A stretch of 64,000 nt of DNA from Clostridiales bacterium (lineage in GTDB: Bacteria > Bacillota > Clostridia > Lachnospirales > WQUN01), in contig JAITSQ010000035.1 of the NCBI GenBank assembly GCA_031287685.1, forward strand, positions 1 through 64,000, given 5' to 3'. Position 1 is the first letter of the stretch. Every line of letters starts with the position of its first letter. The notes beneath the pieces are model-generated. The model was not told the origin of the DNA. It did no database searches and saw only the letters and a program-made list of their open reading frames with translations. This document shows, piece by piece, positions 1-64,000 of the stretch. The position numbers were made by a program, and so were the translations under genes.

Positions 1-595
1 AGGGGGGATACGTTATCACGTCGGGTCTTTCGGCGGGTTCCAGCCGTTTTCCGTCGTTTTTGTGCGCTTCAATCTCACTGATAATCGCGGCTTGCTCGGC
101 AGGGTCTCTTATGATTGTACTTATAGGCGCCACGCCTAAGTGAACCGCCAAATCCACATAGTGATCCCTGCCGTCACCTACCCCAAGGACTTCCCACGCG
201 TACGGCCCGGCAATCGGCGCCAAACCTCTCGTATCAGGCACAACGTCATAAAACACGCCGTCCTGGGTTAAAACTTTTTTCTGCGCGTTGAAAAGCGTTG
301 GGGGAATCTGGTCTCGCGGTTGATCCATCCACCATTGCACGACAAGCTCCAGGTATTCTTTTTCGTTCCAAATTTCCCCCTGCTCCGCGTACTTGAGCTT
401 AGCCAGTTCCCGAAGCTGCTCCTTCGGGAGGGTCACAAGCGTGTCGACGGAAATTTTATCCACATCGGCGTAAGACGTTATCTCCCTTCCGTCGATAACA
501 AGCGGCGAGGCTTCGTCCGCGAACACCGTGGCGGCCGAAAGCAGCATAACCCCTGAAACCGCGAGGGCGAGGCATTTCTTGAAAATTTTAAGCAT
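1..595 (-). CDS. Secreted protein of unknown function, C-terminus cut by window edge
   Basis: The reading frame stays open from an ATG at 595 to the first base of the window, giving 198 codons with no stop, so the C-terminus lies outside. A strong ribosome-binding site (TTAGGAGGAA, about 600-610) sits five bases before the ATG. The N-terminus is a textbook signal peptide: KIFKK, then a hydrophobic stretch LALAVSGVMLLSAATVFA, then DEA, so the mature protein is exported. The mature part is charged and fairly polar, with a Trp pair (VVQWWMD) near residue 80. I do not recognise a family. It lies downstream of another small secreted protein on the same strand and may share its transcript. Confidence 0.8.
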   Translation of the reverse strand, partial: MLKIFKKCLALAVSGVMLLSAATVFADEASPLVIDGREITSYADVDKISVDTLVTLPKEQLRELAKLKYAEQGEIWNEKEYLELVVQWWMDQPRDQIPPTLFNAQKKVLTQDGVFYDVVPDTRGLAPIAGPYAWEVLGVGDGRDHYVDLAVHLGVAPISTIIRDPAEQAAIISEIEAHKNDGKRLEPAERPDVITYPP

Positions 596-634
596 TTACA
601 TTCCTCCTAAATAGTTTTTACACCCCATAATTTT

Positions 635-660
635 ATAAGAGTTTCCACGGAAACTCTTAT
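635..660. repeat. Perfect 12-bp inverted repeat between two secreted-protein genes
   Basis: ATAAGAGTTTCC and its exact reverse complement are separated by only two bases (AC). It lies about 25 bases upstream of the ribosome-binding site of the first gene. There is no run of T after either arm, so it does not look like an ordinary terminator. An operator for a dimeric regulator or an RNA hairpin that affects the downstream gene are both possible. Confidence 0.6.
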
Positions 661-721
661 GCCGGTTAAATCAAGCGGTTCATGGTGAGAGAACTTCGCG
701 TCACATCCAAAAAGGGGGGGG

Positions 722-1153
722 TTAATTAGTTTTTACATCTCTTTGCGCCATTTTGTAATATATATCTATCTCGCCGCCGTTCGGGGTGGGCACCGCTTTG
801 CAGGTGTAGCTCTTGGTGCCGCTGGCTAAAGTAACCGAGATATGCCCTTTTTCGCCCGGTTTGAGGGTGCGCTCCGCGGAGGCCCCGCCGCTGATGGTTA
901 TATAGACGCTTACGCTTCCGTTGTTTTCTACATAGTAGTTTAAGTACTTGCCGTTACTCGAGGTTAAGTCCACCTCGCCGCTTGTGAAATCCGTTCCCGA
1001 CGCGCTGCCCGTTTTAAGTTCAAGACCGGCATTATCGCTTTCATAGCCGGAAACGCCGCCGCTGGCCGCGTCGTCCGCGTAAACAACGGAGCTTCCCATA
1101 ACTATGACTCCGATAATTAAAGCAGAGGCCAGGATTTCGTTAAATCTTTTCAT
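722..1153 (-). CDS. Small secreted protein of unknown function
   Basis: 143 residues with a clear signal peptide: MKRF, a hydrophobic core ILASALIIGVIVMGSSVV, and a likely cleavage after YA-DD around residue 26. The mature domain of roughly 115 residues is rich in Gly, Ser and Thr with alternating hydrophobic residues, so probably all-beta. No family recognised. The ATG at 1153 is preceded by AGGAGG at normal spacing. A strong sigma-A-type promoter (1198-1226) drives it, and the gene at 1-595 follows on the same strand, so the two may be one exported-protein operon. Divergent from the topoisomerase gene. Confidence 0.8.
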   Translation of the reverse strand: MKRFNEILASALIIGVIVMGSSVVYADDAASGGVSGYESDNAGLELKTGSASGTDFTSGEVDLTSSNGKYLNYYVENNGSVSVYITISGGASAERTLKPGEKGHISVTLASGTKSYTCKAVPTPNGGEIDIYYKMAQRDVKTN

Positions 1154-1197
1154 AGAAACCGCCTCCTAATATCATTGTTATTTATTACTTGATATTA

Positions 1198-1226
1198 AGT
1201 ATACAACAAAACTATACGCGCGTCAA
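1198..1226 (-). promoter_or_regulatory. Promoter for the small secreted protein
   Basis: On the minus strand TTGACG (1226-1221) and TATACT (1203-1198) are separated by exactly 17 bases, a near-consensus sigma-A promoter. It points at the gene starting at 1153. Confidence 0.8.
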
Positions 1227-1273
1227 TAGAAAAATAACTTACGCAACGGATTTGCGGCATCTTATTCCAGCAC

Positions 1274-1302
1274 TTGACGCGGGGCGCGGAATAGTGTAAA
1301 CT
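1274..1302 (+). promoter_or_regulatory. Promoter for the GyrB/ParE-like gene
   Basis: TTGACG (1274-1279) and TAAACT (1297-1302) are 17 bases apart, pointing at the gene at 1346. The -35 is close to consensus and the -10 is weaker. It is divergent from the promoter at 1198-1226, with about 48 bases between the -35 boxes. Confidence 0.65.
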
Positions 1303-1345
1303 TTTGTGATTGGATACCTAACCGTTTTAAGGAGCCTGAGCCGCT

Positions 1346-3313
1346 ATGAAAAAATACACCAACGAAAGCATAACCTCCCTCAAAGGCGCGGACCGAGTCC
1401 GCAAACGCCCCTCCGTCATTTTCGGTTCGGACGGCATAGAGGGTTGCTGCCACTCTATTTTTGAGGTTTTATCAAACTCCATAGACGAGGCGCGGGAGGG
1501 CTTCGGCGATAAAATCGAGGTGACGCGCTTCGCCGATAATTCCGTTGAAATACGGGATTACGGGCGGGGGATTCCCGTTGAGTTCAACAAAAACGAAAAC
1601 CGAGACAACTGGGAGCTTATTTTCTGCGAGCTTTACGCCGGCGGCAAGTTTAACAACAACGCGGGGGACACCTATTCGTACAGCTTGGGCCTGAACGGCC
1701 TGGGCCTTTGCGCCACCCAATACAGCGCGGAATATATGAACGCGGAGATTATCTACGGCGGGAACCGGTTCTCCCTCCATTTTGAAAACGGGGAAAACAT
1801 AGGCGGGCTTAAGACCGAAAAGCTGCCGCCGGATTTTCCCCAGAAAAGCGGCACGGCCATAAAATGGCGGCCGGATTTGGCGGTCTTTACGGATATAGAG
1901 GCTCCGCTTTTGTATTATACCGAAACCCTGAAACGCCAGGCGATTGTCAACAAGGGTATGACTTTTATTTTGCGCGACGAGGAAAGCGGCGAAAGTTTCA
2001 CGTTTTTTTACGAAAACGGCATCAACGACTATATAGAGGAGCTGAACGCCGGGCTTAACCTAACGAAGCCCGTCAGCCTCTATAACGAGACCGCCGGGCG
2101 CGACCGGGAGGACAAGCCCGAATACAGGCTTAAATACGAAATCGCTTTCTGCTTTAATAACGAGGTAAACGTAATGGAGTATTACCACAACTCCAGCTTC
2201 CTTGAGCACGGCGGCTCGCCGGACAAGGCGGCCCGCTCGGCTTTTACCTCCGCCGTGGACGCGCTCATAAAAGGCCAGAATCTGTATAAAAAGGACGAAA
2301 AGCGGATAACTTTTCAAGACGTCGCGGACAGCCTGGTGCTTATATCAAACTCGTTCTCCACGGTCACGAGCTACGAGAACCAGACCAAGAAGTCCATAAC
2401 GAACAAGTTCATTCAGGATTCTATGACGGAGTTTCTGAAAAAGCAGCTTGAGGTTTATTTTATCGAGAATCAGCAGGAAGCGGAAAAAATAGCCGCGCAG
2501 ACGCTCATAAACAAGCGAAGCCGGGAGGATTCCGAAAAGACGCGCCTCTCCATACGCAAAAAGCTGACGGCGGGAGTGGACTTGTCAAACCGGGTGGAGA
2601 AATTTGTAAACTGCCGCGCGAAAGACCCGGCCAAGAAAGAGATTTACATAGTCGAGGGGGATTCGGCGCTCGGTTCCTGCAAAATGGGGCGCGACGCGGA
2701 GTTTCAGGCGATTATGCCCGTGCGCGGCAAAATCCTGAACTGCCTCAAGGCGGACTATAACAAGATTTTCGCCAGCGAAATAATTACGGACTTAATCCGC
2801 GTACTCGGCTGCGGCGTTGAAATAAAGAGCAAACACAAGGACTTGTCGTCGTTTGACCTCTCCCGCCTTAAGTGGAGCAAAATCATTATATGCACGGACG
2901 CGGACGTGGACGGCTTCCAGATACGCACGCTGATTCTGACAATGCTGTACCGCTTGACCCCGACGCTTATACGCGAAAGAAAGGTGTATATCGCGGAATC
3001 TCCGCTTTACGAAATCACCAGCGGCAAAAGCACGTACTTCGCCTACAGCGAGGCGGAAAAAGGGCAGATTTTAGGCCGGCTGACGCAAAAATACAAGATT
3101 CAGCGCTCAAAGGGCTTGGGCGAGAACGAGCCTGATATGATGTGGCGCACGACGATGAACCCCGCCACGAGGCGGCTTATTCTCGTAATGCCGGAGGAAG
3201 CCCGGAAAACGGCGGAGATGTTTGACATTCTGCTTGGCGAGAACCTGCGCGGGCGGAAGAATTTCATTGAGGAAAACGGGGCGAAGTATATTGATTTGAG
3301 CGAGGTGGGGTAA
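1346..3313 (+). CDS. Type II topoisomerase ATPase subunit (GyrB/ParE-like), divergent and unpaired
   Basis: 655 residues, the usual length of ParE or a short GyrB. The GHKL ATPase half shows NSIDEA (44-49, Mg/ATP Asn) and DYGRGIP (71-77). The glycine loop is GLNGLG near 115-120 instead of the usual GGLHGVG. The TOPRIM half has EGDSA near 437 (without the usual following GG) and DADVDG near 516, the acidic metal site; KGLGE appears near 588. These mark it as the B subunit that passes a DNA segment with an A subunit. No gyrA/parC follows: a strong terminator closes the gene. An AAGGAG site precedes the ATG. It is probably a clostridial topoisomerase IV-type or accessory B subunit rather than the housekeeping GyrB; which one cannot be decided here. 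Confidence 0.85.
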   Translation: MKKYTNESITSLKGADRVRKRPSVIFGSDGIEGCCHSIFEVLSNSIDEAREGFGDKIEVTRFADNSVEIRDYGRGIPVEFNKNENRDNWELIFCELYAGGKFNNNAGDTYSYSLGLNGLGLCATQYSAEYMNAEIIYGGNRFSLHFENGENIGGLKTEKLPPDFPQKSGTAIKWRPDLAVFTDIEAPLLYYTETLKRQAIVNKGMTFILRDEESGESFTFFYENGINDYIEELNAGLNLTKPVSLYNETAGRDREDKPEYRLKYEIAFCFNNEVNVMEYYHNSSFLEHGGSPDKAARSAFTSAVDALIKGQNLYKKDEKRITFQDVADSLVLISNSFSTVTSYENQTKKSITNKFIQDSMTEFLKKQLEVYFIENQQEAEKIAAQTLINKRSREDSEKTRLSIRKKLTAGVDLSNRVEKFVNCRAKDPAKKEIYIVEGDSALGSCKMGRDAEFQAIMPVRGKILNCLKADYNKIFASEIITDLIRVLGCGVEIKSKHKDLSSFDLSRLKWSKIIICTDADVDGFQIRTLILTMLYRLTPTLIRERKVYIAESPLYEITSGKSTYFAYSEAEKGQILGRLTQKYKIQRSKGLGENEPDMMWRTTMNPATRRLILVMPEEARKTAEMFDILLGENLRGRKNFIEENGAKYIDLSEVG

Positions 3314-3315
3314 AC

Positions 3316-3344
3316 GCAAAAGCCCCCCTCGCGGGGGCTTTTGC
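3316..3344 (+). terminator. Intrinsic terminator after the topoisomerase gene
   Basis: A 12-bp GC-rich stem, GCAAAAGCCCCC paired with GGGGGCTTTTGC, begins two bases after the stop codon. The arms contain A and T runs, so it could work in both directions. Confidence 0.8.
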
Positions 3345-3360
3345 GGGCTATACAGCGCTT

Positions 3361-3849
3361 TTACTTTTCAGGAACCGGCAATATACCGCCGTTTAGAATA
3401 AGAATCCCTTCGGCGAGGCATACCAAAAACAGCGCGGCGTAAATTATCAATACAGTGTCCACAACCTTAGCGCGCCAAGCCAGCCTGCTTATTATGTCCG
3501 TTTTCGTCTTATCTCGCATTTTTTGGTTGTATTCCTCGTTCACGCGTTTGGTTTCCGGGCTGATTCTGTATATAATATCGTCTCGCTTTTTGCCCATAAC
3601 ATGCAGCCGCACAGCTTCCATTTTCAGCAAAAAAGCCGCGCCTAGGCACACCAAACAGGAGAAAAACGGCGGCGCGCTCAGCAAAATCCTGTCCTGAATG
3701 TTGTTGCTGTAAATAAAAAACGGCAGCGACAAAATAGTAACTATAGCGAAAACCGTTTTATATATTATATCCCAAAACGCGGCGTGACGCCGCTCGCACT
3801 CGCTTGATAATATAGAGCATATCTCCATATCGTTGCCGCCGCTTTCCAT
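3361..3849 (-). CDS. Small three-helix membrane protein, unknown
   Basis: 162 residues with three likely membrane helices: about 28-47, 55-76 and 128-152. The first two form a hairpin and are followed by a charged stretch (KKRDDII to TKTDII, about 87-122), which should be cytoplasmic or coiled. The ATG at 3849 lies four bases after the radC stop, so the two genes look translationally coupled. An internal ATG 18 bases later (MEICSIL) is a possible alternative start. I do not recognise the family; the layout resembles small SLATT-like or RipA-like membrane proteins, but I see no diagnostic motif. Confidence 0.7.
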   Translation of the reverse strand: MESGGNDMEICSILSSECERRHAAFWDIIYKTVFAIVTILSLPFFIYSNNIQDRILLSAPPFFSCLVCLGAAFLLKMEAVRLHVMGKKRDDIIYRISPETKRVNEEYNQKMRDKTKTDIISRLAWRAKVVDTVLIIYAALFLVCLAEGILILNGGILPVPEK

Positions 3850-3853
3850 ACTT

Positions 3854-4579
3854 TCACACCCTTTTCATCGCCGCGTCCGCGGACAGGCCCAGAAGCCCGT
3901 GCTCGGCGAAGCTGTAATATCCGTTGCCGCCGACTATTATATGGTCGGCTATGTCGATGTCGATTTTCTCAAGGAGCGCTTTTATTTCACAGGTGGTCAC
4001 GAGGTCGGACTTGGAGGGTTTTGTGTCCGAACTTGGGTGATTGTGCGCCAACACGACGAAGGAAGCGTTAAACCGTATGACGCACTCAACGACGTCCCGC
4101 ATATATAAATCCGCTTGAGAAATCCCGCCGTCAACAATCATCGTCGAGGATATAAACCGCCGCTTGACGTCAAGGCACACGCAGAAAAAGCACTCATTGA
4201 CCCGGCCCGACAGCAGCGACACGGCAAAATTCCCCGTTTTGGAGGAGGAGTCAAGAATGGCGCGGTTTCCGAAGGCGGATCGAAAATACCTCCGCGCCAG
4301 CTTCGGAATTACGGAGACAAGCAGCGCGGAGGATTCGCCTACCCCGCATTTTTTCATTATGTCCAAGGGGTGCGCGTCCATAAGGTTGCGCAAACCGCCG
4401 TAGGCCTCTATCATACGGTGCGCGAGTTCGTTAGTGTCCCGCCGCGGCACGGAATAAAACAGCAGAAACTCTAAAATCTGGTGTTCCTGCATAGAATCCA
4501 AAGCGTTCGGGTTAAGCAAAATGTTTTTCCTCACCCGGTCCCTGTGATTCTCGTGCGGATTGTCTTTCTCCGCGCCCAT
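3854..4579 (-). CDS. radC: RadC-family JAB/MPN domain protein
   Basis: 241 residues, normal for the family. An N-terminal helix-hairpin-helix-like region (about 25-95, including KKCGVGESSA) precedes a JAB domain (about 110-230). The JAMM metal site is visible: H179-x-H181, S189 and D192 within HNHPSSDTKPSKSD, and E129 is a plausible fourth residue. Such domains bind zinc in isopeptidases; the biochemical role of bacterial RadC is unsettled despite its name as a DNA-repair protein. GGGGGAGG precedes the ATG. It is followed with four-base spacing by a membrane-protein gene and preceded by the yjfB terminator, so it either has a weak promoter or depends on read-through. Confidence 0.9.
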   Translation of the reverse strand: MGAEKDNPHENHRDRVRKNILLNPNALDSMQEHQILEFLLFYSVPRRDTNELAHRMIEAYGGLRNLMDAHPLDIMKKCGVGESSALLVSVIPKLARRYFRSAFGNRAILDSSSKTGNFAVSLLSGRVNECFFCVCLDVKRRFISSTMIVDGGISQADLYMRDVVECVIRFNASFVVLAHNHPSSDTKPSKSDLVTTCEIKALLEKIDIDIADHIIVGGNGYYSFAEHGLLGLSADAAMKRV

Positions 4580-4611
4580 ACCAGCCTCCCCCTTGCTTTT
4601 ATTACGTTTAT

Positions 4612-4647
4612 AAAAAGCGCGCCCCGTTTGCGCAGGGCGCGCTTTTT
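4612..4647 (-). terminator. Terminator downstream of the yjfB-like gene
   Basis: AAAAAGCGCGCCC pairs with GGGCGCGCTTTTT, a 13-bp stem with a ten-base loop. It starts two bases past the stop of the small gene at 4649. T runs on both sides make it bidirectional in principle. Confidence 0.8.
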
Positions 4648-4648
4648 G

Positions 4649-4822
4649 TCAGATTCTCACGTCGATGTAGCGCGAATCCGGCGACATACCCTCTAACATC
4701 TGGACTATCTGATTTCCGGTGTCTTTCACGGAATCAATCGCCATTTTCGTTACTCTCAGCCCCACGGAAGCGGCGGCGCCGTATTGCGCCATAGCCGTGG
4801 ACAGCTCCGGTAAGGAATCCAT
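4649..4822 (-). CDS. YjfB-family putative motility peptide
   Basis: A 57-residue protein starting at an ATG with AAGGAGG eight bases upstream. The sequence has the YjfB pattern: a short N-terminus, an Ala-rich helix (MAQYGAAASVGLRVTKMAID), then GNQIVQML. The family is small, cytoplasmic-looking and often found with motility genes in Firmicutes, but its function is unknown. Here there are no flagellar genes nearby; the type IV pilus operon is about 8 kb away. It is flanked upstream by a mobile element and downstream by a strong terminator. Assignment rests on the size and helical pattern only. Confidence 0.65.
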   Translation of the reverse strand: MDSLPELSTAMAQYGAAASVGLRVTKMAIDSVKDTGNQIVQMLEGMSPDSRYIDVRI

Positions 4823-4836
4823 AAAAAGCCTCCTTA

Positions 4837-5041
4837 TATAGCAATTTTACAAAACGTTGACTGGCGCGGAGCGGAAAATCGGCGGCAAGAAGGCGGCTTT
4901 TTCGGGCTTGATGCCGCCCGAAAAAACGCCGATTTTAAGCCGTTTTTCGCGAAGGAGGGGGCTTTCATTTGTCTAAACTTGCTTTAGACAAATGAAAACA
5001 CCGAGCAACGTCGGCAGTCCACGATTTTGAAAATGGCTATA
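4837..5041. mobile_element. MITE-like element, family A, copy 1 (with nested insertion)
   Basis: The left end TATAGCAATTTTACAAAACG and the reverse complement of the right end (TATAGCCATTTTCAAAATCG) are imperfect terminal inverted repeats. The element is about 150 bp of sequence shared, in opposite orientation, with 57781-57930, plus a 55-bp insertion at 4952-5006. It carries no ORF. Ends of the form TA-TAGC suggest insertion at a TA dinucleotide, as in IS630/Tc1-mariner-type elements (inference). It fills the gap between addB and the yjfB-like gene. Confidence 0.8.
4952..5006. repeat. 55-bp hairpin insertion nested in the family A element
   Basis: Alignment with the other copy shows exactly 55 extra bases here. 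The insert carries a perfect 15-bp stem (TTTCATTTGTCTAAA, 4963-4977, pairing with 4983-4997) around a five-base loop CTTGC. This could be an even smaller mobile hairpin or an ancestral segment lost from the other copy. Confidence 0.65.
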
Positions 5042-5052
5042 CATATATTTTA

Positions 5053-8000
5053 TTATATATCGTCATTTTTCAGTTTTTCCCACATATCTTTCCCTGAAAT
5101 TTTCGACATATTTCTAAATTTATTTTCGCGCCGCAAAGGCTTCTGACAAACGGAAAAATATTCGCAATAACCGCACGGGGCGCCCCTGCCTGTTTTTACC
5201 GGAGACGGCGATACGTCCCCGCTTAAAATCCGCTCGCCGGCTTCCAGTATTTTCCTGTTGGCGTGACGAATGAGCATATCGAACTGCTCCCGCGTGGCCA
5301 CCTGGGAGCCGGCCTTGAAGCCGCCATCCTTTTTCAGCATAACGTTTTTCAACACTTCGGAATAGCCGTTTATTCCGCTGTCCATACCGCGCACGGCGTC
5401 CATTTCCGCCAGAGCCATTCCGGACAGCTTGAACTCGTCCAGGATTTTTTTGCGAAGCGCTTCGGTGTTCCGGACGCTTGCCGCAATGTCGCCGAAATTT
5501 ACAATCGGGTCGTCTATGTTGAAATAAAACACGCCGCCGGGCAGCTTCCGGGGCGTCTGGCCGGAGCTTTTCATAAACGAGTCAAGATACAGCAGCAACT
5601 GAAGCTGCATTCCATAATAAACGTCGCTTAGGGAAAATTGAGCGCTCCCGGACTTATAGTCTATAATTTTAACGTATGAGCCGCCGTCAAAGTCAAGCAT
5701 ATCCACCCGGTCTATGCGCCCGGAAAGAACTAATTTCCGCCCTTTCATATCAACGACGACGCTCGTGGCCACCTCCGACCGAAAAGGAAACTCATTATAC
5801 CGCGGGATAAAATCCCCGCGCTTTATATGCTCGCAAAGCGCCCAGACGGACTTCTTGGCCACGCGCGCCGCCCGCCCAAGCAAGGGCGCGTTTTCCTCCC
5901 CCCACAGGCCGCGCTCGTCGGATTCCTTTATATAATCAAGGGCTTCGTCAACAAGCGCGTCAATTTGCGCGGGCGCCGCGCCGCGCCAGGACAGCCCTTT
6001 TTCGTCAAGAGAAACCGAAAACCTTTCAAGTATTTTATGAAAAAGATTTCCGACGTCGATAAACTCAACCTTATAGACGCTCCGCTCCCTCAAACCGAGA
6101 TTATATTTCAGGAAATACATGTACGGGCATTTGGCGTAGCTCTCCAGCCGGGAGATTGACGAGCCGATCTCCTCGCCGTATAGCCTGTCTACTGTTTCCG
6201 GGCAGAGCCGCTCCGAAGGGGGCAGGCCCTCCCCAAGCTCCCGCATTTGCCGCAGAACGCCGGAATAGAGGGGGCTTTCCTCATAAAACTTGATTACGGC
6301 GGCGGAAAGCGGCGTTTTTTCACCTCGCAGGGCTTCCCCTATTTCTTTGAGTGAGGCCTCCGGGGTTTTGACAAAACCCTCCGGCAAGCCCTCCGCCCGC
6401 GTGTCAAATTTTTCCAAAAGCCGCGCCGGGTAAAGGGTTTTGCCGGAAATATCCCATTTTGAAAGGCTTATATATATTTTGTCCGCTTTCGTGAACAAAT
6501 CCCGCGCGTAAAGCTCCATTCGCGTGTTTTTCTCCATAACGGCGGGAGAGATAACAAGCCCCCGCTCCCGCAGGCTCTCCCGCTCCTCGTCGGTGAGAAG
6601 CCCGTTATTTTCAGGGGGACGCATAGCGCGCTCGTTCATTCCCAAGACAAAAAGCGCCCGCGCTTGCGGAAAACGCGAACGGTCGAAACTCCCGGCTACA
6701 ACCTGGTCTTTTTTCGGCGGGATGTGCCCCGTGTCGATTTCCGCAAGGCCCGCGTCGAGAATATCCGCGAACTCCGCCATTGTCACCCTGTATTCCCCAA
6801 GCAGGCCGGCCATTTCGTCAAAACACAGCGCGAGCAGGTTAAGCGTCTGCTTGTGCGGCGCCAAGTCAACGCCGGATTCCTCCAATATATTCGTGAAAAC
6901 CTCGCAGAGGCGGCGCAGAAACTCCCGGACTTCACGTTTTTTACCCTCAAGCTCCGCAAGCGGCGCAAGCAGGCGGCGGGCCATATTTTTCACGCCGTTT
7001 ATCTTATCAAGGTCATACCTCGAGCCGCCGGCCGCCCAGGCCTCGCGTTTCCATTTGTAGCCGCTTATCCCGAACTCAACGCAGTAATTTTCAAACTCGA
7101 AAAGGTCGTCTCGCCCAAGCGGCATAAACCCCGTCTTAAGCAAGCAGAACACGCTTTCATAGCTCCAGAAACGGCGCGGAACGTCAAGCGCCGCGCGCAT
7201 AAGCTCCGCCAGCGGCTGGGCCACGACGTCATTCCGGCTGTCTATAAAAAGCGGAATCCCATAGTCCGCGAAAACGCGCTGAAGGACTTTGCGGAAATCC
7301 TCAAGCCTCGGCGCGGCCACGGCAATATCCCGCCACCGGAACCCCTCTCCGCGCACCAAGCTAAGTATCCGGCAGGCGGCGTTTTCCGCCTCGCCATAAA
7401 TATCGTCGCAGTATGTAAGGGTTTTGGGCGCGTCGGGGCGTTCGCGCTCCAAGTATATTATTTCGGGATTTCCGGCCAGTTCCGCAAGTTGGTTAACGGT
7501 GCGTTTCGGCTCGGCGTATATGTCAAGCTCGGAGATTTCCGGGAAAAAGGCCGCCCCGCGCGGCACGGTCAAGCACGCGGTCACGCTGCCGGCGTGGGAA
7601 AGAAGCGCCGCTATAACCGCCAGCTCCTGCGGCGCGAAGCCGTAAAAGCCGTCAATCCACACAAGCGCGCCGCGTAATTTCTCCGAGTTTTTAAGCTCCC
7701 GCGAGAGAACGTCAAGGGACGTGTCTGAGGAAACGCTCTCGTTCTCCACAAATTCCGAGTATTTTCGGTAAATTCGGGCAATATCCTCCATTTTCCGCCG
7801 GAGGTTCACGCCTAAGCCCGCGCCCTCCTTCGCCTTTGCCTCAAGCTCCTCCGGGGAAACGCGGTATTTTTTCAGCTCCGTAATCACCTCGGAAATTTCC
7901 TCAACCTCCCCGCTTTTCCCCCGGACGTAATTCAGCTCCGTATCGGCGATAATTTTGCGGATAAGCATTGCCTTGCCCACGCCGTCGATGTTCCTCCCCC

Positions 8001-8238
8001 CTGCCCCGCCGGTCTCGGCTATGACACGGAAAGCCAGCCGGTTGAAACTTAAAACCTCAAGCCGGATCATAGCCTTGCCTCCGCGAGTCAGAGCGCGCTC
8101 CGCCTGAAGCGTGGCCTGCTCCGGGACTATGTAAATAAGAGGGGCGCCCCCCGCGCCTCTCGCGGCGTCAAGGATTTCGGACTCCGCCCGGCGGGTCTTT
8201 CCGGCGCCGGCGTCGCCAAGGATAAGGCGCAAGGACAT
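5053..8238 (-). CDS. addB: Helicase-exonuclease subunit AddB
   Basis: 1061 residues, slightly short for AddB. The protein has a P-loop GDAGAGKT at 8-15 and the characteristic VPEQATLQAE segment at about 39-48. A RecB-type nuclease domain shows the GRID and DYKSG metal/catalytic residues. The four iron-sulphur cysteines are visible: one in YAKCPYMY and three in CGYCEYFSVC near the C-terminus. AddAB resects double-strand breaks and recognises Chi. The usual partner addA is not adjacent: downstream on this strand come a mobile element and the yjfB-like gene, and upstream is a divergent gene. A good promoter lies at 8280-8308. The start ATG at 8238 has a GGAG site. Confidence 0.95.
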   Translation of the reverse strand: MSLRLILGDAGAGKTRRAESEILDAARGAGGAPLIYIVPEQATLQAERALTRGGKAMIRLEVLSFNRLAFRVIAETGGAGGRNIDGVGKAMLIRKIIADTELNYVRGKSGEVEEISEVITELKKYRVSPEELEAKAKEGAGLGVNLRRKMEDIARIYRKYSEFVENESVSSDTSLDVLSRELKNSEKLRGALVWIDGFYGFAPQELAVIAALLSHAGSVTACLTVPRGAAFFPEISELDIYAEPKRTVNQLAELAGNPEIIYLERERPDAPKTLTYCDDIYGEAENAACRILSLVRGEGFRWRDIAVAAPRLEDFRKVLQRVFADYGIPLFIDSRNDVVAQPLAELMRAALDVPRRFWSYESVFCLLKTGFMPLGRDDLFEFENYCVEFGISGYKWKREAWAAGGSRYDLDKINGVKNMARRLLAPLAELEGKKREVREFLRRLCEVFTNILEESGVDLAPHKQTLNLLALCFDEMAGLLGEYRVTMAEFADILDAGLAEIDTGHIPPKKDQVVAGSFDRSRFPQARALFVLGMNERAMRPPENNGLLTDEERESLRERGLVISPAVMEKNTRMELYARDLFTKADKIYISLSKWDISGKTLYPARLLEKFDTRAEGLPEGFVKTPEASLKEIGEALRGEKTPLSAAVIKFYEESPLYSGVLRQMRELGEGLPPSERLCPETVDRLYGEEIGSSISRLESYAKCPYMYFLKYNLGLRERSVYKVEFIDVGNLFHKILERFSVSLDEKGLSWRGAAPAQIDALVDEALDYIKESDERGLWGEENAPLLGRAARVAKKSVWALCEHIKRGDFIPRYNEFPFRSEVATSVVVDMKGRKLVLSGRIDRVDMLDFDGGSYVKIIDYKSGSAQFSLSDVYYGMQLQLLLYLDSFMKSSGQTPRKLPGGVFYFNIDDPIVNFGDIAASVRNTEALRKKILDEFKLSGMALAEMDAVRGMDSGINGYSEVLKNVMLKKDGGFKAGSQVATREQFDMLIRHANRKILEAGERILSGDVSPSPVKTGRGAPCGYCEYFSVCQKPLRRENKFRNMSKISGKDMWEKLKNDDI

Positions 8239-8279
8239 TATATCACTCCGATTCTTAGCGTAGTATAAAATTCATATTT

Positions 8280-8308
8280 ATTATAGCCTATCCCCGGCCT
8301 GTTTTCAA
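8280..8308 (-). promoter_or_regulatory. Promoter for addB
   Basis: Minus-strand TTGAAA (8308-8303), 17-base spacer, TATAAT (8285-8280). The -10 is perfect, and the promoter lies about 40 bases before the addB start. Confidence 0.8.
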
Positions 8309-8328
8309 TAATTATTTTTCCGCCTCGC

Positions 8329-8345
8329 CCGTAAAAATTTTACGG
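8329..8345. promoter_or_regulatory. Perfect palindrome between divergent addB and Fn3-protein promoters
   Basis: CCGTAAAAATTTTACGG reads the same on both strands apart from its centre base. It lies just upstream of the addB -35 box, a position that suits an operator. Confidence 0.5.
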
Positions 8346-8423
8346 AAATTTGTAAAAACCCTTGATATTATATACATATATAATGTAATGTACGAGATGT
8401 CCCCTTAAGCCGGGGTGAATCGC

Positions 8424-8452
8424 TTGCAAATATTTCAATACAATGTTATACT
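8424..8452 (+). promoter_or_regulatory. Promoter for the Fn3 secreted protein
   Basis: TTGCAA (8424-8429), 17 bases, TATACT (8447-8452). It is followed by a roughly 55-base leader and AGGAGA before the ATG at 8517. Confidence 0.75.
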
Positions 8453-8516
8453 TAAATATGAAAAAACAACGAATGAGAATTATTCGCGTTTATTATTAAA
8501 TTAAGGAGAGAAACTA

Positions 8517-9746
8517 ATGAAAAATTTTATGAAAACGAAAGCTCTTTGCGCTTTAGCGGCGGCAGCCGCAATCGCGAGCGCGCCCGCGGTTTCCGCAAGC
8601 GCGGACACGTCCCCGGCAAAAACAACGCCGGCTTCGGTAAGCGCCGTCAGCGCGGGCAACCTTCAGGGCAAGCTGCTGGACTTTGAATTCGTTCAAGGAA
8701 ATACAATTTACGGGCTTGAGTTCGGAGATTTCGGCGCGGGGTTTTCGGCGTCGCTTTACGCCTCGACCAGTCAGGATAATGACGCAGACTATATCGGCAA
8801 ATGGTCAAGCCCCGCGACCACAAAGGTAAAGTCGGCGACCGAATTGGAAATAACCACCGATTGGAGCGGAACTCTCCCGAATCAGACGCTTGTTTACGAC
8901 AAAACTAAAAACACGCTAACCGTAACCAAAACCGCCGTTGTGGGCAAGGAATCCTTCGCGCTGCCGCTTGGCAAGGTATTGGGCGCGGTTCAAGGCCGGG
9001 AAACTCCAACCGGCAATGTATACGAGTATTTAGGCCAGCCGTCGGGAGACAGAAGCGTTAAGCCGTTTTTGCTGACCGCTAAAACAGCGGGCGCCGATTC
9101 AATCGCCTTGTCGTGGGATAAGGTTGACGGAGCGGATAAGTATAAGGTTTACTTGTTCAGCGAAGGAGCCTCGAAGAACACTGTTTGGGAGGCCTTCAGC
9201 GGAAAGTCCGGCGAAGGTTTGTTTAAAAGTGTAGCCACAACGACAGAGACCTCCTATACAATTAAAAATCTCGCCAAAGATACTGCGTATACCTTTAAGG
9301 TCGCGCCTGTCAGCATTAAAGACGACAGAACGACAGTGGGCGCGTTATCAAACCCCGCCGCCGCCAAGACCGCCAGCCCGATTAAGGTAAGCGAAAGCGA
9401 TCTTGCGCGAAAGCAAAAATTTGTTATGAACGGCCGGAACGAGCTCGGAAGTTCAGCTCCGTCTATCGAATTGGTGTCTTATAATGGCGACGGCACAATT
9501 TGGATTGAAAACGGCTCCGACGCCAGCGGAATACGTGATTATTATGTGGGCAAATTCACAACCAAAACATTGTCGCCTGACACGCTGCTGCAAATTGACG
9601 TCGCGAAGGGTGAGTATATGTCCGCCGCTCCCTCCGTATATATTTATGACAAATCAAAGAACACCCTGACGGTTAAAGACAGCGTTATTTTCAAGGAGGG
9701 CGAGGTCTTTTACCTGAGCGTCGACCTTCCTGAAATAAGTAATTGA
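8517..9746 (+). CDS. Secreted protein with a duplicated domain around a fibronectin type III domain
   Basis: 409 residues. A signal peptide (MKNFMKTKALCALAAAAAIAS) ends near a VSA-SA site at about 30. A central fibronectin type III domain (about 180-278) shows the typical LSWDKVDGADKYKVY and YTIKNLAKDTAYTFKV strands. The N- and C-terminal domains look homologous: each ends with YDKxKNTLTV (YDKTKNTLTV and YDKSKNTLTV) followed by a hydrophobic strand. There is no LPxTG or S-layer motif, so it may be free or bound by an unknown mode. The stalk-domain gene follows after 16 bases, so the two are probably co-transcribed cell-surface proteins. Function unknown. Confidence 0.8.
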   Translation: MKNFMKTKALCALAAAAAIASAPAVSASADTSPAKTTPASVSAVSAGNLQGKLLDFEFVQGNTIYGLEFGDFGAGFSASLYASTSQDNDADYIGKWSSPATTKVKSATELEITTDWSGTLPNQTLVYDKTKNTLTVTKTAVVGKESFALPLGKVLGAVQGRETPTGNVYEYLGQPSGDRSVKPFLLTAKTAGADSIALSWDKVDGADKYKVYLFSEGASKNTVWEAFSGKSGEGLFKSVATTTETSYTIKNLAKDTAYTFKVAPVSIKDDRTTVGALSNPAAAKTASPIKVSESDLARKQKFVMNGRNELGSSAPSIELVSYNGDGTIWIENGSDASGIRDYYVGKFTTKTLSPDTLLQIDVAKGEYMSAAPSVYIYDKSKNTLTVKDSVIFKEGEVFYLSVDLPEISN

Positions 9747-9762
9747 AAGGCGGCTTTAATGT

Positions 9763-10614
9763 ATGAAGAAATTTACCGCGATCGCTCTAACTCTCGTAAT
9801 GCTTTTTTCTTTATGCACCCTCGCTCAAGCGGCGACGGTCACGCCGCGTAGAACAACATTGAAAGCGCTTGTAAACGGCGCGGAAAAATCCTTTGAGGGT
9901 TACAACATAGCCGAATATAATTATTTCTTGCTCCGCGACTTGACCTATGCCCTGTCCGGGACAAAAAAGCAGTTTGACGTGGCTTGGAGCGGCGCGGCTA
10001 ATTCAATACTCCTTACCAGCGGCAAACCTTATACCGTGACCGGCGGGGAGACGGAGCGTATCACCAGCGAGAAAACGCCATACGCTGCGCGCGCCGCTTC
10101 CAAAATCCTTTTGGACGGTAAAAATGTTAATTTTGAAGCATATAACATTAATGGGCGCAATTACTTCAAGCTGATTGATATTGGCAAGGCTTTTGATTTT
10201 TCAGTAGAGTGGAACGGGAATACGGTCGTTATTGATACGGGAAAGCCTTATACCGCCCCTCCCGCGAACGCGCAGTCTGTAAACCCGGCCAGCCAAATGA
10301 GCGCGGAGGAAGTTATCCCCTATATGTCAAAGGAAGGGATAGACAAGGCTGTAGCGGCTTATAACAAGCGTAACCCCGGCGTTAACCTCAGCCCCTCCAA
10401 TTACTATGATATGCCGAAACTTTGGAGCAACCCGGAGGAAGCGGACAAGCGCGGTATCAGCGTTATAGAAAACTCCGGCACCTGGGGTCAGACTATGGAA
10501 CAAGTTTTGCCATATATGACTAAGGCCAGAATAGATAAGGCCGTAGCTATTTACAACCAAAAGCACCCACAAGATAAGCGAAAGAACGCCGCAGACTTAT
10601 ATATCGCGTTTTAA
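9763..10614 (+). CDS. Secreted protein with two copper-amine-oxidase-N-like stalk repeats
   Basis: 283 residues with a signal peptide (MKKFTAIALTLVMLFSLCTLAQA, cleavage near 23). Two stalk repeats resemble the copper amine oxidase N-terminal domain: each has a NG/DGK strand, an EGYNI or EAYNI motif, NYF(L/K)LRD/IDI, and ends with the signature TSGKPYT or DTGKPYT. The C-terminal half holds a second pair of repeats, EEVIPYMSKEGIDKAVAAYN and EQVLPYMTKARIDKAVAIYN. These surface modules usually tether or space other domains; no catalytic domain is present. It lies 16 bases after the Fn3 protein and ends at a convergent terminator region. Confidence 0.8.
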   Translation: MKKFTAIALTLVMLFSLCTLAQAATVTPRRTTLKALVNGAEKSFEGYNIAEYNYFLLRDLTYALSGTKKQFDVAWSGAANSILLTSGKPYTVTGGETERITSEKTPYAARAASKILLDGKNVNFEAYNINGRNYFKLIDIGKAFDFSVEWNGNTVVIDTGKPYTAPPANAQSVNPASQMSAEEVIPYMSKEGIDKAVAAYNKRNPGVNLSPSNYYDMPKLWSNPEEADKRGISVIENSGTWGQTMEQVLPYMTKARIDKAVAIYNQKHPQDKRKNAADLYIAF

Positions 10615-10715
10615 GAGCCTTTATTGGCGGCCGGCCAAGCTCCGTATTTCTCCGCGATTTCTAAACCGCGCGCGTCCGCTTGCTCCGTGTTAGGCTCTGT
10701 ACCCGAAAGCTCATA
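10611..10715 (-). pseudogene. Possible short coding remnant
   Basis: A minus-strand frame ending at a TAA at 10611 gives a coding-like stretch, YELSGTEPNTEQADARGLEI and on to GAWPAANKGS, with codons typical of this genome. No start codon or ribosome-binding site is present, and the frame meets a hairpin upstream and then a stop. It vaguely resembles the NPEEADKRG segment of the neighbouring stalk protein. It may be a gene fragment or chance. Confidence 0.2.
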
Positions 10716-10721
10716 TAAGTA

Positions 10722-10751
10722 AAAGGACGCTGCCGCAGCGCAACGTCCTTT
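10722..10751. terminator. Hairpin between converging genes
   Basis: AAAGGACG pairs with CGTCCTTT, with an inner CTGC/GCAG pairing. It lies between a plus-strand gene ending at 10614 and a minus-strand gene ending at 10833, and T-rich flanks on both sides fit a shared bidirectional terminator. Confidence 0.55.
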
Positions 10752-10832
10752 CTTATGCGAACCCGTCTAACCGTCAATCCTTGATTTTGCGGCGCTTTCT
10801 CTTGCTTCGTCCGGCAAACCTCGGCACAAAAT

Positions 10833-12137
10833 CTATGAATTCGTGACCGTTATCGTGCTCCGTATCATGCCCATCCAGCAACTGTACGGGAAAGTCCCCG
10901 CCTTGTCCGGCGTGAACTGAATCACATTTTCACCAGTTTCAAAACTATACTCTAAGTCATACTCAGGAATATACATCGAGTTGTTGCAGCCGTTTATGCT
11001 TCCGTCAGGGGCGTTTATCGTCCATTTTACGGGGATTCCCGCCGCGACGGTGATTTTGGGGTACGAGGCGCGTCCGAGAGTCGTGCTTATAATCTGCACG
11101 CCGTCCTCAATTTTAGCGGACGCGGAGGCCGCGCCGCCCGTATTCAGGCGCGGGCGGACCGCCGCCGGCTTTCCCGCGGGGAGGACCCTCCCGCCGGCCA
11201 GGCTGACCCCGTTGCCAAACATAGCCATACCCAAAACCGCCACAAGCGCGGCCATTACCCGCAAAACCGCCGCGCGCCGCCGCCCTGCGCTCAGAATGGA
11301 GCTTATGGCCCCGATGAAAAACATAAGCGGAATAGTGCCGCACGCGAACAAAAACATCGAAAACGCGCCGGTGAGCGCCGAACCGGTCGAAAGGGCGTAC
11401 AACTGCATTGACTGGAGCGGCCCGCACGGCATAAGCCCGCCCAGCAGGCCGACATAAAACGGGCTTTTCGGCGCGATTTTGGCGATTTTCTGGCCAAGCG
11501 AGGCCGGCAACCGCAGATTAAACCGCCGCAGCGCGCGGAAAACGCCGAGCATTTGAAGGCCCATAAGCACCATAAAAACGCCCGCCGCTATTTGCAGGGC
11601 GCCCCGCGCCTTAAACGAAAAAGAAACCACGGAACCCAGCGCGCCCACAACACCGCCTATCGCGGTGTATGAAACGAGCCGCCCAAGGTTATACAAAAGC
11701 GACGGGCGGATTCTCCCCTGCCCTTTCGCCGTAACCGCTATATTTATGCCGCCGCACATCGCCGCGCAATGCGCGGAAGTCAGCAGGCCGATTACAAAAA
11801 CCATAGCAAAGCTCATCCCGCTCCGGGCTGTCGTAAAGTTGGTAAAGGCCTTGAAAACGCCGAACTTATCGCAAATAAGGTAAAGCGCCAGGATTATGAT
11901 TAAAGAGCCGAGCGCTCGGCTGGCGTTACTATCTTTTGCCGTAGTGTATCCGAGCTTTTCTATTTCGCCGTTTACGCGTTCGAGAGAAGTTTCGCTCTCG
12001 TCAAAGGTTATTTCGGCGGTTTCCTCGCTGAAGCTGACCTTGGCGCTCACGACAAGCGGCGATATTTTTTTCCGTATCCTATCGGCGCACCCCGCGCAAG
12101 TCATTCCTCCGATACGTAGCGTTACTGTTTTCAACAT
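10833..12137 (-). CDS. HMA - TauE/SafE-type membrane - cupredoxin-like fusion, probable copper handling
   Basis: 434 residues from an ATG at 12137, chosen because AAGGAG stands eight bases before it; a longer frame to 12182 lacks such a site. Domain 1 (1-68) is a heavy-metal-associated domain with GMTCAGC (C14, C17). Domain 2 (about 73-330) is a polytopic membrane region of the TauE/SafE-DsbD-like type, with SAHCAAMCGG at 121-130 and GLMPCGP near 236. Domain 3 (about 345-434) resembles the cupredoxin-like domain, with GCNNSMY and SCWMGM offering Cys and Met ligands. By family knowledge this suggests Cu(I) capture, membrane passage or relay, and an extracytoplasmic copper site. It lies downstream of the pilus operon after a weak hairpin. 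Confidence 0.8.
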   Translation of the reverse strand: MLKTVTLRIGGMTCAGCADRIRKKISPLVVSAKVSFSEETAEITFDESETSLERVNGEIEKLGYTTAKDSNASRALGSLIIILALYLICDKFGVFKAFTNFTTARSGMSFAMVFVIGLLTSAHCAAMCGGINIAVTAKGQGRIRPSLLYNLGRLVSYTAIGGVVGALGSVVSFSFKARGALQIAAGVFMVLMGLQMLGVFRALRRFNLRLPASLGQKIAKIAPKSPFYVGLLGGLMPCGPLQSMQLYALSTGSALTGAFSMFLFACGTIPLMFFIGAISSILSAGRRRAAVLRVMAALVAVLGMAMFGNGVSLAGGRVLPAGKPAAVRPRLNTGGAASASAKIEDGVQIISTTLGRASYPKITVAAGIPVKWTINAPDGSINGCNNSMYIPEYDLEYSFETGENVIQFTPDKAGTFPYSCWMGMIRSTITVTNS

Positions 12138-12168
12138 CGAAACCTCTCCTTGCAGGAAAATGAAGAAA

Positions 12169-12199
12169 TCTCCGCCTCTCAAAAAACTGGAGGCGGAGA
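12169..12199 (-). terminator. Hairpin after the pilus operon
   Basis: A ten-base stem, TCTCCGCCTC with GAGGCGGAGA, lies 15 bases past the pilO stop. It has only a broken T-run after it on the minus strand, so termination is probably partial and the copper-protein gene may be reached by read-through. Confidence 0.5.
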
Positions 12200-12214
12200 C
12201 TGTATCCTGTTATC

Positions 12215-13159
12215 CTATTTCTTGGCCACAAAAACGTCAAGACTGTTGGCCGGGCCTATAGTCTGATATTTCACGGTATCATCGTAAGGCATAATATAAT
12301 CCACGGAAGCGAACCAAAACGACATTTTCGCGCCGGTGCCGGGGGTAAAGGTCACGTTATCGAACTTCATAGTATAACCCAAGCCTTTAAGCGCCGTTAT
12401 AAAACTCTGAAACGTCTGGAAGCTCTGGCTGTTGACTTCAAACTCAACCGGCACGGTTTTCATACGCACGCTCATACCTTCAGACGACGTGGGCAGGTTC
12501 GCCTCTTCAAGTATATTCTTAATGTCGTCCCTATGTTCGGAGACCGGCAGGTCGTCGGCGGGCTTGCGTTCGTCCGGGGAGGCGTTCCTGGCCTTTTCCT
12601 CGTCGGCTATCTTTCTGTCAATAGCCTTCCTCTGGTCGTCCGAAAGCAGCGCGTTCGACGGTTTAATCTCATCGCCCATAGTATAAGCCTGAGCCACGGA
12701 GATAGCGTCGTCCGGAGCGTTTCTGTAATTTCTTATGGCGTCGTTCAACGGGTTAGCGTCCCCCGCGACGAAACTGTCAATACTTTTCGGGGAGTTCATG
12801 TCCCGGTAAGACACCGCCGAAACGCCAAGGGATTTTGTCGCCACGCCGCTGTCCGCCGCCAGCTTGATGAGAGTGTCATAATAAAACTGAGTGGAGCGTA
12901 TGGGTGTAAACTTAACCTGCGCGCGGGAGGCCACATCCTCAAGCCTTTCCCTTTCCTTTATAAGCACGGGAACCTTCGCGACGTTCGCCTCTTGCTGCTC
13001 ATACTCTTTCTGAAGGCGCTCAAGCTCCCCGGACTTCTCCGCGATTTTAACCTGCATAGGCTTAATTACCCAACGCCCGTAGCAATAGCCCACGGCCGCC
13101 AGAATGATAACCGCCACAACAATCTTTTCATACATTTTCAGCTTTCTTGAACCCGTCAT
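12215..13159 (-). CDS. pilO: PilO-like type IV pilus inner-membrane protein
   Basis: 314 residues: a short cytoplasmic tail, one membrane helix (about 11-29), a coiled coil (about 36-80, rich in E, K, Q) and a C-terminal periplasm-type ferredoxin-like region after a Pro/Asp-rich linker around 180-210. This layout and the position after pilM and pilN identify PilO rather than close sequence identity. PilN and PilO form the dimer that links the cytoplasmic PilM ring to the pilus assembly platform. It is longer than typical PilO (about 200 residues) because of the linker. AAGGAGG lies ten bases before the ATG. Confidence 0.75.
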   Translation of the reverse strand: MTGSRKLKMYEKIVVAVIILAAVGYCYGRWVIKPMQVKIAEKSGELERLQKEYEQQEANVAKVPVLIKERERLEDVASRAQVKFTPIRSTQFYYDTLIKLAADSGVATKSLGVSAVSYRDMNSPKSIDSFVAGDANPLNDAIRNYRNAPDDAISVAQAYTMGDEIKPSNALLSDDQRKAIDRKIADEEKARNASPDERKPADDLPVSEHRDDIKNILEEANLPTSSEGMSVRMKTVPVEFEVNSQSFQTFQSFITALKGLGYTMKFDNVTFTPGTGAKMSFWFASVDYIMPYDDTVKYQTIGPANSLDVFVAKK

Positions 13160-13180
13160 TATAACATCGCCTCCTTTATA

Positions 13181-13720
13181 TTAGTATTTGCAGGTCATAG
13201 TAAAATCGAACACGCCGTCTTGGCCCTGAATACCGCCGTCGAACACCACGGTAGTGAAAAGCGCGGTTTGTTCAAGGTTTTCAAGAGTAGCGGGAATAGC
13301 GTTTATGTTTGAAGTCGCCATTGTGAGGGTAACCCCGTTGCCGGTTCTGGCCATTTCGGTCACGGAAACGCCAGGCGGCAGGCACTGCGCTATAATTTCG
13401 TTCTCCTTCGGCGTATAGTCCCGGATAGACTCATAGCGATAATCCGCCTCCCCCAGCGCGAGGAGGTAGCTTCCCAGCGCGTCAATCTGCTGCTGCTCCC
13501 TGGCTATGTCAAGGCGCGCTTGAAAATACCTCTGGTCAGACAGGATAAGGCCGATTCGGTTAATCTCCCCGTCAATCCTGTTCGATATGAGCATAAGGAG
13601 CACAAAAGCGATCGCCATAGCCCCGGCTACTATAGACACGCCTATGCCGACGTAAATTGTTTCTTTCTTTGCCTTTTCCCTTTGGGTTACAAACTCGCTG
13701 AAAAAGTTCATTTCTTTCAA
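13181..13720 (-). CDS. pilN: PilN-like type IV pilus inner-membrane protein
   Basis: 179 residues with the PilN pattern: a short N-terminus beginning MNFFSEF, one membrane helix (about 24-46), then a helical stretch and a small alpha/beta domain. The short N-terminal segment is where PilN normally contacts PilM. The start is taken as TTG at 13720 because AAGGGG lies nine bases upstream; the internal ATG three codons later is too far from that site. It is between pilM and pilO, in the standard order, with 19 and 21 base gaps. Confidence 0.75.
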   Translation of the reverse strand: MKEMNFFSEFVTQREKAKKETIYVGIGVSIVAGAMAIAFVLLMLISNRIDGEINRIGLILSDQRYFQARLDIAREQQQIDALGSYLLALGEADYRYESIRDYTPKENEIIAQCLPPGVSVTEMARTGNGVTLTMATSNINAIPATLENLEQTALFTTVVFDGGIQGQDGVFDFTMTCKY

Positions 13721-13739
13721 TTATAAGCGCCCCTTTCTA

Positions 13740-14765
13740 TTACGCGTTCAGCAAGGCTGCCGCGGCGTTTAGGTGATATACTATATTTTCAAAGTTGGGT
13801 TTTAACTCCACGTTTTCGACATTATCTATAACGGAGGTGGAAATGTCCATAGCTTCGCCAAGACGATAGGCCAAGCCCGGAATAAGCGAGTTGCCCCCGT
13901 AAAGGAATAAATTCGCCACGCCGGCCTCCGCGATTTTCGGGATTGTCCTGGCAAATTTCGTAATTTCGTCCGAAAGCCGGCGGAGAAAGTTTTCTATCTG
14001 CTCCATAATCATCGGGGGAATGGCCTGATATTCTTCGGTATCCTTGGCGAAAGTCGGTTCGTAGGTGGTTGATTTCTCGGAAAACTCCGCCATAGCGCTA
14101 CGCTTGCTCATATGATAGTACAGGTCCGTAAAGCCCACCGGCAGGTATCGGGAGGCTATGTGCGCCCCGCCCGCGAAAACGTGCACAATGCACGAGAACA
14201 TACCGCAGTCCATAAGCATAAAAGACTTATTCGCCAGGTTCACGCCGTTCACGGCCGGAAAAGTCCTGAAAAGGCGCACGATTGAGTTTGAGTGCATAGT
14301 CAGGCTCTTGGGCTGCATCCTTATATTCGTTATAAGGTCACGGTAGGATTCCACTATAGTCCTGTCCATAGAAGCGGCGCGAACAAGGAACTTGCCGTCG
14401 TCCTGCGTTGAGAGAACCTGCGCCTCGACAATGTTCGTCGGGGGGATGTTATAAGCCGAAATCATCTCTTGCAGGGCCATACCCTTAACCTCTTCCGGGT
14501 TGCCCTTGGGCACGCTTACGTTGCGGACAAGAAACCGGTCGTCCGAAATAGTAATCGAGCAGGGCTGAGCGAGCTGCACGCTGTTGTTTTTAACGGCCGG
14601 CACAAGCAAGTCGGTAATAGCCACAATCTGCGTTTGCGGGGTGCCTATGGCCACCTCGTTCGGGATTTTTACCGAAAAAGTCCCCGTTATGGAAACCGCG
14701 TCCTTTTTGACAATCCCCTGCACTACTTTTATTTGCTTTGTTCCTATGTCGATAGAAAGCGCCAT
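13740..14765 (-). CDS. pilM: Type IV pilus assembly ATPase-fold protein PilM
   Basis: 341 residues of the actin/FtsA fold. The phosphate-1 motif is LSIDIGTKQIKVVQG at 3-17, and a second nucleotide-binding glycine motif, FLYGGNSLIPGL, is near 279-290. PilM is a cytoplasmic ring protein that binds the N-terminus of PilN and couples the motor ATPases to the inner-membrane platform. AGGAGG lies seven bases upstream of the ATG. It is second in the operon, 32 bases after pilC. No pilB or pilT motor gene and no pilin are found in the window, so these must be encoded elsewhere. Confidence 0.85.
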   Translation of the reverse strand: MALSIDIGTKQIKVVQGIVKKDAVSITGTFSVKIPNEVAIGTPQTQIVAITDLLVPAVKNNSVQLAQPCSITISDDRFLVRNVSVPKGNPEEVKGMALQEMISAYNIPPTNIVEAQVLSTQDDGKFLVRAASMDRTIVESYRDLITNIRMQPKSLTMHSNSIVRLFRTFPAVNGVNLANKSFMLMDCGMFSCIVHVFAGGAHIASRYLPVGFTDLYYHMSKRSAMAEFSEKSTTYEPTFAKDTEEYQAIPPMIMEQIENFLRRLSDEITKFARTIPKIAEAGVANLFLYGGNSLIPGLAYRLGEAMDISTSVIDNVENVELKPNFENIVYHLNAAAALLNA

Positions 14766-14797
14766 TTATATACCTCCTGTGGATAACTGAATAATTT

Positions 14798-16000
14798 TTA
14801 TATTGTTTCGTATACGCCGAAGATGGGCAGAATCATCGCCACGACGATAAACCCGACCACGCCGCCCATGAACACTATGAGTAGCGGCTCAAGCATAGTC
14901 ATAAGGCGCGCTATGGACGTGGCCACTTCCTCATCCATAAAGTCCGCGAGCTTGTCAAGAAGCGAGTCAATATCGCCGGATTCCTCCCCTATAGCGATCA
15001 TAGAGTGAACGACCGGCGGAAACACGTTGATTTTCTTGATGCCGTAGGAGAGGTTCATACCCACGCGGATATCGTCGCGCATTTCCATAAGCGCGTTCTC
15101 AATTATGGCGTTGCCCACAACCTTAGAGGTTATCTCTATGCTGTTGATAAGCGGCAGGCCGCTGCTGATAAGGTTCGCCAGCGTGCGGGAAAAACGCGCC
15201 GACGCTATGTTTATAACGGTTTCCTTTACTATGGGGAGCTTTAGGTACGCCTTTGACTTAAAGTAGTTCCCTTTTGGCGTTTTGATCCAGCGCGTGAACA
15301 CGTATATGGCTATGCCCAAAAGCGGAAATACGAGATACCACCATTTAACGAGGAAATTGGAAGAGTTCAGCACAATCTGAGTGGGAACCGGCAAAGCGAC
15401 GCCGGAGCTTGTGAACATACCCACGAAAGTCGGCATAACAAAAACAAGGAGGACCACAACCGCCGCGAGTATAAGCACTAAGAGCACGGCCGGATAAACC
15501 GTCGCCGAAACGACCTGCTGGCGTATACGGTTGTCCGCCTCAAACTGGCTCGCGAGCTTCCCGATGACTTCCTCCAGGTTACCGGAAGCCTCGCCCGACT
15601 GAACTATGCTTATCATAAGGGGCGGAAAGCACTCTCCCTGCTTGCGCAGCGCGTCGGAGAACATAGAACCCTTCTGCACGTCCTCATAAATGTCCCTGAG
15701 AGTTTCCTTGAGCTTGGGGTCAGCCGTTTGCTGATACAGAATGTCCATCGAGCGGACGAGGGTGACGCCCGCGCCGAGCATAGAGTTAAGCTGCTTGCAA
15801 ATCATAGACAGGTCTTTCAGGGAGACTTTTTTATCCCTTTTCCCGGTGAAAGACTTCGAGCGAATCTCCTCTGCGGATATGAGGTAAAGGTTTTTGTCCT
15901 TGAGCATTATCTTTCTTAACTCAATAATGGACTCCGCATCGGCCGTGCCTGTCTCCGTGGCTCCGGCGGCAGTTTTAGCCTTGTACTTGAACTGTGCCAT
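14798..16000 (-). CDS. pilC: Type IV pilus / type II secretion platform protein PilC (GspF family)
   Basis: 400 residues with the two-repeat T2SSF architecture: cytoplasmic GspF domains at about 65-190 and 270-390, and membrane helices around 170-195, 220-240 and 370-395. The repeats carry the family signature near their ends (SGEASGNLEEVIGKLA and GEESGDIDSLLDKLADF). PilC is the inner-membrane platform through which the motor ATPases extract and insert pilins. AGGAGGAG is at ideal spacing before the ATG. It is the first gene of the operon, ahead of pilM-N-O; many clostridia have pilB immediately upstream of pilC, but here there is only a promoter and a repeat. Confidence 0.9.
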   Translation of the reverse strand: MAQFKYKAKTAAGATETGTADAESIIELRKIMLKDKNLYLISAEEIRSKSFTGKRDKKVSLKDLSMICKQLNSMLGAGVTLVRSMDILYQQTADPKLKETLRDIYEDVQKGSMFSDALRKQGECFPPLMISIVQSGEASGNLEEVIGKLASQFEADNRIRQQVVSATVYPAVLLVLILAAVVVLLVFVMPTFVGMFTSSGVALPVPTQIVLNSSNFLVKWWYLVFPLLGIAIYVFTRWIKTPKGNYFKSKAYLKLPIVKETVINIASARFSRTLANLISSGLPLINSIEITSKVVGNAIIENALMEMRDDIRVGMNLSYGIKKINVFPPVVHSMIAIGEESGDIDSLLDKLADFMDEEVATSIARLMTMLEPLLIVFMGGVVGFIVVAMILPIFGVYETI

Positions 16001-16029
16001 AAACTCCTCCTATAAAACAAGGTACTAGA

Positions 16030-16080
16030 GCAATTCCGCGTTTTCAGTAAACGGATTTCGCTTGTGTAAAACGAAATTGC
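16030..16080. repeat. Short inverted-repeat element in the pilC leader
   Basis: GCAATTCCGCGTTTT at the left pairs imperfectly with AAAACGAAATTGC at the right. The 51-bp element lies in the untranslated leader between the pilC promoter and start. Its ends (GCAATT) recall the ends of the family A elements, so it may be a related tiny element; as RNA it would fold into a long hairpin upstream of pilC. Confidence 0.5.
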
Positions 16081-16113
16081 CATATATATTTTACGTAAAA
16101 TCAACTAAAATTA

Positions 16114-16142
16114 ATTGTAGCATATTTATCGACAATAAACAA
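16114..16142 (-). promoter_or_regulatory. Promoter for the pilC-pilM-pilN-pilO operon
   Basis: Minus-strand TTGTTT (16142-16137), 17 bases, TACAAT (16119-16114). This gives a leader of about 105 bases before the pilC ATG. Confidence 0.65.
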
Positions 16143-16164
16143 GCGTAAAATCAAAAAATTATTT

Positions 16165-16193
16165 CTTTTTCACTAAAAATTTTATGGTATAAT
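16165..16193 (+). promoter_or_regulatory. Promoter for miaB
   Basis: A perfect TATAAT at 16188-16193 stands 28 bases before the miaB ATG. The -35 region at 16165-16170 (CTTTTT) is poor, so only the -10 is convincing. Confidence 0.5.
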
Positions 16194-16221
16194 ATATGGA
16201 AAACACCGGAAAGGACAAACT

Positions 16222-17625
16222 ATGGATAATACTACGGACGACACAAAAGGCGGAATCTTACAAGGCTCACCGGGTTCCGAATACTTCATACAAAAACTCC
16301 GGGAGCTTAACGGCGGACTCCTCAAAACCTACCGCGTAAACACCTACGGGTGTCAGATGAACGCGCACGACTCCGAAAAGCTGGCGGGGCTGCTGTCGGC
16401 TATGGGCTATTCCCCAGCCTCCGGGGAGGAGGCCGACCTTTACGTGTTCAACACCTGCTGTGTGCGTGAAAACGCGGAGAACCGCCTTTTCGGCAATCTA
16501 GGCGCCCTCAAGCGCGCGAGAGAGGACGGGCGCGCCTTTAAGGCGGTCGTCTGCGGCTGTATGCCCCAGCGGCCCGGAGCCGCGAAGAAGCTCCGGAAAT
16601 CTTACAAGACCGCCGACGTTATTTTCGGCACTTTTAATATGAGGAAATTCCCGGAGCTTCTATATACAAATATTATGACGGGAGAGCCGGTTATAGACAT
16701 TTGGGACGGGCGCGAAAACGATTTTTACGAGCTTGACTCGCTCCGGGAGAGTAAATTCAGCGTTTCGGTAAATATTATGTATGGGTGCGACAACTTCTGC
16801 TCCTACTGCGTAGTGCCCTACGTGCGCGGACGGGAGCGCAGCCGCCCGGAGGCGGATATTTTAGAGGAAATACGCGCGGCGGCGGCGGGCGGCGCGGTTG
16901 AGGCGCTCCTGCTCGGCCAGAATGTAAACTCCTATGGCGGCGGCGGGGATTCCTTCGCGCGGCTGCTTGAAAGAATCGCCGGAATAGACGGAATCCGCCG
17001 GCTCCGCTTTATGACGAGCCACCCGAAAGACTTAAGCGGCGAGCTTATTTCCGCAATGCGGGACCTCCCGCAGGTCTGCCCCGCGCTCCACCTGCCCTTT
17101 CAGTCCGGGAGCACGCGCGTGCTTGAGCTTATGAACAGAAAATACACTAAAGAAAGCTACCTGGCCCTTGCTCAAAAAATTCGGGAGAACATACCGGACG
17201 TCGCCCTGACTACGGACATAATAGCCGGCTTCCCGACGGAGACGGAGGCGGATTTCGCGGATACGCTTGACGTTGTGGGGAAAGCGCGGTTTCTGAACGC
17301 CTACACCTTTATTTACTCCCGGCGCGAGGGCACCCCCGCCGCGGAGCTTTCCGGCCAGATCCCCCCGGAGGTTTCGTCGGAGCGTTTTTCCCGGCTTTGC
17401 GAAAAAGTGCGGGAATCGGCCGAGCGGGAATCCGGGCGGTTTGTCGGACGCCGCCTGTCCGTCCTGGCGGATTCCTTTGACGAAAAAACAGGGGTTCTCA
17501 CCGGGCGGACGCAGCACGGCGCAATCACCCATATTGAAAACGCCCCGGATTTGACGGGACGCTTCGCCGACGTACTGATTACCGAAAGCAAAACGTATTA
17601 CCTGCTCGGAAAAATTGCGGAATAG
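16222..17625 (+). CDS. miaB: tRNA 2-methylthio-N6-isopentenyladenosine synthase MiaB
   Basis: 467 residues. The N-terminal MTTase domain carries the auxiliary cluster cysteines C44 (TYGCQMN), C79 or C80 (NTCCVRE) and C113 (CGCMPQ). The radical-SAM domain has CxxxCxxC at C189, C193 and C196 (CDNFCSYC) followed by VVPYVRGRERSR, a sequence typical of MiaB rather than RimO or MtaB. A TRAM domain ends the protein (about 400-465). It adds a methylthio group to i6A37 in tRNAs reading UNN codons. The start ATG at 16222 follows a GGAAAGGA site. A small Cys-tailed gene follows 10 bases later. Confidence 0.93.
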   Translation: MDNTTDDTKGGILQGSPGSEYFIQKLRELNGGLLKTYRVNTYGCQMNAHDSEKLAGLLSAMGYSPASGEEADLYVFNTCCVRENAENRLFGNLGALKRAREDGRAFKAVVCGCMPQRPGAAKKLRKSYKTADVIFGTFNMRKFPELLYTNIMTGEPVIDIWDGRENDFYELDSLRESKFSVSVNIMYGCDNFCSYCVVPYVRGRERSRPEADILEEIRAAAAGGAVEALLLGQNVNSYGGGGDSFARLLERIAGIDGIRRLRFMTSHPKDLSGELISAMRDLPQVCPALHLPFQSGSTRVLELMNRKYTKESYLALAQKIRENIPDVALTTDIIAGFPTETEADFADTLDVVGKARFLNAYTFIYSRREGTPAAELSGQIPPEVSSERFSRLCEKVRESAERESGRFVGRRLSVLADSFDEKTGVLTGRTQHGAITHIENAPDLTGRFADVLITESKTYYLLGKIAE

Positions 17626-17635
17626 AGGAATCAAC

Positions 17636-17914
17636 TTGCCGACAGCCGAATCAGAATGTTACGAAGCCGCCCGCCTTCTTGGGCGGTTTGCCCAGAAAAC
17701 CGACCTTTCCCTCCGCCTGCTTGACGCGGCGGCCCTTTCCGTGGAAAACCCGGGCGAAGCCGAGCTTTCGCAGCTTCAAGCCGCGCGGAAAGACTATCTT
17801 GACTTTGTCGAAAGCCTCGTAGCCATAGTTTACGCCACGGCCGCCGGAGAGGACTGCGCCGGGCAAAAAAACGGCTGCCGAGACCGCGGCTGTTCGGGCT
17901 GCCGCGGCTGTTAA
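17636..17914 (+). CDS. Small protein with a cysteine-rich tail, unknown
   Basis: 92 residues if the start is TTG at 17636, which has AGAGGAA five bases upstream. The upstream TTG at 17615 lies inside miaB and lacks such a site. Residues 1-70 are helical and rich in Leu, Ala and Glu (YEAARLLGRFAQKTDLSLRL). The last 20 residues hold six cysteines (DCAG...NGCRDRGCSGCRGC), a possible metal-binding or redox tail. Its stop is followed 17 bases later by a mobile element at 17935. I do not know the family; linkage to miaB, an iron-sulphur enzyme, is only positional. Confidence 0.6.
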   Translation: MPTAESECYEAARLLGRFAQKTDLSLRLLDAAALSVENPGEAELSQLQAARKDYLDFVESLVAIVYATAAGEDCAGQKNGCRDRGCSGCRGC

Positions 17915-17934
17915 TAAGCGGTTTTGCGGCCTTA

Positions 17935-18255
17935 GAGCCTGTTCAACATTTCCATTTTAATGTCTTTTCGGCGGATTTTCCGCCCTGCAGGCCGCAGGCC
18001 TGGCAGTTCGCGAAGCGAACGACCAGCCCTTCACAAGCGCTCGCTTGCGCACCCGATGCGCAAGTCACGAGCTTTGGCGAAGCCAATGCGGGGAACCGCG
18101 CTCACGCTTGTTTTGCCTGACGAAAAATCCGCTCGAATCGAACCCGAAAGACATCGGGCGGCGCAGTAAAGGCGGGGCTTCAATCGCATTTCCTGCGTCG
18201 GTTTCGCGAAGCGAAACTTCTGAAATCCGTCAAAAGCGAGATATTGAACAGGCTC
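17935..18255. mobile_element. MITE-like element, family B, copy 1
   Basis: The left end GAGCCTGTTCAACAT and the right end, which reads GAGCCTGTTCAATAT on the other strand, are terminal inverted repeats. TTA flanks both ends (17932-17934 and 18256-18258), a 3-bp target duplication. The right TTA is the mutS stop codon. Inside are several short palindromes, including GTTTCGC-GAA-GCGAAAC. A stretch around CAGTTCGCGAAGCGAACG is shared in opposite orientation with the element at 41798. There is no transposase gene. Three-base T-N-A duplications occur with some IS5-family groups, so an IS5-like transposase is a plausible source. Confidence 0.8.
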
Positions 18256-20874
18256 TTACTCCGGAAATTTATACGCCGACAAAACTTTCTGCAGGGCGCG
18301 CAGTTTTTCAAACGCGTCCGCGAGCGGTTCTCCGCCGGATAAATCCATATCAAGAAACTCGTTTATTATAAGTTTATTCTTGCCCCGGTCAATTTTGCCG
18401 CCGTAATATACGGCTTTGTGGGCCTCCTCCGGGCCGCTGTCGGAGGCGATAGTGCCGAGTATGGACTGGGCGCGGTTTATGACGCTCTCGGGAAGCCCGG
18501 CCAATCGCGCCACTTGAATCCCGTAGCTTGACGAGGCGAAGCCGCTCTCGATTTTACGAAGGAAAACAATCCCTCCGTTTTCCTCCGAAACGGTCACGTG
18601 ATAATTACGCACGCCCTGTATGCCTTCCTCGAGCACCGTCAGCTCGTGATAATGAGTGGCGAAAAGCGTCTTGGCCCCAAGGCGGCAGGCGAAGTGCTCC
18701 ACAAGCGCCCAGGCGGTGGCAAGACCGTCGTAGGTGCTCGTCCCTCGGCCGATTTCGTCAAGGATTATAAGGCTTTTGCGCGTGGCGTTGTTAAGGATAT
18801 TGGCCACTTCGCTCATCTCGACCATATAAGTGCTCTGGCCGGTCACAAGGTCGTCCGACGCGCCCACGCGCGTAAAAATTCTGTCAACAACGCTTATTCT
18901 GGCGTAGGTGGCGGGGACGAAGCAGCCCGCTTGCGCCATAAGGGTTATGAGCGCCGTCTGGCGCATAAAGGTAGACTTTCCGCCCATATTCGGCCCGGTT
19001 ATTATGCAAAGGCGGTTGTCCTCACAGTCCACAAGCGCGTCGTTCGGCACGAACGTGTCTCTGTTCACGCGCTCCACGACCGGGTGCCGCCCGTTTTTAA
19101 TTTCCGTCGTTTCGCCGTCGTTTATTTCCGGCTTGACGTAGCCGTAAAGCTCCGCCGCTTCCGCGAAAGAGGCGAGCGCGTCTATAACGGCCGCGCGGCC
19201 CGCCTGCCGGCTTATCCGCTCCGATTCCCGGAGGAGGGCGGCTTTCGCTTCGCAAAACAGCCTGTATTCTATTTCTTTAATCTTATCGTCGGCGGTTATG
19301 ATTTCCGTCTCTATTTCGCGCAGTTCCGCGCTTGTGTACCGCTCAAGGTTCGATATAGTCTGCCGCCGCTCGAAATAAGGCGGGACGGCCTTTTTATACG
19401 AATTTGTCACCTCGAAGCAATAACCAAGCACTTTGTGAAATTTTACGCGCAGGGTTTTAATGCCCGTTTTTACGCGTTCCGTCTCTTCTAAGCGCATAAG
19501 CCATTCCGCGCCGTGTTCCTTAATGTCGTACAGTTTGTCAAGCTCCGCGTCGACCCCGCGCTTGATAAGCCCCCCGTCCCGCACCGTGAAGGGCGGGTCT
19601 TCGGCGATTGTCGCCTCCAGAAACGCGAAAATATCCTCAAGGTCGTCAAAGTCAGCGTTAATAGCCGCGTTCAGGCCGTTCTTGAAAAAACGCATTTTAG
19701 TCTTTATAGTCGGCATATTTTTAATTGAGTTTTTAAGCTGCGCCATGTCCCGCGCGTTGGCCGACTGGAAATTCAGACGCCCCAATATACGCTCGATGTC
19801 GTGCACGTCGCTCAAAAGCTCGAAGATTTCTTCGCGGGTTATGGTTTTGGCGTAAAACTCCTCAACGGCGGCCAGCCGCTCGCGGATTTTCTCCGCGTCC
19901 ACAAGCGGGGCTTCGAGCCATTTGCGCAGGAGCCGCGCTCCGAGCGCGGTGCGCGTCCGGTCAAGCACGCCGAGCAGAGAGCCTTTTTTCGTCCCCTCCC
20001 GCGTGTTTTGAGTAATTTCCAGGTTGCGGCGGGAGGACGCGTCGAGCATCATAAAGCTGTCCCCGTGATAAAAGCGCAAGCCCGTTATGTGCGGCAGGCC
20101 GTTTTTCTGAGTCTCTAAAAGATACGACAGAAGCGCGCCCGCCGCGGAGACGGCGTTTTTAGCCTCCGCGCCCTCAAGGCCGTATCCGTTCAGGTTCAGC
20201 GCGCGGAAATGGTTCAGCAGCGTCAGGTAAGCGTTCCCGTAGGAGAAGCGCTCGTCCGAATAATAATAAACGGCGGCGTTCGGAAAAACGCGGTTCACCG
20301 TTTCCATTGAGGTAAAATCGCTGTTTGCTATCACCTCGGCGGGGTTAAACCGGGCTATTTCGTCTATAAGCCGCTTTTCGCCGTCGTCCCTGCCGCCCTC
20401 CAGCTTTTTCGGCTTAAGCGATGTGGTCTGAAACTCGCCTATGCTCAGGTCGCACACGGAGACGCCGAACCCGCCCTTTTCCGCGTACACGGAGAGTATG
20501 TAGTTATTCCGGCTCTCGTCAAGCGCGGACGCGTCGATATTCGTGCCGGGCGTGACCACCCGCGTCACTTCCCGCCGGACCAGCTTGGAGCGGCCCGCTT
20601 CCTCCATCTGATCACAAACCGCCACTTTATAACCTTTGGCCACGAGCCTGCTTATGTAGCCCTGAACAGAGTTATGCGGCACCCCGCACATCGGCGCGCG
20701 CTCCCCCATCCCGCAGTCCCGCCCGGTGATTACAAGTTCAAGCTCTTTGCCGGCTTTCGCCGCGTCGTCAAAAAACATCTCGTAAAAATCGCCCAGACGG
20801 AAAAACAGCAGGCAATCCGGATATTCTTTTTTCGCTTCAAACCACTGCCGCATCATCGGCGATAGATTTTCCAT
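18256..20874 (-). CDS. mutS: DNA mismatch repair ATPase MutS
   Basis: 872 residues, full length. The mismatch-reading motif F-x-E is present as GDFYEMF near 29-33. The connector, core and clamp domains follow. The ATPase has Walker A GPNMGGKST (about 620), Walker B IILDEIGRGTSTYDG (about 695-710) and the TFATHYHEL segment. MutS finds mismatches and recruits MutL; mutL is not in the window. The stop codon coincides with the target duplication of a mobile element. The ATG is preceded by GAGGGG, and the IMPACT-family gene lies upstream with a nine-base gap, so the corC-like, IMPACT and mutS genes form a probable operon. Confidence 0.96.
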   Translation of the reverse strand: MENLSPMMRQWFEAKKEYPDCLLFFRLGDFYEMFFDDAAKAGKELELVITGRDCGMGERAPMCGVPHNSVQGYISRLVAKGYKVAVCDQMEEAGRSKLVRREVTRVVTPGTNIDASALDESRNNYILSVYAEKGGFGVSVCDLSIGEFQTTSLKPKKLEGGRDDGEKRLIDEIARFNPAEVIANSDFTSMETVNRVFPNAAVYYYSDERFSYGNAYLTLLNHFRALNLNGYGLEGAEAKNAVSAAGALLSYLLETQKNGLPHITGLRFYHGDSFMMLDASSRRNLEITQNTREGTKKGSLLGVLDRTRTALGARLLRKWLEAPLVDAEKIRERLAAVEEFYAKTITREEIFELLSDVHDIERILGRLNFQSANARDMAQLKNSIKNMPTIKTKMRFFKNGLNAAINADFDDLEDIFAFLEATIAEDPPFTVRDGGLIKRGVDAELDKLYDIKEHGAEWLMRLEETERVKTGIKTLRVKFHKVLGYCFEVTNSYKKAVPPYFERRQTISNLERYTSAELREIETEIITADDKIKEIEYRLFCEAKAALLRESERISRQAGRAAVIDALASFAEAAELYGYVKPEINDGETTEIKNGRHPVVERVNRDTFVPNDALVDCEDNRLCIITGPNMGGKSTFMRQTALITLMAQAGCFVPATYARISVVDRIFTRVGASDDLVTGQSTYMVEMSEVANILNNATRKSLIILDEIGRGTSTYDGLATAWALVEHFACRLGAKTLFATHYHELTVLEEGIQGVRNYHVTVSEENGGIVFLRKIESGFASSSYGIQVARLAGLPESVINRAQSILGTIASDSGPEEAHKAVYYGGKIDRGKNKLIINEFLDMDLSGGEPLADAFEKLRALQKVLSAYKFPE

Positions 20875-20883
20875 AAAATCCCC

Positions 20884-21519
20884 TCACTGGCAATCCCTTT
20901 GAATATATTTTTCCTCTCCGCGCGATATTCGCGCCGTCCCGGCGGAGATTTCAAAAAATTCCTCCGCGGCGTCGGACTCGTCCTCAAAATTCACCCAAAC
21001 GCGGAAAGTAACGTCGTCTTTATAAATTATATCGCCGCAGGGATAATTTTCAATATCTATTTTTCGTTTTATTTTATCCGCCGCGGCATACGGAACGGTT
21101 ACTTCAAGCTGAACGGCCAGCCGCGTTTCCGCCAGACCGGCCGCCAGAAGCCCCGCCCGGCAGGCGGCGGCGTAGGCGCGTTTAAGCCCGCCCACGCCAA
21201 GGAGGACGCCGCCGAAATATCTCGTCACCACGACGGCTATGTTCACGGCTTCCTCCCGCTTCAGCGCCTCAAGGATAGGCGCGCCCGCGCTCCCCGCCGG
21301 CTCTCCGTCGTCGGAGGAACGCTCCCGCAAAGGCTCCCCCGCGCGGAAAGCAGAGCAGTTGTGCCGCGCGTCCCAATATTTTTTCTTAACGCCGCCGATA
21401 AACTCAAGCGCCTCCCGCTCACCAGAAACAGGCGCGACGGTGGCCAGGAAGCGTGATTTTTTTTCAATAATCTCGGCGGAGGCTTCTGCCCGCGCGGTCT
21501 TATAAATCCTCCGCTTCAT
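20884..21519 (-). CDS. IMPACT/YigZ-family protein
   Basis: 211 residues with an N-terminal IMPACT domain (about 15-125) showing the family signatures KSRFLA, ARHNCSAFR, SSDDGEPAGSAGAPIL and VVVTRYFGGVLLGVGGLKRAY, then a DUF1949-like C-terminal ferredoxin-type domain (about 140-205). The biochemical role in bacteria is uncertain; a link to translation control is inferred from the eukaryotic relative. The start overlaps the end of the upstream corC-like gene by 20 bases, and the mutS start follows nine bases after its stop, so all three are likely translated from one message. Confidence 0.9.
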   Translation of the reverse strand: MKRRIYKTARAEASAEIIEKKSRFLATVAPVSGEREALEFIGGVKKKYWDARHNCSAFRAGEPLRERSSDDGEPAGSAGAPILEALKREEAVNIAVVVTRYFGGVLLGVGGLKRAYAAACRAGLLAAGLAETRLAVQLEVTVPYAAADKIKRKIDIENYPCGDIIYKDDVTFRVWVNFEDESDAAEEFFEISAGTARISRGEEKYIQRDCQ

Positions 21520-22825
21520 TTTTATCGCCCTCGCCCTCCCGCTTTTCGTCCGCCTCTCCCGATTTTAAAATAAGAAGGCGCACGAGCTCAATATGATTTT
21601 TTATCATCTCCTCGACCGTGAAACGCACCGAAAAACCGCCGCGCTCCTCCGAACAGCCCTCCCCCGGCTCCGGAACGCGCCCCATAACGCCCATTACATA
21701 GCCGCCTATCGAATCATAATCGCGAGACTCAAAATTGCACCCCGCCGCCTGATTAACGTCGGCCAAACGGCAGGACCCGTCCAGCAGAAACTCGTCGTCC
21801 GAAATTTTCTGAACTGAAATATTTTCGTCGTCATACTCGTCGTAAATCCTGCCGACTATTTTTTCAACTAAATCCTCTATGGTGATAAGCCCGGCGGTGC
21901 CGCCGTATTCGTCAAGCACTATCGCCATAGGTATGCGCTCGGTGCGCATTTTTATAAAAAGCTGGGAAAGCGGCTTCGACTCGTAAGTGAAATACGGCTC
22001 GCGCGCGTAGTTCATAATTGAAAAACCGGAGGAACGAGTGTTTTTTTTGAAAATGTCCTTATAATACAGGATTCCGACGATATTATCCATACTTTCTTGA
22101 TAAACCGGCATACGCGAAAACTGCTCCGTCCAGAAAAGGTCCTTGACCTCGGCCAGGGTCGCCCCGGCGGGGACGCCCTGCATATTTGTCCGGGCGATCA
22201 TAACGTCCGAAGCCTTTCTATCCCCGAAAACGACGACGTTGTGTATCATCGTGCGCTCCTCGTGCTCGATTATGCCCTCGTCGTGGCTGACGTTAACCAT
22301 TGTCCTAAACTCGGACTCCGTGAGCACGGGGACGGGGTCTTTCCTGTAATTGCCCGTAAGCCGCATAATCCCGTTTGTAATAAGGCTGAACAGCAGAACG
22401 AGCGGCGTAAAAATATACACGAAAAACGCGACGGGTTTTATGAAAAAAAGCGCGATTTTTTCCGGGTTCTGCGCGGAGATGGTTTTCGGGGTGATTTCTC
22501 CGAAAATCAGTATAATTACCGTGATTACGCCGGTGGCGGCCCCGACCGCCGCGCCGCGTCCGCTGATGAACTCCATAGCGATAGAGGTGGCCATAGCGGA
22601 AGCGCCGATATTAACCAAGTTGTTGCCAATCAGGACGGACGTCAGGAGCTTTTTCGGGTTCCCAAGTATCTTTTGGGCCAGCTCCGCGCCGGGCAGCCCG
22701 CACTCGACCATATTCCGCAGCTTTATTTTATTGATTGTGGTCATAGCCGTCTCGACGGACGAAAAAAACGCGGACAGCAACAGCAGCGCCATCAGGAATA
22801 TTATATGCTTAGGACCATCGTCCAC
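21500..22825 (-). CDS. CNNM/CorC-HlyC family membrane protein
   Basis: 441 residues: an N-terminal DUF21/CNNM membrane domain (about 5-180 with four hydrophobic segments), a CBS-domain pair (about 200-325, including GTAGLITIEDLVEKIVG) and a C-terminal CorC_HlyC domain (about 340-425). The family is tied to magnesium or cobalt homeostasis, although many members are called haemolysins in databases. The start is GTG at 22825 with GGAGAG seven bases upstream. It is the first gene after the rplQ terminator; I see no clear promoter in the 66-base gap, so it may rely on read-through from the ribosomal operon. Confidence 0.88.
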   Translation of the reverse strand: MDDGPKHIIFLMALLLLSAFFSSVETAMTTINKIKLRNMVECGLPGAELAQKILGNPKKLLTSVLIGNNLVNIGASAMATSIAMEFISGRGAAVGAATGVITVIILIFGEITPKTISAQNPEKIALFFIKPVAFFVYIFTPLVLLFSLITNGIMRLTGNYRKDPVPVLTESEFRTMVNVSHDEGIIEHEERTMIHNVVVFGDRKASDVMIARTNMQGVPAGATLAEVKDLFWTEQFSRMPVYQESMDNIVGILYYKDIFKKNTRSSGFSIMNYAREPYFTYESKPLSQLFIKMRTERIPMAIVLDEYGGTAGLITIEDLVEKIVGRIYDEYDDENISVQKISDDEFLLDGSCRLADVNQAAGCNFESRDYDSIGGYVMGVMGRVPEPGEGCSEERGGFSVRFTVEEMIKNHIELVRLLILKSGEADEKREGEGDKNEAEDL

Positions 22826-22851
22826 AAAATCACTCTCCGTAAAAGTATGTA

Positions 22852-22878
22852 AAAAATCGCGCTTTCGGCGCGATTTTT
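22852..22878 (-). terminator. Terminator of the S10-spc-alpha operon
   Basis: An 11-bp stem, AAAAATCGCGC with GCGCGATTTTT, around a five-base loop sits 13 bases after the rplQ stop. On the minus strand it is followed by a T run, a standard intrinsic terminator. Confidence 0.85.
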
Positions 22879-22891
22879 CAGTAAATATGTG

Positions 22892-23425
22892 TCACACCAG
22901 TTCAATTATAACTTGAGGCGCGGCGTCGCCCTTGCGCGGCCCTATTTTAATCATTCGGGTATAACCGCCGGGCCGGTCCGCGTATTTCGCGCCGATTTCG
23001 CCAAAGAGCTTCTCGGCCATATTGACGCTTTCGGAAGCGCTCCGTTTTTTGCGCCCGTCCGCCGGAACGCTCGTCACGGGGTAAAGCACGCTAAGAATCT
23101 TGCGGCGCGCGGCCAGCCGGGAGGGCGAATCCTTTTTAACCGTTTTTTCCACTTCCTCAAACACGGTCACGCGTTTGCCGTTCTCTTCTTTCTTGACGCG
23201 CTTGCCCTCTTTGTCCCTCTTGGGGGTTTTCGCCTTGACCGTAACCTCCGTAAAGCTGTCCTTTTCCTTGGCGGCGAGGGTTATAAGTTTTTCCGCTATC
23301 CGGCGGACTTCCTTAGCCCTTGTTTCCGTCGTAATTATTTTGCCGTGGTAAAGCAGGTTCGTGGCGAGGCTCCGGAGCATTGCCTTGCGCTGGCTCGACG
23401 TGCGCCCTAATTTTCTGTATCCCAT
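22892..23425 (-). CDS. rplQ: 50S ribosomal protein bL17 with a clade-type insertion
   Basis: 177 residues against about 115-130 in most bacteria. The N-terminal core ([19 protein letters not shown]) and the C-terminal core ([18 protein letters not shown]) are standard. An inserted lysine- and glutamate-rich segment of about 45 residues (roughly 58-105, [11 protein letters not shown]...) separates them; such insertions occur in some clostridia. bL17 sits near the peptide exit of the large subunit. It is the last gene of the operon, 19 bases after rpoA, and is followed by a strong terminator. AAGGAGG lies before the ATG. Confidence 0.95.
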
Positions 23426-23444
23426 TCTTACAGCCTCCTTAATG

Positions 23445-24401
23445 TTATTCCTCCGACGGCGTGAGCGACAGCCCCAGCTCCGTCATTTTGTTCAGCACTT
23501 CCTCCAGGGACTTGCGCCCGAGGTTGCGCACTTTCATCATATCCTCCTCGGTCTTGCCCACTAAATCGGACACCGTGTTAATCCCCGCGCGTTTCAGGCA
23601 GTTGAACGAGCGGACGGACAGGTCAAGCTCCTCTATGCTCAGGTCGAGGATTTTGTCTTTTTTGCCGTCGTCCTTTTCAATCATTATCTCGGTGGATTTA
23701 GCGTTGTCGGATAAATCCACGAAAAGATTCAAGTGCTCGTTTAAGATGCGCGCGCCGAAGCTCACCGCGTCGTCCGGGGCGATGGTGCCGTTCGTCCAGA
23801 CCTCAAGCGTCAGGCGGTCAAGATCCGTCGTCTGAGCCACGCGCGTATCCTCCACAATGAAATTAACGCGCCGCACGGGCGTATAAAGCGAGTCTATGGG
23901 AATCACGCCTATACTCTGCCCGTCGTCCTTATTTTTATCCGCGCCGACATACCCGCGCCCTTTCGTTATGGTCATTTCAACAACGAGTTTATTCTGCCCG
24001 GCGCAAAGCGTGGCGATATGCAAATCGGGGTTGAGGATTTTCACGTCCGAATCCACCTGAATATCCCTGGCGGTAATATAGCACTCGCCTGAAGCCTCTA
24101 TCCGGGCGTATTTCGGCTCGTCGGAATCGCTCATATTTCTTATGGCCAGGCTTTTAAGGTTAAGGATAATCTCGGTTATGTCCTCTTTAACGCCCGGAAC
24201 GGTGCTGAATTCGTGATTAACACCGTCTATTTTTATGGTGCTTACCGCGGCTCCGGGAAGGCTCGAAAGGAGTATCCTGCGCAAAGAGTTGCCGAGCGTC
24301 GTTCCATAGCCGCGCTCCAGAGGCTCGACTACAAAACGTCCGTACATACCGTCCGGCGTTATCTCCGCAATTTCTATGCGAGGTTTTTCAAACTCTATCA
24401 C
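23445..24401 (-). CDS. rpoA: RNA polymerase alpha subunit
   Basis: 318 residues. The N-terminal dimerisation domain (about 1-230) includes [22 protein letters not shown], and the C-terminal domain (about 250-310) has the DNA- and activator-binding helices ([33 protein letters not shown]). It seeds assembly of beta and beta-prime and binds UP elements. The start is GTG at 24401, with AGGAGG seven bases upstream. It lies between rpsD and rplQ as in most bacteria. rpoB and rpoC are not found after rplL in this window. Confidence 0.97.
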
Positions 24402-24468
24402 TAATAAACCTCCTCTTTAATAATGAATAATGTCTTAACAGACTTAAAGCGAGCCTGTCAGGAGGTTG

Positions 24469-25062
24469 TTATTTAGAATAAAGCTCGACAATAAGCGTCT
24501 CCGTCACGGGGACGTCTATCTGCTCGCGGCTTGGCGCGGCCGTTATGGAGCCTTTGAGGTTATTTTTCTCAACGGAAATCCACTCCGGAACGGCGCGGTT
24601 GGCCGTGGCGGAGGTGGCCAGCTCAAAAAGCGGCGACGACTTGCTCTTTTCGCGCACGGAGATTTCGTCTCCCACTTTCACCTGATAAGACGGTATATTT
24701 ATCCTGCGCCCGTTCACGTTGATAAGGCGGTGAGACACCATCTGCCGCGCCTCTCGCCTCGTTCTGGCGAGGCCCATGCGGAAAATGACGTTATCAAGGC
24801 GAAGCTCCAGAAGACGAAGCAGGTTCTCGCCGGTAACTCCGCCTATACGGCTGGCTTTTTCAAAATAATTGCGGAACTGGCGCTCCAGAACGCCGTATAT
24901 AAACTTGGCTTTCTGCTTCTCTCGGAGCTGAAGCGCGTATTCGCTCATTTTCCTGTTGGTGTTCGGAACCTGCTTTTTACTTTTTTTGCGCACGCCAAGA
25001 TAGGCGGGGTCAAGGTCTAACTTTCTGCATCTTTTAAGTACGGGTTGTTTATTGACAGCCAT
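24469..25062 (-). CDS. rpsD: 30S ribosomal protein uS4
   Basis: 197 residues. The N-terminal region has only one cysteine ([10 protein letters not shown]), so this is the zinc-free form. The S4 RNA-binding domain ([24 protein letters not shown], about 88-111) is intact. uS4 starts 30S body assembly and in many bacteria represses the alpha operon. The ATG at 25062 follows an AAAGGAG site. It lies 23 bases after rpsK and 67 bases before rpoA; that gap is longer than most in this operon. Confidence 0.96.
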
Positions 25063-25085
25063 TTATCAATATTCTCCTTTCCGAA

Positions 25086-25490
25086 TTATACCCTGCGGCG
25101 TTTGGGGGGGCGGCAGCCGTTGTGCGGCACCGGGGTGACGTCTTTAATCGTCGTGACCTCAAGCCCCGCCGCTTGAAGCGCGCGTATAGCGGCTTCGCGC
25201 CCGCTGCCCGGGCCCTTTACGTAAACGTCCACGCTGCGCAGCCCGAACTCTTTGGCGGTCTGAGCGGCGGTGTCCGCCGCCATCTGCGCCGCGAAGGGCG
25301 TCGACTTGCGCGAACCGCGGAAACCCAGCTGGCCCGCGCTTGCCCACGAAAGGGCGTTGCCCGAAGTATCCGTAATAGTAACTATTGTATTGTTAAAAGA
25401 CGACTGGATATGCGCCTGCCCCCTGTCCACAACCTTGCGGTCGCGGCGGCGGCGGGTGGTGGTTTTCTTTAACGCGGGTTTTTTCGCCAT
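25086..25490 (-). CDS. rpsK: 30S ribosomal protein uS11
   Basis: 134 residues starting MAKKPALKK at the ATG 25490, preceded by AGGAGGAG. The frame is open further upstream to 25580, but the ribosome-binding site and family length decide this start. Core motifs include [15 protein letters not shown], the [14 protein letters not shown] segment and the C-terminal [16 protein letters not shown]. uS11 forms part of the platform that contacts mRNA at the E site. The 114-base gap to rpsM is the longest between standard genes of this operon, and I see no structure in it. Confidence 0.96.
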
Positions 25491-25604
25491 TCTTGTACAA
25501 CTCCTCCTGTGTTGCGCCGGCCTGTTTTCCGCAATCCCGAGGCCGCTTCGCGTTTGCCTCTTCAGACTTGCCGAAAACATTCCCGGCGTTTTAGATTACC
25601 GTGC

Positions 25605-25973
25605 TTACTTCTTCTTATTAGCGACCGTGCGGCGCGGGCCTTTGCGCGTGCGCGCGTTGGTCTTTGTACGCTGCCCGCGCACGGGCAGGCTCCTTCTGTG
25701 CCGGATGCCCCTGTAGCAGCCTATTTCGGTCAGGCGCTTGATGTTCAGGGCTATCTCCCGGCGCAAATCGCCCTCCACTTTCTGGGTCTTGTCGATAATC
25801 TCGCGTATGCGGATAACCTCGTCGTCGGTCAAATCGCGCACGCGCGTATCGGGATTAACTTTCGCTTCTTTCAAAATGCGGTTGGCGCTTGGCCTGCCTA
25901 TGCCGAAAACATAGGTAAGGCCTATTTCAACGCGCTTCTCCCGCGGTAAGTCAACTCCGGAAATACGAGCCAA
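25605..25973 (-). CDS. rpsM: 30S ribosomal protein uS13
   Basis: 122 residues, starting at TTG 25973 with TTAGGAGGT upstream. The helix-two-turn-helix region ([18 protein letters not shown]) and the basic C-terminal tail ([17 protein letters not shown]) that reaches tRNA in the P site are both present. uS13 sits in the head of the small subunit and bridges to the large subunit. It follows rpmJ by 36 bases, in the standard infA-rpmJ-rpsM-rpsK order. Confidence 0.96.
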
Positions 25974-26009
25974 AAGAATCTACCTCCTAATCAGTACAGG
26001 CGAAGCCTG

Positions 26010-26123
26010 TCAGCCTTGTCTCTGTTTATGTTTTGGGTTTTCGCATATTACGCGGATTGCCCCCTTGCGCTTTATTATCCTGCATTTTTCGCAAATAGGT
26101 TTTACAGACGGACGTACCTTCAC
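26010..26123 (-). CDS. rpmJ: 50S ribosomal protein bL36, zinc type
   Basis: A 37-residue protein starting at GTG 26123 with an AAGGAGG-type site upstream. The sequence begins [20 protein letters not shown] and contains the four zinc ligands C11, C14, C27 and H32. bL36 is the smallest large-subunit protein and stabilises the 23S rRNA junction near the factor site. It is 22 bases after infA and 36 before rpsM, where rpmJ is expected. Confidence 0.95.
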
Positions 26124-26145
26124 GTTAAACCCTCCTTGAGTTTTC

Positions 26146-26364
26146 TTATTTGTCGCGCCATATGATTCTGCCCTTTGTCAGGTCGTATGGCGACATTTCC
26201 ACGTGAACCATATCCCCGGGGATAATGCGGATAAAATTCATACGCAGTTTTCCCGAAATATGGGCGATGATTCTGTGCCCGTTTTCAAGCTCAACCTGAA
26301 AATTAGCGTTCGGGAGCTTTTCGACAACCTTACCTTCCAACGCTATAACATCGCTTTTTGACAA
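26146..26364 (-). CDS. infA: Translation initiation factor IF-1
   Basis: 72 residues, the family's normal length, if the start is TTG at 26364 (reads [18 protein letters not shown]). GGAGG lies nine bases before this TTG. A longer frame to 26397 begins with an unconserved Arg-rich stretch and is rejected. The single S1/OB-fold domain includes [20 protein letters not shown] and ends KGRIIWR. IF-1 blocks the A site during initiation. It lies between the KOW-protein gene and rpmJ. Confidence 0.95.
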
Positions 26365-26380
26365 GGATTTATCCCTCCTT

Positions 26381-26647
26381 CTAAAGCGCGAAATCATTAC
26401 AGGCGCGCCTTATATCCGAATCTTTGACCTTTTTTCCAATGATTAGACCTTTTATATCGGAAACGGCGTTAGTTTTCTGAACATGCGTTATTTTTTTCTT
26501 TTTGGGGCGCGCCGCCGGGCGCGTTTTCCCGTCGCACAGGTAAAGGTAAGGCGGCTCGACGCTCATTACGACCATTACCGTGCCTTTATCCCTGCCCGCT
26601 TTGGATATTACGAGCTGCCCTATTTGAAAACCGTCGAAACCGTCCAC
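26381..26647 (-). CDS. KOW-domain RNA-binding protein (L14e-like)
   Basis: 88 residues beginning at GTG 26647 with AAGGGGG upstream. A KOW motif is at about 8-35 ([20 protein letters not shown]), followed by a basic patch [15 protein letters not shown]. Genes of this kind sit between map and infA in many Clostridia and are annotated as KOW or ribosomal L14e-like proteins. It is probably an RNA-binding, ribosome-associated protein; no function is established. Four bases separate it from the map stop, so it is coupled to the operon. Confidence 0.85.
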
Positions 26648-26651
26648 GGGA

Positions 26652-27434
26652 TTACCCCCTTAAATCCCTTGCGAGGGTCAGTATTTCAGGCTCTCCGCCC
26701 GTTATGAGCACCGTGTTTTCGTAATGCGCGGAGAGCTTGCGGTCCTTCGTAACGACCGTCCAGCCGTCGCTTTTCAGAATTTCCACCTCAAACGAGCCTT
26801 GCGTAATCATCGGCTCCACGGCGAGCGTCATACCCGCGTACAGGAGCGGCCCGCGCCTTTTCTGGGTATAATGCGGGATTTGCGGCTCCTCGTGAAGCTC
26901 GCGCCCCACTCCGTGCCCGATGAACTCCCGCACTATGCCGTATCCGCGCGGGGTCACAAAAGCGTCTATCGCGCGGGAAATATCGTGCAGGTGGCAGCCT
27001 GGCTTGGCGTGGGCAATCCCCGCGAAAAACGCCCCGCGGGTTATCTCAATCAGTTTCGCCGCGTCCGGGGAAAGCGCGCCCACACCGAAAGTCCGCGCCG
27101 CGTCCGCGTGAAAACCGTTTTTATACGCGCCCACGTCTATCCCTATAATATCGCCCTCCTGAAGCAGGCGCTTCCCGGGAATCCCGTGAATGACCTGCTC
27201 GTTGACGGAGGCGCAGATAGACGCCGGGAACTTTCCGAACTCCGGAGAGTCGTAACCCTTAAAGGACGGCCACGCGCCCTGAGACTTTATATATTCCTCC
27301 GCCGCGCGGTCAAGCGCCGCGGTGGTCACTCCCGGCTTAATCGCGTCCTCAAGCAGGTCGAGCACGCCCGCCACAATGCGCGCCGATTCCCTTACCAATT
27401 CGATTTGGCTTGCGTTTTTTACTGGTATAGCCAT
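26652..27434 (-). CDS. map: Type I methionine aminopeptidase
   Basis: 260 residues with the pita-bread fold. The metal ligands are visible: Asp in GIDVGAYKNGFHADAART (two Asp), His in EFIGHGVGRELHEEP, Glu in LAVEPM and a Glu near the end (HYENTVLI). It removes initiator methionine from nascent proteins at the ribosome exit. It lies 13 bases after secY. In most Firmicutes adk sits between secY and map; here it is absent. GGAG is six bases before the ATG. Confidence 0.96.
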   Translation of the reverse strand: MAIPVKNASQIELVRESARIVAGVLDLLEDAIKPGVTTAALDRAAEEYIKSQGAWPSFKGYDSPEFGKFPASICASVNEQVIHGIPGKRLLQEGDIIGIDVGAYKNGFHADAARTFGVGALSPDAAKLIEITRGAFFAGIAHAKPGCHLHDISRAIDAFVTPRGYGIVREFIGHGVGRELHEEPQIPHYTQKRRGPLLYAGMTLAVEPMITQGSFEVEILKSDGWTVVTKDRKLSAHYENTVLITGGEPEILTLARDLRG

Positions 27435-27447
27435 ATTTTACTCCAAA

Positions 27448-28701
27448 CTAATTCAAGAAGCCCTTATAGTGCCGCATAAGCAGCCGGGACTCCATCTGCT
27501 TCATTATGTCGAGCGCCACGCCGGAAACGATCAGAATAGTCGTGCCGCCGAAGCCCAAAGAAAGCCCGAGCAAAACCTGCATAACTATGGGGATAACGGC
27601 GATTATCGCGTAAAACGCCGCGCCCACCCAGGAAAGCCTGTTTATGACCGTCTGTATATACTCGGCCGTATTCTTGCCGGGGCGCACGCCGGGCACAAAC
27701 CCTCCGCTTTTTTTCATATTTTCCGATATCTCAACCGGGTTAAGCGCGAACGAGCTATAAAAGAACGTAAACGCGAATATCAGAATAACGTAAATAACCG
27801 CGCCCGACAGGTTATGGATATTCAGAAAGCTCACGGCCTTGCCCAGAAACTCGTTTTCCGGCAGAAAACCGTGTATAAACTGCGGAAGCTGAAGCAGCGA
27901 CACGGCGAAGATTATTGACATAACCCCCGCTATATTTACCTTAATCGGTATGAAAGAGGTCGTCGCGCCGAACATCTTCTGCCCCTGCATTTTCTTGGAG
28001 TACTGCACCGGGATTTTGCGTTCGCCCTCCTGCACCAGAATCACGAAAGTAATAATGGCGACGAATACGATAATCACAAAAACCGCCTTAGCCACTGTGG
28101 TCCAGTCGCTGAAGTTCACGGTGCTCCACAAGTAAACCGCGCCCGCCGGCACTCCCGCCAGTATGTTCGAGAATATTATAAATGAGGAGCCGTTGGCAAT
28201 CGCCTTTTCGGTCAGAAGCTCCGACAGCCACATTATAAAAATCGTGCCGGTGACCATAGTGGCCGCCGCCGTGACGTATACAAGCATATTGTGATACTTG
28301 AAAAGCGAGTGCACAGCATAAGTATACACAAGACCGCCGCCCTGAATCGCGGAAAGCGCGACCGCCACCACGCGGGTAATCTGGTTCAGCTTCTGCCGCT
28401 CGCCGTCTTTCTGCATCCTTTCGAGCGGCGGCAGGGCCACCGTGAGCAGCTGCATAATGATGGACGAGTTGATGTACGGGCCTATGCCCATAGCGGCGAT
28501 CGTCCCCGCGCTTCCTCCAAGCATCATTGCGTAGAACGTGCCGTTTCCCGCGCCGGAAGTATATTCGCGCAGAGCCGTCACATCCATAAACGGCAGCGGC
28601 ACGTGGCAAGCCAGCCGGTAGATTACGACGATAAGGAGCGCGTACATCATTCTTTTGCGTATATCCGCGACTCTCCAAGCGTTGGCAAATACCCCGAACA
28701 T
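27448..28701 (-). CDS. secY: Protein translocase subunit SecY
   Basis: 417 residues with ten expected membrane helices. Motifs include the N-terminal RKRMMYALLIVVIYRL, the plug-region GGSAGTIAAMGIGPYINSSIIMQLL and the C-terminal KNTAEYIQTVINRLSWVGA. SecY is the pore of the Sec translocon; secE is also in the window (39586). The ATG at 28701 overlaps the rplO stop (TGATG), with GAGGTG close upstream; a TTG one codon earlier is possible but badly spaced. Confidence 0.97.
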   Translation of the reverse strand: MFGVFANAWRVADIRKRMMYALLIVVIYRLACHVPLPFMDVTALREYTSGAGNGTFYAMMLGGSAGTIAAMGIGPYINSSIIMQLLTVALPPLERMQKDGERQKLNQITRVVAVALSAIQGGGLVYTYAVHSLFKYHNMLVYVTAAATMVTGTIFIMWLSELLTEKAIANGSSFIIFSNILAGVPAGAVYLWSTVNFSDWTTVAKAVFVIIVFVAIITFVILVQEGERKIPVQYSKKMQGQKMFGATTSFIPIKVNIAGVMSIIFAVSLLQLPQFIHGFLPENEFLGKAVSFLNIHNLSGAVIYVILIFAFTFFYSSFALNPVEISENMKKSGGFVPGVRPGKNTAEYIQTVINRLSWVGAAFYAIIAVIPIVMQVLLGLSLGFGGTTILIVSGVALDIMKQMESRLLMRHYKGFLN

Positions 28702-29141
28702 CAAATCACCTCTGCTTTGCCGCCCGCCGCCTCTATTTTTTCGGCCGCCTTCGCGCTGTAAGCGTTGACCCTAACGGTCAGTTTCTTTTTAAGCTCGCCC
28801 ACGGCGAGGATTTTAACGCCGTCGCGGGGGTTTTTTAGAAGCCCCTTTGACTTAAGCGCGTCTATATCGACCGTAGCCCCGTCCTCAAAAACATTTAGCA
28901 GCTGAATGTTGAAGGCCACGATATCTTTCGTGTTAAAGCATTTAAACCCGCGCTTCGGAAGCCTCCTGTACAGAGGCATCTGTCCGCCCTCAAAACCTGG
29001 GCGGCGGCTGTACCCGGAGCGGCTTTTCTGTCCTTTATGGCCGCGCCCGGCCGTCTTGCCGTTGCCGGAGCCGTGGCCGCGCCCGCGCCTGAAACTTTTG
29101 AATTTGCTTCCGTCAGCTGGTTTTAATCCACCGAGGTTCAT
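28701..29141 (-). CDS. rplO: 50S ribosomal protein uL15
   Basis: 146 residues. The glycine- and arginine-rich N-terminal extension (FRRGRGHGSGNGKTAGRGHKGQKSRSG) threads into 23S rRNA, and the C-terminal globular domain ends EAAGGKAEVI. uL15 is a mid-assembly protein near the centre of the large subunit. AAGGAGG precedes the ATG at 29141. It begins two bases after the rpmD stop and its own stop overlaps the secY start. Confidence 0.96.
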   Translation of the reverse strand: MNLGGLKPADGSKFKSFRRGRGHGSGNGKTAGRGHKGQKSRSGYSRRPGFEGGQMPLYRRLPKRGFKCFNTKDIVAFNIQLLNVFEDGATVDIDALKSKGLLKNPRDGVKILAVGELKKKLTVRVNAYSAKAAEKIEAAGGKAEVI

Positions 29142-29143
29142 AT

Positions 29144-29395
29144 TTACGCCTCCTTCGCTTCCGCTTTTCCCGAAGCCTTTTTAGGCGCGGGCTTGGCGGA
29201 TTTAGCCGCACCGGCGGCGCCAGCGGTTTCCTCAACCCTGAGCAGATGAGAAATCTGCTTTATCATACCCCGGATAGCGGCGTTGTCCTTTTGTGTAACG
29301 CTTGAGTTCAGTTTGTTAAGCCCCAGGGCGCGGAGGGTCAGCTTGTGTTTCGGTATAGCGCCTATTTGAGACTTAACCAAAGTTATAGTCAACAA
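29144..29395 (-). CDS. rpmD: 50S ribosomal protein uL30 with an Ala/Lys-rich tail
   Basis: 83 residues from TTG 29395, compared with about 60 in most bacteria. Residues 1-56 are a standard uL30 ([25 protein letters not shown]). The last 28 residues are a low-complexity Ala, Lys, Pro and Glu tail ([20 protein letters not shown]). The start is chosen because AGGA lies ten bases before it and the core then begins directly; GTG at 29404 is too close to that site. The tail is probably a disordered, basic surface extension. Confidence 0.92.
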
Positions 29396-29427
29396 GTTTA
29401 ACACTTCCTGTCTGTCTTAGTATAGTG

Positions 29428-29931
29428 TCAGCTTACGATTTCCTCAACGGATTTCCCGCGGAGCCGAGCCACCTGGTCCGGGGTCTTAAGGAGCCGGAGG
29501 GCTTCTATGGTGGCGTTCACGACGTTGCGCTTATTGTTCGAGCCGAGGGATTTCGTGCGGATATTGCGTATGCCCGCAAGCTCAAGCACGGCGCGCACAG
29601 GCCCGCCCGCTATAACGCCGGTACCTTCGGAGGCCGGCTTAATAAGAACGGAAGCGGAGCCGCTTTTCCCCAGAATGTCGTGAAAAATGGAACCCGCGTC
29701 GTTGCGCGCCACATACACCATATTTTTCTTGGCGTCCTCTTTGCCCTTGCGGATAGCGTCGGGGATTTCGGCGGCTTTGCCCATACCCACGCCCACGTGG
29801 CCGTTTTCATCGCCAACGACCATAAGCGCCGCGAAGCGGAACGTGCGCCCGCCCTTGACGACTTTCGTCACGCGGTTTATGGCCACTAATTTATCTTTCA
29901 AATCAAGCTCGTTTGCGTCTATTTTTTTCAT
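29428..29931 (-). CDS. rpsE: 30S ribosomal protein uS5
   Basis: 167 residues. The double-stranded-RNA-binding-like N-terminal domain ([40 protein letters not shown]) is followed by the right-handed beta-alpha-beta domain with [19 protein letters not shown]. uS5 lines the mRNA entry and affects decoding fidelity. AAGGAGG precedes the ATG. It follows rplR by 11 bases. Confidence 0.97.
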
Positions 29932-29942
29932 AACTTCCCTCC

Positions 29943-30311
29943 TTAGAATTCAAGCCCGGCCGCCCTGGCGGAGTCGGCAAGAGCTTTAACTTTGCCGTGG
30001 TAAAGATAACCCCCGCGGTCGAACACAACGGCCTTCACGCCCTTGGCGGCGGCCTTTTGGGCCACGGCCGCGCCGACGGCCTTCGCCGCCTCGATGTTGA
30101 ACGTGTTCTTGAGGGCGGCCGAGACGGCTTTCTCCATCGTGGAAGCGGCGGCTATGGTGTTCCCCGCCGTATCGTCTATAATCTGCGCGTAAATATGTCT
30201 GCTTGAACGGAAAACGCACAGGCGCGGACAATCGGAAGTGCCAGAGATTTTGTTGCGCAATCTGTAGTGGCGTTTTACCCGCGCTTCTTTCCTAGATGCT
30301 TTTTTTATCAT
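29943..30311 (-). CDS. rplR: 50S ribosomal protein uL18
   Basis: 122 residues. The basic N-terminus ([38 protein letters not shown]) binds 5S rRNA, and the C-terminus has the conserved [26 protein letters not shown]-type ending. uL18 delivers 5S rRNA to the large subunit with uL5. AAGGAGG precedes the ATG; 12 bases follow the rplF stop. Confidence 0.96.
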
Positions 30312-30323
30312 TTGGCTTCCTCC

Positions 30324-30866
30324 TTACTTTTTGCCGGTTTTGCCGGCTTTGCGCCTGATCTTCTCGTCGGAATATTTAATGCCCTTGCCCTTATACGGTT
30401 CGGGCGGGCGTTTAGCGCGGATTTCCGCCGCGTATTGCCCTACTTTTTCTTTATCTATTCCGGATACGGTTATTTTGTTGTTCCCCTCGACGGCGGAGGA
30501 AACGCCCTCCGGGTCAATCATCTCAACCGGGTGAGAGTAACCGAGCGTAAGCGTCAGCTTGCTTCCGGCTTTTGCCGCCCTGTAACCCGTGCCGTTGATT
30601 TCAAGGGTTTTAGCGTATCCGTTCGTAACCCCGTTCACCATATTGAATATGAGCGTCCTCGTAAGCCCATGAAGAGACTTGTGCCTCTTAAGGTCGCTCG
30701 GACGGGTCACCGTCACTTGTTCCTTCTCAACCGCGATGTTCATATCGTCTACCAATTTGCGCGACAGCGTGCCTTTGGGGCCTTTTACTGTAACGAGGTT
30801 GCCCTCGCCCAAAGTCACGGTAACGCCGCTTGGTATCAAAACAGGTTGTTTACCTATTCGCGACAC
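30324..30866 (-). CDS. rplF: 50S ribosomal protein uL6
   Basis: 180 residues with two related halves, the typical uL6 duplication. The N-terminal half has [16 protein letters not shown] and [11 protein letters not shown]. The C-terminal half has the conserved [27 protein letters not shown] end. uL6 sits near the sarcin-ricin loop and the factor site. The start is GTG 30866 with AAAGGAGG upstream. It lies 29 bases after rpsH. Confidence 0.97.
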
Positions 30867-30895
30867 GTTCTGCGCCTCCTTTGACGTTTTTTAAC

Positions 30896-31297
30896 TTACC
30901 ATATAAAAGCGACGACTTCCCCGCCCACTCCGAGCTTCCGGGCCTCTTTATCCGTGACAAACCCGCGGTTTGTGGAAAGTATAGCCGTGCCGAGGCCGCC
31001 CAGAACTTTCGGCAGCTTCTCGCACGGGGAATATACGCGCAGGCCCGGCTTCGATATGCGGCGCAGTCCGGTTATAACCTTCTCATTCTTGTCCTTGCCG
31101 TATTTCAGGGTAATGCGCATAGTGCGCTTTACGCCGTCTTTTATAACCTCGTAACCCCTGACGTAACCTTCTTTTATAAGTATATCGGCAATAGCCAGCT
31201 TCACGCGGCTGCTCGGCACGTCCACTGTATTGTGGCGCGCGGAGTTGGCGTTGCGAATCCTTGTAAGCATATCGGCGATAGGGTCGCTCATTGACAT
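30896..31297 (-). CDS. rpsH: 30S ribosomal protein uS8
   Basis: 133 residues from the ATG at 31297, chosen because AAAGGAG lies eight bases upstream; a GTG farther out at 31315 falls before that site. Motifs include [20 protein letters not shown] and the C-terminal [34 protein letters not shown]. uS8 binds helix 21 of 16S rRNA and in several bacteria represses the spc operon by binding its message. It is 37 bases after rpsZ. Confidence 0.96.
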
Positions 31298-31334
31298 TTC
31301 AAAAACTCCTTTCACTTTAAGAGCCGGGGAGATT

Positions 31335-31520
31335 TTACCAGCTGGCTTTTCTTACCCCAGGGATATGGCCGTCGTACGCCAGTTTGCGGAAGCATATGCG
31401 ACATATGCCGAATTTTTTAAGCGTGGCGTGAGGGCGTCCGCATATTTCGCAGCGGGTATACGCGCGCGATGAAAACTTGGGCTTTTTCTGCTGTTTTATA
31501 ATCATTGATTTTTTAGCCAT
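31335..31520 (-). CDS. rpsZ: 30S ribosomal protein uS14, zinc-binding type Z
   Basis: 61 residues with two CxxC pairs (CEIC and CRIC, near residues 24-43), the zinc-ribbon short form of S14 common in Firmicutes. The C-terminus [11 protein letters not shown] is the family signature. uS14 is a late head protein of the small subunit. It lies five bases after rplE. The zinc site links ribosome assembly to zinc supply in species that also carry a zinc-free copy; none is seen here. Confidence 0.95.
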
Positions 31521-31525
31521 ACCTG

Positions 31526-32098
31526 TTATTTACCCTCCTGCTTCTTAAACGGCATACCAAACAGGCGCAGAAGCTCTCTCGCTTCCTCGTCCGTCTTGGC
31601 GGTCGTCACGAATATGATGTCCATACCGCGTATTTTATCGATTTTGTCGTACTGGATTTCGGGAAACATTATCTGCTCGCGGACTCCCAGCGTATAGTTG
31701 CCCCTGCCGTCGAAGCTGTCCGCCGAAACGCCCCGGAAGTCACGCACGCGCGGGAGCGATATGTTTATCAGGCGGTCGGCGAAGTTATACATTTTTTCGC
31801 CGCGGAGCGTCACCTTGCAGCCGATGGGCATACCGGCGCGGAGCTTGAACGCCGCTATAGACTTTTTCGCCCGTGTCACGATTGGCTTCTGCCCCGCGAT
31901 AATGGCCATATCGCTCGTGGCGTTCTCAATAGTCTTGGGGTTGTCTTTGGCCTCGCCCAAGCCCATATTGATGACAATCTTCTCAATTTTCGGCACCGCC
32001 ATTACGCTTTTATAAGAAAATTTCTTAATCATCGCCGGAGCTATGTCTTTATCGTAAATTTCCTTAAGCCGGTTTGATTTTAAGCTCACTTGTTTCAC
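31526..32098 (-). CDS. rplE: 50S ribosomal protein uL5
   Basis: 190 residues, including [15 protein letters not shown] at the N-terminus, [14 protein letters not shown] and [20 protein letters not shown] near the C-terminus. uL5 binds 5S rRNA and contacts P-site tRNA through bridge B1b. The start is GTG 32098, or possibly GTG 32089, which is better placed after AGGTGA; the two differ by three residues. It lies about 14 bases after rplX. Confidence 0.95.
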
Positions 32099-32112
32099 CT
32101 GCTCTCATTATT

Positions 32113-32457
32113 TTAGTCTATTTCCTCACCTGTGGATTTAGCTATTCTTTTTTTGGTTATTTTGCCGTCCGCGCCGGTTTCGAGCTTATAGCCGATTCTC
32201 GTGGGATTGCCCTTATGCAGGTACATAACGTTTGAAACGTGCAGGGGGGCTTCCTTTTTAATAATGCCGCCGTTCCCCGCGCCCTGGCGCGGCTTCGTGT
32301 GGCGGGAAACCATATTCACGGACTCCACCAGAACGCCGCCGGTTTTCCTGTTGACTTCAAGGACTTTCCCCCGGCGGCCTTTATCTTTTCCCGCGGTCAC
32401 AACTACGTTGTCGCCCTTTTTCAGCTTAATTTTAATGGGTTCTTTAAGTTTTTGCAC
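32113..32457 (-). CDS. rplX: 50S ribosomal protein uL24
   Basis: 114 residues from GTG 32457, which stands ten bases after AAGGAGG. The GTG at 32466 is only one base from that site and is rejected. The KOW motif (KKGDNVVVTAGKDKGRRGKVLEV, about 13-35) and GVLVESVNMVSRHTKP are typical. uL24 nucleates 50S assembly. Its ribosome-binding site lies inside the last codons of the inserted metallopeptidase gene, whose stop is five bases upstream. Translation of this essential protein is therefore physically tied to the insert. Confidence 0.95.
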   Translation of the reverse strand: MQKLKEPIKIKLKKGDNVVVTAGKDKGRRGKVLEVNRKTGGVLVESVNMVSRHTKPRQGAGNGGIIKKEAPLHVSNVMYLHKGNPTRIGYKLETGADGKITKKRIAKSTGEEID

Positions 32458-32462
32458 CAGCC

Positions 32463-33080
32463 TCACACCTCCTTGTTCAAAAATTTTCTCTTGTTTTCTT
32501 TATAGTTAGAATCCACCCGATCAATACTCGCCTTTATCGTTTCGTGGGAGGGCGCGTGCCTTTCCTTAAAATCCGGGGCGTTATACATTTCCGACAATCC
32601 CTCTATGTGCTTCTGGGCAAAATACGTGGCTTCGGTTTCCTTGCGGGGGCTGCCGCTCATTCTTTCCTCGAACTTAGTGTTGTCTCTCTTCAAGTCGTCC
32701 TTAGCCAAGTGCAAAACGATATGGCCAAGCTCATGACCTATAAGGATTCGCTTTGTGAGCAGCGGGTTTCTTTCGCCCTGGTCGTGGTCCTCGGCGGCGC
32801 TTTCAATTTCGTCGCAAAAAATAGTCGCGCCCGTCTCGTAGAGCATGATTTTCGCCTTGGGTTTGCGAGGGTTTTCCGCACTGACGCCCGCGTGGCGCTT
32901 CCTTGGCGAGCGGACGCTCTTTCTTACGAGAAACCGTCCGCCTTTCATTTTGAATTTTTCCCCCATATGGCTTTCGATAGCCACCGTAAGATGGTCTAAG
33001 ATACCGTCGCGGTTCTCCAGGTATTTAAGTTTTTTCAGCAGTTCCTCAATTTCTTCCGCGGTATATTCCCTCTCGTCCAA
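32463..33080 (-). CDS. ImmA/IrrE-like zinc metallopeptidase inserted in the ribosomal operon
   Basis: 205 residues from TTG 33080, with AAGGGGG seven bases upstream. The zinc-binding HELGH is at 116-120 in ILIGHELGHIVLHLA, and a likely third ligand is E150 in ETEATYFAQ, the EAxxFA pattern of ImmA/IrrE (COG2856) proteases. Residues 1-25 are a charged helix, and about 35-75 are basic. Family members cleave repressors (ImmR, DdrO) or act beside antitoxins, usually next to an HTH gene; no HTH is present here. Its neighbour is a 92-residue acidic protein. It separates rplN from rplX, which is not a normal gene position in any bacterium I know. The C-terminal codons contain the rplX ribosome-binding site. 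Confidence 0.85.
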   Translation of the reverse strand: MDEREYTAEEIEELLKKLKYLENRDGILDHLTVAIESHMGEKFKMKGGRFLVRKSVRSPRKRHAGVSAENPRKPKAKIMLYETGATIFCDEIESAAEDHDQGERNPLLTKRILIGHELGHIVLHLAKDDLKRDNTKFEERMSGSPRKETEATYFAQKHIEGLSEMYNAPDFKERHAPSHETIKASIDRVDSNYKENKRKFLNKEV

Positions 33081-33113
33081 AATGTATCCCCCTTGAGTTT
33101 TTAATTCACGAGT

Positions 33114-33392
33114 TTACCTCAGATGTTCTACGAGATTATCGGGGGTCATGAATCGCCAATCGCCCATTATAAACATTTGCTTCATGTCATAGTACTCGTC
33201 CTCGACAAATTCCTCGTATTCCGCGTCGCCCGGGGACGGCGGCACTTCGGAGTCAAACGCCGCCTTAACCCCCATTACCTCGTACAGGTAGTTTATCCTT
33301 TCGACTGTATCCCGAATGCCTTTATCGTCGAAATACTTGTCGATGTCCTTCTCTTCTGCGAAATCCCTGTAAACCATTATTTTCCTATCCAA
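33114..33392 (-). CDS. Small acidic protein paired with the inserted metallopeptidase, unknown
   Basis: 92 residues from TTG 33392, with AGGAGG eight bases upstream; ATG 33377 (MVYRDF) is an alternative. It is strongly acidic, roughly twice as many Asp and Glu as Lys and Arg, with an Asp/Glu/Tyr-rich patch EEFVEDEYYDM near 60-70. Helical segments are likely around 12-42. No signal peptide, membrane helix or HTH is seen, and no family is recognised. It is first in the insert, 93 bases after rplN and 33 before the peptidase. It could be the peptidase's substrate, inhibitor or partner; that is inference from pairing. Confidence 0.75.
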   Translation of the reverse strand: MDRKIMVYRDFAEEKDIDKYFDDKGIRDTVERINYLYEVMGVKAAFDSEVPPSPGDAEYEEFVEDEYYDMKQMFIMGDWRFMTPDNLVEHLR

Positions 33393-33485
33393 ATATAAAC
33401 CCTCCTAAGAATAATTCTCCCTATCAATCTATGTTTACTTTCAGATTATAGGTCAATGAACTTTGGCGGAAGATTCGCGCTGTCT
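33393..33485 (-). promoter_or_regulatory. AT-rich 93-base gap with promoter-like boxes ahead of the inserted pair
   Basis: Most gaps in this operon are under 40 bases; this one is 93 and visibly AT-richer. On the minus strand TTGACC (33456-33451) and a perfect TATAAT (33450-33445) lie side by side rather than 17 apart. TATAAT has a poor -35 at proper spacing (TCTTCC), and TTGACC has a poor -10 (CATAGA). A private promoter is possible but not convincing. Confidence 0.35.
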
Positions 33486-33854
33486 TTACAGCACTTCCGG
33501 AGCCAGCGACAGAATCTTAGTAAACTGCTTCTCCCTGAGTTCTCTTGCCACAGGGCCGAATATACGCGTTCCTCGCGGGGTTTTGTCGTCTTTTATGATA
33601 ACGGCGGCGTTTTCGTCGAAGCGCACGTAAGAACCGTCCGGGCGGCGAGCGCCTTTTTTCGTGCGGACGATAACAGCTTTCACCACGTCGCCTTTTTTAA
33701 CTATGCCGCCTGGGGTGGCGTCTTTAACCGCGGCGACGATTATATCGCCCACGTTGCCATAGCGGCGGGTGGAGCCGCCCATCACGCGGATGCACAAAAG
33801 CTCCTTCGCGCCGCTGTTATCGGCGGACACGAGCCTTGTTTCCTGCTGAACCAT
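33486..33854 (-). CDS. rplN: 50S ribosomal protein uL14
   Basis: 122 residues, the universal length. Conserved segments include [35 protein letters not shown] and the C-terminal [26 protein letters not shown]. uL14 forms bridges to 16S rRNA and is the docking site of RsfS silencing factor. GGAGG precedes the ATG. The next gene on this strand should be rplX, but a two-gene insert intervenes. Confidence 0.97.
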
Positions 33855-33866
33855 ACGCTTACCTCC

Positions 33867-34121
33867 TTATTTAGCCTTTTCGATAATTCCGACCAGCCTC
33901 CAGCGCTTTTCTTTAGACAGCGGGCGGGTCTCCATAACGCGCACGCGGTCGCCAACGCCGCACTCGTTGTTTTCGTCGTGCGCTTTGAGTTTATAAGTTT
34001 TCTTAACGATTTTCTTGTACAGCGGGTGGCGGACGTTGTTCTCAACCGCGACTACTATCGTCTTGTCCATTTTGTCGCTTACCACGCGCCCTACCCTTGT
34101 TTTGCGCAGATTACGTTCCAT
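33867..34121 (-). CDS. rpsQ: 30S ribosomal protein uS17
   Basis: 84 residues. OB-fold protein with the signature [17 protein letters not shown] near the N-terminus and [16 protein letters not shown] near the C-terminus. uS17 is a primary binder of the 16S 5-prime domain. AAGGAGG stands before the ATG. It is 15 bases after rpmC and 12 before rplN, in the usual order. Confidence 0.96.
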
Positions 34122-34136
34122 AAATATCCTCCTTTT

Positions 34137-34346
34137 CTATATAAGCCCTCGCTGTTTTTGTGTTATAACGGTGTGGATGCGGGCTATATTTTTGCGGGTA
34201 ATTTTTATGGCGGCGGTGTTGTCAAGCTGATTTACCGCGTTGCGCATTCTAAGGTTAAAAAGCTCTTTTTTCGCGCTGACCAAATCGTCGTTTAATTCCT
34301 CAAGGGTTTTTGCGTTTAATTCTTCAAGATAGTTCTTATTTTTCAC
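34137..34346 (-). CDS. rpmC: 50S ribosomal protein uL29
   Basis: 69 residues from GTG 34346. GGAGG lies eight bases upstream, inside the rplP coding sequence; an earlier GTG at 34355 is one base from the site and is rejected. It is a two-helix protein with [30 protein letters not shown] and [11 protein letters not shown]. uL29 lies at the exit tunnel and helps dock SRP and trigger factor. It overlaps rplP by 11 bases. Confidence 0.95.
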
Positions 34347-34776
34347 TCGCTTCACCCTCCGCTTCCTGTTCTTCCTTAGAAACTATTTTGCATTTAATCG
34401 GCAGTTTGTTGACGGCCAGCCTCAGGGCTTCGCGGGCGATTTCCGGCTCCACGCCGCCAAGCTCAAACATCACGCGGCCCGGTTTCACCACCGCAACCCA
34501 ATATTCCGGAGAGCCTTTGCCGCTGCCCATTCGGGTTTCGGCGGGCTTTTCCGTAATCGGCTTATCGGGGAAAATTTTAATCCAGACCTTGCCGCCGCGC
34601 TTTACGTGGCGCGTCATAGCGATACGCGCCGCCTCTATCTGATTCGACGTAATCCAGCCCGGCTCCATAGCCTTTATGCCGAAATCGCCGTAATTTATCT
34701 TAGTGCCGCGGGAGGCCGCGCCTTTCATACGCCCGCGGAACTGTTTGCGCCTTTTTACTCTCTTGGGCATTAACAC
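34336..34776 (-). CDS. rplP: 50S ribosomal protein uL16
   Basis: 146 residues beginning [15 protein letters not shown], the standard Firmicute start, at GTG 34776 with GGGAG ten bases upstream. Conserved segments include [26 protein letters not shown] and [20 protein letters not shown]. uL16 is a late 50S protein that shapes the A and P sites. The C-terminal tail ([12 protein letters not shown]) is acidic and overlaps the rpmC start. It begins three bases after rpsC. Confidence 0.96.
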
Positions 34777-34779
34777 AGC

Positions 34780-35457
34780 TTACTCGCTCCCTTCTTTTCT
34801 TTCCTTTACTTCTTTTTTAGGTTTAGCGGGGAGAACCTCGCCCTTATAAATCCAAACCTTAACGCCGATTTTCCCGTAAGTGGTGTCCGCTTCGGCGAAT
34901 CCGTAATCTATGTCCGCGCGGAGCGTCTGCAGAGGTATGGTCCCCTCGTGGTAATGCTCCGTGCGGGCCATATCCGCTCCGCCCAGACGCCCGGAAACGG
35001 AGGTCTTTATGCCCTTCGCGCCGGTTTTCATCGTGCGGGTCATAGCCTGCTTCATCGCGCGGCGGAAAGTAATGCGGTTTTCAAGCTGATGGGCTATGTC
35101 CTCGCTGACAAGCTGAGCGTCAAGCTCCGGTCGCTTAATCTCCTGAATGTTCACGGAAACCGTGCGGCCTTTGTCCACGAGCTTCCTAAGCTCGTTCGTA
35201 AGCTCTTGTATGGACTGGCCGTTTTTGCCGATTATCTGGCCGGGGCTTGCCGTGTGTATGGTGAGCCTTACGCGCTCCGCCGTGCGCTGGATTGTAACCT
35301 TGGACACCTTCGAGTCCCCCACGCGCTTTTTGACATACGCGCGCAGCTTGTGATCCTCAACAAGAAATTTGGCGAAATCCTTCTCGGCATACCAAACGGA
35401 ATCCCATTCCTTTATTATGCCGACCCTAAGTCCGTGCGGATTAACTTTCTGCCCCAT
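34780..35457 (-). CDS. rpsC: 30S ribosomal protein uS3
   Basis: 225 residues. A type II KH domain (about 38-110) holds the GxxG as IIGKNGQSI. The C-terminal domain includes [19 protein letters not shown] and [13 protein letters not shown]. uS3 forms the mRNA entry channel and contributes to helicase activity. Its start overlaps the rplV end by 17 bases, so translation is coupled. A short Lys/Glu tail ends the protein. Confidence 0.97.
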
Positions 35458-35854
35458 TGATATGCCTCCTTTTATTCAAGATTAACGATAAATGGCTCGT
35501 GCGCTTGTTAATTCTGTACGCCATACCCTTGGCGCGGGGGCGTATGCGCTTGAGCGTCGGGCCTTGATTGGCGAAAACCTCCGCCACGTACAGGTCCTTA
35601 GCGTCTATGTTAAGGTTGTTTTCCGCGTTGGCTACCGCGGAAAGCAGCAGTTTCTTTATCACCGTCGCCGCGTAGCGCGGGGAATACGTGAGTAGGGCGA
35701 GCGCCGCGCCCACGTCCTTGCCTTTAATCTGTTCAAGGACGATTCGCGCTTTTGTGTCCGAAAGCCTTACAAACTTTACGGTGGCGTGCGGGCGCGTTTC
35801 CCTGTTCTTTTCGTTGCGCTCCTGCTTGAATTGACTTCTTGAGCCTTTAGCCAT
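35441..35854 (-). CDS. rplV: 50S ribosomal protein uL22
   Basis: 137 residues, somewhat longer than the usual 110 because of a basic N-terminal extension ([21 protein letters not shown]). The core has [31 protein letters not shown] and the beta-hairpin [24 protein letters not shown] that reaches into the exit tunnel, where macrolide resistance mutations arise. It overlaps the rpsC start and lies 12 bases after rpsS. Confidence 0.95.
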
Positions 35855-35866
35855 TGACGGAACCTC

Positions 35867-36151
35867 CTATCTTACCTTGGATTTTTTCTCCGCGTCCTTG
35901 CCGTGCCCGCGGTATGTGCGCGTGGAGGCGAATTCGCCGAGCTTATGCCCTACCATATCTTCCGTTATATATACCGGGACGTGCTTGCGCCCGTCGTGCA
36001 CAGCGATCGTGTGCCCTATCATTTCTGGAAATATAGTCGAACGGCGGGACCATGTTTTTATTACGTTCTTGGTGTTCGCCGCGTTTTGGGCGTCAACCTT
36101 TTTAAGCAGATGCGCGTCCGCGAAAGGACCTTTTTTAAGAGACCTGCCCAA
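35867..36151 (-). CDS. rpsS: 30S ribosomal protein uS19
   Basis: 94 residues, typical. It begins [19 protein letters not shown] and contains [43 protein letters not shown], with a basic tail. uS19 binds uS13 in the head and contacts the ribosomal A-site finger. AGGAGGG precedes the ATG. It lies 15 bases after rplB. Confidence 0.97.
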
Positions 36152-36166
36152 TGTAAACCCTCCTTC

Positions 36167-37000
36167 TTACTTCGCCGTTCTGCGGCGGACGATAAATTTA
36201 TTGGAAGCCTTGTTCTTTTTGCGTGTTTTATAACCCAGGGCGGGTTTGCCCCAAGGAGTGCAGGGGTGCGGGCGGCCTATTCCGGTTTTGCCCTCGCCGC
36301 CGCCGTGCGGGTGGTCGTTGGGGTTCATCACGGAGCCGCGAACCGTCGGGCGGATGCCCATTTTGCGCTTGCGGCCAGCCTTGCCTATGTTTATAAGCTC
36401 GTGGTCGGGGTTGCCGACCTGACCGATTGTCGCTTTACAGTTTATCGGCACCATACGCATTTCCCCGGAGGGGAGGCGCACGGTAGCGTATTTGCCCTCC
36501 TTGGCCATAAGCTGGGCCACGTTTCCGGCGCTTCGGGCCATTGCGCCGCCCGCGCCGGGCTTCAGCTCAATATTATGGATTTCCGCGCCGACAGGGATGC
36601 TTTTCAGCGGAAGCGCGTTTCCCGGGCGTATTTCCGCGTCCTCGCCGGAGAGGACTTTATCGCCCGGTTTAAGGCCGAGCGGAGCCAGAATATAGCGTTT
36701 TTCGCCGTCCGCGTAAGACAGGAGCGCAATGTGCGCGGTGCGGTTAGGGTCATACTCAATAGAGGCCACCCGCGCCGGAACTCCGTCTTTATTCCTCTTG
36801 AAGTCGATAATCCTGTATTTAATTTTCGAGCCGCCGCCGTGGTGCCGCACGGTGATTTTGCCCTGGTTATTGCGCCCGCTCGTTTTCTTTAAGTGTGCGG
36901 TCAGGCTTTTTTCGGGAGCCTTGGCCGTAACCTCGGCAAAGTCCGACGAGGTCATATGCCGCCGCGAGGGGGTATATGGCTTATATCTTTTGATACCCAT
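36167..37000 (-). CDS. rplB: 50S ribosomal protein uL2
   Basis: 277 residues. Conserved RNA-binding core segments include [18 protein letters not shown], the OB-fold region and the C-terminal [28 protein letters not shown], where the conserved His region lies near the peptidyl transferase centre. uL2 is required for subunit joining. It has GGAG-type site before the ATG. It lies 54 bases after rplW. Confidence 0.97.
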
Positions 37001-37054
37001 TCGTATTCTCCTTTCGCCGTTTTATCGGGAACGGCCCCCATTATTTTCGGCGGC

Positions 37055-37354
37055 TTACATTCCTTTGAAAATCTCGATGTCCTTGCTGCCCGCCTTGAGC
37101 GCCACTATGGCTTTCTTGCGTTTCGCCGTAAAGCCGCTCGTCCTGCCGCGGCGCTTGAGCCTGCCTTTTACGTTCATCGTGTTCACGGACTCGACCAGCG
37201 CGCCGGGAAACATCTTTTCAACGGATTCGCGAATTTGAATCTTCGTCGCGTCCGGGTGCACGTAAAAGGAATATACCATGTTCTCAAAGCCCCGCATCGC
37301 CTTCTCGGTGACCACCGGCTTGAGGATTACGTCGTAATATTTCAGGTCGGCCAT
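37055..37354 (-). CDS. rplW: 50S ribosomal protein uL23
   Basis: 99 residues. It has DVILKPVVTEKAMRGFENMVYSFYVHPDATKIQIRESVEKMFP and the extended loop VKGRLKRRGRTSGFTAKRKKAIVAL. uL23 is the exit-tunnel docking site for trigger factor and SRP. Its ATG overlaps the rplD stop (TAATG), and GGAGG lies within rplD, a clear translational coupling. Confidence 0.96.
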   Translation of the reverse strand: MADLKYYDVILKPVVTEKAMRGFENMVYSFYVHPDATKIQIRESVEKMFPGALVESVNTMNVKGRLKRRGRTSGFTAKRKKAIVALKAGSKDIEIFKGM

Positions 37355-37986
37355 TAAGCGTACACCTCCTCAATGGATTTAACGGCGCTTTTTGTTACGA
37401 CAAACGCGTCGTATTTCAGAATATCGTAAACGTTTATGGTGTTTACGCCCGCCGTCTTAACGGTTGGGATATTCCGCGCGGATATGACCGCGTTGCGGCT
37501 GCCGTCGTCGAGTTTTGTCTCAAACACCATAAGCGCGCTCCGCAGCTTAAGGCTGTTTATAATCTCCTGCATTTGCTTGGTCTTTATCTCGGTCATCGAC
37601 AAATCGTCTATGACGACAATTTTTTTATCCAGAACCTTTTGGCTTAAAACGGATTTCAGGGCGATTCGCTTAACTTTTTTATTAAGTTTCACCGAAAAAT
37701 CGCGGGATTTCGGAGCGAACACAACGCCGCCGCCCGTCCAGTGGGGCGCGCGCCGCGAACCCTGCCTCGCGCGGCCGGTGCCTTTCTGCCGCCAGGGCTT
37801 GGCGCCGCCTCCGCGAACCTCCGCCCTCGTTTTGGTGCCCTTCGTGCCCTGGCGCTGATTGGCCAGATACGCCACGACCGCCGCGTGCACCACGCTTTCG
37901 TTAACTTCCGCGCCGAAAACCGCCTCCGAAAGCTCTATAGTTGAAACTTTGCTCCCTTTTTTATCAACAACGTCTACAGATGGCAT
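37354..37986 (-). CDS. rplD: 50S ribosomal protein uL4
   Basis: 210 residues from the ATG at 37986 (AAAGGAG eight bases upstream); the GTG at 37995 is too near the site. The tunnel loop with GTKTRAEVRGGGAKPWRQKGTGRARQGSRRAPHWTGGGVVF is intact. In gamma-proteobacteria uL4 also represses its own S10 operon; whether that occurs here is unknown. It overlaps rplW by one base and follows rplC by 24. Confidence 0.96.
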   Translation of the reverse strand: MPSVDVVDKKGSKVSTIELSEAVFGAEVNESVVHAAVVAYLANQRQGTKGTKTRAEVRGGGAKPWRQKGTGRARQGSRRAPHWTGGGVVFAPKSRDFSVKLNKKVKRIALKSVLSQKVLDKKIVVIDDLSMTEIKTKQMQEIINSLKLRSALMVFETKLDDGSRNAVISARNIPTVKTAGVNTINVYDILKYDAFVVTKSAVKSIEEVYA

Positions 37987-38010
37987 TTTAAACACTCCTT
38001 TCGCTGAGTT

Positions 38011-38640
38011 TCAGACCTTTACCGTGTCGCGGATAAAGATAAGCGCGCCGTTCGGCCCGGGCACGGCCCCTTTTATCAAAATCAGGTTTTTCTCCGCGTC
38101 CACGCGAATTATTTCAAGGTTTTGAGCGGTCACTTTACGCGCGCCCATATGCCCCGGCATCTTCTTGCCTTTTTTGACGCGGCCCGGCGTAGTGCCGGAA
38201 CTCAGCGAACCCAAGCCCCGGTGATACTTGGAACCGTGGGCCATAGGGCCTCTTGACTGATTGTGGCGCTTTATTGCGCCCTGATAACCCTTGCCTTTGG
38301 ACACGCCGGAGACGTCCACGCGCTCGCCCGCTTTGAAAGCGTCCGCCGTAATCGTGTCTCCCGTTTCGTATGTTGTTATGTCCTCAAGCCGGAACTCTCT
38401 TAAAAATTTAAGGGGGGTCACGCCCGCCTTGTCAAACTGACCCTTGACAGGCTTCGTCGTGCGCTTGATTTTTATGTCCTCGAAGCCGACCTTGACGGCG
38501 TTATAGCCCTCTTTCTCGACGGTCTTTTTCTGGACGACGACGCACGGACCCGCCGTGAGCGCGGTCACGCCGACGAGCTTGCCGTCGTCAGAAAAAATTT
38601 GCGTCATACCGACTTTCTTGGCAAGAATCGCTTTCTTCAT
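38011..38640 (-). CDS. rplC: 50S ribosomal protein uL3
   Basis: 209 residues from ATG 38640, set by GGAGG eight bases upstream; a GTG at 38649 overlaps the site. Key segments are ILAKKVGMTQIFSDDG and the extension SRGPMAHGSKYHRGLGSLSSGTTPGRVKKGKKMPGHMG that reaches the peptidyl transferase centre and is the site of linezolid- and tiamulin-resistance changes. It follows rpsJ by 79 bases; this gap contains a small inverted repeat GATTATC/GATAATC. Confidence 0.96.
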   Translation of the reverse strand: MKKAILAKKVGMTQIFSDDGKLVGVTALTAGPCVVVQKKTVEKEGYNAVKVGFEDIKIKRTTKPVKGQFDKAGVTPLKFLREFRLEDITTYETGDTITADAFKAGERVDVSGVSKGKGYQGAIKRHNQSRGPMAHGSKYHRGLGSLSSGTTPGRVKKGKKMPGHMGARKVTAQNLEIIRVDAEKNLILIKGAVPGPNGALIFIRDTVKV

Positions 38641-38719
38641 TAAAAACACCTCCGATTTGTCTACAGCGGATTATCGTCGTCACATCGGATAATCATATAT
38701 ACCGTAGTCTTGCGCGATA

Positions 38720-39031
38720 TTACATAATTTTCAGGGTGATGTCTATACCCTCGGGCAAATCCAGGTGAGTCAGCGCGTCCACGGTTTTCGGGGTCGGCTG
38801 GAGGATGTCGATAAGACGCTTGTGCGTCCTTCTCTCGAACTGCTCGCGCGAATCCTTGTGCTTGTGAACCGAACGGAGGATTGTTATAATCTCCTTCTTG
38901 GTCGGCATGGGGATAGGCCCGGAAACAAGCGCGCCCGTGCGTTTGGCCGTCTCGATTATCTTAGAGACGGACTGGTCGATGAGCTTGTGGTCGTATGCCT
39001 TTAAGTTAATTCTGATTTTCTGTCCCGCCAC
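38720..39031 (-). CDS. rpsJ: 30S ribosomal protein uS10 (NusE)
   Basis: 103 residues from GTG 39031 with AAGGAGG seven bases upstream. Motifs include [49 protein letters not shown] and the C-terminal [16 protein letters not shown]. uS10 is also NusE, which joins NusB in antitermination and binds NusG. It is the first gene of the S10-spc-alpha operon, read from a promoter at 39162-39190 through a structured leader. Confidence 0.97.
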
Positions 39032-39084
39032 TGTTACACCTCCTTAATAAATAATGTAAGTTTAAGTTTTGCCGACGCGCCAAG

Positions 39085-39141
39085 CGCGCGGCGCGGTTTA
39101 CACAGCGCCGCGCGTGTCGCGCCGTCCGGCGCAAACCGCGC
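39085..39141 (-). promoter_or_regulatory. Structured leader of the S10 operon with two exclusive hairpins
   Basis: A perfect 10-bp GC stem (39085-39094 with 39105-39114, CGCGCGGCGC) competes with a 9-bp stem (GCGCGGTTT, 39091-39099, with 39133-39141), since both need 39091-39094. A third small stem (39119-39124 with 39127-39132) nests in the second. None is followed by a T run. This looks like a switchable RNA structure upstream of rpsJ; the controlling ligand is unknown. Confidence 0.5.
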
Positions 39142-39161
39142 TAATCAGCGCAACAAGAAAA

Positions 39162-39190
39162 ATTATAGCACAGCTCATCAGGAAGCGCAA
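39162..39190 (-). promoter_or_regulatory. Promoter of the S10-spc-alpha operon
   Basis: Minus-strand TTGCGC (39190-39185), 17 bases, perfect TATAAT (39167-39162). Transcription would start about 125 bases before rpsJ, which makes the GC-rich hairpin region part of the leader. Confidence 0.8.
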
Positions 39191-39310
39191 GCCTTTTTTT
39201 GAAATTTTTTATTTTTTCACGATAAATTTAAATAGGGCGTGTTCACACAAAGCCGCCGCGCGTCTTTCGGCGCCCTCGCGCTTTGCCGCCGAAAAATTGA
39301 AATTTACTAT

Positions 39311-39339
39311 TGACAGCTTCCTTTTTCTGTGTTATCATA
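39311..39339 (+). promoter_or_regulatory. Promoter of the rpmG-secE-nusG operon
   Basis: TTGACA (39311-39316), 17 bases, TATCAT (39334-39339). The -35 is perfect. It is divergent from the S10 promoter, with about 120 bases between the -35 boxes; that spacer (39191-39310) shows only AT-rich tracts and a few GC-rich short palindromes. Confidence 0.8.
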
Positions 39340-39420
39340 GTTTAGTTGATAATGAGCGAAAAGGCGCTGGCCTTTTTTTGTGTACCTAAATTAAATTTTA
39401 AATTAAGCGGGGTGAACGCG

Positions 39421-39570
39421 TTGCGAACCAAAATTACTCTTGCCTGCACGGACTGCAAGCAGCGGAACTACAACACAACCAAGGACAAGAAAGCCCACCC
39501 GGACAGAATGGAAGCCAAGAAATACTGCCGTTTCTGCAATTCCCACACCACTCATAAGGAAACGAAGTAA
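39421..39570 (+). CDS. rpmG: 50S ribosomal protein bL33, zinc type
   Basis: 49 residues from TTG 39421 with GGGGTG seven bases upstream; the frame is open farther back but without conservation. Two CxxC pairs, CTDC and CRFC, make the zinc ribbon. The body is [20 protein letters not shown]. bL33 is located near the E site. It precedes secE and nusG, the usual bacterial order. Zinc-type bL33 copies are often repressed by Zur when a zinc-free copy exists; I see no such copy. Confidence 0.94.
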
Positions 39571-39585
39571 TCACGGAGGGTTAAA

Positions 39586-39945
39586 ATGGCTGAGGAATAT
39601 AAGAAAAAAGACGGCGAGGACGGGCTGAACGGCCTTGAGCTTGAGGACGCCAAGGGCGCGGCCGAGCCGGACCCCGGCGAACCGCCCTCCCCAAAGTCAA
39701 AAAACAAAAAAGAATACAAGCCTCATAAAGCCCAGAAGTTATCTGAATCGACAAGCGAAAGCCCAATTATGCGCTTCCTTGAAAACATCGAGGGGGAATT
39801 CAAGCGCGTCACCTGGCCGTCCAGAGAAAAGCTCGCCAAACAGACCGCCGCTTCTATAGTTATCACGGTGATAATCGGGCTTTTAATCTGCGGGATAGAC
39901 ATCGCGCTGAACACGCTCCAGTCTCTTTTCGCGGGCATCGTGTAG
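39586..39945 (+). CDS. secE: Protein translocase subunit SecE
   Basis: 119 residues with a single membrane helix near the C-terminus (about 85-110, AASIVITVIIGLLICGIDIAL) and the conserved amphipathic helix before it (EFKRVTWPSREKLAKQ). SecE clamps SecY. The first 60 residues are a charged, disordered extension (Asp, Glu, Lys, Pro), longer than in short Firmicute SecE. GGAGGG lies before the ATG. rpmG is 15 bases upstream and nusG 37 bases downstream. Confidence 0.95.
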   Translation: MAEEYKKKDGEDGLNGLELEDAKGAAEPDPGEPPSPKSKNKKEYKPHKAQKLSESTSESPIMRFLENIEGEFKRVTWPSREKLAKQTAASIVITVIIGLLICGIDIALNTLQSLFAGIV

Positions 39946-39982
39946 TGACGCTTTCTATAATTTACGGAAAGGATGACGGCGA

Positions 39983-40570
39983 ATGAAAAACGCGGGTACG
40001 GACGTTTCCACAATGGAAGCCATGAATATAGAGCAGAATCTTGTGGGCGGCGAGGCGAAGTGGTTCGTCGTGCATACTTATTCGGGCTATGAAAATAAGG
40101 TGAAGGCCAACATAGAAAAAATCGTTGAAAACCGCGGTATGAGCGACCAAATTGTCGAAATCGTGGTTCCGATGCAGGATTCAATTGAGATAAAAAACGG
40201 GCAGCGCAAGAAAGTGGCGCGGAAAGTCCTGCCGGGTTATGTCTTAGTCAAGATGCTTATGAACGACGACACTTGGTATATCGTGCGCAACACGCGCGGC
40301 GTGACGAGCTTCGTCGGCCCCGGCTCCAAGCCTATTCCGCTTACGGAGAAGGAAATCGCCTCTATGGGCGTTGATACCGCCGTCATTCGCAAGGAGGACA
40401 TAGACATCGCCGTCGGGGATAACGTGTCCGTCGTCTCCGGCCCGTTCGAGGGTTCCGTCGGCGTAATAAAGGAAATAAACATAGGCAAGCGCACAGTCGT
40501 CATAAAGCTGTCGTTCTTCGGCCGGGAAACGCCCGTGGAGCTTGGCTTCGCGCAAATCCGGCAATGCTGA
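39983..40570 (+). CDS. nusG: Transcription factor NusG
   Basis: 195 residues. The NGN domain (about 20-125) starts KWFVVHTYSGYENKVKANIEK, and the KOW domain (about 142-190) has GDNVSVVSGPFEGSVGVIKEIN. NusG binds RNA polymerase across the cleft and couples transcription to translation through uS10. An AAAGGA site precedes the ATG. It lies between secE and rplK. Confidence 0.96.
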   Translation: MKNAGTDVSTMEAMNIEQNLVGGEAKWFVVHTYSGYENKVKANIEKIVENRGMSDQIVEIVVPMQDSIEIKNGQRKKVARKVLPGYVLVKMLMNDDTWYIVRNTRGVTSFVGPGSKPIPLTEKEIASMGVDTAVIRKEDIDIAVGDNVSVVSGPFEGSVGVIKEINIGKRTVVIKLSFFGRETPVELGFAQIRQC

Positions 40571-40617
40571 ACTATTTAATGTTCCGCTAATACCAAAACC
40601 TTTGGGAGGAAACAATA

Positions 40618-41043
40618 ATGGCAAAGAAAGTATCAGGCTACGTAAAACTTCAAATCAACGCGGGCAAGGCTACCCCCGCGCCGCCGGTCGGACCCGCTCT
40701 CGGCCAGCACGGCGTGAACATAATGGGCTTCTGCAAGGAGTTCAACGAGCGGACCCAGGCTCAGGCCGGGCTTGTAATCCCCGTCGTTATAACGATTTAT
40801 CAGGACAAGAGCTTTTCCTTCATCACTAAAACGCCGCCGGCGGCCGTCCTGCTTAAAAAAGCCTGCAAGATAGAGTCCGGCTCGGCCATTCCGAACAAGA
40901 CGAAGGTGGCCGTGATTTCCCGCGCTGAAGTGGTAAAAATCGCCGAGACGAAAATGCCGGATTTAAACGCAGCTTCACTTGAAACCGCCGTGAGTATGAT
41001 TGCGGGAACGGCGCGGAGTATGGGAATCGAAGTAAAGGATTAA
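40618..41043 (+). CDS. rplK: 50S ribosomal protein uL11
   Basis: 141 residues. The Pro-rich N-terminal domain ([34 protein letters not shown]) and C-terminal RNA-binding domain ([14 protein letters not shown]) are intact. uL11 forms the base of the L7/L12 stalk and activates RelA in many bacteria. GGAGG stands before the ATG. It is 47 bases after nusG. Confidence 0.97.
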
Positions 41044-41095
41044 TTAATCGTGGAAGGGGTTAACCCCCGTTATCACCACAAGGAGGATGTTTATA

Positions 41096-41791
41096 ATGAA
41101 GCACGGCAAAAAGTACAACGAAAAGCGTAAACTAATCGAAAAGGGCGTTCTGTACGACTCCGCCGACGCTATTGAGCTTGTCCAAAAAACCGCCCGCGCC
41201 AAATTTGACGAGACGGTCGAGGCTCATATCCGGCTCGGCGTTGATTCACGCCACGCCGACCAGCAGGTGCGCGGCGCCGTCGTGCTCCCTCACGGCACGG
41301 GCAAAACCGTCCGCGTGCTTGTTTTTGCCAAGGGCGACAAAGCGGCGGAGGCTAAAGCGGCCGGCGCTGATTATGTCGGCGAGGACGACCTTGTGACCAA
41401 AATCCAGAACGAAAACTGGTTCGAGTTTGACGCGGTTATCGCCTCTCCGGATATGATGGGCACCGTCGGCAAACTGGCCCGGCTTCTCGGCCCCAAGGGG
41501 CTTATGCCCAGCCCGAAAGCCGGCTCCGTCACAGCGGACGTGGCCAAAGCCGTCACTGAGGTAAAAGCCGGTAAAATCGAGTACAGGCTTGATAAAAACA
41601 ACATTATCCACGTCCCGATAGGCAGGGTTTCTTTCGGCTCGGCCAAGCTGACCGAAAACTTTGAGACCCTCTTAAGCGCGGTTATCAAGGCCAAACCCTC
41701 CGCCTCCAAAGGGCAGTATCTTAAGAGCGTCGTAATCGCCGCCACGATGGGCCCCGGCATTAAGATAAACCCGTCTAAGCTCAGCGAGTAA
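41096..41791 (+). CDS. rplA: 50S ribosomal protein uL1
   Basis: 231 residues from the ATG at 41096, set by AAGGAGG nine bases upstream; the ATG at 41087 touches that site. The two-domain protein has [53 protein letters not shown] and the C-terminal [15 protein letters not shown]. uL1 forms the E-site stalk and often represses rplK-rplA by binding their message. Six bases after its stop a mobile element begins. Confidence 0.96.
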
Positions 41792-41797
41792 AAATGA

Positions 41798-42028
41798 GAA
41801 CCTGTGTTCAATAATGGGCCGCCCGGATTTGCGAGCCGGATTTTTCGCGGCACAAGCGTTTGCAAAGCAAACGCGGGGGGGGGCGCGTGTCCGCAGGCTG
41901 GTCGTTCGCTTCGCGAACTGCTCGCCCAAGCGTCCCGGGCTTACTTGAAAAGTAAGTCAAGGATCGCAAAGCAAAAGCGCGGAACAATCCGCCGCAAAGA
42001 CGGGTGGCAGCTTATTGAACGCAGGTTC
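41798..42028. mobile_element. MITE-like element, family B, copy 2
   Basis: The terminal repeats are GAACCTGTGTTCAATAA at the left and, on the other strand, GAACCTGCGTTCAATAA at the right (one mismatch in 17). TGA flanks both sides (41795-41797 and 42029-42031), a 3-bp target duplication. It shares CGTTCGCTTCGCGAACTG and flanking bases, inverted, with the element at 17935. There is no ORF of note. It lies between rplA and the L10 leader, starting six bases after the rplA stop. Confidence 0.8.
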
Positions 42029-42031
42029 TGA

Positions 42032-42165
42032 GCCGCAGCTCCATTTCCACAGACAGCAGGCGCGATATTTATCGCATAAGCCCCGCCGAGGAAACTGAAA
42101 CCGCTTGTTTCACAACGGTAAAACAGCCTTGCGCGTCGTGCCTCAAAGGTTCGCAAGGCTTTTTA
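42032..42165 (+). ncRNA. Ribosomal protein L10 leader (rplJL autoregulatory RNA)
   Basis: The leader has the conserved L10-leader core ACAGCAGGCG (42053-42062) and CCCCGCCGAGG (42081-42091), the kink-turn-like site bound by the L10(L12)4 complex in Firmicutes. A terminator stem follows: AGCCTTGCG (42125-42133) with CGCAAGGCT (42152-42160) and a T run. In the known system excess L10 favours termination or blocks translation of rplJL. The mobile element at 41798-42028 ends just upstream. Confidence 0.85.
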
Positions 42166-42237
42166 TATGGCAGAAACACTAAAAATTACTAAATAAGACC
42201 TATTTAAGAGGTCTATGATTAGAAAGGAGGACACAAA

Positions 42238-42723
42238 ATGCCTAAAATAGAACAGAAACAGCTCGTCGTTAAGGAAATCAAAGAGCGTCTTGAGAAAGCC
42301 GCCTCCGTGGTATTGCTTGACGCGCGCGGCCTGACCGTTGAGCAGGACACCAGTCTGCGCAAAAAACTGCGCGAGGCGGGCGTTTATTACAAAATCTACA
42401 AGAACACCATGCTCACCCTGGCGGTTAAAGGCACCGCTTACGAGGGCCTGACGGATTTTTTCAAAGGACCGACCGCCGCGGCGTTTTCTTACGACGACCC
42501 CACGTGCGCTTCCCGCCTTATCCATAAGGATTTGAAGGCCCTGCCGGCGCTCAGCTTCAAAGCCGGCGTTCTGGACGGCGTGCTCTACGACGAAAAGGCT
42601 ATGACCGCCGTGGCGGGCATACCGCCGAAAGACGAGCTTCTGTCAAAACTGCTCGGCTCGTTCAAATCGCCTATGGCGAGCTTCGCCAGGGTTATCCAGG
42701 CCGTGGCCGACAAACAGGCGTAA
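42238..42723 (+). CDS. rplJ: 50S ribosomal protein uL10
   Basis: 161 residues, short of the usual 165-175 by a little. The N-terminal rRNA-binding domain (about 1-130) includes LLDARGLTVEQDTSLRKKLREAGVYYKIYKNTM. The C-terminal helix that carries L7/L12 dimers is at about 140-161 (SFKSPMASFARVIQAVADKQA), so probably two or three dimers are bound. AAAGGAGG precedes the ATG. Expression is expected to be controlled by the upstream L10 leader. Confidence 0.96.
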   Translation: MPKIEQKQLVVKEIKERLEKAASVVLLDARGLTVEQDTSLRKKLREAGVYYKIYKNTMLTLAVKGTAYEGLTDFFKGPTAAAFSYDDPTCASRLIHKDLKALPALSFKAGVLDGVLYDEKAMTAVAGIPPKDELLSKLLGSFKSPMASFARVIQAVADKQA

Positions 42724-42750
42724 TTATAATTATACAGGAGGAACAAAACA

Positions 42751-43125
42751 ATGGCGAAATTATCAATAGACGAAATTCTTTCGGCGATAGACGAATTGTC
42801 AGTGCTCGAACTCAACGAGCTTGTTAAAAAGACGGAGGAGAAATACGGCGTGTCCGCCGCGGCTGGTATGGTCGTGGCGGCGGGTCCGGCCGGCGGCGAG
42901 GCGGCTGCCGAGCAGACCGAGTTTACGGTAGAGCTGACCGAAGTTGGCTCCGAAAAAGTTAAGGTCATAAAGGTCGTGCGCGAAGTCACCGGCTTGGGGC
43001 TTAAAGAAGCCAAGGACATAGTTGACGGCGCTCCGAAAGTGGTTAAAGAGAACGTCTCTAAGGAAGAGGCCGAGTCCGTTAAGGCGAAATTCGCCGAAGT
43101 CGGCGCGAAGGCTTCGCTTAAGTAA
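42751..43125 (+). CDS. rplL: 50S ribosomal protein bL12 (L7/L12)
   Basis: 124 residues. The N-terminal dimerisation helices ([23 protein letters not shown]) are joined by an Ala/Gly hinge (about 38-55) to the C-terminal factor-binding domain ([33 protein letters not shown]). bL12 recruits elongation and initiation factors. AGGAGG precedes the ATG, 27 bases after rplJ. A terminator follows; the usual next genes rpoB and rpoC are not here. Confidence 0.97.
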
Positions 43126-43190
43126 TTTTGTTTGTAAGGTTCTCTTAAGCGTCTCCGGCCCATAAAGAAATTTCACAATACCGCCGATAT

Positions 43191-43235
43191 AAATACGAAC
43201 GACGGGTCTCCGGCCCGACGTTCGTATTTTGCTTT
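43191..43235 (+). terminator. Terminator after rplL
   Basis: AAATACGAACG pairs with CGTTCGTATTT around an inner CGGG/CCCG stem, followed by TTTGCTTTTTATTTT. It is a strong intrinsic terminator about 65 bases after the rplL stop. Confidence 0.85.
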
Positions 43236-43270
43236 TTATTTTATTTTAAGTACTGAAACCCAAAAAACTT

Positions 43271-43299
43271 TTGACTTGTCAGACAATATACGATATAAT
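43271..43299 (+). promoter_or_regulatory. Promoter of the MacB-like ABC transporter operon
   Basis: TTGACT (43271-43276), 17 bases, perfect TATAAT (43294-43299), about 50 bases before the GTG start at 43350. Confidence 0.85.
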
Positions 43300-43349
43300 T
43301 CGTATAGATTATAAAGATTAAATTAAGATTAGAATGAAGGGGGCTTCCC

Positions 43350-44072
43350 GTGGAGCCGGTGATACAGCTTAAAGACGTGCGGAAAGTCTACCGTATGGGT
43401 TCGGAGAAAATAACGGCCCTGAACGGCATAAACCTTGAGTTTGAGGCGGAGAAAATTTACTGCCTGCTGGGCACCTCCGGCTCCGGGAAGTCCACGCTGC
43501 TCAACCTCATAGCGGGGCTTGAGAAGCCCTCCGCCGGGGCGATTATATTCAAGAACCAGCGTATAGACAAAATGGACGAAAAGCGCCTGGCCCTTTTCCG
43601 TCAGCAGAATATCGGCTTCGTTTTCCAGTCCTACAACCTTCTGCCCGCTCTGACCGCGCTTGAAAACGTCACGCTGCCGCTTATTTTCCGACAGGTCCGG
43701 CCAAAGGAGCGCAAGCGCCGCGCGGCGGAAATGCTGGCCGCCGTGGGCCTTAAAGACCGCCTGAAGCACAAACCCTCCCAAATGAGCGGCGGGCAGCAGC
43801 AGAGGGTCTCCATAGCGCGGGCTTTTATAAACAAGCCGTCAATAGTTTTCGCGGATGAGCCAACCGGCAATCTCGACACAAAAACCACCTACGAAATGAT
43901 GAACCTAATCACCGGTATGGCGCGGGAAAACAGGCAGACCCTTATAATAGTCACTCACGACCTTGAAATCTCCGCCTACGCGCATAAAATAATAAAAATG
44001 CGCGACGGCTGTATAGAAAAAATTGAGGATAACAACCCAATTTTCAATAAGGAGGATAATGTTAATGAATAA
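43350..44072 (+). CDS. ABC transporter ATPase, MacB/LolD type
   Basis: 240 residues from GTG 43350 with an AAGGGGG site upstream. Walker A is GTSGSGKST (about 38-46), the Q-loop is in FVFQSYNLLPALTALENV, the signature is MSGGQQQRVSIARA (about 143-156), Walker B is SIVFADEPTGNLD (about 165-177), and the H-loop is THD. The LLPALTALENV and PTGNLDTKT features place it in the MacB/LolD group, which drives mechanotransmission rather than transport through the membrane. It overlaps the next gene by eight bases. Confidence 0.93.
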   Translation: MEPVIQLKDVRKVYRMGSEKITALNGINLEFEAEKIYCLLGTSGSGKSTLLNLIAGLEKPSAGAIIFKNQRIDKMDEKRLALFRQQNIGFVFQSYNLLPALTALENVTLPLIFRQVRPKERKRRAAEMLAAVGLKDRLKHKPSQMSGGQQQRVSIARAFINKPSIVFADEPTGNLDTKTTYEMMNLITGMARENRQTLIIVTHDLEISAYAHKIIKMRDGCIEKIEDNNPIFNKEDNVNE

Positions 44073-46299
44073 CAGGCAAATTAAGGCGTTCTGCGCCGTA
44101 CTCGCAATCCTTTTATTTATGCCGCGCGTCGTTCTGGCGGACGTTTCCCAGTCGGAGTATGACCGAATGAGGGATTCCTACGACAACCAAATCAACGAGC
44201 TTAACCGCCAGATTCGCGCCCTGCAGGACGAAATCGCCGATCAGGAGGTCAACGGCAAGAAAAACCTGCCGCTCGCGCCGAAAATCAAGCTCCAGTCCCC
44301 CACGACCATTACCTTTACTTCCATAGGCCGCAGGACGGAGGATATTTCAATTAAAAACGTGGGCACCGACCTGGCTTTTAACGTCGTCACCCAGATTGAG
44401 CTGCCCTCCGGCTCGCCCTTTTCGGCGAAATTTATTAACAACGACGGATATTTCACCTCAATCGGCGCCTCCTCCACACAGAAGCTCCGCATGCAGATAG
44501 ACCCCGACCCGAACGCCACAGCGGGTACATATCCCCTCACGCTCAACTACACGTATCTTGACGAAAAGAACGTCGAAAAAAAAGAGACGGACACTTTGTA
44601 CATCAAAATCGAGCGGATTCTCTCCGCGTCAACTGTTTCTTTGTATGATTTTAAAACAGACAAAGAGAATCTGGCGGCCGGGGATGTTTTCAAGCTCTCC
44701 GCGAGGCTCGAAAATATGAGTTCCTCCGTCGTTAACGACGTGCAGGTATCCCCCGACGGCCTGAAATCCGGAGAGGTTTATTTGGCTGGCTCCGGCGGGA
44801 GCGCGTACTTTAAAACTATGAGCCGGAACGAATCCCAGACTGTCTCCTTTAGCATCAAAATAGCCGATAAAGCCAAATACGGCACATATCCCATAACCTT
44901 CAAGGTGTCGTATAAAGACCAGCAGAACAAAGACCAGGAGGGCGCGTATACCTATTACGTGACTATTTCCTCCGGCTCCTCCGGAGCCGACGCGGCGGGG
45001 CTGCGCGTCGGCGCGGTCAGCTATCCTACCAAGACCGTGTCCGTGGGCGAGGATTTTACCGTGACCCTGCCTCTGATCAACTCCGGAAAAGAGGCGGCCC
45101 AGAATATCAAAATCACCGCGAACGCGGGCGGCGCCGGGGCCGCAACCGGCGGGGATGGCGGCGTCGTGCCGAAATCCGCCGACACTCAGGTGATAACGTC
45201 GCTCGCGCCGGGGGCTTCGGATTCCGTTTCGTTCACCTTTGCCGCCACCAGCGCCGCGAAGTCCCAAAATTATACGATAGGCTTCAGCATTGAGTATGAA
45301 ACCGGGCGCGTAAACGACGACGACACGAAGGAAAAAGAGACCTTCTCCCAATACGCGGGCGTGAACGTCTATAATCCCAACGGCGGCGACGGCAAGACCA
45401 ACGTGCCCAAAATCATCGTCAGCAAGTATTCCGCCGACCCGGTGATAGTTTCGGCGGGCAAAAACTTTGACCTTTCCATCACCTTTATGAACACCCACGC
45501 GGATAAGGAAATCCGTAACATCAAGGCGTATTTCACGGCGGAGGACACGACGACCAGCAGCACGGGGAACACCTCCTCCCGCGGGAGTGTTTTCACCCCA
45601 GTGAACGCCAGCAACACCTTTTATATAGACAAAATCCCGCCAAAGGGCGAGGCGGAGGAAAAAATAACCTTTTACACCGTCCCCGACGCCGACCCGAAAA
45701 ACTATATACTAAAAATAAATTTCGATTACGAGGACGCGGACGGCAACCCGTATCAGTCCGTCGAACAGGTCGGCGTCAATGTCAAACAGACGACGAAGTT
45801 TGAAATGGGCGATGTGAATATTCAGGAATACGGCTCCGTCGGCCAGCCCGTCCCCATTAGCTTCGAGTTTTACAACACGGGCAAGGTAACGCTCTCCAAC
45901 CTCATCATAAAAATCGAGGGCGACTTTGACGTGTCAAACACGTCGAGCTATTACAGCAATTTTGAGCCGGGCAAGTCCGACTCCTACGATATGAGCTTCA
46001 CGCCAAGCTCCGCCGGAGATAAAGACGGTAAAATAGTCATCTCCTATCAAGATGATTCCGGTGAGCAAATAACGGAATTTAAGGAATTTAAGATATCCGT
46101 CTCCGAAGCCGCGCCGGAAGATGATATGGGCGGCATGGAGGCCCCTCCCCCGCCGGAGGGCTTTTTCTCCCGCCATAAGAAACTTATTTTCATAGGCGGC
46201 GGGGCGTTTGTAGCGGCAGCCGCGGTTACTGTGTTCCTGCTTGTGCGCCGCGCCCGCCGCCGCAAGCGCCAAAGGCTTGAGGAAGAAGCCGATTTATAA
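44065..46299 (+). CDS. Large surface-anchored protein with repeated CARDB-like domains, ABC partner
   Basis: 744 residues from the ATG at 44065 (AAGGAGG nine bases upstream). A signal peptide (to about 25, ending VVLA) is followed by a coiled coil (EYDRMRDSYDNQINELNRQI, about 30-60), then several Ig-like CARDB/COG1361-type domains to about 690, each with patterns like KNVGTDLAFNV, ENMSSSVVNDV, NSGKEAAQNI, NTGKVTLSNL. A Pro-rich linker (EAPPPPEGF) leads to a membrane helix (about 715-735) and a basic cytoplasmic tail RRARRRKRQR. Coupled to the ATPase and the FtsX-type permease, it is probably the extracytoplasmic arm of that complex. Confidence 0.85.
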   Translation: MNNRQIKAFCAVLAILLFMPRVVLADVSQSEYDRMRDSYDNQINELNRQIRALQDEIADQEVNGKKNLPLAPKIKLQSPTTITFTSIGRRTEDISIKNVGTDLAFNVVTQIELPSGSPFSAKFINNDGYFTSIGASSTQKLRMQIDPDPNATAGTYPLTLNYTYLDEKNVEKKETDTLYIKIERILSASTVSLYDFKTDKENLAAGDVFKLSARLENMSSSVVNDVQVSPDGLKSGEVYLAGSGGSAYFKTMSRNESQTVSFSIKIADKAKYGTYPITFKVSYKDQQNKDQEGAYTYYVTISSGSSGADAAGLRVGAVSYPTKTVSVGEDFTVTLPLINSGKEAAQNIKITANAGGAGAATGGDGGVVPKSADTQVITSLAPGASDSVSFTFAATSAAKSQNYTIGFSIEYETGRVNDDDTKEKETFSQYAGVNVYNPNGGDGKTNVPKIIVSKYSADPVIVSAGKNFDLSITFMNTHADKEIRNIKAYFTAEDTTTSSTGNTSSRGSVFTPVNASNTFYIDKIPPKGEAEEKITFYTVPDADPKNYILKINFDYEDADGNPYQSVEQVGVNVKQTTKFEMGDVNIQEYGSVGQPVPISFEFYNTGKVTLSNLIIKIEGDFDVSNTSSYYSNFEPGKSDSYDMSFTPSSAGDKDGKIVISYQDDSGEQITEFKEFKISVSEAAPEDDMGGMEAPPPPEGFFSRHKKLIFIGGGAFVAAAAVTVFLLVRRARRRKRQRLEEEADL

Positions 46300-46315
46300 G
46301 GGATTAAGGTGACGT

Positions 46316-47710
46316 ATGAGTATCGCGGACATTGTAGCAATGGCAATTAAAAATTTATTCAAGCACAAAGTGCGCACTTTCCTGACGGTGCTCGGCGTCC
46401 TTATCGGCACGACGTCCATTATTTCTATGATGTCCCTGGGGCTGGGGATAGCCAAGACCCAGGCGGACTCCATAGCCTCAATGGGCGACCTGACCGTAAT
46501 CCGGATTTACAAGCCCTGGAACGGCGGGGGGAGCGACGACAAGAGCAAGCCGAAAATGGACGACGCGGCTTGGGAGACCTTTAAAAAATACGACGGCCTG
46601 TCCGGGGTCACGCCTATGCTTTCGGTCTCGCTGAAGTCCGTTTCGGGGAAATTTCAGCAGTACCTTAATTTTTACGGCGTGGATATGAGCCAGATGGAGG
46701 CGGTCGGCTATGCGCCCAAGGAAGGGCGCCTGCCGAATGGCGACGATAAAAACGGGGTTCTCTGCGGCTACGACGTCGCGTTTAATTACTATAACCCGAG
46801 CGACCGCAACTGGTGGAACAATCGCGAATGGTGGAGCCCGTGGTCGGGCACTCCGGACACCCGCACCCCAGTTATTGACATTTTCAATGACAAAATACAG
46901 GTTTCGGTTGACGACAGCTTCGGTGATAAAAACCCTATCCGGAATTCGTCGAAAAACCCGCCCAAGCCTATTACAATTATCCCAACCGGGCTGCTCGACT
47001 ATTCGTACACAGGCGATAATAACTCCGTGTATATTGACCTTGACTTGGCCATAAAACTGAGTAACGACAAGCAGAAGTGGAACAACGCCACCTGGACCCC
47101 GAGCGGCGGCACCGGCGCGAAGCGGCGCCAGAACAGCGGCGGATATGACCAGTTCCTTCTGAAATTTAAGGATATGAAGTACGTCATACCCGCTCTCGCC
47201 GACCTTAAATCTCAAGGATACGACGCGAACAGTATGGCCGAGAGTATGCAGGAGCTTCAGAAGCAGAGCCAGATGATTCAGATTATCCTCGGCGCGCTCG
47301 GCAGCGTGTCGCTGTTCGTGGCGGCTATAGGCATCTCCAACACGATGATTATGTCCGTTTACGAGCGCACGCGCGAAATCGGCATAATGAAAGTAATCGG
47401 CGCGTCTATCTCCGATATAAAGCGGCTTTTCCTGCTTGAGGCGGCGATGATTGGCGTTTTCGGCGGGTGCTTCGGCTTGGGGCTGTCTTTCTTGGCCGCC
47501 GCGCTTGTGAATAAATACGGGGCCTCCCAGATGCTGAATGTGATTGGCTCTTACGGACCACGCTCACAGGAGGTCAAGATAGCGATAATGCCTATATGGC
47601 TCTGCGTCTTCGCGGTTGGCTTCGCGGCGGCGGTCGGCCTCATTTCAGGATACTTTCCCGCCCGGCGCGCTATGAAACTCTCCGCGCTGACGGCGATAAA
47701 AACGGAGTGA
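46316..47710 (+). CDS. ABC transporter permease, MacB/FtsX type
   Basis: 464 residues with an N-terminal membrane helix (about 17-42, RTFLTVLGVLIGTTSIISM), an extracytoplasmic MacB-like core (about 50-310, Trp-rich around 165-185), and a C-terminal FtsX domain with three helices (about 325-455, including VSLFVAAIGISNTMIMSVYERTREIGIMKVIGAS). The topology is that of MacB. With the ATPase and the surface protein it completes a three-gene operon. It ends at a terminator shared with the converging rhodanese gene. Confidence 0.92.
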   Translation: MSIADIVAMAIKNLFKHKVRTFLTVLGVLIGTTSIISMMSLGLGIAKTQADSIASMGDLTVIRIYKPWNGGGSDDKSKPKMDDAAWETFKKYDGLSGVTPMLSVSLKSVSGKFQQYLNFYGVDMSQMEAVGYAPKEGRLPNGDDKNGVLCGYDVAFNYYNPSDRNWWNNREWWSPWSGTPDTRTPVIDIFNDKIQVSVDDSFGDKNPIRNSSKNPPKPITIIPTGLLDYSYTGDNNSVYIDLDLAIKLSNDKQKWNNATWTPSGGTGAKRRQNSGGYDQFLLKFKDMKYVIPALADLKSQGYDANSMAESMQELQKQSQMIQIILGALGSVSLFVAAIGISNTMIMSVYERTREIGIMKVIGASISDIKRLFLLEAAMIGVFGGCFGLGLSFLAAALVNKYGASQMLNVIGSYGPRSQEVKIAIMPIWLCVFAVGFAAAVGLISGYFPARRAMKLSALTAIKTE

Positions 47711-47721
47711 AACGCGCAAAA

Positions 47722-47755
47722 GAGCGGGGCCTATACCCCGCTCTCCTCATTTTTC
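47722..47755 (+). terminator. Terminator of the ABC operon
   Basis: GAGCGGGG pairs with CCCCGCTC around CTATAC, followed by TCCTCATTTTT. The loop overlaps the stop codon of the converging rhodanese gene at 47731. Confidence 0.8.
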
Positions 47756-48213
47756 GCGCCCTCCGGGCGTTCCATTTCCTCAAGCCAGTCCTCTATCCCG
47801 CCAAAGTCGTACAAGTTCGTATACCCCTTCTCCGCCAGGAATTTAGCCGAAGCCGCGCTCCGCTTCCCGCTGCGGCAGTATATCAGTATAAGCGCCTCCT
47901 TATCCGGGAAAATTTCCGCGTATTCCTCCATAAGCCGCGTCTGCGGAACGTTCACCGCGTTTTTTATATGCCCCGCCTCAAACTCGGCGGGGGTGCGCAC
48001 GTCCAGGATAACCGCGTCCCCGGTCATAAGCTCACGCGCGCGCGCGGAGCTTATTTTCCGGTAAAACGGCCCGGCGGCGGGGCTTTCGGCTCCCTCGACG
48101 GCTTTCCTCCTCGTGTAAACAACGTCCCCAATCGTCAGCGCGACGCAAACGGCGGCCAGCAAAAAAAGCGGCGCCTTACCGCTTTTCGGTTTACCCTTAA
48201 TAATTTCACGCAT
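47731..48213 (-). CDS. Membrane-anchored rhodanese-domain protein
   Basis: 160 residues: a basic N-terminus, one membrane helix (about 14-33), then a rhodanese domain (about 50-150). The active-site loop is CRSGKRS, with the catalytic cysteine around 114 and the common RSGKRS pattern of single-domain rhodaneses. AVILDVRTPAEFEAGHIKNAVNVP is the family's first signature. It is likely to face outward, so a sulphur-relay or redox role at the surface is possible. It stands alone and converges on the ABC operon. Confidence 0.9.
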   Translation of the reverse strand: MREIIKGKPKSGKAPLFLLAAVCVALTIGDVVYTRRKAVEGAESPAAGPFYRKISSARARELMTGDAVILDVRTPAEFEAGHIKNAVNVPQTRLMEEYAEIFPDKEALILIYCRSGKRSAASAKFLAEKGYTNLYDFGGIEDWLEEMERPEGAKNEESGV

Positions 48214-48241
48214 ACCTCCACCCTTTCATTAAAAATATTCG

Positions 48242-48271
48242 TTGCGATTTCCCATTAAATTGTGTTATAAT
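48242..48271 (+). promoter_or_regulatory. Promoter for the coiled-coil membrane protein
   Basis: TTGCGA (48242-48247), 18 bases, perfect TATAAT (48266-48271), upstream of the gene at 48345. Confidence 0.65.
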
Positions 48272-48344
48272 ATTTATTAGGAAAAACGCTCACGCTATTT
48301 TGAATAATTATAACATAAATCCTTGCGCAAGTGGAGGTGATTTA

Positions 48345-49682
48345 ATGGATAATCCGGAAATTTTGGCGGACGCCGTCTCTGATGAGGAGCTTGACGATTA
48401 TGAGGAGGACTACGAGGCGGAATACGCGGACGAGGAGGAAGCCTTGGAAAAACCCGTTCGCCCGGTTTTTTTGCGAACTTTTCTCTCTTTCGCCGAAAAA
48501 ATAGCGGATTTTATAATGGGCCGCAAAAAAACGGACAGGCTCGAAATCCTCTCCCGGTTTAAAATAATCCTTGAAAACCTGGAAAAAAGCGACCCCGCTT
48601 ATGAAGTCGCCGAGACCGCCGCCGCCCTTTGCGAGGAGGCGCTCAAAATCGCGCGGCAGCGTCTTTCGCTTGCGGGAAAAATCGCCTCGCTCGACGATAA
48701 AATCTCCGAGGTCAAATGCTTTGAGACCCTTACCCCCGATGAGACCGGGCGGCTCCAGAACCTGCTTAACAACTACCTGTCGCTGTCGAAAGAGCGCAGC
48801 GCGCTTATGTATAAAATTACAGGGTTCGACTCGTCCCTGACGCGAATGACGCATTTATCCAAAGACGCGCAGAAAGCCATGGGCAACATCACCGAGGCGG
48901 AGCAGCAATACCGCATACTGAAACACGACCTTACGTATATCGGCGGCGAAAAAGCCGAGCTTGAGTACGAGCGCGACTACCTTGAGCGCGGGCGGGACTT
49001 CATACGGAAATTTTCCATAGGTATGGTGGCGCTTTTTGCCGCCGTCACTATGCTCTTGGGCTTCCTTAACGTGTTCGAGGGCGTTTCAATAGTGTTCCCT
49101 ATGTCCGTGATGGTCGTTCTGGTGGTCATAATCCTGTTTCTGCTCTATATTTTCAAGCGGCGTATGACCTACGAGCTGAAGGTCAACCTGCAGAAGCAGA
49201 AGCGCGCCGTGTCGCTGCTGAACCGGAAAAACGCCGTTTACGCCCACTACATTAATTTTTTGAATTATGAGTATAAAAAGTACAAGGTTAAAAATTCCGG
49301 AATGTTACGGAAAAACATCGACGATTACGAGTCCTACAAACGCTTGACCGCGCGTATAGACAGCATACGCAATATAATGTATCAAACGGAGGAGGAAATT
49401 GAGAATTTCCTAAGGGCGAAAAAAATCAACCACCTCTCCACCTCCGTCGAGCATTTCGCGCAAACGATAAACGTGCTTGATAAGCAGCAGTATCTGAAGG
49501 ACCTGACCGCCGAGCGCCATACGCTTGAAAAAACCTTGGGCGAGCTTGACAACCGCCACGAGGAAATCTGGGATTTGCTTATTGAGATGAATGAAGCCGA
49601 CACGACGGACGAAAAGTTCATAAACGCTATGATTGACGCCTACCTGGACGAAATAGAGCGTGTTTTCAGCATTATCCTGTAG
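48345..49682 (+). CDS. Coiled-coil membrane protein, unknown
   Basis: 445 residues from the ATG at 48345 (GGAGGTGAT upstream); the longer frame from 48300 lacks a site. The first 35 residues are extremely acidic (DYEEDYEAEYADEEEAL). Long helical, coiled-coil-like segments run at about 65-215 and 275-435, with two adjacent membrane helices at about 232-250 and 256-277 between them. Both coils should lie in the cytoplasm. No family is recognised; the shape suggests a scaffold or sensor. It is followed after 15 bases by an AI-2E-type transporter and then a small protein. Confidence 0.75.
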   Translation: MDNPEILADAVSDEELDDYEEDYEAEYADEEEALEKPVRPVFLRTFLSFAEKIADFIMGRKKTDRLEILSRFKIILENLEKSDPAYEVAETAAALCEEALKIARQRLSLAGKIASLDDKISEVKCFETLTPDETGRLQNLLNNYLSLSKERSALMYKITGFDSSLTRMTHLSKDAQKAMGNITEAEQQYRILKHDLTYIGGEKAELEYERDYLERGRDFIRKFSIGMVALFAAVTMLLGFLNVFEGVSIVFPMSVMVVLVVIILFLLYIFKRRMTYELKVNLQKQKRAVSLLNRKNAVYAHYINFLNYEYKKYKVKNSGMLRKNIDDYESYKRLTARIDSIRNIMYQTEEEIENFLRAKKINHLSTSVEHFAQTINVLDKQQYLKDLTAERHTLEKTLGELDNRHEEIWDLLIEMNEADTTDEKFINAMIDAYLDEIERVFSIIL

Positions 49683-49697
49683 AAAGGAGGTTTCGCC

Positions 49698-50903
49698 TTG
49701 CGCAACTTTAACATCGACAAAAATTATATGAAAGTCGCTCTATACACGCTTTTTGTGATTCTCGCCGCGATTCTTTTCAATTACGCCGTGGCGCGGTTCG
49801 ACGTAGTTCTCGCCGCGGTTTCGGCTTTCCTTTCAAAAGCCGTCAGGATTATTTCCCCGTTTATTTACGGGTTTTTTATAGCGTATCTGCTCAACCCGGC
49901 CGTCCGAGCGCTTGAGGGGCTTCTGCTCGCGAAAACCTCATTTTTCGCCGCCCATAAGGAGCGCGTGCGTATCGGCGCGCTCATAATCTCTTTTACGGTC
50001 ATACTTGGCTTGACCGCGATCATTATAAGCTATATTATCCCGGAAATAATCGAGAGTACGGCCGCGCTCATAAACGGCATAAAGAAAAGCCCGATTTACA
50101 ACACAAACAGCGATTTCTACACAAAAACCCTGCCCCAGATAAGCGAGACTTTCGGAATAACCTACACGCCTAAAGATGTTTTTGAGAAGGTAATAAACCC
50201 GGTTATGCAGGCGCTGTCGAATTTCCCGACCATTTTCAGCACCGTCTTAACCCAGGCGCGTACTGTACTGTCTGTGTTTTTCAACATCGTTATGGGCGTC
50301 GTCATAGCCTTTTATATGCTTATGGAAAAGGAGCAGCTTGGAGAGCGAACGAGAAAAATAGTTATGATAGTTTTCAAGCCTGCCACCGCCGAAAAAATTT
50401 TGACCATCGCCCGAAACTCCACCAAAATGTTTGAAAAGTTCTTTATAGGCAAAATTATAGACTCGGTTATAATAGGAATATTATTCTTTATTACCTGCAT
50501 ATTTATTAAGCCGCCTTTTGTGCTTCTGCTCAGCCTTATAATCGGGCTGACTAACATAATCCCCTATTTCGGGCCGTTTATCGGCGCTGTCCCCGTTGTT
50601 TTCATAACAGCGCTCGACAACCCGACGAAGGGCCTGTGGATAGCCATAGACATATTGGTTATACAGCAATTCGACGGCAATATATTAGGCCCGAAAATTT
50701 TGGGAGACTCCACAGGCGTGAAGCCCTTGGATATAATTTTTGCCATAGTAATCGGCGGGGCGCTTTTCGGGCCGCTGGGTATGTTTTTCGGAGTACCCGT
50801 GTACGCCGTGGCCAAAACCGCCGTGGCCACCGCGCTCGACCGGCGCTATGAAAAAAAGTATCTTTCAGGAGCCTCCGCTCCTCAAATAAGCAAAGGAGAT
50901 TGA
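49698..50903 (+). CDS. AI-2E family (PerM/YdiK-like) transporter
   Basis: 401 residues from TTG 49698 with AAAGGAGG seven bases upstream. About seven or eight membrane helices, and the family's C-terminal signature LIIGLTNIIPYFGPFIGAVP near 280-299 and FDGNILGPKILGDSTGVKPL. Despite the name, members are diverse secondary transporters, many with unknown substrates (some are Na+/H+ antiporters). It lies in a small operon between the coiled-coil membrane protein and a 134-residue protein. Confidence 0.9.
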   Translation: MRNFNIDKNYMKVALYTLFVILAAILFNYAVARFDVVLAAVSAFLSKAVRIISPFIYGFFIAYLLNPAVRALEGLLLAKTSFFAAHKERVRIGALIISFTVILGLTAIIISYIIPEIIESTAALINGIKKSPIYNTNSDFYTKTLPQISETFGITYTPKDVFEKVINPVMQALSNFPTIFSTVLTQARTVLSVFFNIVMGVVIAFYMLMEKEQLGERTRKIVMIVFKPATAEKILTIARNSTKMFEKFFIGKIIDSVIIGILFFITCIFIKPPFVLLLSLIIGLTNIIPYFGPFIGAVPVVFITALDNPTKGLWIAIDILVIQQFDGNILGPKILGDSTGVKPLDIIFAIVIGGALFGPLGMFFGVPVYAVAKTAVATALDRRYEKKYLSGASAPQISKGD

Positions 50904-50907
50904 TATT

Positions 50908-51312
50908 ATGACCGACAGCATCGCCAGTATGAAAGACATTGCTTTTAATCAGCTCATTAAGCTGATTGAAGACATAAAGCGCGAGTATAACATGGCTTAT
51001 CAGCTCATGGCGTTTACCCACTCCGGGATTTTGGTGGGGGACATCCAGCCGCTTACGAGCAAGGATAATTTCATCAAATATTCCGATAATTATTCGGACA
51101 TCGAGCTTGATATGTCAGCGTTTTTCGCCAAGTTAGACGACGACGCCAAATCCGATAGTAATAATTATACGAATAATTATTCAATAAATATGCGTAGCGT
51201 TAAGATTTACCCGGTGCACGGGTACGGCGGGCAGCCGCTTATCCAGCTTGAACAGCTTGTTTTGTTCACCGACCAGATTATCGGATTTACGCTCGTGAAA
51301 AGCGAGGACTAA
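50908..51312 (+). CDS. Conserved-looking small cytoplasmic protein, unknown
   Basis: 134 residues from ATG 50908, with AAAGGAG upstream and four bases after the transporter stop. No signal peptide or membrane helix. The N-terminal half is helical (KDIAFNQLIKLIEDIKREYN). A Asn/Tyr-rich stretch SDSNNYTNNYSINM sits near 90-103. The fold could be a small alpha/beta domain. I do not recognise a family; tight coupling suggests it works with the transporter or the coiled-coil protein. Confidence 0.65.
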   Translation: MTDSIASMKDIAFNQLIKLIEDIKREYNMAYQLMAFTHSGILVGDIQPLTSKDNFIKYSDNYSDIELDMSAFFAKLDDDAKSDSNNYTNNYSINMRSVKIYPVHGYGGQPLIQLEQLVLFTDQIIGFTLVKSED

Positions 51313-51322
51313 TATATAAAAC

Positions 51323-51360
51323 AGCTTGAAGGCGTATAGACGGCCTTCAAGCTTGTTTTT
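51323..51360 (+). terminator. Terminator after the transporter operon
   Basis: AGCTTGAAGGC pairs with GCCTTCAAGCT, an 11-bp stem, then TGTTTTTTT. It ends at the converging gene's stop codon. Confidence 0.85.
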
Positions 51361-52575
51361 TTACCCTCTTGAGTTTTCCCTGTACTCCAGGGCGGTTTTT
51401 TCGTAGCTTTCGGTAAACTCAACCTCGCCTTTGGCGTTCAGTTTCGCCTTATATTTATATACGTCGGCGATAGCCGCGTCAAGCCCGGTCGCCGTGATTG
51501 TCTGTTCGGCCGTCCGCCCGTCCGGGCTTAGGCGCGCCAGGCTCGTCTCAAAATTATAATCCCGCGTTTCGGTTTCGATAAAAACATACAGGCCGGTAAA
51601 CCGGGCTTTCTCGCCAGCCCCGCTATACGCGGCGACTGCCCGCGCCGTAAAATCCGCCGGGGAGCCGTTCACGCCCTCCCGATGTAAAAACGTCCGCGTT
51701 TTCCACTCCGCGTAAGGGGTTTCAATGCTGTTTTGCGCGATATACTCGTAAACCGTCGTTTTAAGCGAGTCCGCCTGTAAAAGAACAAGTTTCATGCGGT
51801 TCAGCGTATATTCGTCCGGCGCCTTAATCCCGTCGTCCTCGGGAATCCTCCGCAAAATCTCCCGCAAATCGTCAAAAGTCAGGTTTATTTTGGAGTAAAA
51901 GGAGATTTCCTCGGACGTAAAGCCGTATTTCCGGCACTCGGCGGCCTGTTCCTCCGTGATTGAGCCTTCCTTCAGAAGCCGCTCCGCCCTCTCCGCCGCG
52001 TCTTTTTGCGCCGTTTCAGAATATAATGTATCATTCATAGTATTTAATAAACCATACAGCCCTACCACGTCAAATTCCGGCGCGGACTTTTCCTCAAGGA
52101 AGCCGTCTACGATTACCTGAAAATCCCCCGGCGAAAGCTCCTCAAAAGCCGGATATTTCGCGGGCGACGAAACGTCGCCGCTCCGCTCTCCTTCAAATTT
52201 CCCCTGGCGGGACAGGCTCGCCAGCGCCCGGTCAAGGATTTGCCGCAAATCGCTATGAGTGAAGCTGAAGCCCGTGCTCGCCTCCACCTCGCGGGACAAC
52301 AGCCCGTATTTCCGGTATTCGGCCGCGTTCGCGGAATCCGGCTCACCGGGTCTATCCATCGAATCGGCGAACAACGCCGCTTTTTTAATAAGCCGCGCGT
52401 CATTTTCCATACCCCAAATGGTGCGGAGCAGCCCGCGCAGCTTCTCATAGTTCGGAGCGGCTTCGGCGGAGGCTTTGCTCCCCGCGCTAATCAGCGCGTC
52501 CGCGCGAACCGGAGACGCCCCGAACGCCGCCGCGCAGACGAGAATCGCGCACGCCGCGATTTTTCTTAGCTTCAT
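51361..52575 (-). CDS. Secreted protein with a tandem helical repeat, unknown
   Basis: 404 residues with a signal peptide (MKLRKIAACAILVCAAAFGAS, cleavage around 25). Two related helical repeats occupy about 46-125 and 165-245: each has a kinase-free motif of the form YRKYG-(L/F)-(L/T)SxE followed by F/LTFxDLRxIL, i.e. EYRKYGLLSREVEA...HSDLRQIL and ECRKYGFTSEEISF...FDDLREIL. The C-terminal third (about 290-400) is a beta-rich domain. Function unknown. It starts 27 bases after eno and may be read from the eno transcript, an odd pairing for an exported protein. Confidence 0.7.
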   Translation of the reverse strand: MKLRKIAACAILVCAAAFGASPVRADALISAGSKASAEAAPNYEKLRGLLRTIWGMENDARLIKKAALFADSMDRPGEPDSANAAEYRKYGLLSREVEASTGFSFTHSDLRQILDRALASLSRQGKFEGERSGDVSSPAKYPAFEELSPGDFQVIVDGFLEEKSAPEFDVVGLYGLLNTMNDTLYSETAQKDAAERAERLLKEGSITEEQAAECRKYGFTSEEISFYSKINLTFDDLREILRRIPEDDGIKAPDEYTLNRMKLVLLQADSLKTTVYEYIAQNSIETPYAEWKTRTFLHREGVNGSPADFTARAVAAYSGAGEKARFTGLYVFIETETRDYNFETSLARLSPDGRTAEQTITATGLDAAIADVYKYKAKLNAKGEVEFTESYEKTALEYRENSRG

Positions 52576-52602
52576 TTAAATTCCCCCCGAAACGCTCAAT
52601 TT

Positions 52603-54033
<1,431 letters not shown>

Positions 54034-55575
54034 TTACCCCTCAATCAAGCTTCTTCCCATCATTTCTTTTGGTTTGTCCAGGCCCATCATTTCAAGCAGG
54101 GTGGGCGCTATGTCGCAGAGTTTGCCGCCTTTTTTAAGGCCCGCGCCGTCCTTATAATTCACCAGGATAAACGGGACGGGGTTAGTGGTGTGCGCCGTGA
54201 AGGGGGCTCCGGTTTCATAGTCAACCATCTGGTCTGAGTTCCCGTGGTCGGCGCAAATAAACATCTGCCCCTCCGCCTTAAGAAGCGCGTCATACGCTTT
54301 GCCCACGCACTCGTCCACCGCCTCCACCGCCGCGACAGCCGCCGGGATTATGCCCGTATGCCCCACCATATCCGAGTTGGCGAAATTGATAATAATCAGG
54401 TCGTATTTTTTCGACAAAATGGCCTCCGCCAATTTATCGGCGACCTCATTCGCGCTCATTTCCGGCTTCAGGTCATATGTGGCCACCTTCGGCGACGGTA
54501 CGAGTATCCTGTCCTCACCTGGATATTCCTTCTCCACGCCGCCGTTGAAAAAAAACGTAACGTGCGCGTACTTCTCCGTCTCCGCCAAGCGAAGCTGCCG
54601 AAGCCCAAGGCTTGAGATATACTCTCCGAGCGTATTCGACAGGCTCTCCGGAGCGAAGGCCACTTCCTTGTTTGGAATCGTTTTGTCTATCTCCGTGAAA
54701 CACACGCAGAACAGCCTGAAATAATCCCGCTTGAAGCCAGAAAAATCCGGGTCGGTAAAAGCGCGGGTAATCTCCCTCGCCCTGTCCGGCCGGAAATTAA
54801 AGCAGATTATGGAATCCTTCTCCTGAATTTTGGCGACTGGAGCGCCGTTTTCCGTTATAACCACGGGCAGTACAAATTCGTCGTAAAACTTCTCACCCTT
54901 GGCGTAGGAGGCGTTTATGGCCTCTTCGGAAGAAGCCGCCGTTTCGCCGGCTCCCTTGATCATAGCGTCGTAGGCTTTTTCAACGCGCTCCCACCGGTTG
55001 TCGCGGTCCATCGCGTAATACCGCCCGGAAATCGTGGCGATTTTCCCTACGCCGATTTCCTTTATTTTGCTCTCAAGCTCCGCCAGAAAGCCCTTGGCGG
55101 AATTCGGCGCGACGTCCCGCCCGTCAAGAAAGGCGTGGATGTACACTTTTTTCAACCCCTGGTCCTTCGCCAGCTTCAGAAGCGCGTAAAGGTGCGTGTT
55201 GTGGCTATGCACGCCCCCGTTCGAGAGCAGCCCGTAAAAATGGAGCGCGGAGCCGTGCTTTTTGCAGTTTTCCACCGCGTCCAGAAAGGGGGTTTTCTCA
55301 AAAAAATCCCCGTCCGATATGGATTTTGTAATGCGCGTAAGCTCTTGATACACAACGCGCCCCGCGCCTATGTTGAGGTGCCCCACCTCGGAATTGCCCA
55401 TTTGCCCGTCGGGCAGGCCCACGTCCATTCCGCTGGCATAGCCCTCCCGCCAGGGGTATTTCTCTTTCAGAGCATCCATAACGGGCGTTTTCGCCATATA
55501 AATAGCGTTCCCGTCGTGCCTCTCGTTTATACCGTAGCCGTCCAGAATCATCAGAACCGTTGTTTTGTCAGCCAT
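54034..55575 (-). CDS. gpmI: 2,3-bisphosphoglycerate-independent phosphoglycerate mutase
   Basis: 513 residues, normal length. The N-terminal metal site begins [11 protein letters not shown], and the catalytic serine is in [18 protein letters not shown] (about 56-73). The C-terminal metal ligands include [11 protein letters not shown] and the preceding [10 protein letters not shown]. It interconverts 3- and 2-phosphoglycerate with Mn. It lies 10 bases after tpiA and is followed by a terminator before eno. Confidence 0.97.
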
Positions 55576-55585
55576 ATGCCCTCCG

Positions 55586-56329
55586 TCAGAAATTCACGAT
55601 TTGCTCAAACTCCGCCTTCAGCGAAGCTCCGCCAACCAGTCCTCCGTCAATATCCGCCATTGCGAAAAGGTCTTTGGCGTTGCCGGCGTTAACGCTGCCG
55701 CCGTACTGAATCCGGATTGCCTCCGCCGTGGCCGCGTCATAAATCTCCTTAACGACCTGCCGGATTGCGGCGCAAACGTCCTGCGCCTCCTGATTGGTGG
55801 CGGTTTTGCCTGTGCCTATGGCCCAAATCGGCTCGTAGGCTATGACGGCGCTTTTCGCCGCGCCGCCGGACACGCCTTGAAGCGCGATTTTCGTCTGAAG
55901 CCGCACAAGCTCGATAGTTACGCCCTGCTCGCGCTGGGTCAGGGTTTCGCCGACGCAAATAATCGGCGTCAGTCCCGCCGCGATTGCTTTCAGCGTCTTT
56001 TTGTTCACAATTTCGTCAGTTTCGGCAAAATACGCGCGGCGCTCCGAATGGCCGATAATCACGTATTTCACGCCGATTTCGGTAAGCATTTTCGCGGAAA
56101 TCTCCCCGGTGAAGGCGCCGCTGTCCTCAAAGTGCAGATTCTGCGCGCCGACGGCGATATTCGTGTCCTTGACCGCCTCCAGCACAGGGATTAAATCTAC
56201 GAACGGCACGCATAACACCACGTCCGCCGCGCCGCCGTTTACCTTATCCTTCAGCGAATTCGCAAGCTCGACCGCCTCCTTAGGGGTCTTGTTCATTTTC
56301 CAGTTGCCCGCAACGATAGTCTTTCTCAC
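55586..56329 (-). CDS. tpiA: Triose-phosphate isomerase
   Basis: 247 residues from GTG 56329, which gives the canonical [13 protein letters not shown] start and lies nine bases after AAGGAG; the ATG at 56338 touches that site. Active-site residues: Lys in NWKMN, His in IGHSERR, Glu in [14 protein letters not shown]. It interconverts dihydroxyacetone phosphate and glyceraldehyde 3-phosphate. A terminator-like hairpin separates it from pgk; gpmI follows after 10 bases. Confidence 0.97.
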
Positions 56330-56353
56330 TATGCTCATCTCCTTTTAATTTTC

Positions 56354-56380
56354 AAAAAACCGCGCTAAGCGCGGTTTTTT
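56354..56380 (-). terminator. Terminator-like hairpin between pgk and tpiA
   Basis: AAAAAACCGCGC and GCGCGGTTTTTT around TAA, 25 bases before the tpiA start. It probably makes partial termination, so that pgk message exceeds tpiA-gpmI message. Confidence 0.75.
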
Positions 56381-56384
56381 AACG

Positions 56385-56440
56385 GGGGCTCTGAGGGCGC
56401 AAACCCCCAGAGGGGCGTGGGGAGGAAAAGTCCCCACAGT
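56385..56440. other. GC-rich segment with two hairpins after pgk
   Basis: The 67-base pgk-tpiA gap upstream of the terminator contains TGGGGA/TCCCCA and CTCTG/CAGAG inverted repeats. I see no ORF. It may be part of the pgk 3-prime end structure or a fragment of an element. Confidence 0.3.
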
Positions 56441-56447
56441 CTAAACG

Positions 56448-57653
56448 TCAAGCCTTATCGTTTACCGCCACTACGCCGGGCAGTTCCTTACCCTCCAGAA
56501 ATTCAAGGCTCGCGCCGCCACCGGTCGATATGTGCGTCATTTTATCGCCGAAGCCAAGCTGATTGACCGCCGCCGCCGAATCGCCGCCGCCGATAATCGT
56601 CGTGGCCCGCGTGTCCGCGAGAGCCTGCGCCACAGCTATTGTGCCTTTGGCCAGCACCGGGTTCTCAAACACGCCCATAGGCCCGTTCCAAACCACTGTT
56701 TTGGCCGTTTTCGCCGCCTCCGCGAAAATCTCCCGCGTTTTTTCGCCTATATCAAGCCCCATCGCGTCCGCGGGGATTTTATCTGAATCCACCGTAGTCG
56801 CTTCAATCGGCGCGTCAATAGGGCTTGGGAACGCCTTCGCCACCACCGTGTCAACGGGCAGCAGGAGCTTTTTGCCGAGCTTTTCGGCCTTGCTGAGCAT
56901 TTCCTTGCAATAGTCAAGTTTCTCATTATCCACAAGGGAGGCGCCGACCTCCAGCCCCTGCGCCTTAAGGAAGGTGTACGCCATGCCGCCGCCGATTATG
57001 AGCGTGTCGCACTTTTCAAGCAGGTTAGAGATAACCGCCAGCTTGTCGGCGACTTTCGCCCCGCCGAGCACCGCCACAAACGGGCGCGTGGGGTTGTTGA
57101 CGGCGTTGCCCAGAAACTCGATTTCCTTCTGCATAAGGTATCCCACCGCGGACTCCTTTATAAAGGAAGTAACTCCGACGGTCGAGCAATGGGCGCGGTG
57201 CGACGAGCCGAAAGCGTCGTTTACGAACACGTCGGCGATAGAAGCCAAGTCTTTCGAGAAAACCTCGTCGTTCTTGCTCTCCTCTTTGCGGAAGCGGGTG
57301 TTCTCAAGCAGCACCACGTCCCCGTCCGCCATTTTGGCCACAGCCGCGCGGGCGTTGTCTCCCACCACCGTATCGTCGGCCGCGAAAACAACTTCCTTGC
57401 CCAGAAGCTCGGAAAGGCGCTTGGCCACGGGAGCGAGAGTCGCCGCGGGGTCAGGCCCTTTGGGCTTGCCCAGGTGAGAGCAGAGTATAAGCCGCCCGCC
57501 GCCCTCGATGAGCTTTTTCAGCGTTGGCAGAGCCGCCGTGATGCGGTTTTCGTCCGTAATCCGGCCCTCCTTGAGCGGTACGTTAAAATCACACCGCACG
57601 AGCACACGCTTGCCCTTGACGTTCAAATCCTCTACAGATTTCTTTTTAAGCAT
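56448..57653 (-). CDS. pgk: Phosphoglycerate kinase
   Basis: 401 residues. The substrate-binding N-terminal domain has [15 protein letters not shown] and [11 protein letters not shown]; the nucleotide-binding domain has [21 protein letters not shown] and [11 protein letters not shown], and the conserved end [20 protein letters not shown]. It makes ATP from 1,3-bisphosphoglycerate. It is the first gene of the cluster; gap, often immediately upstream, is absent. AAAGGAG lies before the ATG. Confidence 0.97.
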
Positions 57654-57706
57654 AACAAACTCCTTTCGGTTAATGAGTTTACATTTTTACATTTATGTTA
57701 CAATTT

Positions 57707-57735
57707 ATTATACCAACTTTTGTAAACTATTTCAA
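57707..57735 (-). promoter_or_regulatory. Promoter of the pgk cluster
   Basis: Minus-strand TTGAAA (57735-57730), 17 bases, TATAAT (57712-57707), giving a leader of about 45 bases. Confidence 0.8.
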
Positions 57736-57780
57736 GGGTTCCTCGCCGTCATTTTGAATTTATTCAGCCCCGTCAATCTT

Positions 57781-57930
57781 TATAGCAATTTTCAAAATCG
57801 TTGAATGCCGACGTTCGCGAAAAACGGCTTAAAGCCGGTGTTTTTTCGGCGCTACTGCCCGCCAAAAAAGCCACCTTCTTGCCGCCGATTTTCCGCTACG
57901 CGCCAGTCAACGTTTTGTAAAATTGCTATA
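57781..57930. mobile_element. MITE-like element, family A, copy 2, overlapping the aspS 3-prime end
   Basis: 150 bp with ends TATAGCAATTTTCAAAATCG and, on the other strand, TATAGCAATTTTACAAAACG. It matches the copy at 4837-5041 in opposite orientation but lacks that copy's 55-bp insert. The right end runs into aspS: 57910-57930 encode the last seven residues YSNFTKR and 57907-57909 the stop codon. No ORF lies within it. Confidence 0.85.
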
Positions 57931-59691
57931 CCCCAATTCCTCAAGCTGTTTCGCCGAAACCCCGCCCGGCGCGGAGGTCAGCGGACAGGAGGCGTCCTTT
58001 ACCTTCGGAAAGGCGATAACGTCTCGTATGGCGGAAGCGCCCGTAAACAGCATGCAGATCCTGTCAAGGCCGAACGCCAGCCCGCCGTGCGGCGGCGCGC
58101 CGTAGCGGAACGCCTCCAGGAAATAACCGAACTGCGCGCGCGCCTCGTCAAACGAAAACCCGAGTGTTTTGAACATTTTCTCCTGAACGTCGCCCCGGTG
58201 GATACGTATGCTGCCGCCGCCAAGCTCATATCCGTTCAGCACCATATCATAGGCCTGCGCGCGCATTCCGGCGGGGTTCGTGTCAAAAAGCGGCAGATCC
58301 TCGTCGAGGGGCGCTGTAAACGGATGATGCTTCGCGTAAAAACGCCCGTCCTCCTCGTTCCACTCAAACAGCGGAAAATCCGTCACCCACAAAAACGCGA
58401 AGTCCGATTTATCCGCCAGATTCAGCTTTTCCGCAAGATGAAGCCGCAAATTGCCGAGCGCGTCAAAAACAACTTCGTTCCGGTCGGCGGCGACGAGGGC
58501 CAAATCCCCCGTTTTCGCGCCGGCTTTTTCGGCAAGGGCGCGCACGGCCGATTCGTCGAAAAATTTGCCTATGGAGGATTTCACCGAGCCGTCCGGCAGA
58601 AGCGCAATCCACACAAGGCCCTTGGCCCTGTAGGTCCTGGCGACCTCGATAAGCGCGTCCACCTGTTTGCGGGGCAGCTCCGCGCAGCCCGGCGCGGCTA
58701 TGGCCCGGACGGAGCCGCCCGCCTCAAGCGCGCCCGTAAACACGGCGAACCCGCTGTTTTTCACAATATCCTCGCCGGATAAATCCACAAGCTCCATTCC
58801 GAAGCGGATGTCGGGCTTGTCCGAGCCGAAGCGCTCCATCGCCTCTTTGTAGGTAAGGCGCGGGAAAGGCGCGGCGACCTCCCGTCCCAGGATTTCTTTC
58901 GCCAAATGCGCCATAAAGCGGTCGTTGAGGCTTATGACGTCCTCCATATCAACAAACGACAGCTCCATATCTATCTGGGTGAATTCCGGCTGTCTGTCCG
59001 CGCGCAAATCCTCGTCCCGGAAACATCGGGCTATTTGGTAATACCGGTCGAAGCCCGAAATCATAAGCAGCTGCTTCAGCTGCTGCGGAGACTGGGGCAG
59101 CGCGTAAAAGCTCCCCTTATGGACGCGGCTCGGCACAAGATAGTCCCGCGCGCCCTCCGGGGTTGACTTCGTAAGGTACGGGGTCTCTATGTCCAGAAAG
59201 CCCTCTTTATTAAGGAAGCTGCGCGCCGCCGCCGTTATTTTGTGCCGCGTGATTATGTTTCCCGCCAGCTCCGGCCGGCGGAGGTCGATATACCTGTACC
59301 TCCCGCGCAAATCCTCCTTCACGCCGGTTTCCGCCACCTGAAACGGAGGCACGTCCGCCTCTGACAGTATCACAAATTCCTCAGCCTCTATTTCAATTTT
59401 CCCCGTCGTCATATCGGGGTTGACGTTTTCGGACGCGCGCGCCAGCACGCGCCCGCGCACCGCCACGACGAACTCGCTCCGCACGGAGGCCGCCGCGCGC
59501 GCTGTTTCCGGCGAAACGCGCCCCTCGTCCGCCACAATCTGCACGAGGCCGCTCCTGTCGCGCACGGTCACAAAGACCACCTGCCCAAGCGAGCGGCGCT
59601 TGCCGACCCAGCCGCACACCGAGACAGTCTGCCCAACAAGCTCTTCCGCGACCTCCGCGCACATATGAGTCCTCTTAAAAGGCATATTCAT
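57907..59691 (-). CDS. aspS: Aspartyl-tRNA synthetase, C-terminus supplied by a mobile element
   Basis: 594 residues. The OB-fold anticodon domain (about 1-110) is followed by class II motifs: motif 2 is YYQIARCFRDEDLRADRQPEFTQIDMELSF (about 206-235) and motif 3 is GGLAFGLDRICMLFTGASAIRDVIAFPK (about 534-561). The bacterial GAD insertion lies between (about 290-410). The last residues YSNFTKR and stop come from the family A element's terminal repeat, so the natural C-terminus was replaced. The ATG overlaps the hemZ end by 17 bases. Confidence 0.96.
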   Translation of the reverse strand: MNMPFKRTHMCAEVAEELVGQTVSVCGWVGKRRSLGQVVFVTVRDRSGLVQIVADEGRVSPETARAAASVRSEFVVAVRGRVLARASENVNPDMTTGKIEIEAEEFVILSEADVPPFQVAETGVKEDLRGRYRYIDLRRPELAGNIITRHKITAAARSFLNKEGFLDIETPYLTKSTPEGARDYLVPSRVHKGSFYALPQSPQQLKQLLMISGFDRYYQIARCFRDEDLRADRQPEFTQIDMELSFVDMEDVISLNDRFMAHLAKEILGREVAAPFPRLTYKEAMERFGSDKPDIRFGMELVDLSGEDIVKNSGFAVFTGALEAGGSVRAIAAPGCAELPRKQVDALIEVARTYRAKGLVWIALLPDGSVKSSIGKFFDESAVRALAEKAGAKTGDLALVAADRNEVVFDALGNLRLHLAEKLNLADKSDFAFLWVTDFPLFEWNEEDGRFYAKHHPFTAPLDEDLPLFDTNPAGMRAQAYDMVLNGYELGGGSIRIHRGDVQEKMFKTLGFSFDEARAQFGYFLEAFRYGAPPHGGLAFGLDRICMLFTGASAIRDVIAFPKVKDASCPLTSAPGGVSAKQLEELGYSNFTKR

Positions 59692-61120
59692 ACAGCTTTT
59701 TCTTCCTCTCCGTCATTTCGTCGATTCGGGCGATATAATCAACAGGCGCCTTCACATTATACGCCCTGCGCACAAGGTTCCGCTCCGGAATATACAGCTT
59801 GCTCGCCGCGCCCGCCCCAAACGCGATTATGCTCTGCCTGTCGCCAATCATCTGGATATTGTACACACATTCCCCGCCTGGCTTTGAGTAACCCGCGTTT
59901 TCAAGGTTCCCTGCTATGTTTTTCTGCCGGTACATGTAGTATGGCGCGTACCCCGCCCGCCGGCACAGCTCATCCGCCAAGTCAAGCTGCGCCGAAGCCG
60001 TTTCCGTCCGGGGGAAATCCGCCCCGTCCGCCTCGCTCAGGCTTTCCCGGAGCATGGAGGCCCGCTTGACCGCCAAGGTATGCAAGGTGACGTTGCCCGG
60101 CGATAGTTCCAAGATTTTTTCCATAGTATACCGTGTGTCGTCAACAGTCTCCCCCGGCAGGCCCATAATCAAATCCGTGTTGAGCAGGAACCCCCGCTTC
60201 TCCGCCGTTTCGTAAGCCGCGTAAAAATCCGCGGCGGAGTGGCTCCGCCCTATGACCCTGAGAGTGCCGTCTTTCAGCGTCTGCGGATTGACTGAAACGC
60301 GCCCGACCCCGAAACGCTTCAGAACGTCGAGTTTCCCCGGGGTTATGGAGTCCGGGCGGCCCGCCTCGACGGTAAATTCAGCCAAGGCCGGAACATCGCA
60401 TATTTCCGCGACTGCTGACAAAACCCGCTCAAGCTGCGCTTCCGTCAAGGAAGTAGGCGTTCCGCCGCCGACGTAAACCGTCTGAACCCTGTTCCGGCGC
60501 AGCAACGGCTCGGCGGCCTTTAATTCCTTTACAAGAGCGCCCGTGTAGGCGTCAGTATGCTTTCCGTACTGTTTTAATGTGTACGCGGAAAACGAACAAT
60601 AAAGACATCGGGACGTGCAAAAAGGCACGCCGATATAAAGGCTGACGTACTTGTCCGCGTCTTTTAGAAACCGCTTTTCCGCTTCAAAAACCTCAAGACA
60701 GAGGGCCGCTTTTTTTTCAGACACCAAATAAAAATCCACAAGCACACGTCTTATTTGTTCTTCGTCAAACCCCTGTTTGTATAATTCGTGCGCCATTTTC
60801 GTCGGGCGCACGCCGACCTGCATACCCCACGGGGGGGTTATCGGCACGACTTGTCCGCACGCCAAAAAAACGCCTTTCTGTATGCTTCCTTTTTGGCGTT
60901 TTTCGCCGGAAATGCCGTCCATAGGCGGTATGAACGGATTTTCGGCGCGGGCGATAAGGAAGCCGTCTCTATAAATCTCGGTAAAGCCGCGGGCGGAAAC
61001 CAAGGTAAACCCTTGATTTACCGGCCCGTCCGCCAAGGTAAACCCCTCGTTCGCGAAAAATATCTGCGAAACCGTCTGAACCTCGTTCAGCCAGTTATGG
61101 CCAATCAGCGCGCAGAACAT
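59675..61120 (-). CDS. hemZ: HemZ-type radical SAM protein (coproporphyrinogen dehydrogenase-like)
   Basis: 481 residues. An N-terminal domain of about 150 residues is typical of HemZ; the radical-SAM core has CxxxCxxC in FCTSRCLYCSFS near 165-175, and GGGTPTSL, FTVEAGRPD and SVNPQTL follow as in HemN relatives. HemZ proteins act on coproporphyrinogen-type substrates, but many HemN-like proteins have other roles (for example haem transfer), and no other haem gene is in this window. Its start overlaps the frr stop by one base, and aspS overlaps its end by 17. Confidence 0.88.
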   Translation of the reverse strand: MFCALIGHNWLNEVQTVSQIFFANEGFTLADGPVNQGFTLVSARGFTEIYRDGFLIARAENPFIPPMDGISGEKRQKGSIQKGVFLACGQVVPITPPWGMQVGVRPTKMAHELYKQGFDEEQIRRVLVDFYLVSEKKAALCLEVFEAEKRFLKDADKYVSLYIGVPFCTSRCLYCSFSAYTLKQYGKHTDAYTGALVKELKAAEPLLRRNRVQTVYVGGGTPTSLTEAQLERVLSAVAEICDVPALAEFTVEAGRPDSITPGKLDVLKRFGVGRVSVNPQTLKDGTLRVIGRSHSAADFYAAYETAEKRGFLLNTDLIMGLPGETVDDTRYTMEKILELSPGNVTLHTLAVKRASMLRESLSEADGADFPRTETASAQLDLADELCRRAGYAPYYMYRQKNIAGNLENAGYSKPGGECVYNIQMIGDRQSIIAFGAGAASKLYIPERNLVRRAYNVKAPVDYIARIDEMTERKKKLYEYAF

Positions 61121-61674
61121 TACAGGCTCAGGACGTCCTTATTTTTGGCCTCTATGAGCTTGTCGGCCTGTGCCACATATTTATCGGTGATTTTCTGAAG
61201 CTCGTCCTCAAGGTCTTTAAGCTCGTCCTCTGAAATTTCGCTTTTCTTCTGGATTTTCTTGAGCGCGTCCATACCGTCGCGGCGAATGTTGCGGATTGAC
61301 ACCTTCGCGTCCTCGCCCTTTTTCTTGACGTCCTTGGTGATTTGCTTACGGCGTTCCTCGGTCAGGTCGGGGAAAATCACGCGGATAATCTTGCCGTCGT
61401 TGGTCGGCGTAAGGCCAAGCTCCGCCGCGATTATAGCCTTTTCAATGGGCTTGAGCATAGAAGCCTCCCACGGCTGAATCTGGAGGATTTTCGCTTCCGG
61501 AATCGTCATATTGCCCACCTGCGCAAGCGGCGTGTCCACGCCGTAATAATCAACCGTCACCTTGTCAAAGACCTTGGGGTTGGCGCGGCCCACGCGCACC
61601 GTGTCAAGCTCCGACTCCAGGGCCGTTATGGATTTTTTCATTTTCTCCTCATAAGAAGCGACTTTTGCAGACAA
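61120..61674 (-). CDS. frr: Ribosome recycling factor
   Basis: 184 residues from TTG 61674 with AGGAGGT upstream. The three-helix bundle has ALESELDTVRVGRANPKVFDKVTVDYYG, and the central beta domain has PLAQVGNMTIPEAKILQIQPWE. It splits post-termination ribosomes with EF-G. It follows pyrH by 25 bases and overlaps hemZ by one base (TAATG). Confidence 0.96.
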   Translation of the reverse strand: MSAKVASYEEKMKKSITALESELDTVRVGRANPKVFDKVTVDYYGVDTPLAQVGNMTIPEAKILQIQPWEASMLKPIEKAIIAAELGLTPTNDGKIIRVIFPDLTEERRKQITKDVKKKGEDAKVSIRNIRRDGMDALKKIQKKSEISEDELKDLEDELQKITDKYVAQADKLIEAKNKDVLSL

Positions 61675-61699
61675 TGTAAAAACCTCCTGTGTGTTCGCG

Positions 61700-62437
61700 T
61701 TATTCGCACTTGATTATTGTCCCGATTTTCATAAGCGCGCCGTCCTCCGCGCAGGCGCGGCGCACGGCGTTTTCCTCCCGAATGTCGAAAAGAGCGCAGT
61801 TCACCCGCATATCCCGCGCGATTGTCATCGCGGTGAAATCCACCGCCGACAGCTTGTCGTCGAGCATTTTCGACGCGGTGATTTCCCGGTAAAGGGCGTA
61901 GCCCCCCTCCCCCGCTTTCTTCGGGTCCCGGTCGCAAACGCCGGGCACCGCCTTGGCGAACAGAGTCATATCCGCGCGCAAATCGGCGGCGCGGATTACG
62001 GTTATGGTATCCGTGGAAAAATACGGCTGGCCCGTCCCCCCAGCGAAAATGACCGTGTTGTTCGGCGTTATGAGGTAATTTTCGGCCAAATCCCTATTAT
62101 ACATTTCCGTAAAGCCACCGACGGGAAACGGCGTCATAACGTGCGCCCAAATCCCTAATCTCGCGAAGCGCTCCGCCAGGAACACGCCGTTCATTACGGA
62201 AGCCAGCATACCCATACCGTCGGCTTTGTCCCGGGAGAAATCCGGCGAAGCGTCCCGCCCGCGCCAGAAATTGCCTCCGCCCACGACGAGGCCTGTCTGT
62301 ATGCCCGTATCCATTACCGAAGCTATTTCCTTAACAAGCCCGTCCGACACGGGATAATCCACGCGCTTGGACTCCGCCCCTAAGTGTTCCCCGGAAAGGT
62401 ATTCGCCGGAAAGTTTAATTATTACGCGGTTAAACAT
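61700..62437 (-). CDS. pyrH: UMP kinase
   Basis: 245 residues of the amino-acid-kinase fold: VIIKLSGEYLSG at the start, GLVVGGGNFWRGRD near 55-68, and a UMP/ATP region with FAGGTGQPYFSTDT near 135-148. It phosphorylates UMP to UDP, the committed entry to pyrimidine nucleotides. GGAGGG precedes the ATG. It is the first gene of pyrH-frr-hemZ-aspS, with its own promoter; rpsB and tsf, the usual upstream genes, are not here. Confidence 0.96.
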   Translation of the reverse strand: MFNRVIIKLSGEYLSGEHLGAESKRVDYPVSDGLVKEIASVMDTGIQTGLVVGGGNFWRGRDASPDFSRDKADGMGMLASVMNGVFLAERFARLGIWAHVMTPFPVGGFTEMYNRDLAENYLITPNNTVIFAGGTGQPYFSTDTITVIRAADLRADMTLFAKAVPGVCDRDPKKAGEGGYALYREITASKMLDDKLSAVDFTAMTIARDMRVNCALFDIREENAVRRACAEDGALMKIGTIIKCE

Positions 62438-62470
62438 TGCCGCCCTCCTTGATTTTAATTACATATTATA

Positions 62471-62499
62471 ATTATACCGCAAAAGTTTTTGCGTTTCAA
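62471..62499 (-). promoter_or_regulatory. Promoter of pyrH with a palindromic spacer
   Basis: Minus-strand TTGAAA (62499-62494), 17 bases, perfect TATAAT (62476-62471). The spacer contains CGCAAAA-GT-style inverted repeats (CGCAAAA with TTTTGCG, 62479-62493), which looks like an operator between the boxes. Confidence 0.75.
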
Positions 62500-62517
62500 G
62501 GTATTTTGTGGTAGAAT
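62489..62517 (+). promoter_or_regulatory. Promoter of the flavodoxin-like gene, overlapping the pyrH promoter
   Basis: TTGCGT (62489-62494), 17 bases, TAGAAT (62512-62517). Its -35 overlaps the inverted repeat in the pyrH promoter spacer, so the two divergent promoters cannot both be fully occupied. Confidence 0.6.
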
Positions 62518-62558
62518 GTACTTTAAATACATAAACCGCCGAAAGGAACCTGATAATA

Positions 62559-63128
62559 ATGGGAAAAATCCTCGCAATCAACGGCAGTCCGCGCAAGGGC
62601 GGCAACACCGAGCGTATGCTTAACGAAGTTTTATCCGCCGCGGCCGGCGCGGGGCACGAAACTGAGCTTTATCAAGCCGGGGGGCGGGCGGTCCGCGGAT
62701 GCCTGGCCTGCGGCTCGTGTGAAACAAACCTCGGGCGCTGCGCCACGGACGACTGGGTTAACGAGCTTTACCCCAAAATGAAAGCGGCGGACGCGCTCGT
62801 CATAGGCTCTCCGACGTACTGCGCCGACCTCACGCCGGAAATCAAGGCGATTCTAGACCGGTGCTGTTTTCTCGCCATGAACGAGGGCAGGAGCCTTTCC
62901 CGCAAAATCGGCGCGGGGGTGTCCGCTGTGCGCCGCGCGGGCAGCATCCACGCAATCGACTCAATCAACCACTTTTTCCTCGTAAACGATATGGTTGTGC
63001 CGGGAAGCGTCTACTGGGCAATGTCCGTCGCCCTTGAACCGGGCGACTACTCCGGGGATGGCGAAGGCGTCGAAACAATGCGCCGGCTCGGCGAAAACAT
63101 AGCCTGGCTTCTGGAAAAATTAAAATAA
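62559..63128 (+). CDS. Flavodoxin-like iron-sulphur flavoprotein / NADPH-FMN reductase family
   Basis: 189 residues with the FMN-binding loop NGSPRKGGNTERM at 8-20 and the family Cys pattern CLACGSCETNLGRC near 48-61, the compact motif that binds a [4Fe-4S] cluster in clostridial and archaeal iron-sulphur flavoproteins. SPTYCADLTPEIKAILDRC is the next signature. It should pass electrons between FMN and a cluster; the partner is unknown. It is divergent from pyrH and about 137 bases upstream of fhs. Confidence 0.88.
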   Translation: MGKILAINGSPRKGGNTERMLNEVLSAAAGAGHETELYQAGGRAVRGCLACGSCETNLGRCATDDWVNELYPKMKAADALVIGSPTYCADLTPEIKAILDRCCFLAMNEGRSLSRKIGAGVSAVRRAGSIHAIDSINHFFLVNDMVVPGSVYWAMSVALEPGDYSGDGEGVETMRRLGENIAWLLEKLK

Positions 63129-63257
63129 CAGGAATAGAGGACGCGCGGTTAAGGCTGAAATATTCTCTCGCGGAAATTGTCAGAGGAAAGCGTTACGCGG
63201 ACGCCGCGCGGTTTGAGGAGACGGCCGGCCGCTCGCCGAAAAAGAACAAGAGGTGAA
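63129..63257 (+). other. Possible short ORF between the flavoprotein and fhs
   Basis: One frame of the 137-base gap reads coding-like residues (TGIEDARLRLKYSLAEIVRG and on to RSPKKNKR) to a stop at 63257, but it has no ATG, GTG or TTG start of its own. It could be the remnant of an interrupted gene, a protein with an unusual start, or chance. Confidence 0.25.
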
Positions 63258-63265
63258 GCTATAGT

Positions 63266-64000
63266 ATGAAACCCGACATCCAAATAGCGCAAGAGAACGA
63301 AAAAGTCCCGATTTTCGAGGTCGCCGAAAAATTCGGGATAAATGTCGATTTGCTCGAAAGCTACGGTAAGTATAAAGCAAAAGTTGACGAATCCATATTT
63401 TCAAGCGTCAAGGACCGTCCCGACGGCAAGCTCGTCCTTGTCACCGCAATCAACCCGACCCCCGCCGGAGAGGGCAAAACGACCACGACCATCGGCTTGG
63501 CCCAGGCGCTGAACCGAATCGGAAAGAAGGCGTTCGCCGCTTTGCGGGAGCCTTCGCTCGGCCCGTGCATGGGCCTTAAGGGCGGCGCGGCCGGCGGCGG
63601 GTATTCCCAAGTCGTGCCTATGGAGGATATAAACCTTCATTTTACGGGCGATATTCACGCTATGACCTGCGCGCACAACCTGCTCGCGGCGATGCTCGAC
63701 AACCATATCCACCAGGGCAACGCGCTCCGAATAGACCCGAAGCGCGTCAGCTTCCGCCGCGCGCTTGATATGAACGACCGCTCCCTGCGCAATATCGTCG
63801 TGGGCCTCGGCGGCAAAGGCGACGGCGCGACGCGGGAGGACGGGTTTATGATAACCGTCGCTTCGGAAATTATGGCGATTGTCTGCCTTTCCGAGGATTT
63901 GCCCGATATGAAGCGGCGCCTGGGTGATATTATCATAGGCTACAACCTCGACGGAAAGCCTGTGCTCTCGCGGGATTTGAAAGCGCAGGGGGCCATGACG
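63266..64000 (+). CDS. fhs: Formate-tetrahydrofolate ligase, N-terminal part (cut by window edge)
   Basis: 245 codons to the window end. It begins [24 protein letters not shown], followed by the P-loop-like [22 protein letters not shown] (about 59-80) and [35 protein letters not shown], the enzyme's signatures. The enzyme joins formate to tetrahydrofolate with ATP, and in acetogens it is the first methyl-branch step. The full protein is normally about 555 residues. GAGGTG stands about ten bases before the ATG. Confidence 0.95.

What the first reader, a model, noticed from the sequence alone, without database searches (positions are those of the whole stretch)
32463..33485. Two-gene ImmA/IrrE-metallopeptidase module embedded inside the core ribosomal protein operon
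Seen: between rplN (33486) and rplX (32457), normally neighbours, lie a 92-residue acidic protein and a 205-residue HELGH metallopeptidase, in the same direction, both with TTG starts, preceded by an unusually long AT-rich gap. The peptidase's last codons form the rplX ribosome-binding site and its stop is five bases from the rplX start. Known: ImmA/IrrE (COG2856) proteases switch genes by cleaving repressors and usually sit beside an HTH gene in mobile elements or TA-like pairs; no HTH is here. Inference: expression is locked to ribosome supply, so the protease may sense or act on ribosome state, or the acidic protein may be its inhibitor or substrate. TTG starts would keep both far below r-protein levels.
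Basis: partly seen in the sequence, partly recalled or inferred. Interest (0 to 1): 0.85.

Follow-up and report, generated by a model that had tools for sequence, protein, structure and literature searches.

The report
Protease gene pair inside ribosomal operon
A rare two-gene cassette, a small acidic protein followed by a zinc protease, sits between two ribosomal-protein genes that are otherwise always neighbours; it occupies that same slot in two related genera and occurs elsewhere as a free-standing pair, so it is a real module whose job is still untested.

Summary
Between rplN and rplX lie a 92-aa acidic protein and a 205-aa HELGH peptidase, on the same strand. It is not an assembly accident. 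A sister genus (G001) has the same pair in the same slot, while 28 of 30 family members checked, including the next-closest genus G004, have rplN and rplX 4-97 nt apart. The same pair, partner first, also stands alone between unrelated genes in three other genomes. In one of these (G011) a congener keeps the clean empty site. In 392 genomes of the order, the genomes with a convincing partner were exactly the five with this peptidase. The peptidase is a divergent M78 (IrrE-like) protein: 5 of 5 members match M78, although the window copy falls below Pfam's cutoff. It has its own N-terminal G-x-x-D-H motif, intact zinc ligands and no HTH partner. The partner has no known domain; its most conserved part is a C-terminal F-x-x-G-x-W-R. 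Best reading: a rare stand-alone protease/partner module, toxin-antitoxin-like or ImmA/ImmR-like in layout, that entered the spc operon before g1 and g2 split. It has been kept and ameliorated there. A functional link to ribosome state is untested. Structure prediction failed (pLDDT about 40).

The parts
33486..33854 (-). rplN (uL14), left flank of the insertion
   Evidence: 81-91% identical to family rplN; next to rplX in 28 of 30 family genomes
33393..33485 (-). 93-nt AT-rich leader of the pair (37% GC); contains an imperfect inverted repeat CCTATAATC..GATTGATAGG and an SD AGGAGG predicted to be partly paired
   Evidence: no promoter match in it; G001 has a 105-nt leader in the same place; RNA fold z only -1.7
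33114..33392 (-). Partner gene: 92-aa acidic protein, TTG start, C-terminal F-x-x-G-x-W-R motif; candidate inhibitor (antitoxin-like) or substrate of the peptidase
   Evidence: no Pfam, NCBIfam or PHROG family
32463..33080 (-). Peptidase gene: 205-aa M78-like zinc protease, TTG start; H116-E117-L-G-H120, E148-T-E-A, N-terminal G26-I-L-D-H30; C-terminal tail reads into the rplX ribosome-binding site
   Evidence: invariant zinc ligands in 5 members; PF06114 hit in 5/5 members (window copy 19.9 bits, cutoff 22)
32113..32457 (-). rplX (uL24), right flank of the insertion

Best explanation
A compact two-gene protease/partner module. Gene 1 makes a small labile protein; gene 2 makes an M78 zinc protease. 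Proposed working (inferred): the partner docks on the protease through its conserved C-terminal F-x-x-G-x-W-R element and holds it inactive, or is itself the cleaved switch, as in toxin-antitoxin and ImmA/ImmR-type pairs; when partner supply falls, the protease is released to act on one or more cell proteins. The module moves or is lost as a unit without a transposase (shown for one site as present/absent between congeners). It entered the rplN-rplX junction before genera g1 and g2 split and was kept there as two intact genes. There it relies on spc-operon transcription, because no promoter was found in its leader. Shown: gene pair, linkage, one empty site, recurrence in the slot, intact zinc site. 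Inferred: inhibition or substrate relation, lability, target, and coupling of partner supply to r-protein transcription.
For: Same pair in the same slot in G001; slot empty in 28 of 30 family genomes, including G004, and in 79 named loci, mostly from other phyla and families, with a largest corrected gap of 39 nt. r-protein tree groups G000 with G001 (support 0.825) inside a 0.999 clade with G004. Partner profile hits above noise in 392 genomes of the order are exactly the five genomes with this peptidase: 5/5 linkage. Free copies in G011, G030 and G100, partner first, genes overlapping by 1 to about 35 nt. Clean empty site in congener G012: 16 nt against 1137 nt. Invariant G-D-H, HE-x-x-H and E-x-E-A residues despite about 28% identity. 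Invariant F, G, W, R in the partner. Host-like codon use.
Against: No test of toxicity, cleavage or binding. Structure models were too poor to judge an interface. The peptidase tree does not group G000 with G001 (support 64 or less at the relevant nodes), so two separate insertions, or very fast change after one, cannot be told apart. G001 is a 77% complete, 500-contig MAG whose contig begins with an inverted stretch.
Confidence: 0.5

Rival explanations
1. Passenger: a neutral or mildly selfish cassette that landed in the spc operon once and persists because clean deletion is rare; the ribosomal location has no functional meaning.
For: Free copies sit in unrelated intergenic sites; present/absent pattern between congeners; most family members lack it.
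Against: Both ORFs intact with conserved catalytic residues in both slot copies although the peptidases are only about 28% identical; a neutral insert would be expected to decay over genus-level divergence (81% r-protein identity).
Confidence: 0.3
2. Domesticated ribosome-state switch: the pair has been recruited by r-protein operon regulation, the protease cutting an r-protein, ribosome factor or repressor when ribosome supply and demand are out of balance.
For: Retained in the same slot in two genera; own SD for each gene instead of the overlaps seen in free copies; leader of similar length in both (93 and 105 nt).
Against: No ribosome-related domain; conserved motifs are shared with free copies; leader RNA folds are weak (z -1.7 and -2.1); no Rfam match.
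Confidence: 0.12
3. Diverged ImmR/CapH-type switch: the partner is a DNA-binding repressor that the protease cleaves.
For: COG2856 proteases usually pair with an Xre repressor (PMC2701414); other M78 genes in this order mostly do; inverted repeats lie in some leaders (G030 p=0.01, G001 p=0.13, G000 not significant).
Against: No HTH or other DNA-binding family in any of five partners; partner strongly acidic in the window (pI 4.3).
Confidence: 0.1
4. Assembly or binning artefact.
For: The window genome is a 37-contig draft; the G001 contig has an inverted start.
Against: Two genomes, two different sequences, same slot, contiguous into rplX-rplE-rpsN-rpsH; host-like codon use.
Confidence: 0.02

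Closest known systems
ImmA/IrrE (COG2856, MEROPS M78) proteases: ImmA-ImmR, PprI-DdrO, CapP-CapH
   Same: HExxH zinc site plus E-x-E-A helix; two-gene operon with a small partner upstream; PF06114 and PADLOC capP profiles hit all five members
   Different: No HTH partner or HTH fusion; extra N-terminal G-x-x-D-H..A motif; partner is a new small acidic family; none of the HTH-paired M78 genes in the order share these features
Type II toxin-antitoxin pairs, including the proposed COG2856-Xre class (PMC2701414)
   Same: Small gene first, larger enzyme second, overlapping genes in free copies, patchy distribution, compact unit without transposase
   Different: Toxicity and neutralisation untested; partner not recognisably DNA-binding; not found on plasmids or phages
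[quoted passage not shown]
   Same: Small gene sets inserted into the conserved cluster in some lineages
   Different: The examples read there are metabolic genes between operons or nrdHEF in rpoBC; here a protease pair splits rplN from rplX inside spc

Membership tests
M78 / COG2856 peptidase (ImmA/IrrE) | HExxH zinc-binding helix and downstream Glu ligand | tested here: met
   H116, E117, H120, E148, E150, A151 invariant in five members
M78 / COG2856 peptidase (ImmA/IrrE) | Reaches the Pfam PF06114 gathering score | tested here: inconclusive
   Window copy 19.9 bits against cutoff 22; 5/5 members match at E<1, best 5.7e-6
M78 / COG2856 peptidase (ImmA/IrrE) | HTH (Xre) partner or fused HTH domain | tested here: not met
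   No HTH in the partner or peptidase; typical M78 genes in the order mostly do have an HTH gene upstream
Type II toxin-antitoxin system | Two-gene operon, small antitoxin gene first | tested here: met
   All complete copies: partner upstream, same strand
Type II toxin-antitoxin system | Strict linkage and patchy, mobile distribution | tested here: met
   5/5 linkage; empty site in a congener
Type II toxin-antitoxin system | Toxin harms the host and the antitoxin neutralises it | not testable with these tools
   Needs expression experiments
CBASS CapP/CapH regulation | Pair sits at the head of a CBASS or defence operon | tested here: not met
   Window neighbours are r-proteins; free copies lie next to lacZ, dacA, selD, 5'-nucleotidase, yihY

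The most novel reading that the evidence does not exclude
A mobile protease/inhibitor pair has been captured inside the spc operon so that inhibitor supply tracks r-protein transcription, turning a selfish module into a sensor of ribosome synthesis that is stably inherited in a clade.
Probability: 0.13. Interest if true: 0.85.

Novelty: new variant of a known kind. Interest (0 to 1): 0.55.

Why it matters
rplN-rplX is among the most conserved gene neighbourhoods in bacteria, so a protease pair kept there in two genera is a natural test of what such an operon tolerates and of how a toxin-antitoxin-like module behaves when its promoter is that of the ribosome. It also adds an M78 protease lineage with a new, non-HTH partner family, which bears on how widely IrrE-type proteases act beyond cutting repressors.

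Tried and rejected
AlphaFold on the peptidase and on the partner-peptidase read-through (TAA read as Q) without alignment gave pLDDT 40 and 37, so no fold search was run. Viral-contig scans with four queries found no member; the single hit, L162, is an ordinary HTH-paired M78. Plasmid and phage searches were empty. Class and phylum surveys gave only generic M78. Genome contigs named no close relative; the nearest rplX are Lachnospiraceae/Anaerotignum MAGs at 58-59%, so the taxon is placed only as a Clostridia family near Lachnospirales. A shared leader RNA structure was rejected as unproven (z -0.8 to -3.3, and +0.7 for G100). Target-site duplication or terminal repeats at the G011 insertion: none seen.

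Full report
Observation. On the minus strand the order is rpsQ, rplN, a 93-nt AT-rich leader, a 92-aa acidic protein, a 33-nt spacer, a 205-aa HELGH protein, and rplX. Both inserted genes start with TTG behind good Shine-Dalgarno sequences. The own genome (G000, 1.88 Mb, 97% complete) has no second copy of either.

Recurrence in the slot. In a search of the 38 genomes of the family, G001, the only genome of genus g2 in that set, has a peptidase homologue (28% identical) ending 27 nt upstream of rplX, preceded by the C-terminus of a partner ending DGDWRFSSIENMKIFEQL (window: MGDWRFMTPDNLVEHLR). The first 270 nt of that contig are the reverse complement of the rplN end, a 105-nt leader and a start MPNIENFKFDLKV. 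So the contig start is inverted relative to the rest, by assembly or by real inversion, but every piece expected for rplN-partner-peptidase-rplX is there. Of 30 family loci with both genes, only G000 and G001 carry an insert; the others have 4-97 nt between the aligned ends, including G004, whose rplN stop and rplX start are almost adjacent. In 79 loci from named genomes the largest corrected gap was 39 nt. A tree of rplX, rplE, rpsN, rpsH and rplN puts G000 with G001 (0.825) and G004 outside (0.999). One insertion before the g1/g2 split is therefore the simplest history. The peptidase sequences are too divergent to confirm this. Two shared traits of the slot copies support it weakly: the genes are spaced rather than overlapping, and both partners have a similar C-terminal extension after WR.

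The module elsewhere. A profile search of 295 genomes of the order and a partner-profile search of 392 found the same set of strong members: G000, G001, G011, G030 and G100. The last three are free pairs in unrelated neighbourhoods, partner first, with overlapping genes. In G011 the pair lies between dacA and a lacZ-like gene and is followed by a strong terminator-like hairpin (I2). In G012, of the same genus and about 81% identical around the site, these two genes are convergent with only 16 nt between the matching blocks. The unit thus comes or goes cleanly, and no repeats were seen at the ends. Samples of 391 class genomes and 398 phylum genomes had no further member; plasmids, phages and viral contigs had none. 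It is rare and, on present data, largely confined to this family.

What the proteins are. All five peptidases match M78 (PF06114), best E 5.7e-6, though the window copy is under the cutoff. The zinc ligands and E-x-E-A are invariant. An N-terminal G-x-x-D-H..A motif is invariant in this group and absent from the HTH-paired M78 proteins of the same order. The partner matches no Pfam, NCBIfam or PHROG family; Y67, F74, G77, W79 and R80 are invariant in five partners. No solved structure is related by sequence. Single-sequence AlphaFold models are unusable.

How it probably works. Gene order, strict linkage, overlap in free copies and patchy presence are those of a protease with a controlling partner. 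The literature on COG2856 describes proteases that cut an Xre-type repressor (PMC2701414; PMC10904395 for PprI-DdrO and CapP-CapH with single-stranded DNA as trigger). Here the partner is not recognisably DNA-binding, so an inhibitor or antitoxin-like partner, or a non-DNA-binding substrate, is more likely (inference). In the spc operon no promoter match was found in the leader, so transcription probably comes from the r-protein promoter (inference); partner supply would then fall when r-protein transcription is shut down. That coupling is a prediction, not a result.

Expression. Codon adaptation (0.66-0.68) and GC3 (0.62-0.63) are close to the r-proteins (0.67-0.76; 0.59-0.69), so the genes are ameliorated and not obviously set for low expression. 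The claim that TTG starts keep them far below r-protein levels is not supported.

Limits. The score reflects a real and unusual location of a new protease/partner variant, with an open mechanism.

Noticed in passing
L038 (G001:C202) 1-270: Contig start is the reverse complement of the rplN end plus the partner start, joined to the partner C-terminus at a stretch (GATTATGACGGCGTTATT) that reads sensibly as both genes: an inversion or hairpin misassembly at a possible chance inverted repeat.
   Followed up: partly
L015 (G012:C7:111267-111572) and G011:C51:1919-2224: A second, different two-gene unit: an 89-aa non-HTH protein overlapping by 4 nt an M78-like peptidase without the G-x-x-D-H motif; the partner is not clearly related to the window's (hhalign probability 0.9%).
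   Followed up: partly
L012 / L039 (G169:C160): An 84-aa protein ending TTQDWKI, overlapping a 363-aa open frame whose C-terminal part is an M78-like peptidase with DGYLDFE where this group has DGxLDHE; possibly a distant version of the same pair.
   Followed up: partly
L164 (G029:C1) about 2560-3700: The selD/5'-nucleotidase junction that holds the pair in G030 holds two other small genes, convergent to the flanks, in its congener G029; the junction may be an insertion hotspot.
   Followed up: no
window 33393-33485; L038 leader; L009 leader: Inverted repeats next to the partner's ribosome-binding site (CCTATAATC/GATTGATAGG; AATACTAT/ATAGTATT; CTTCCAATG/CATTGGAAG); only the G030 one is unlikely by chance (p=0.01). 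Possible operator or RNA switch.
   Followed up: partly
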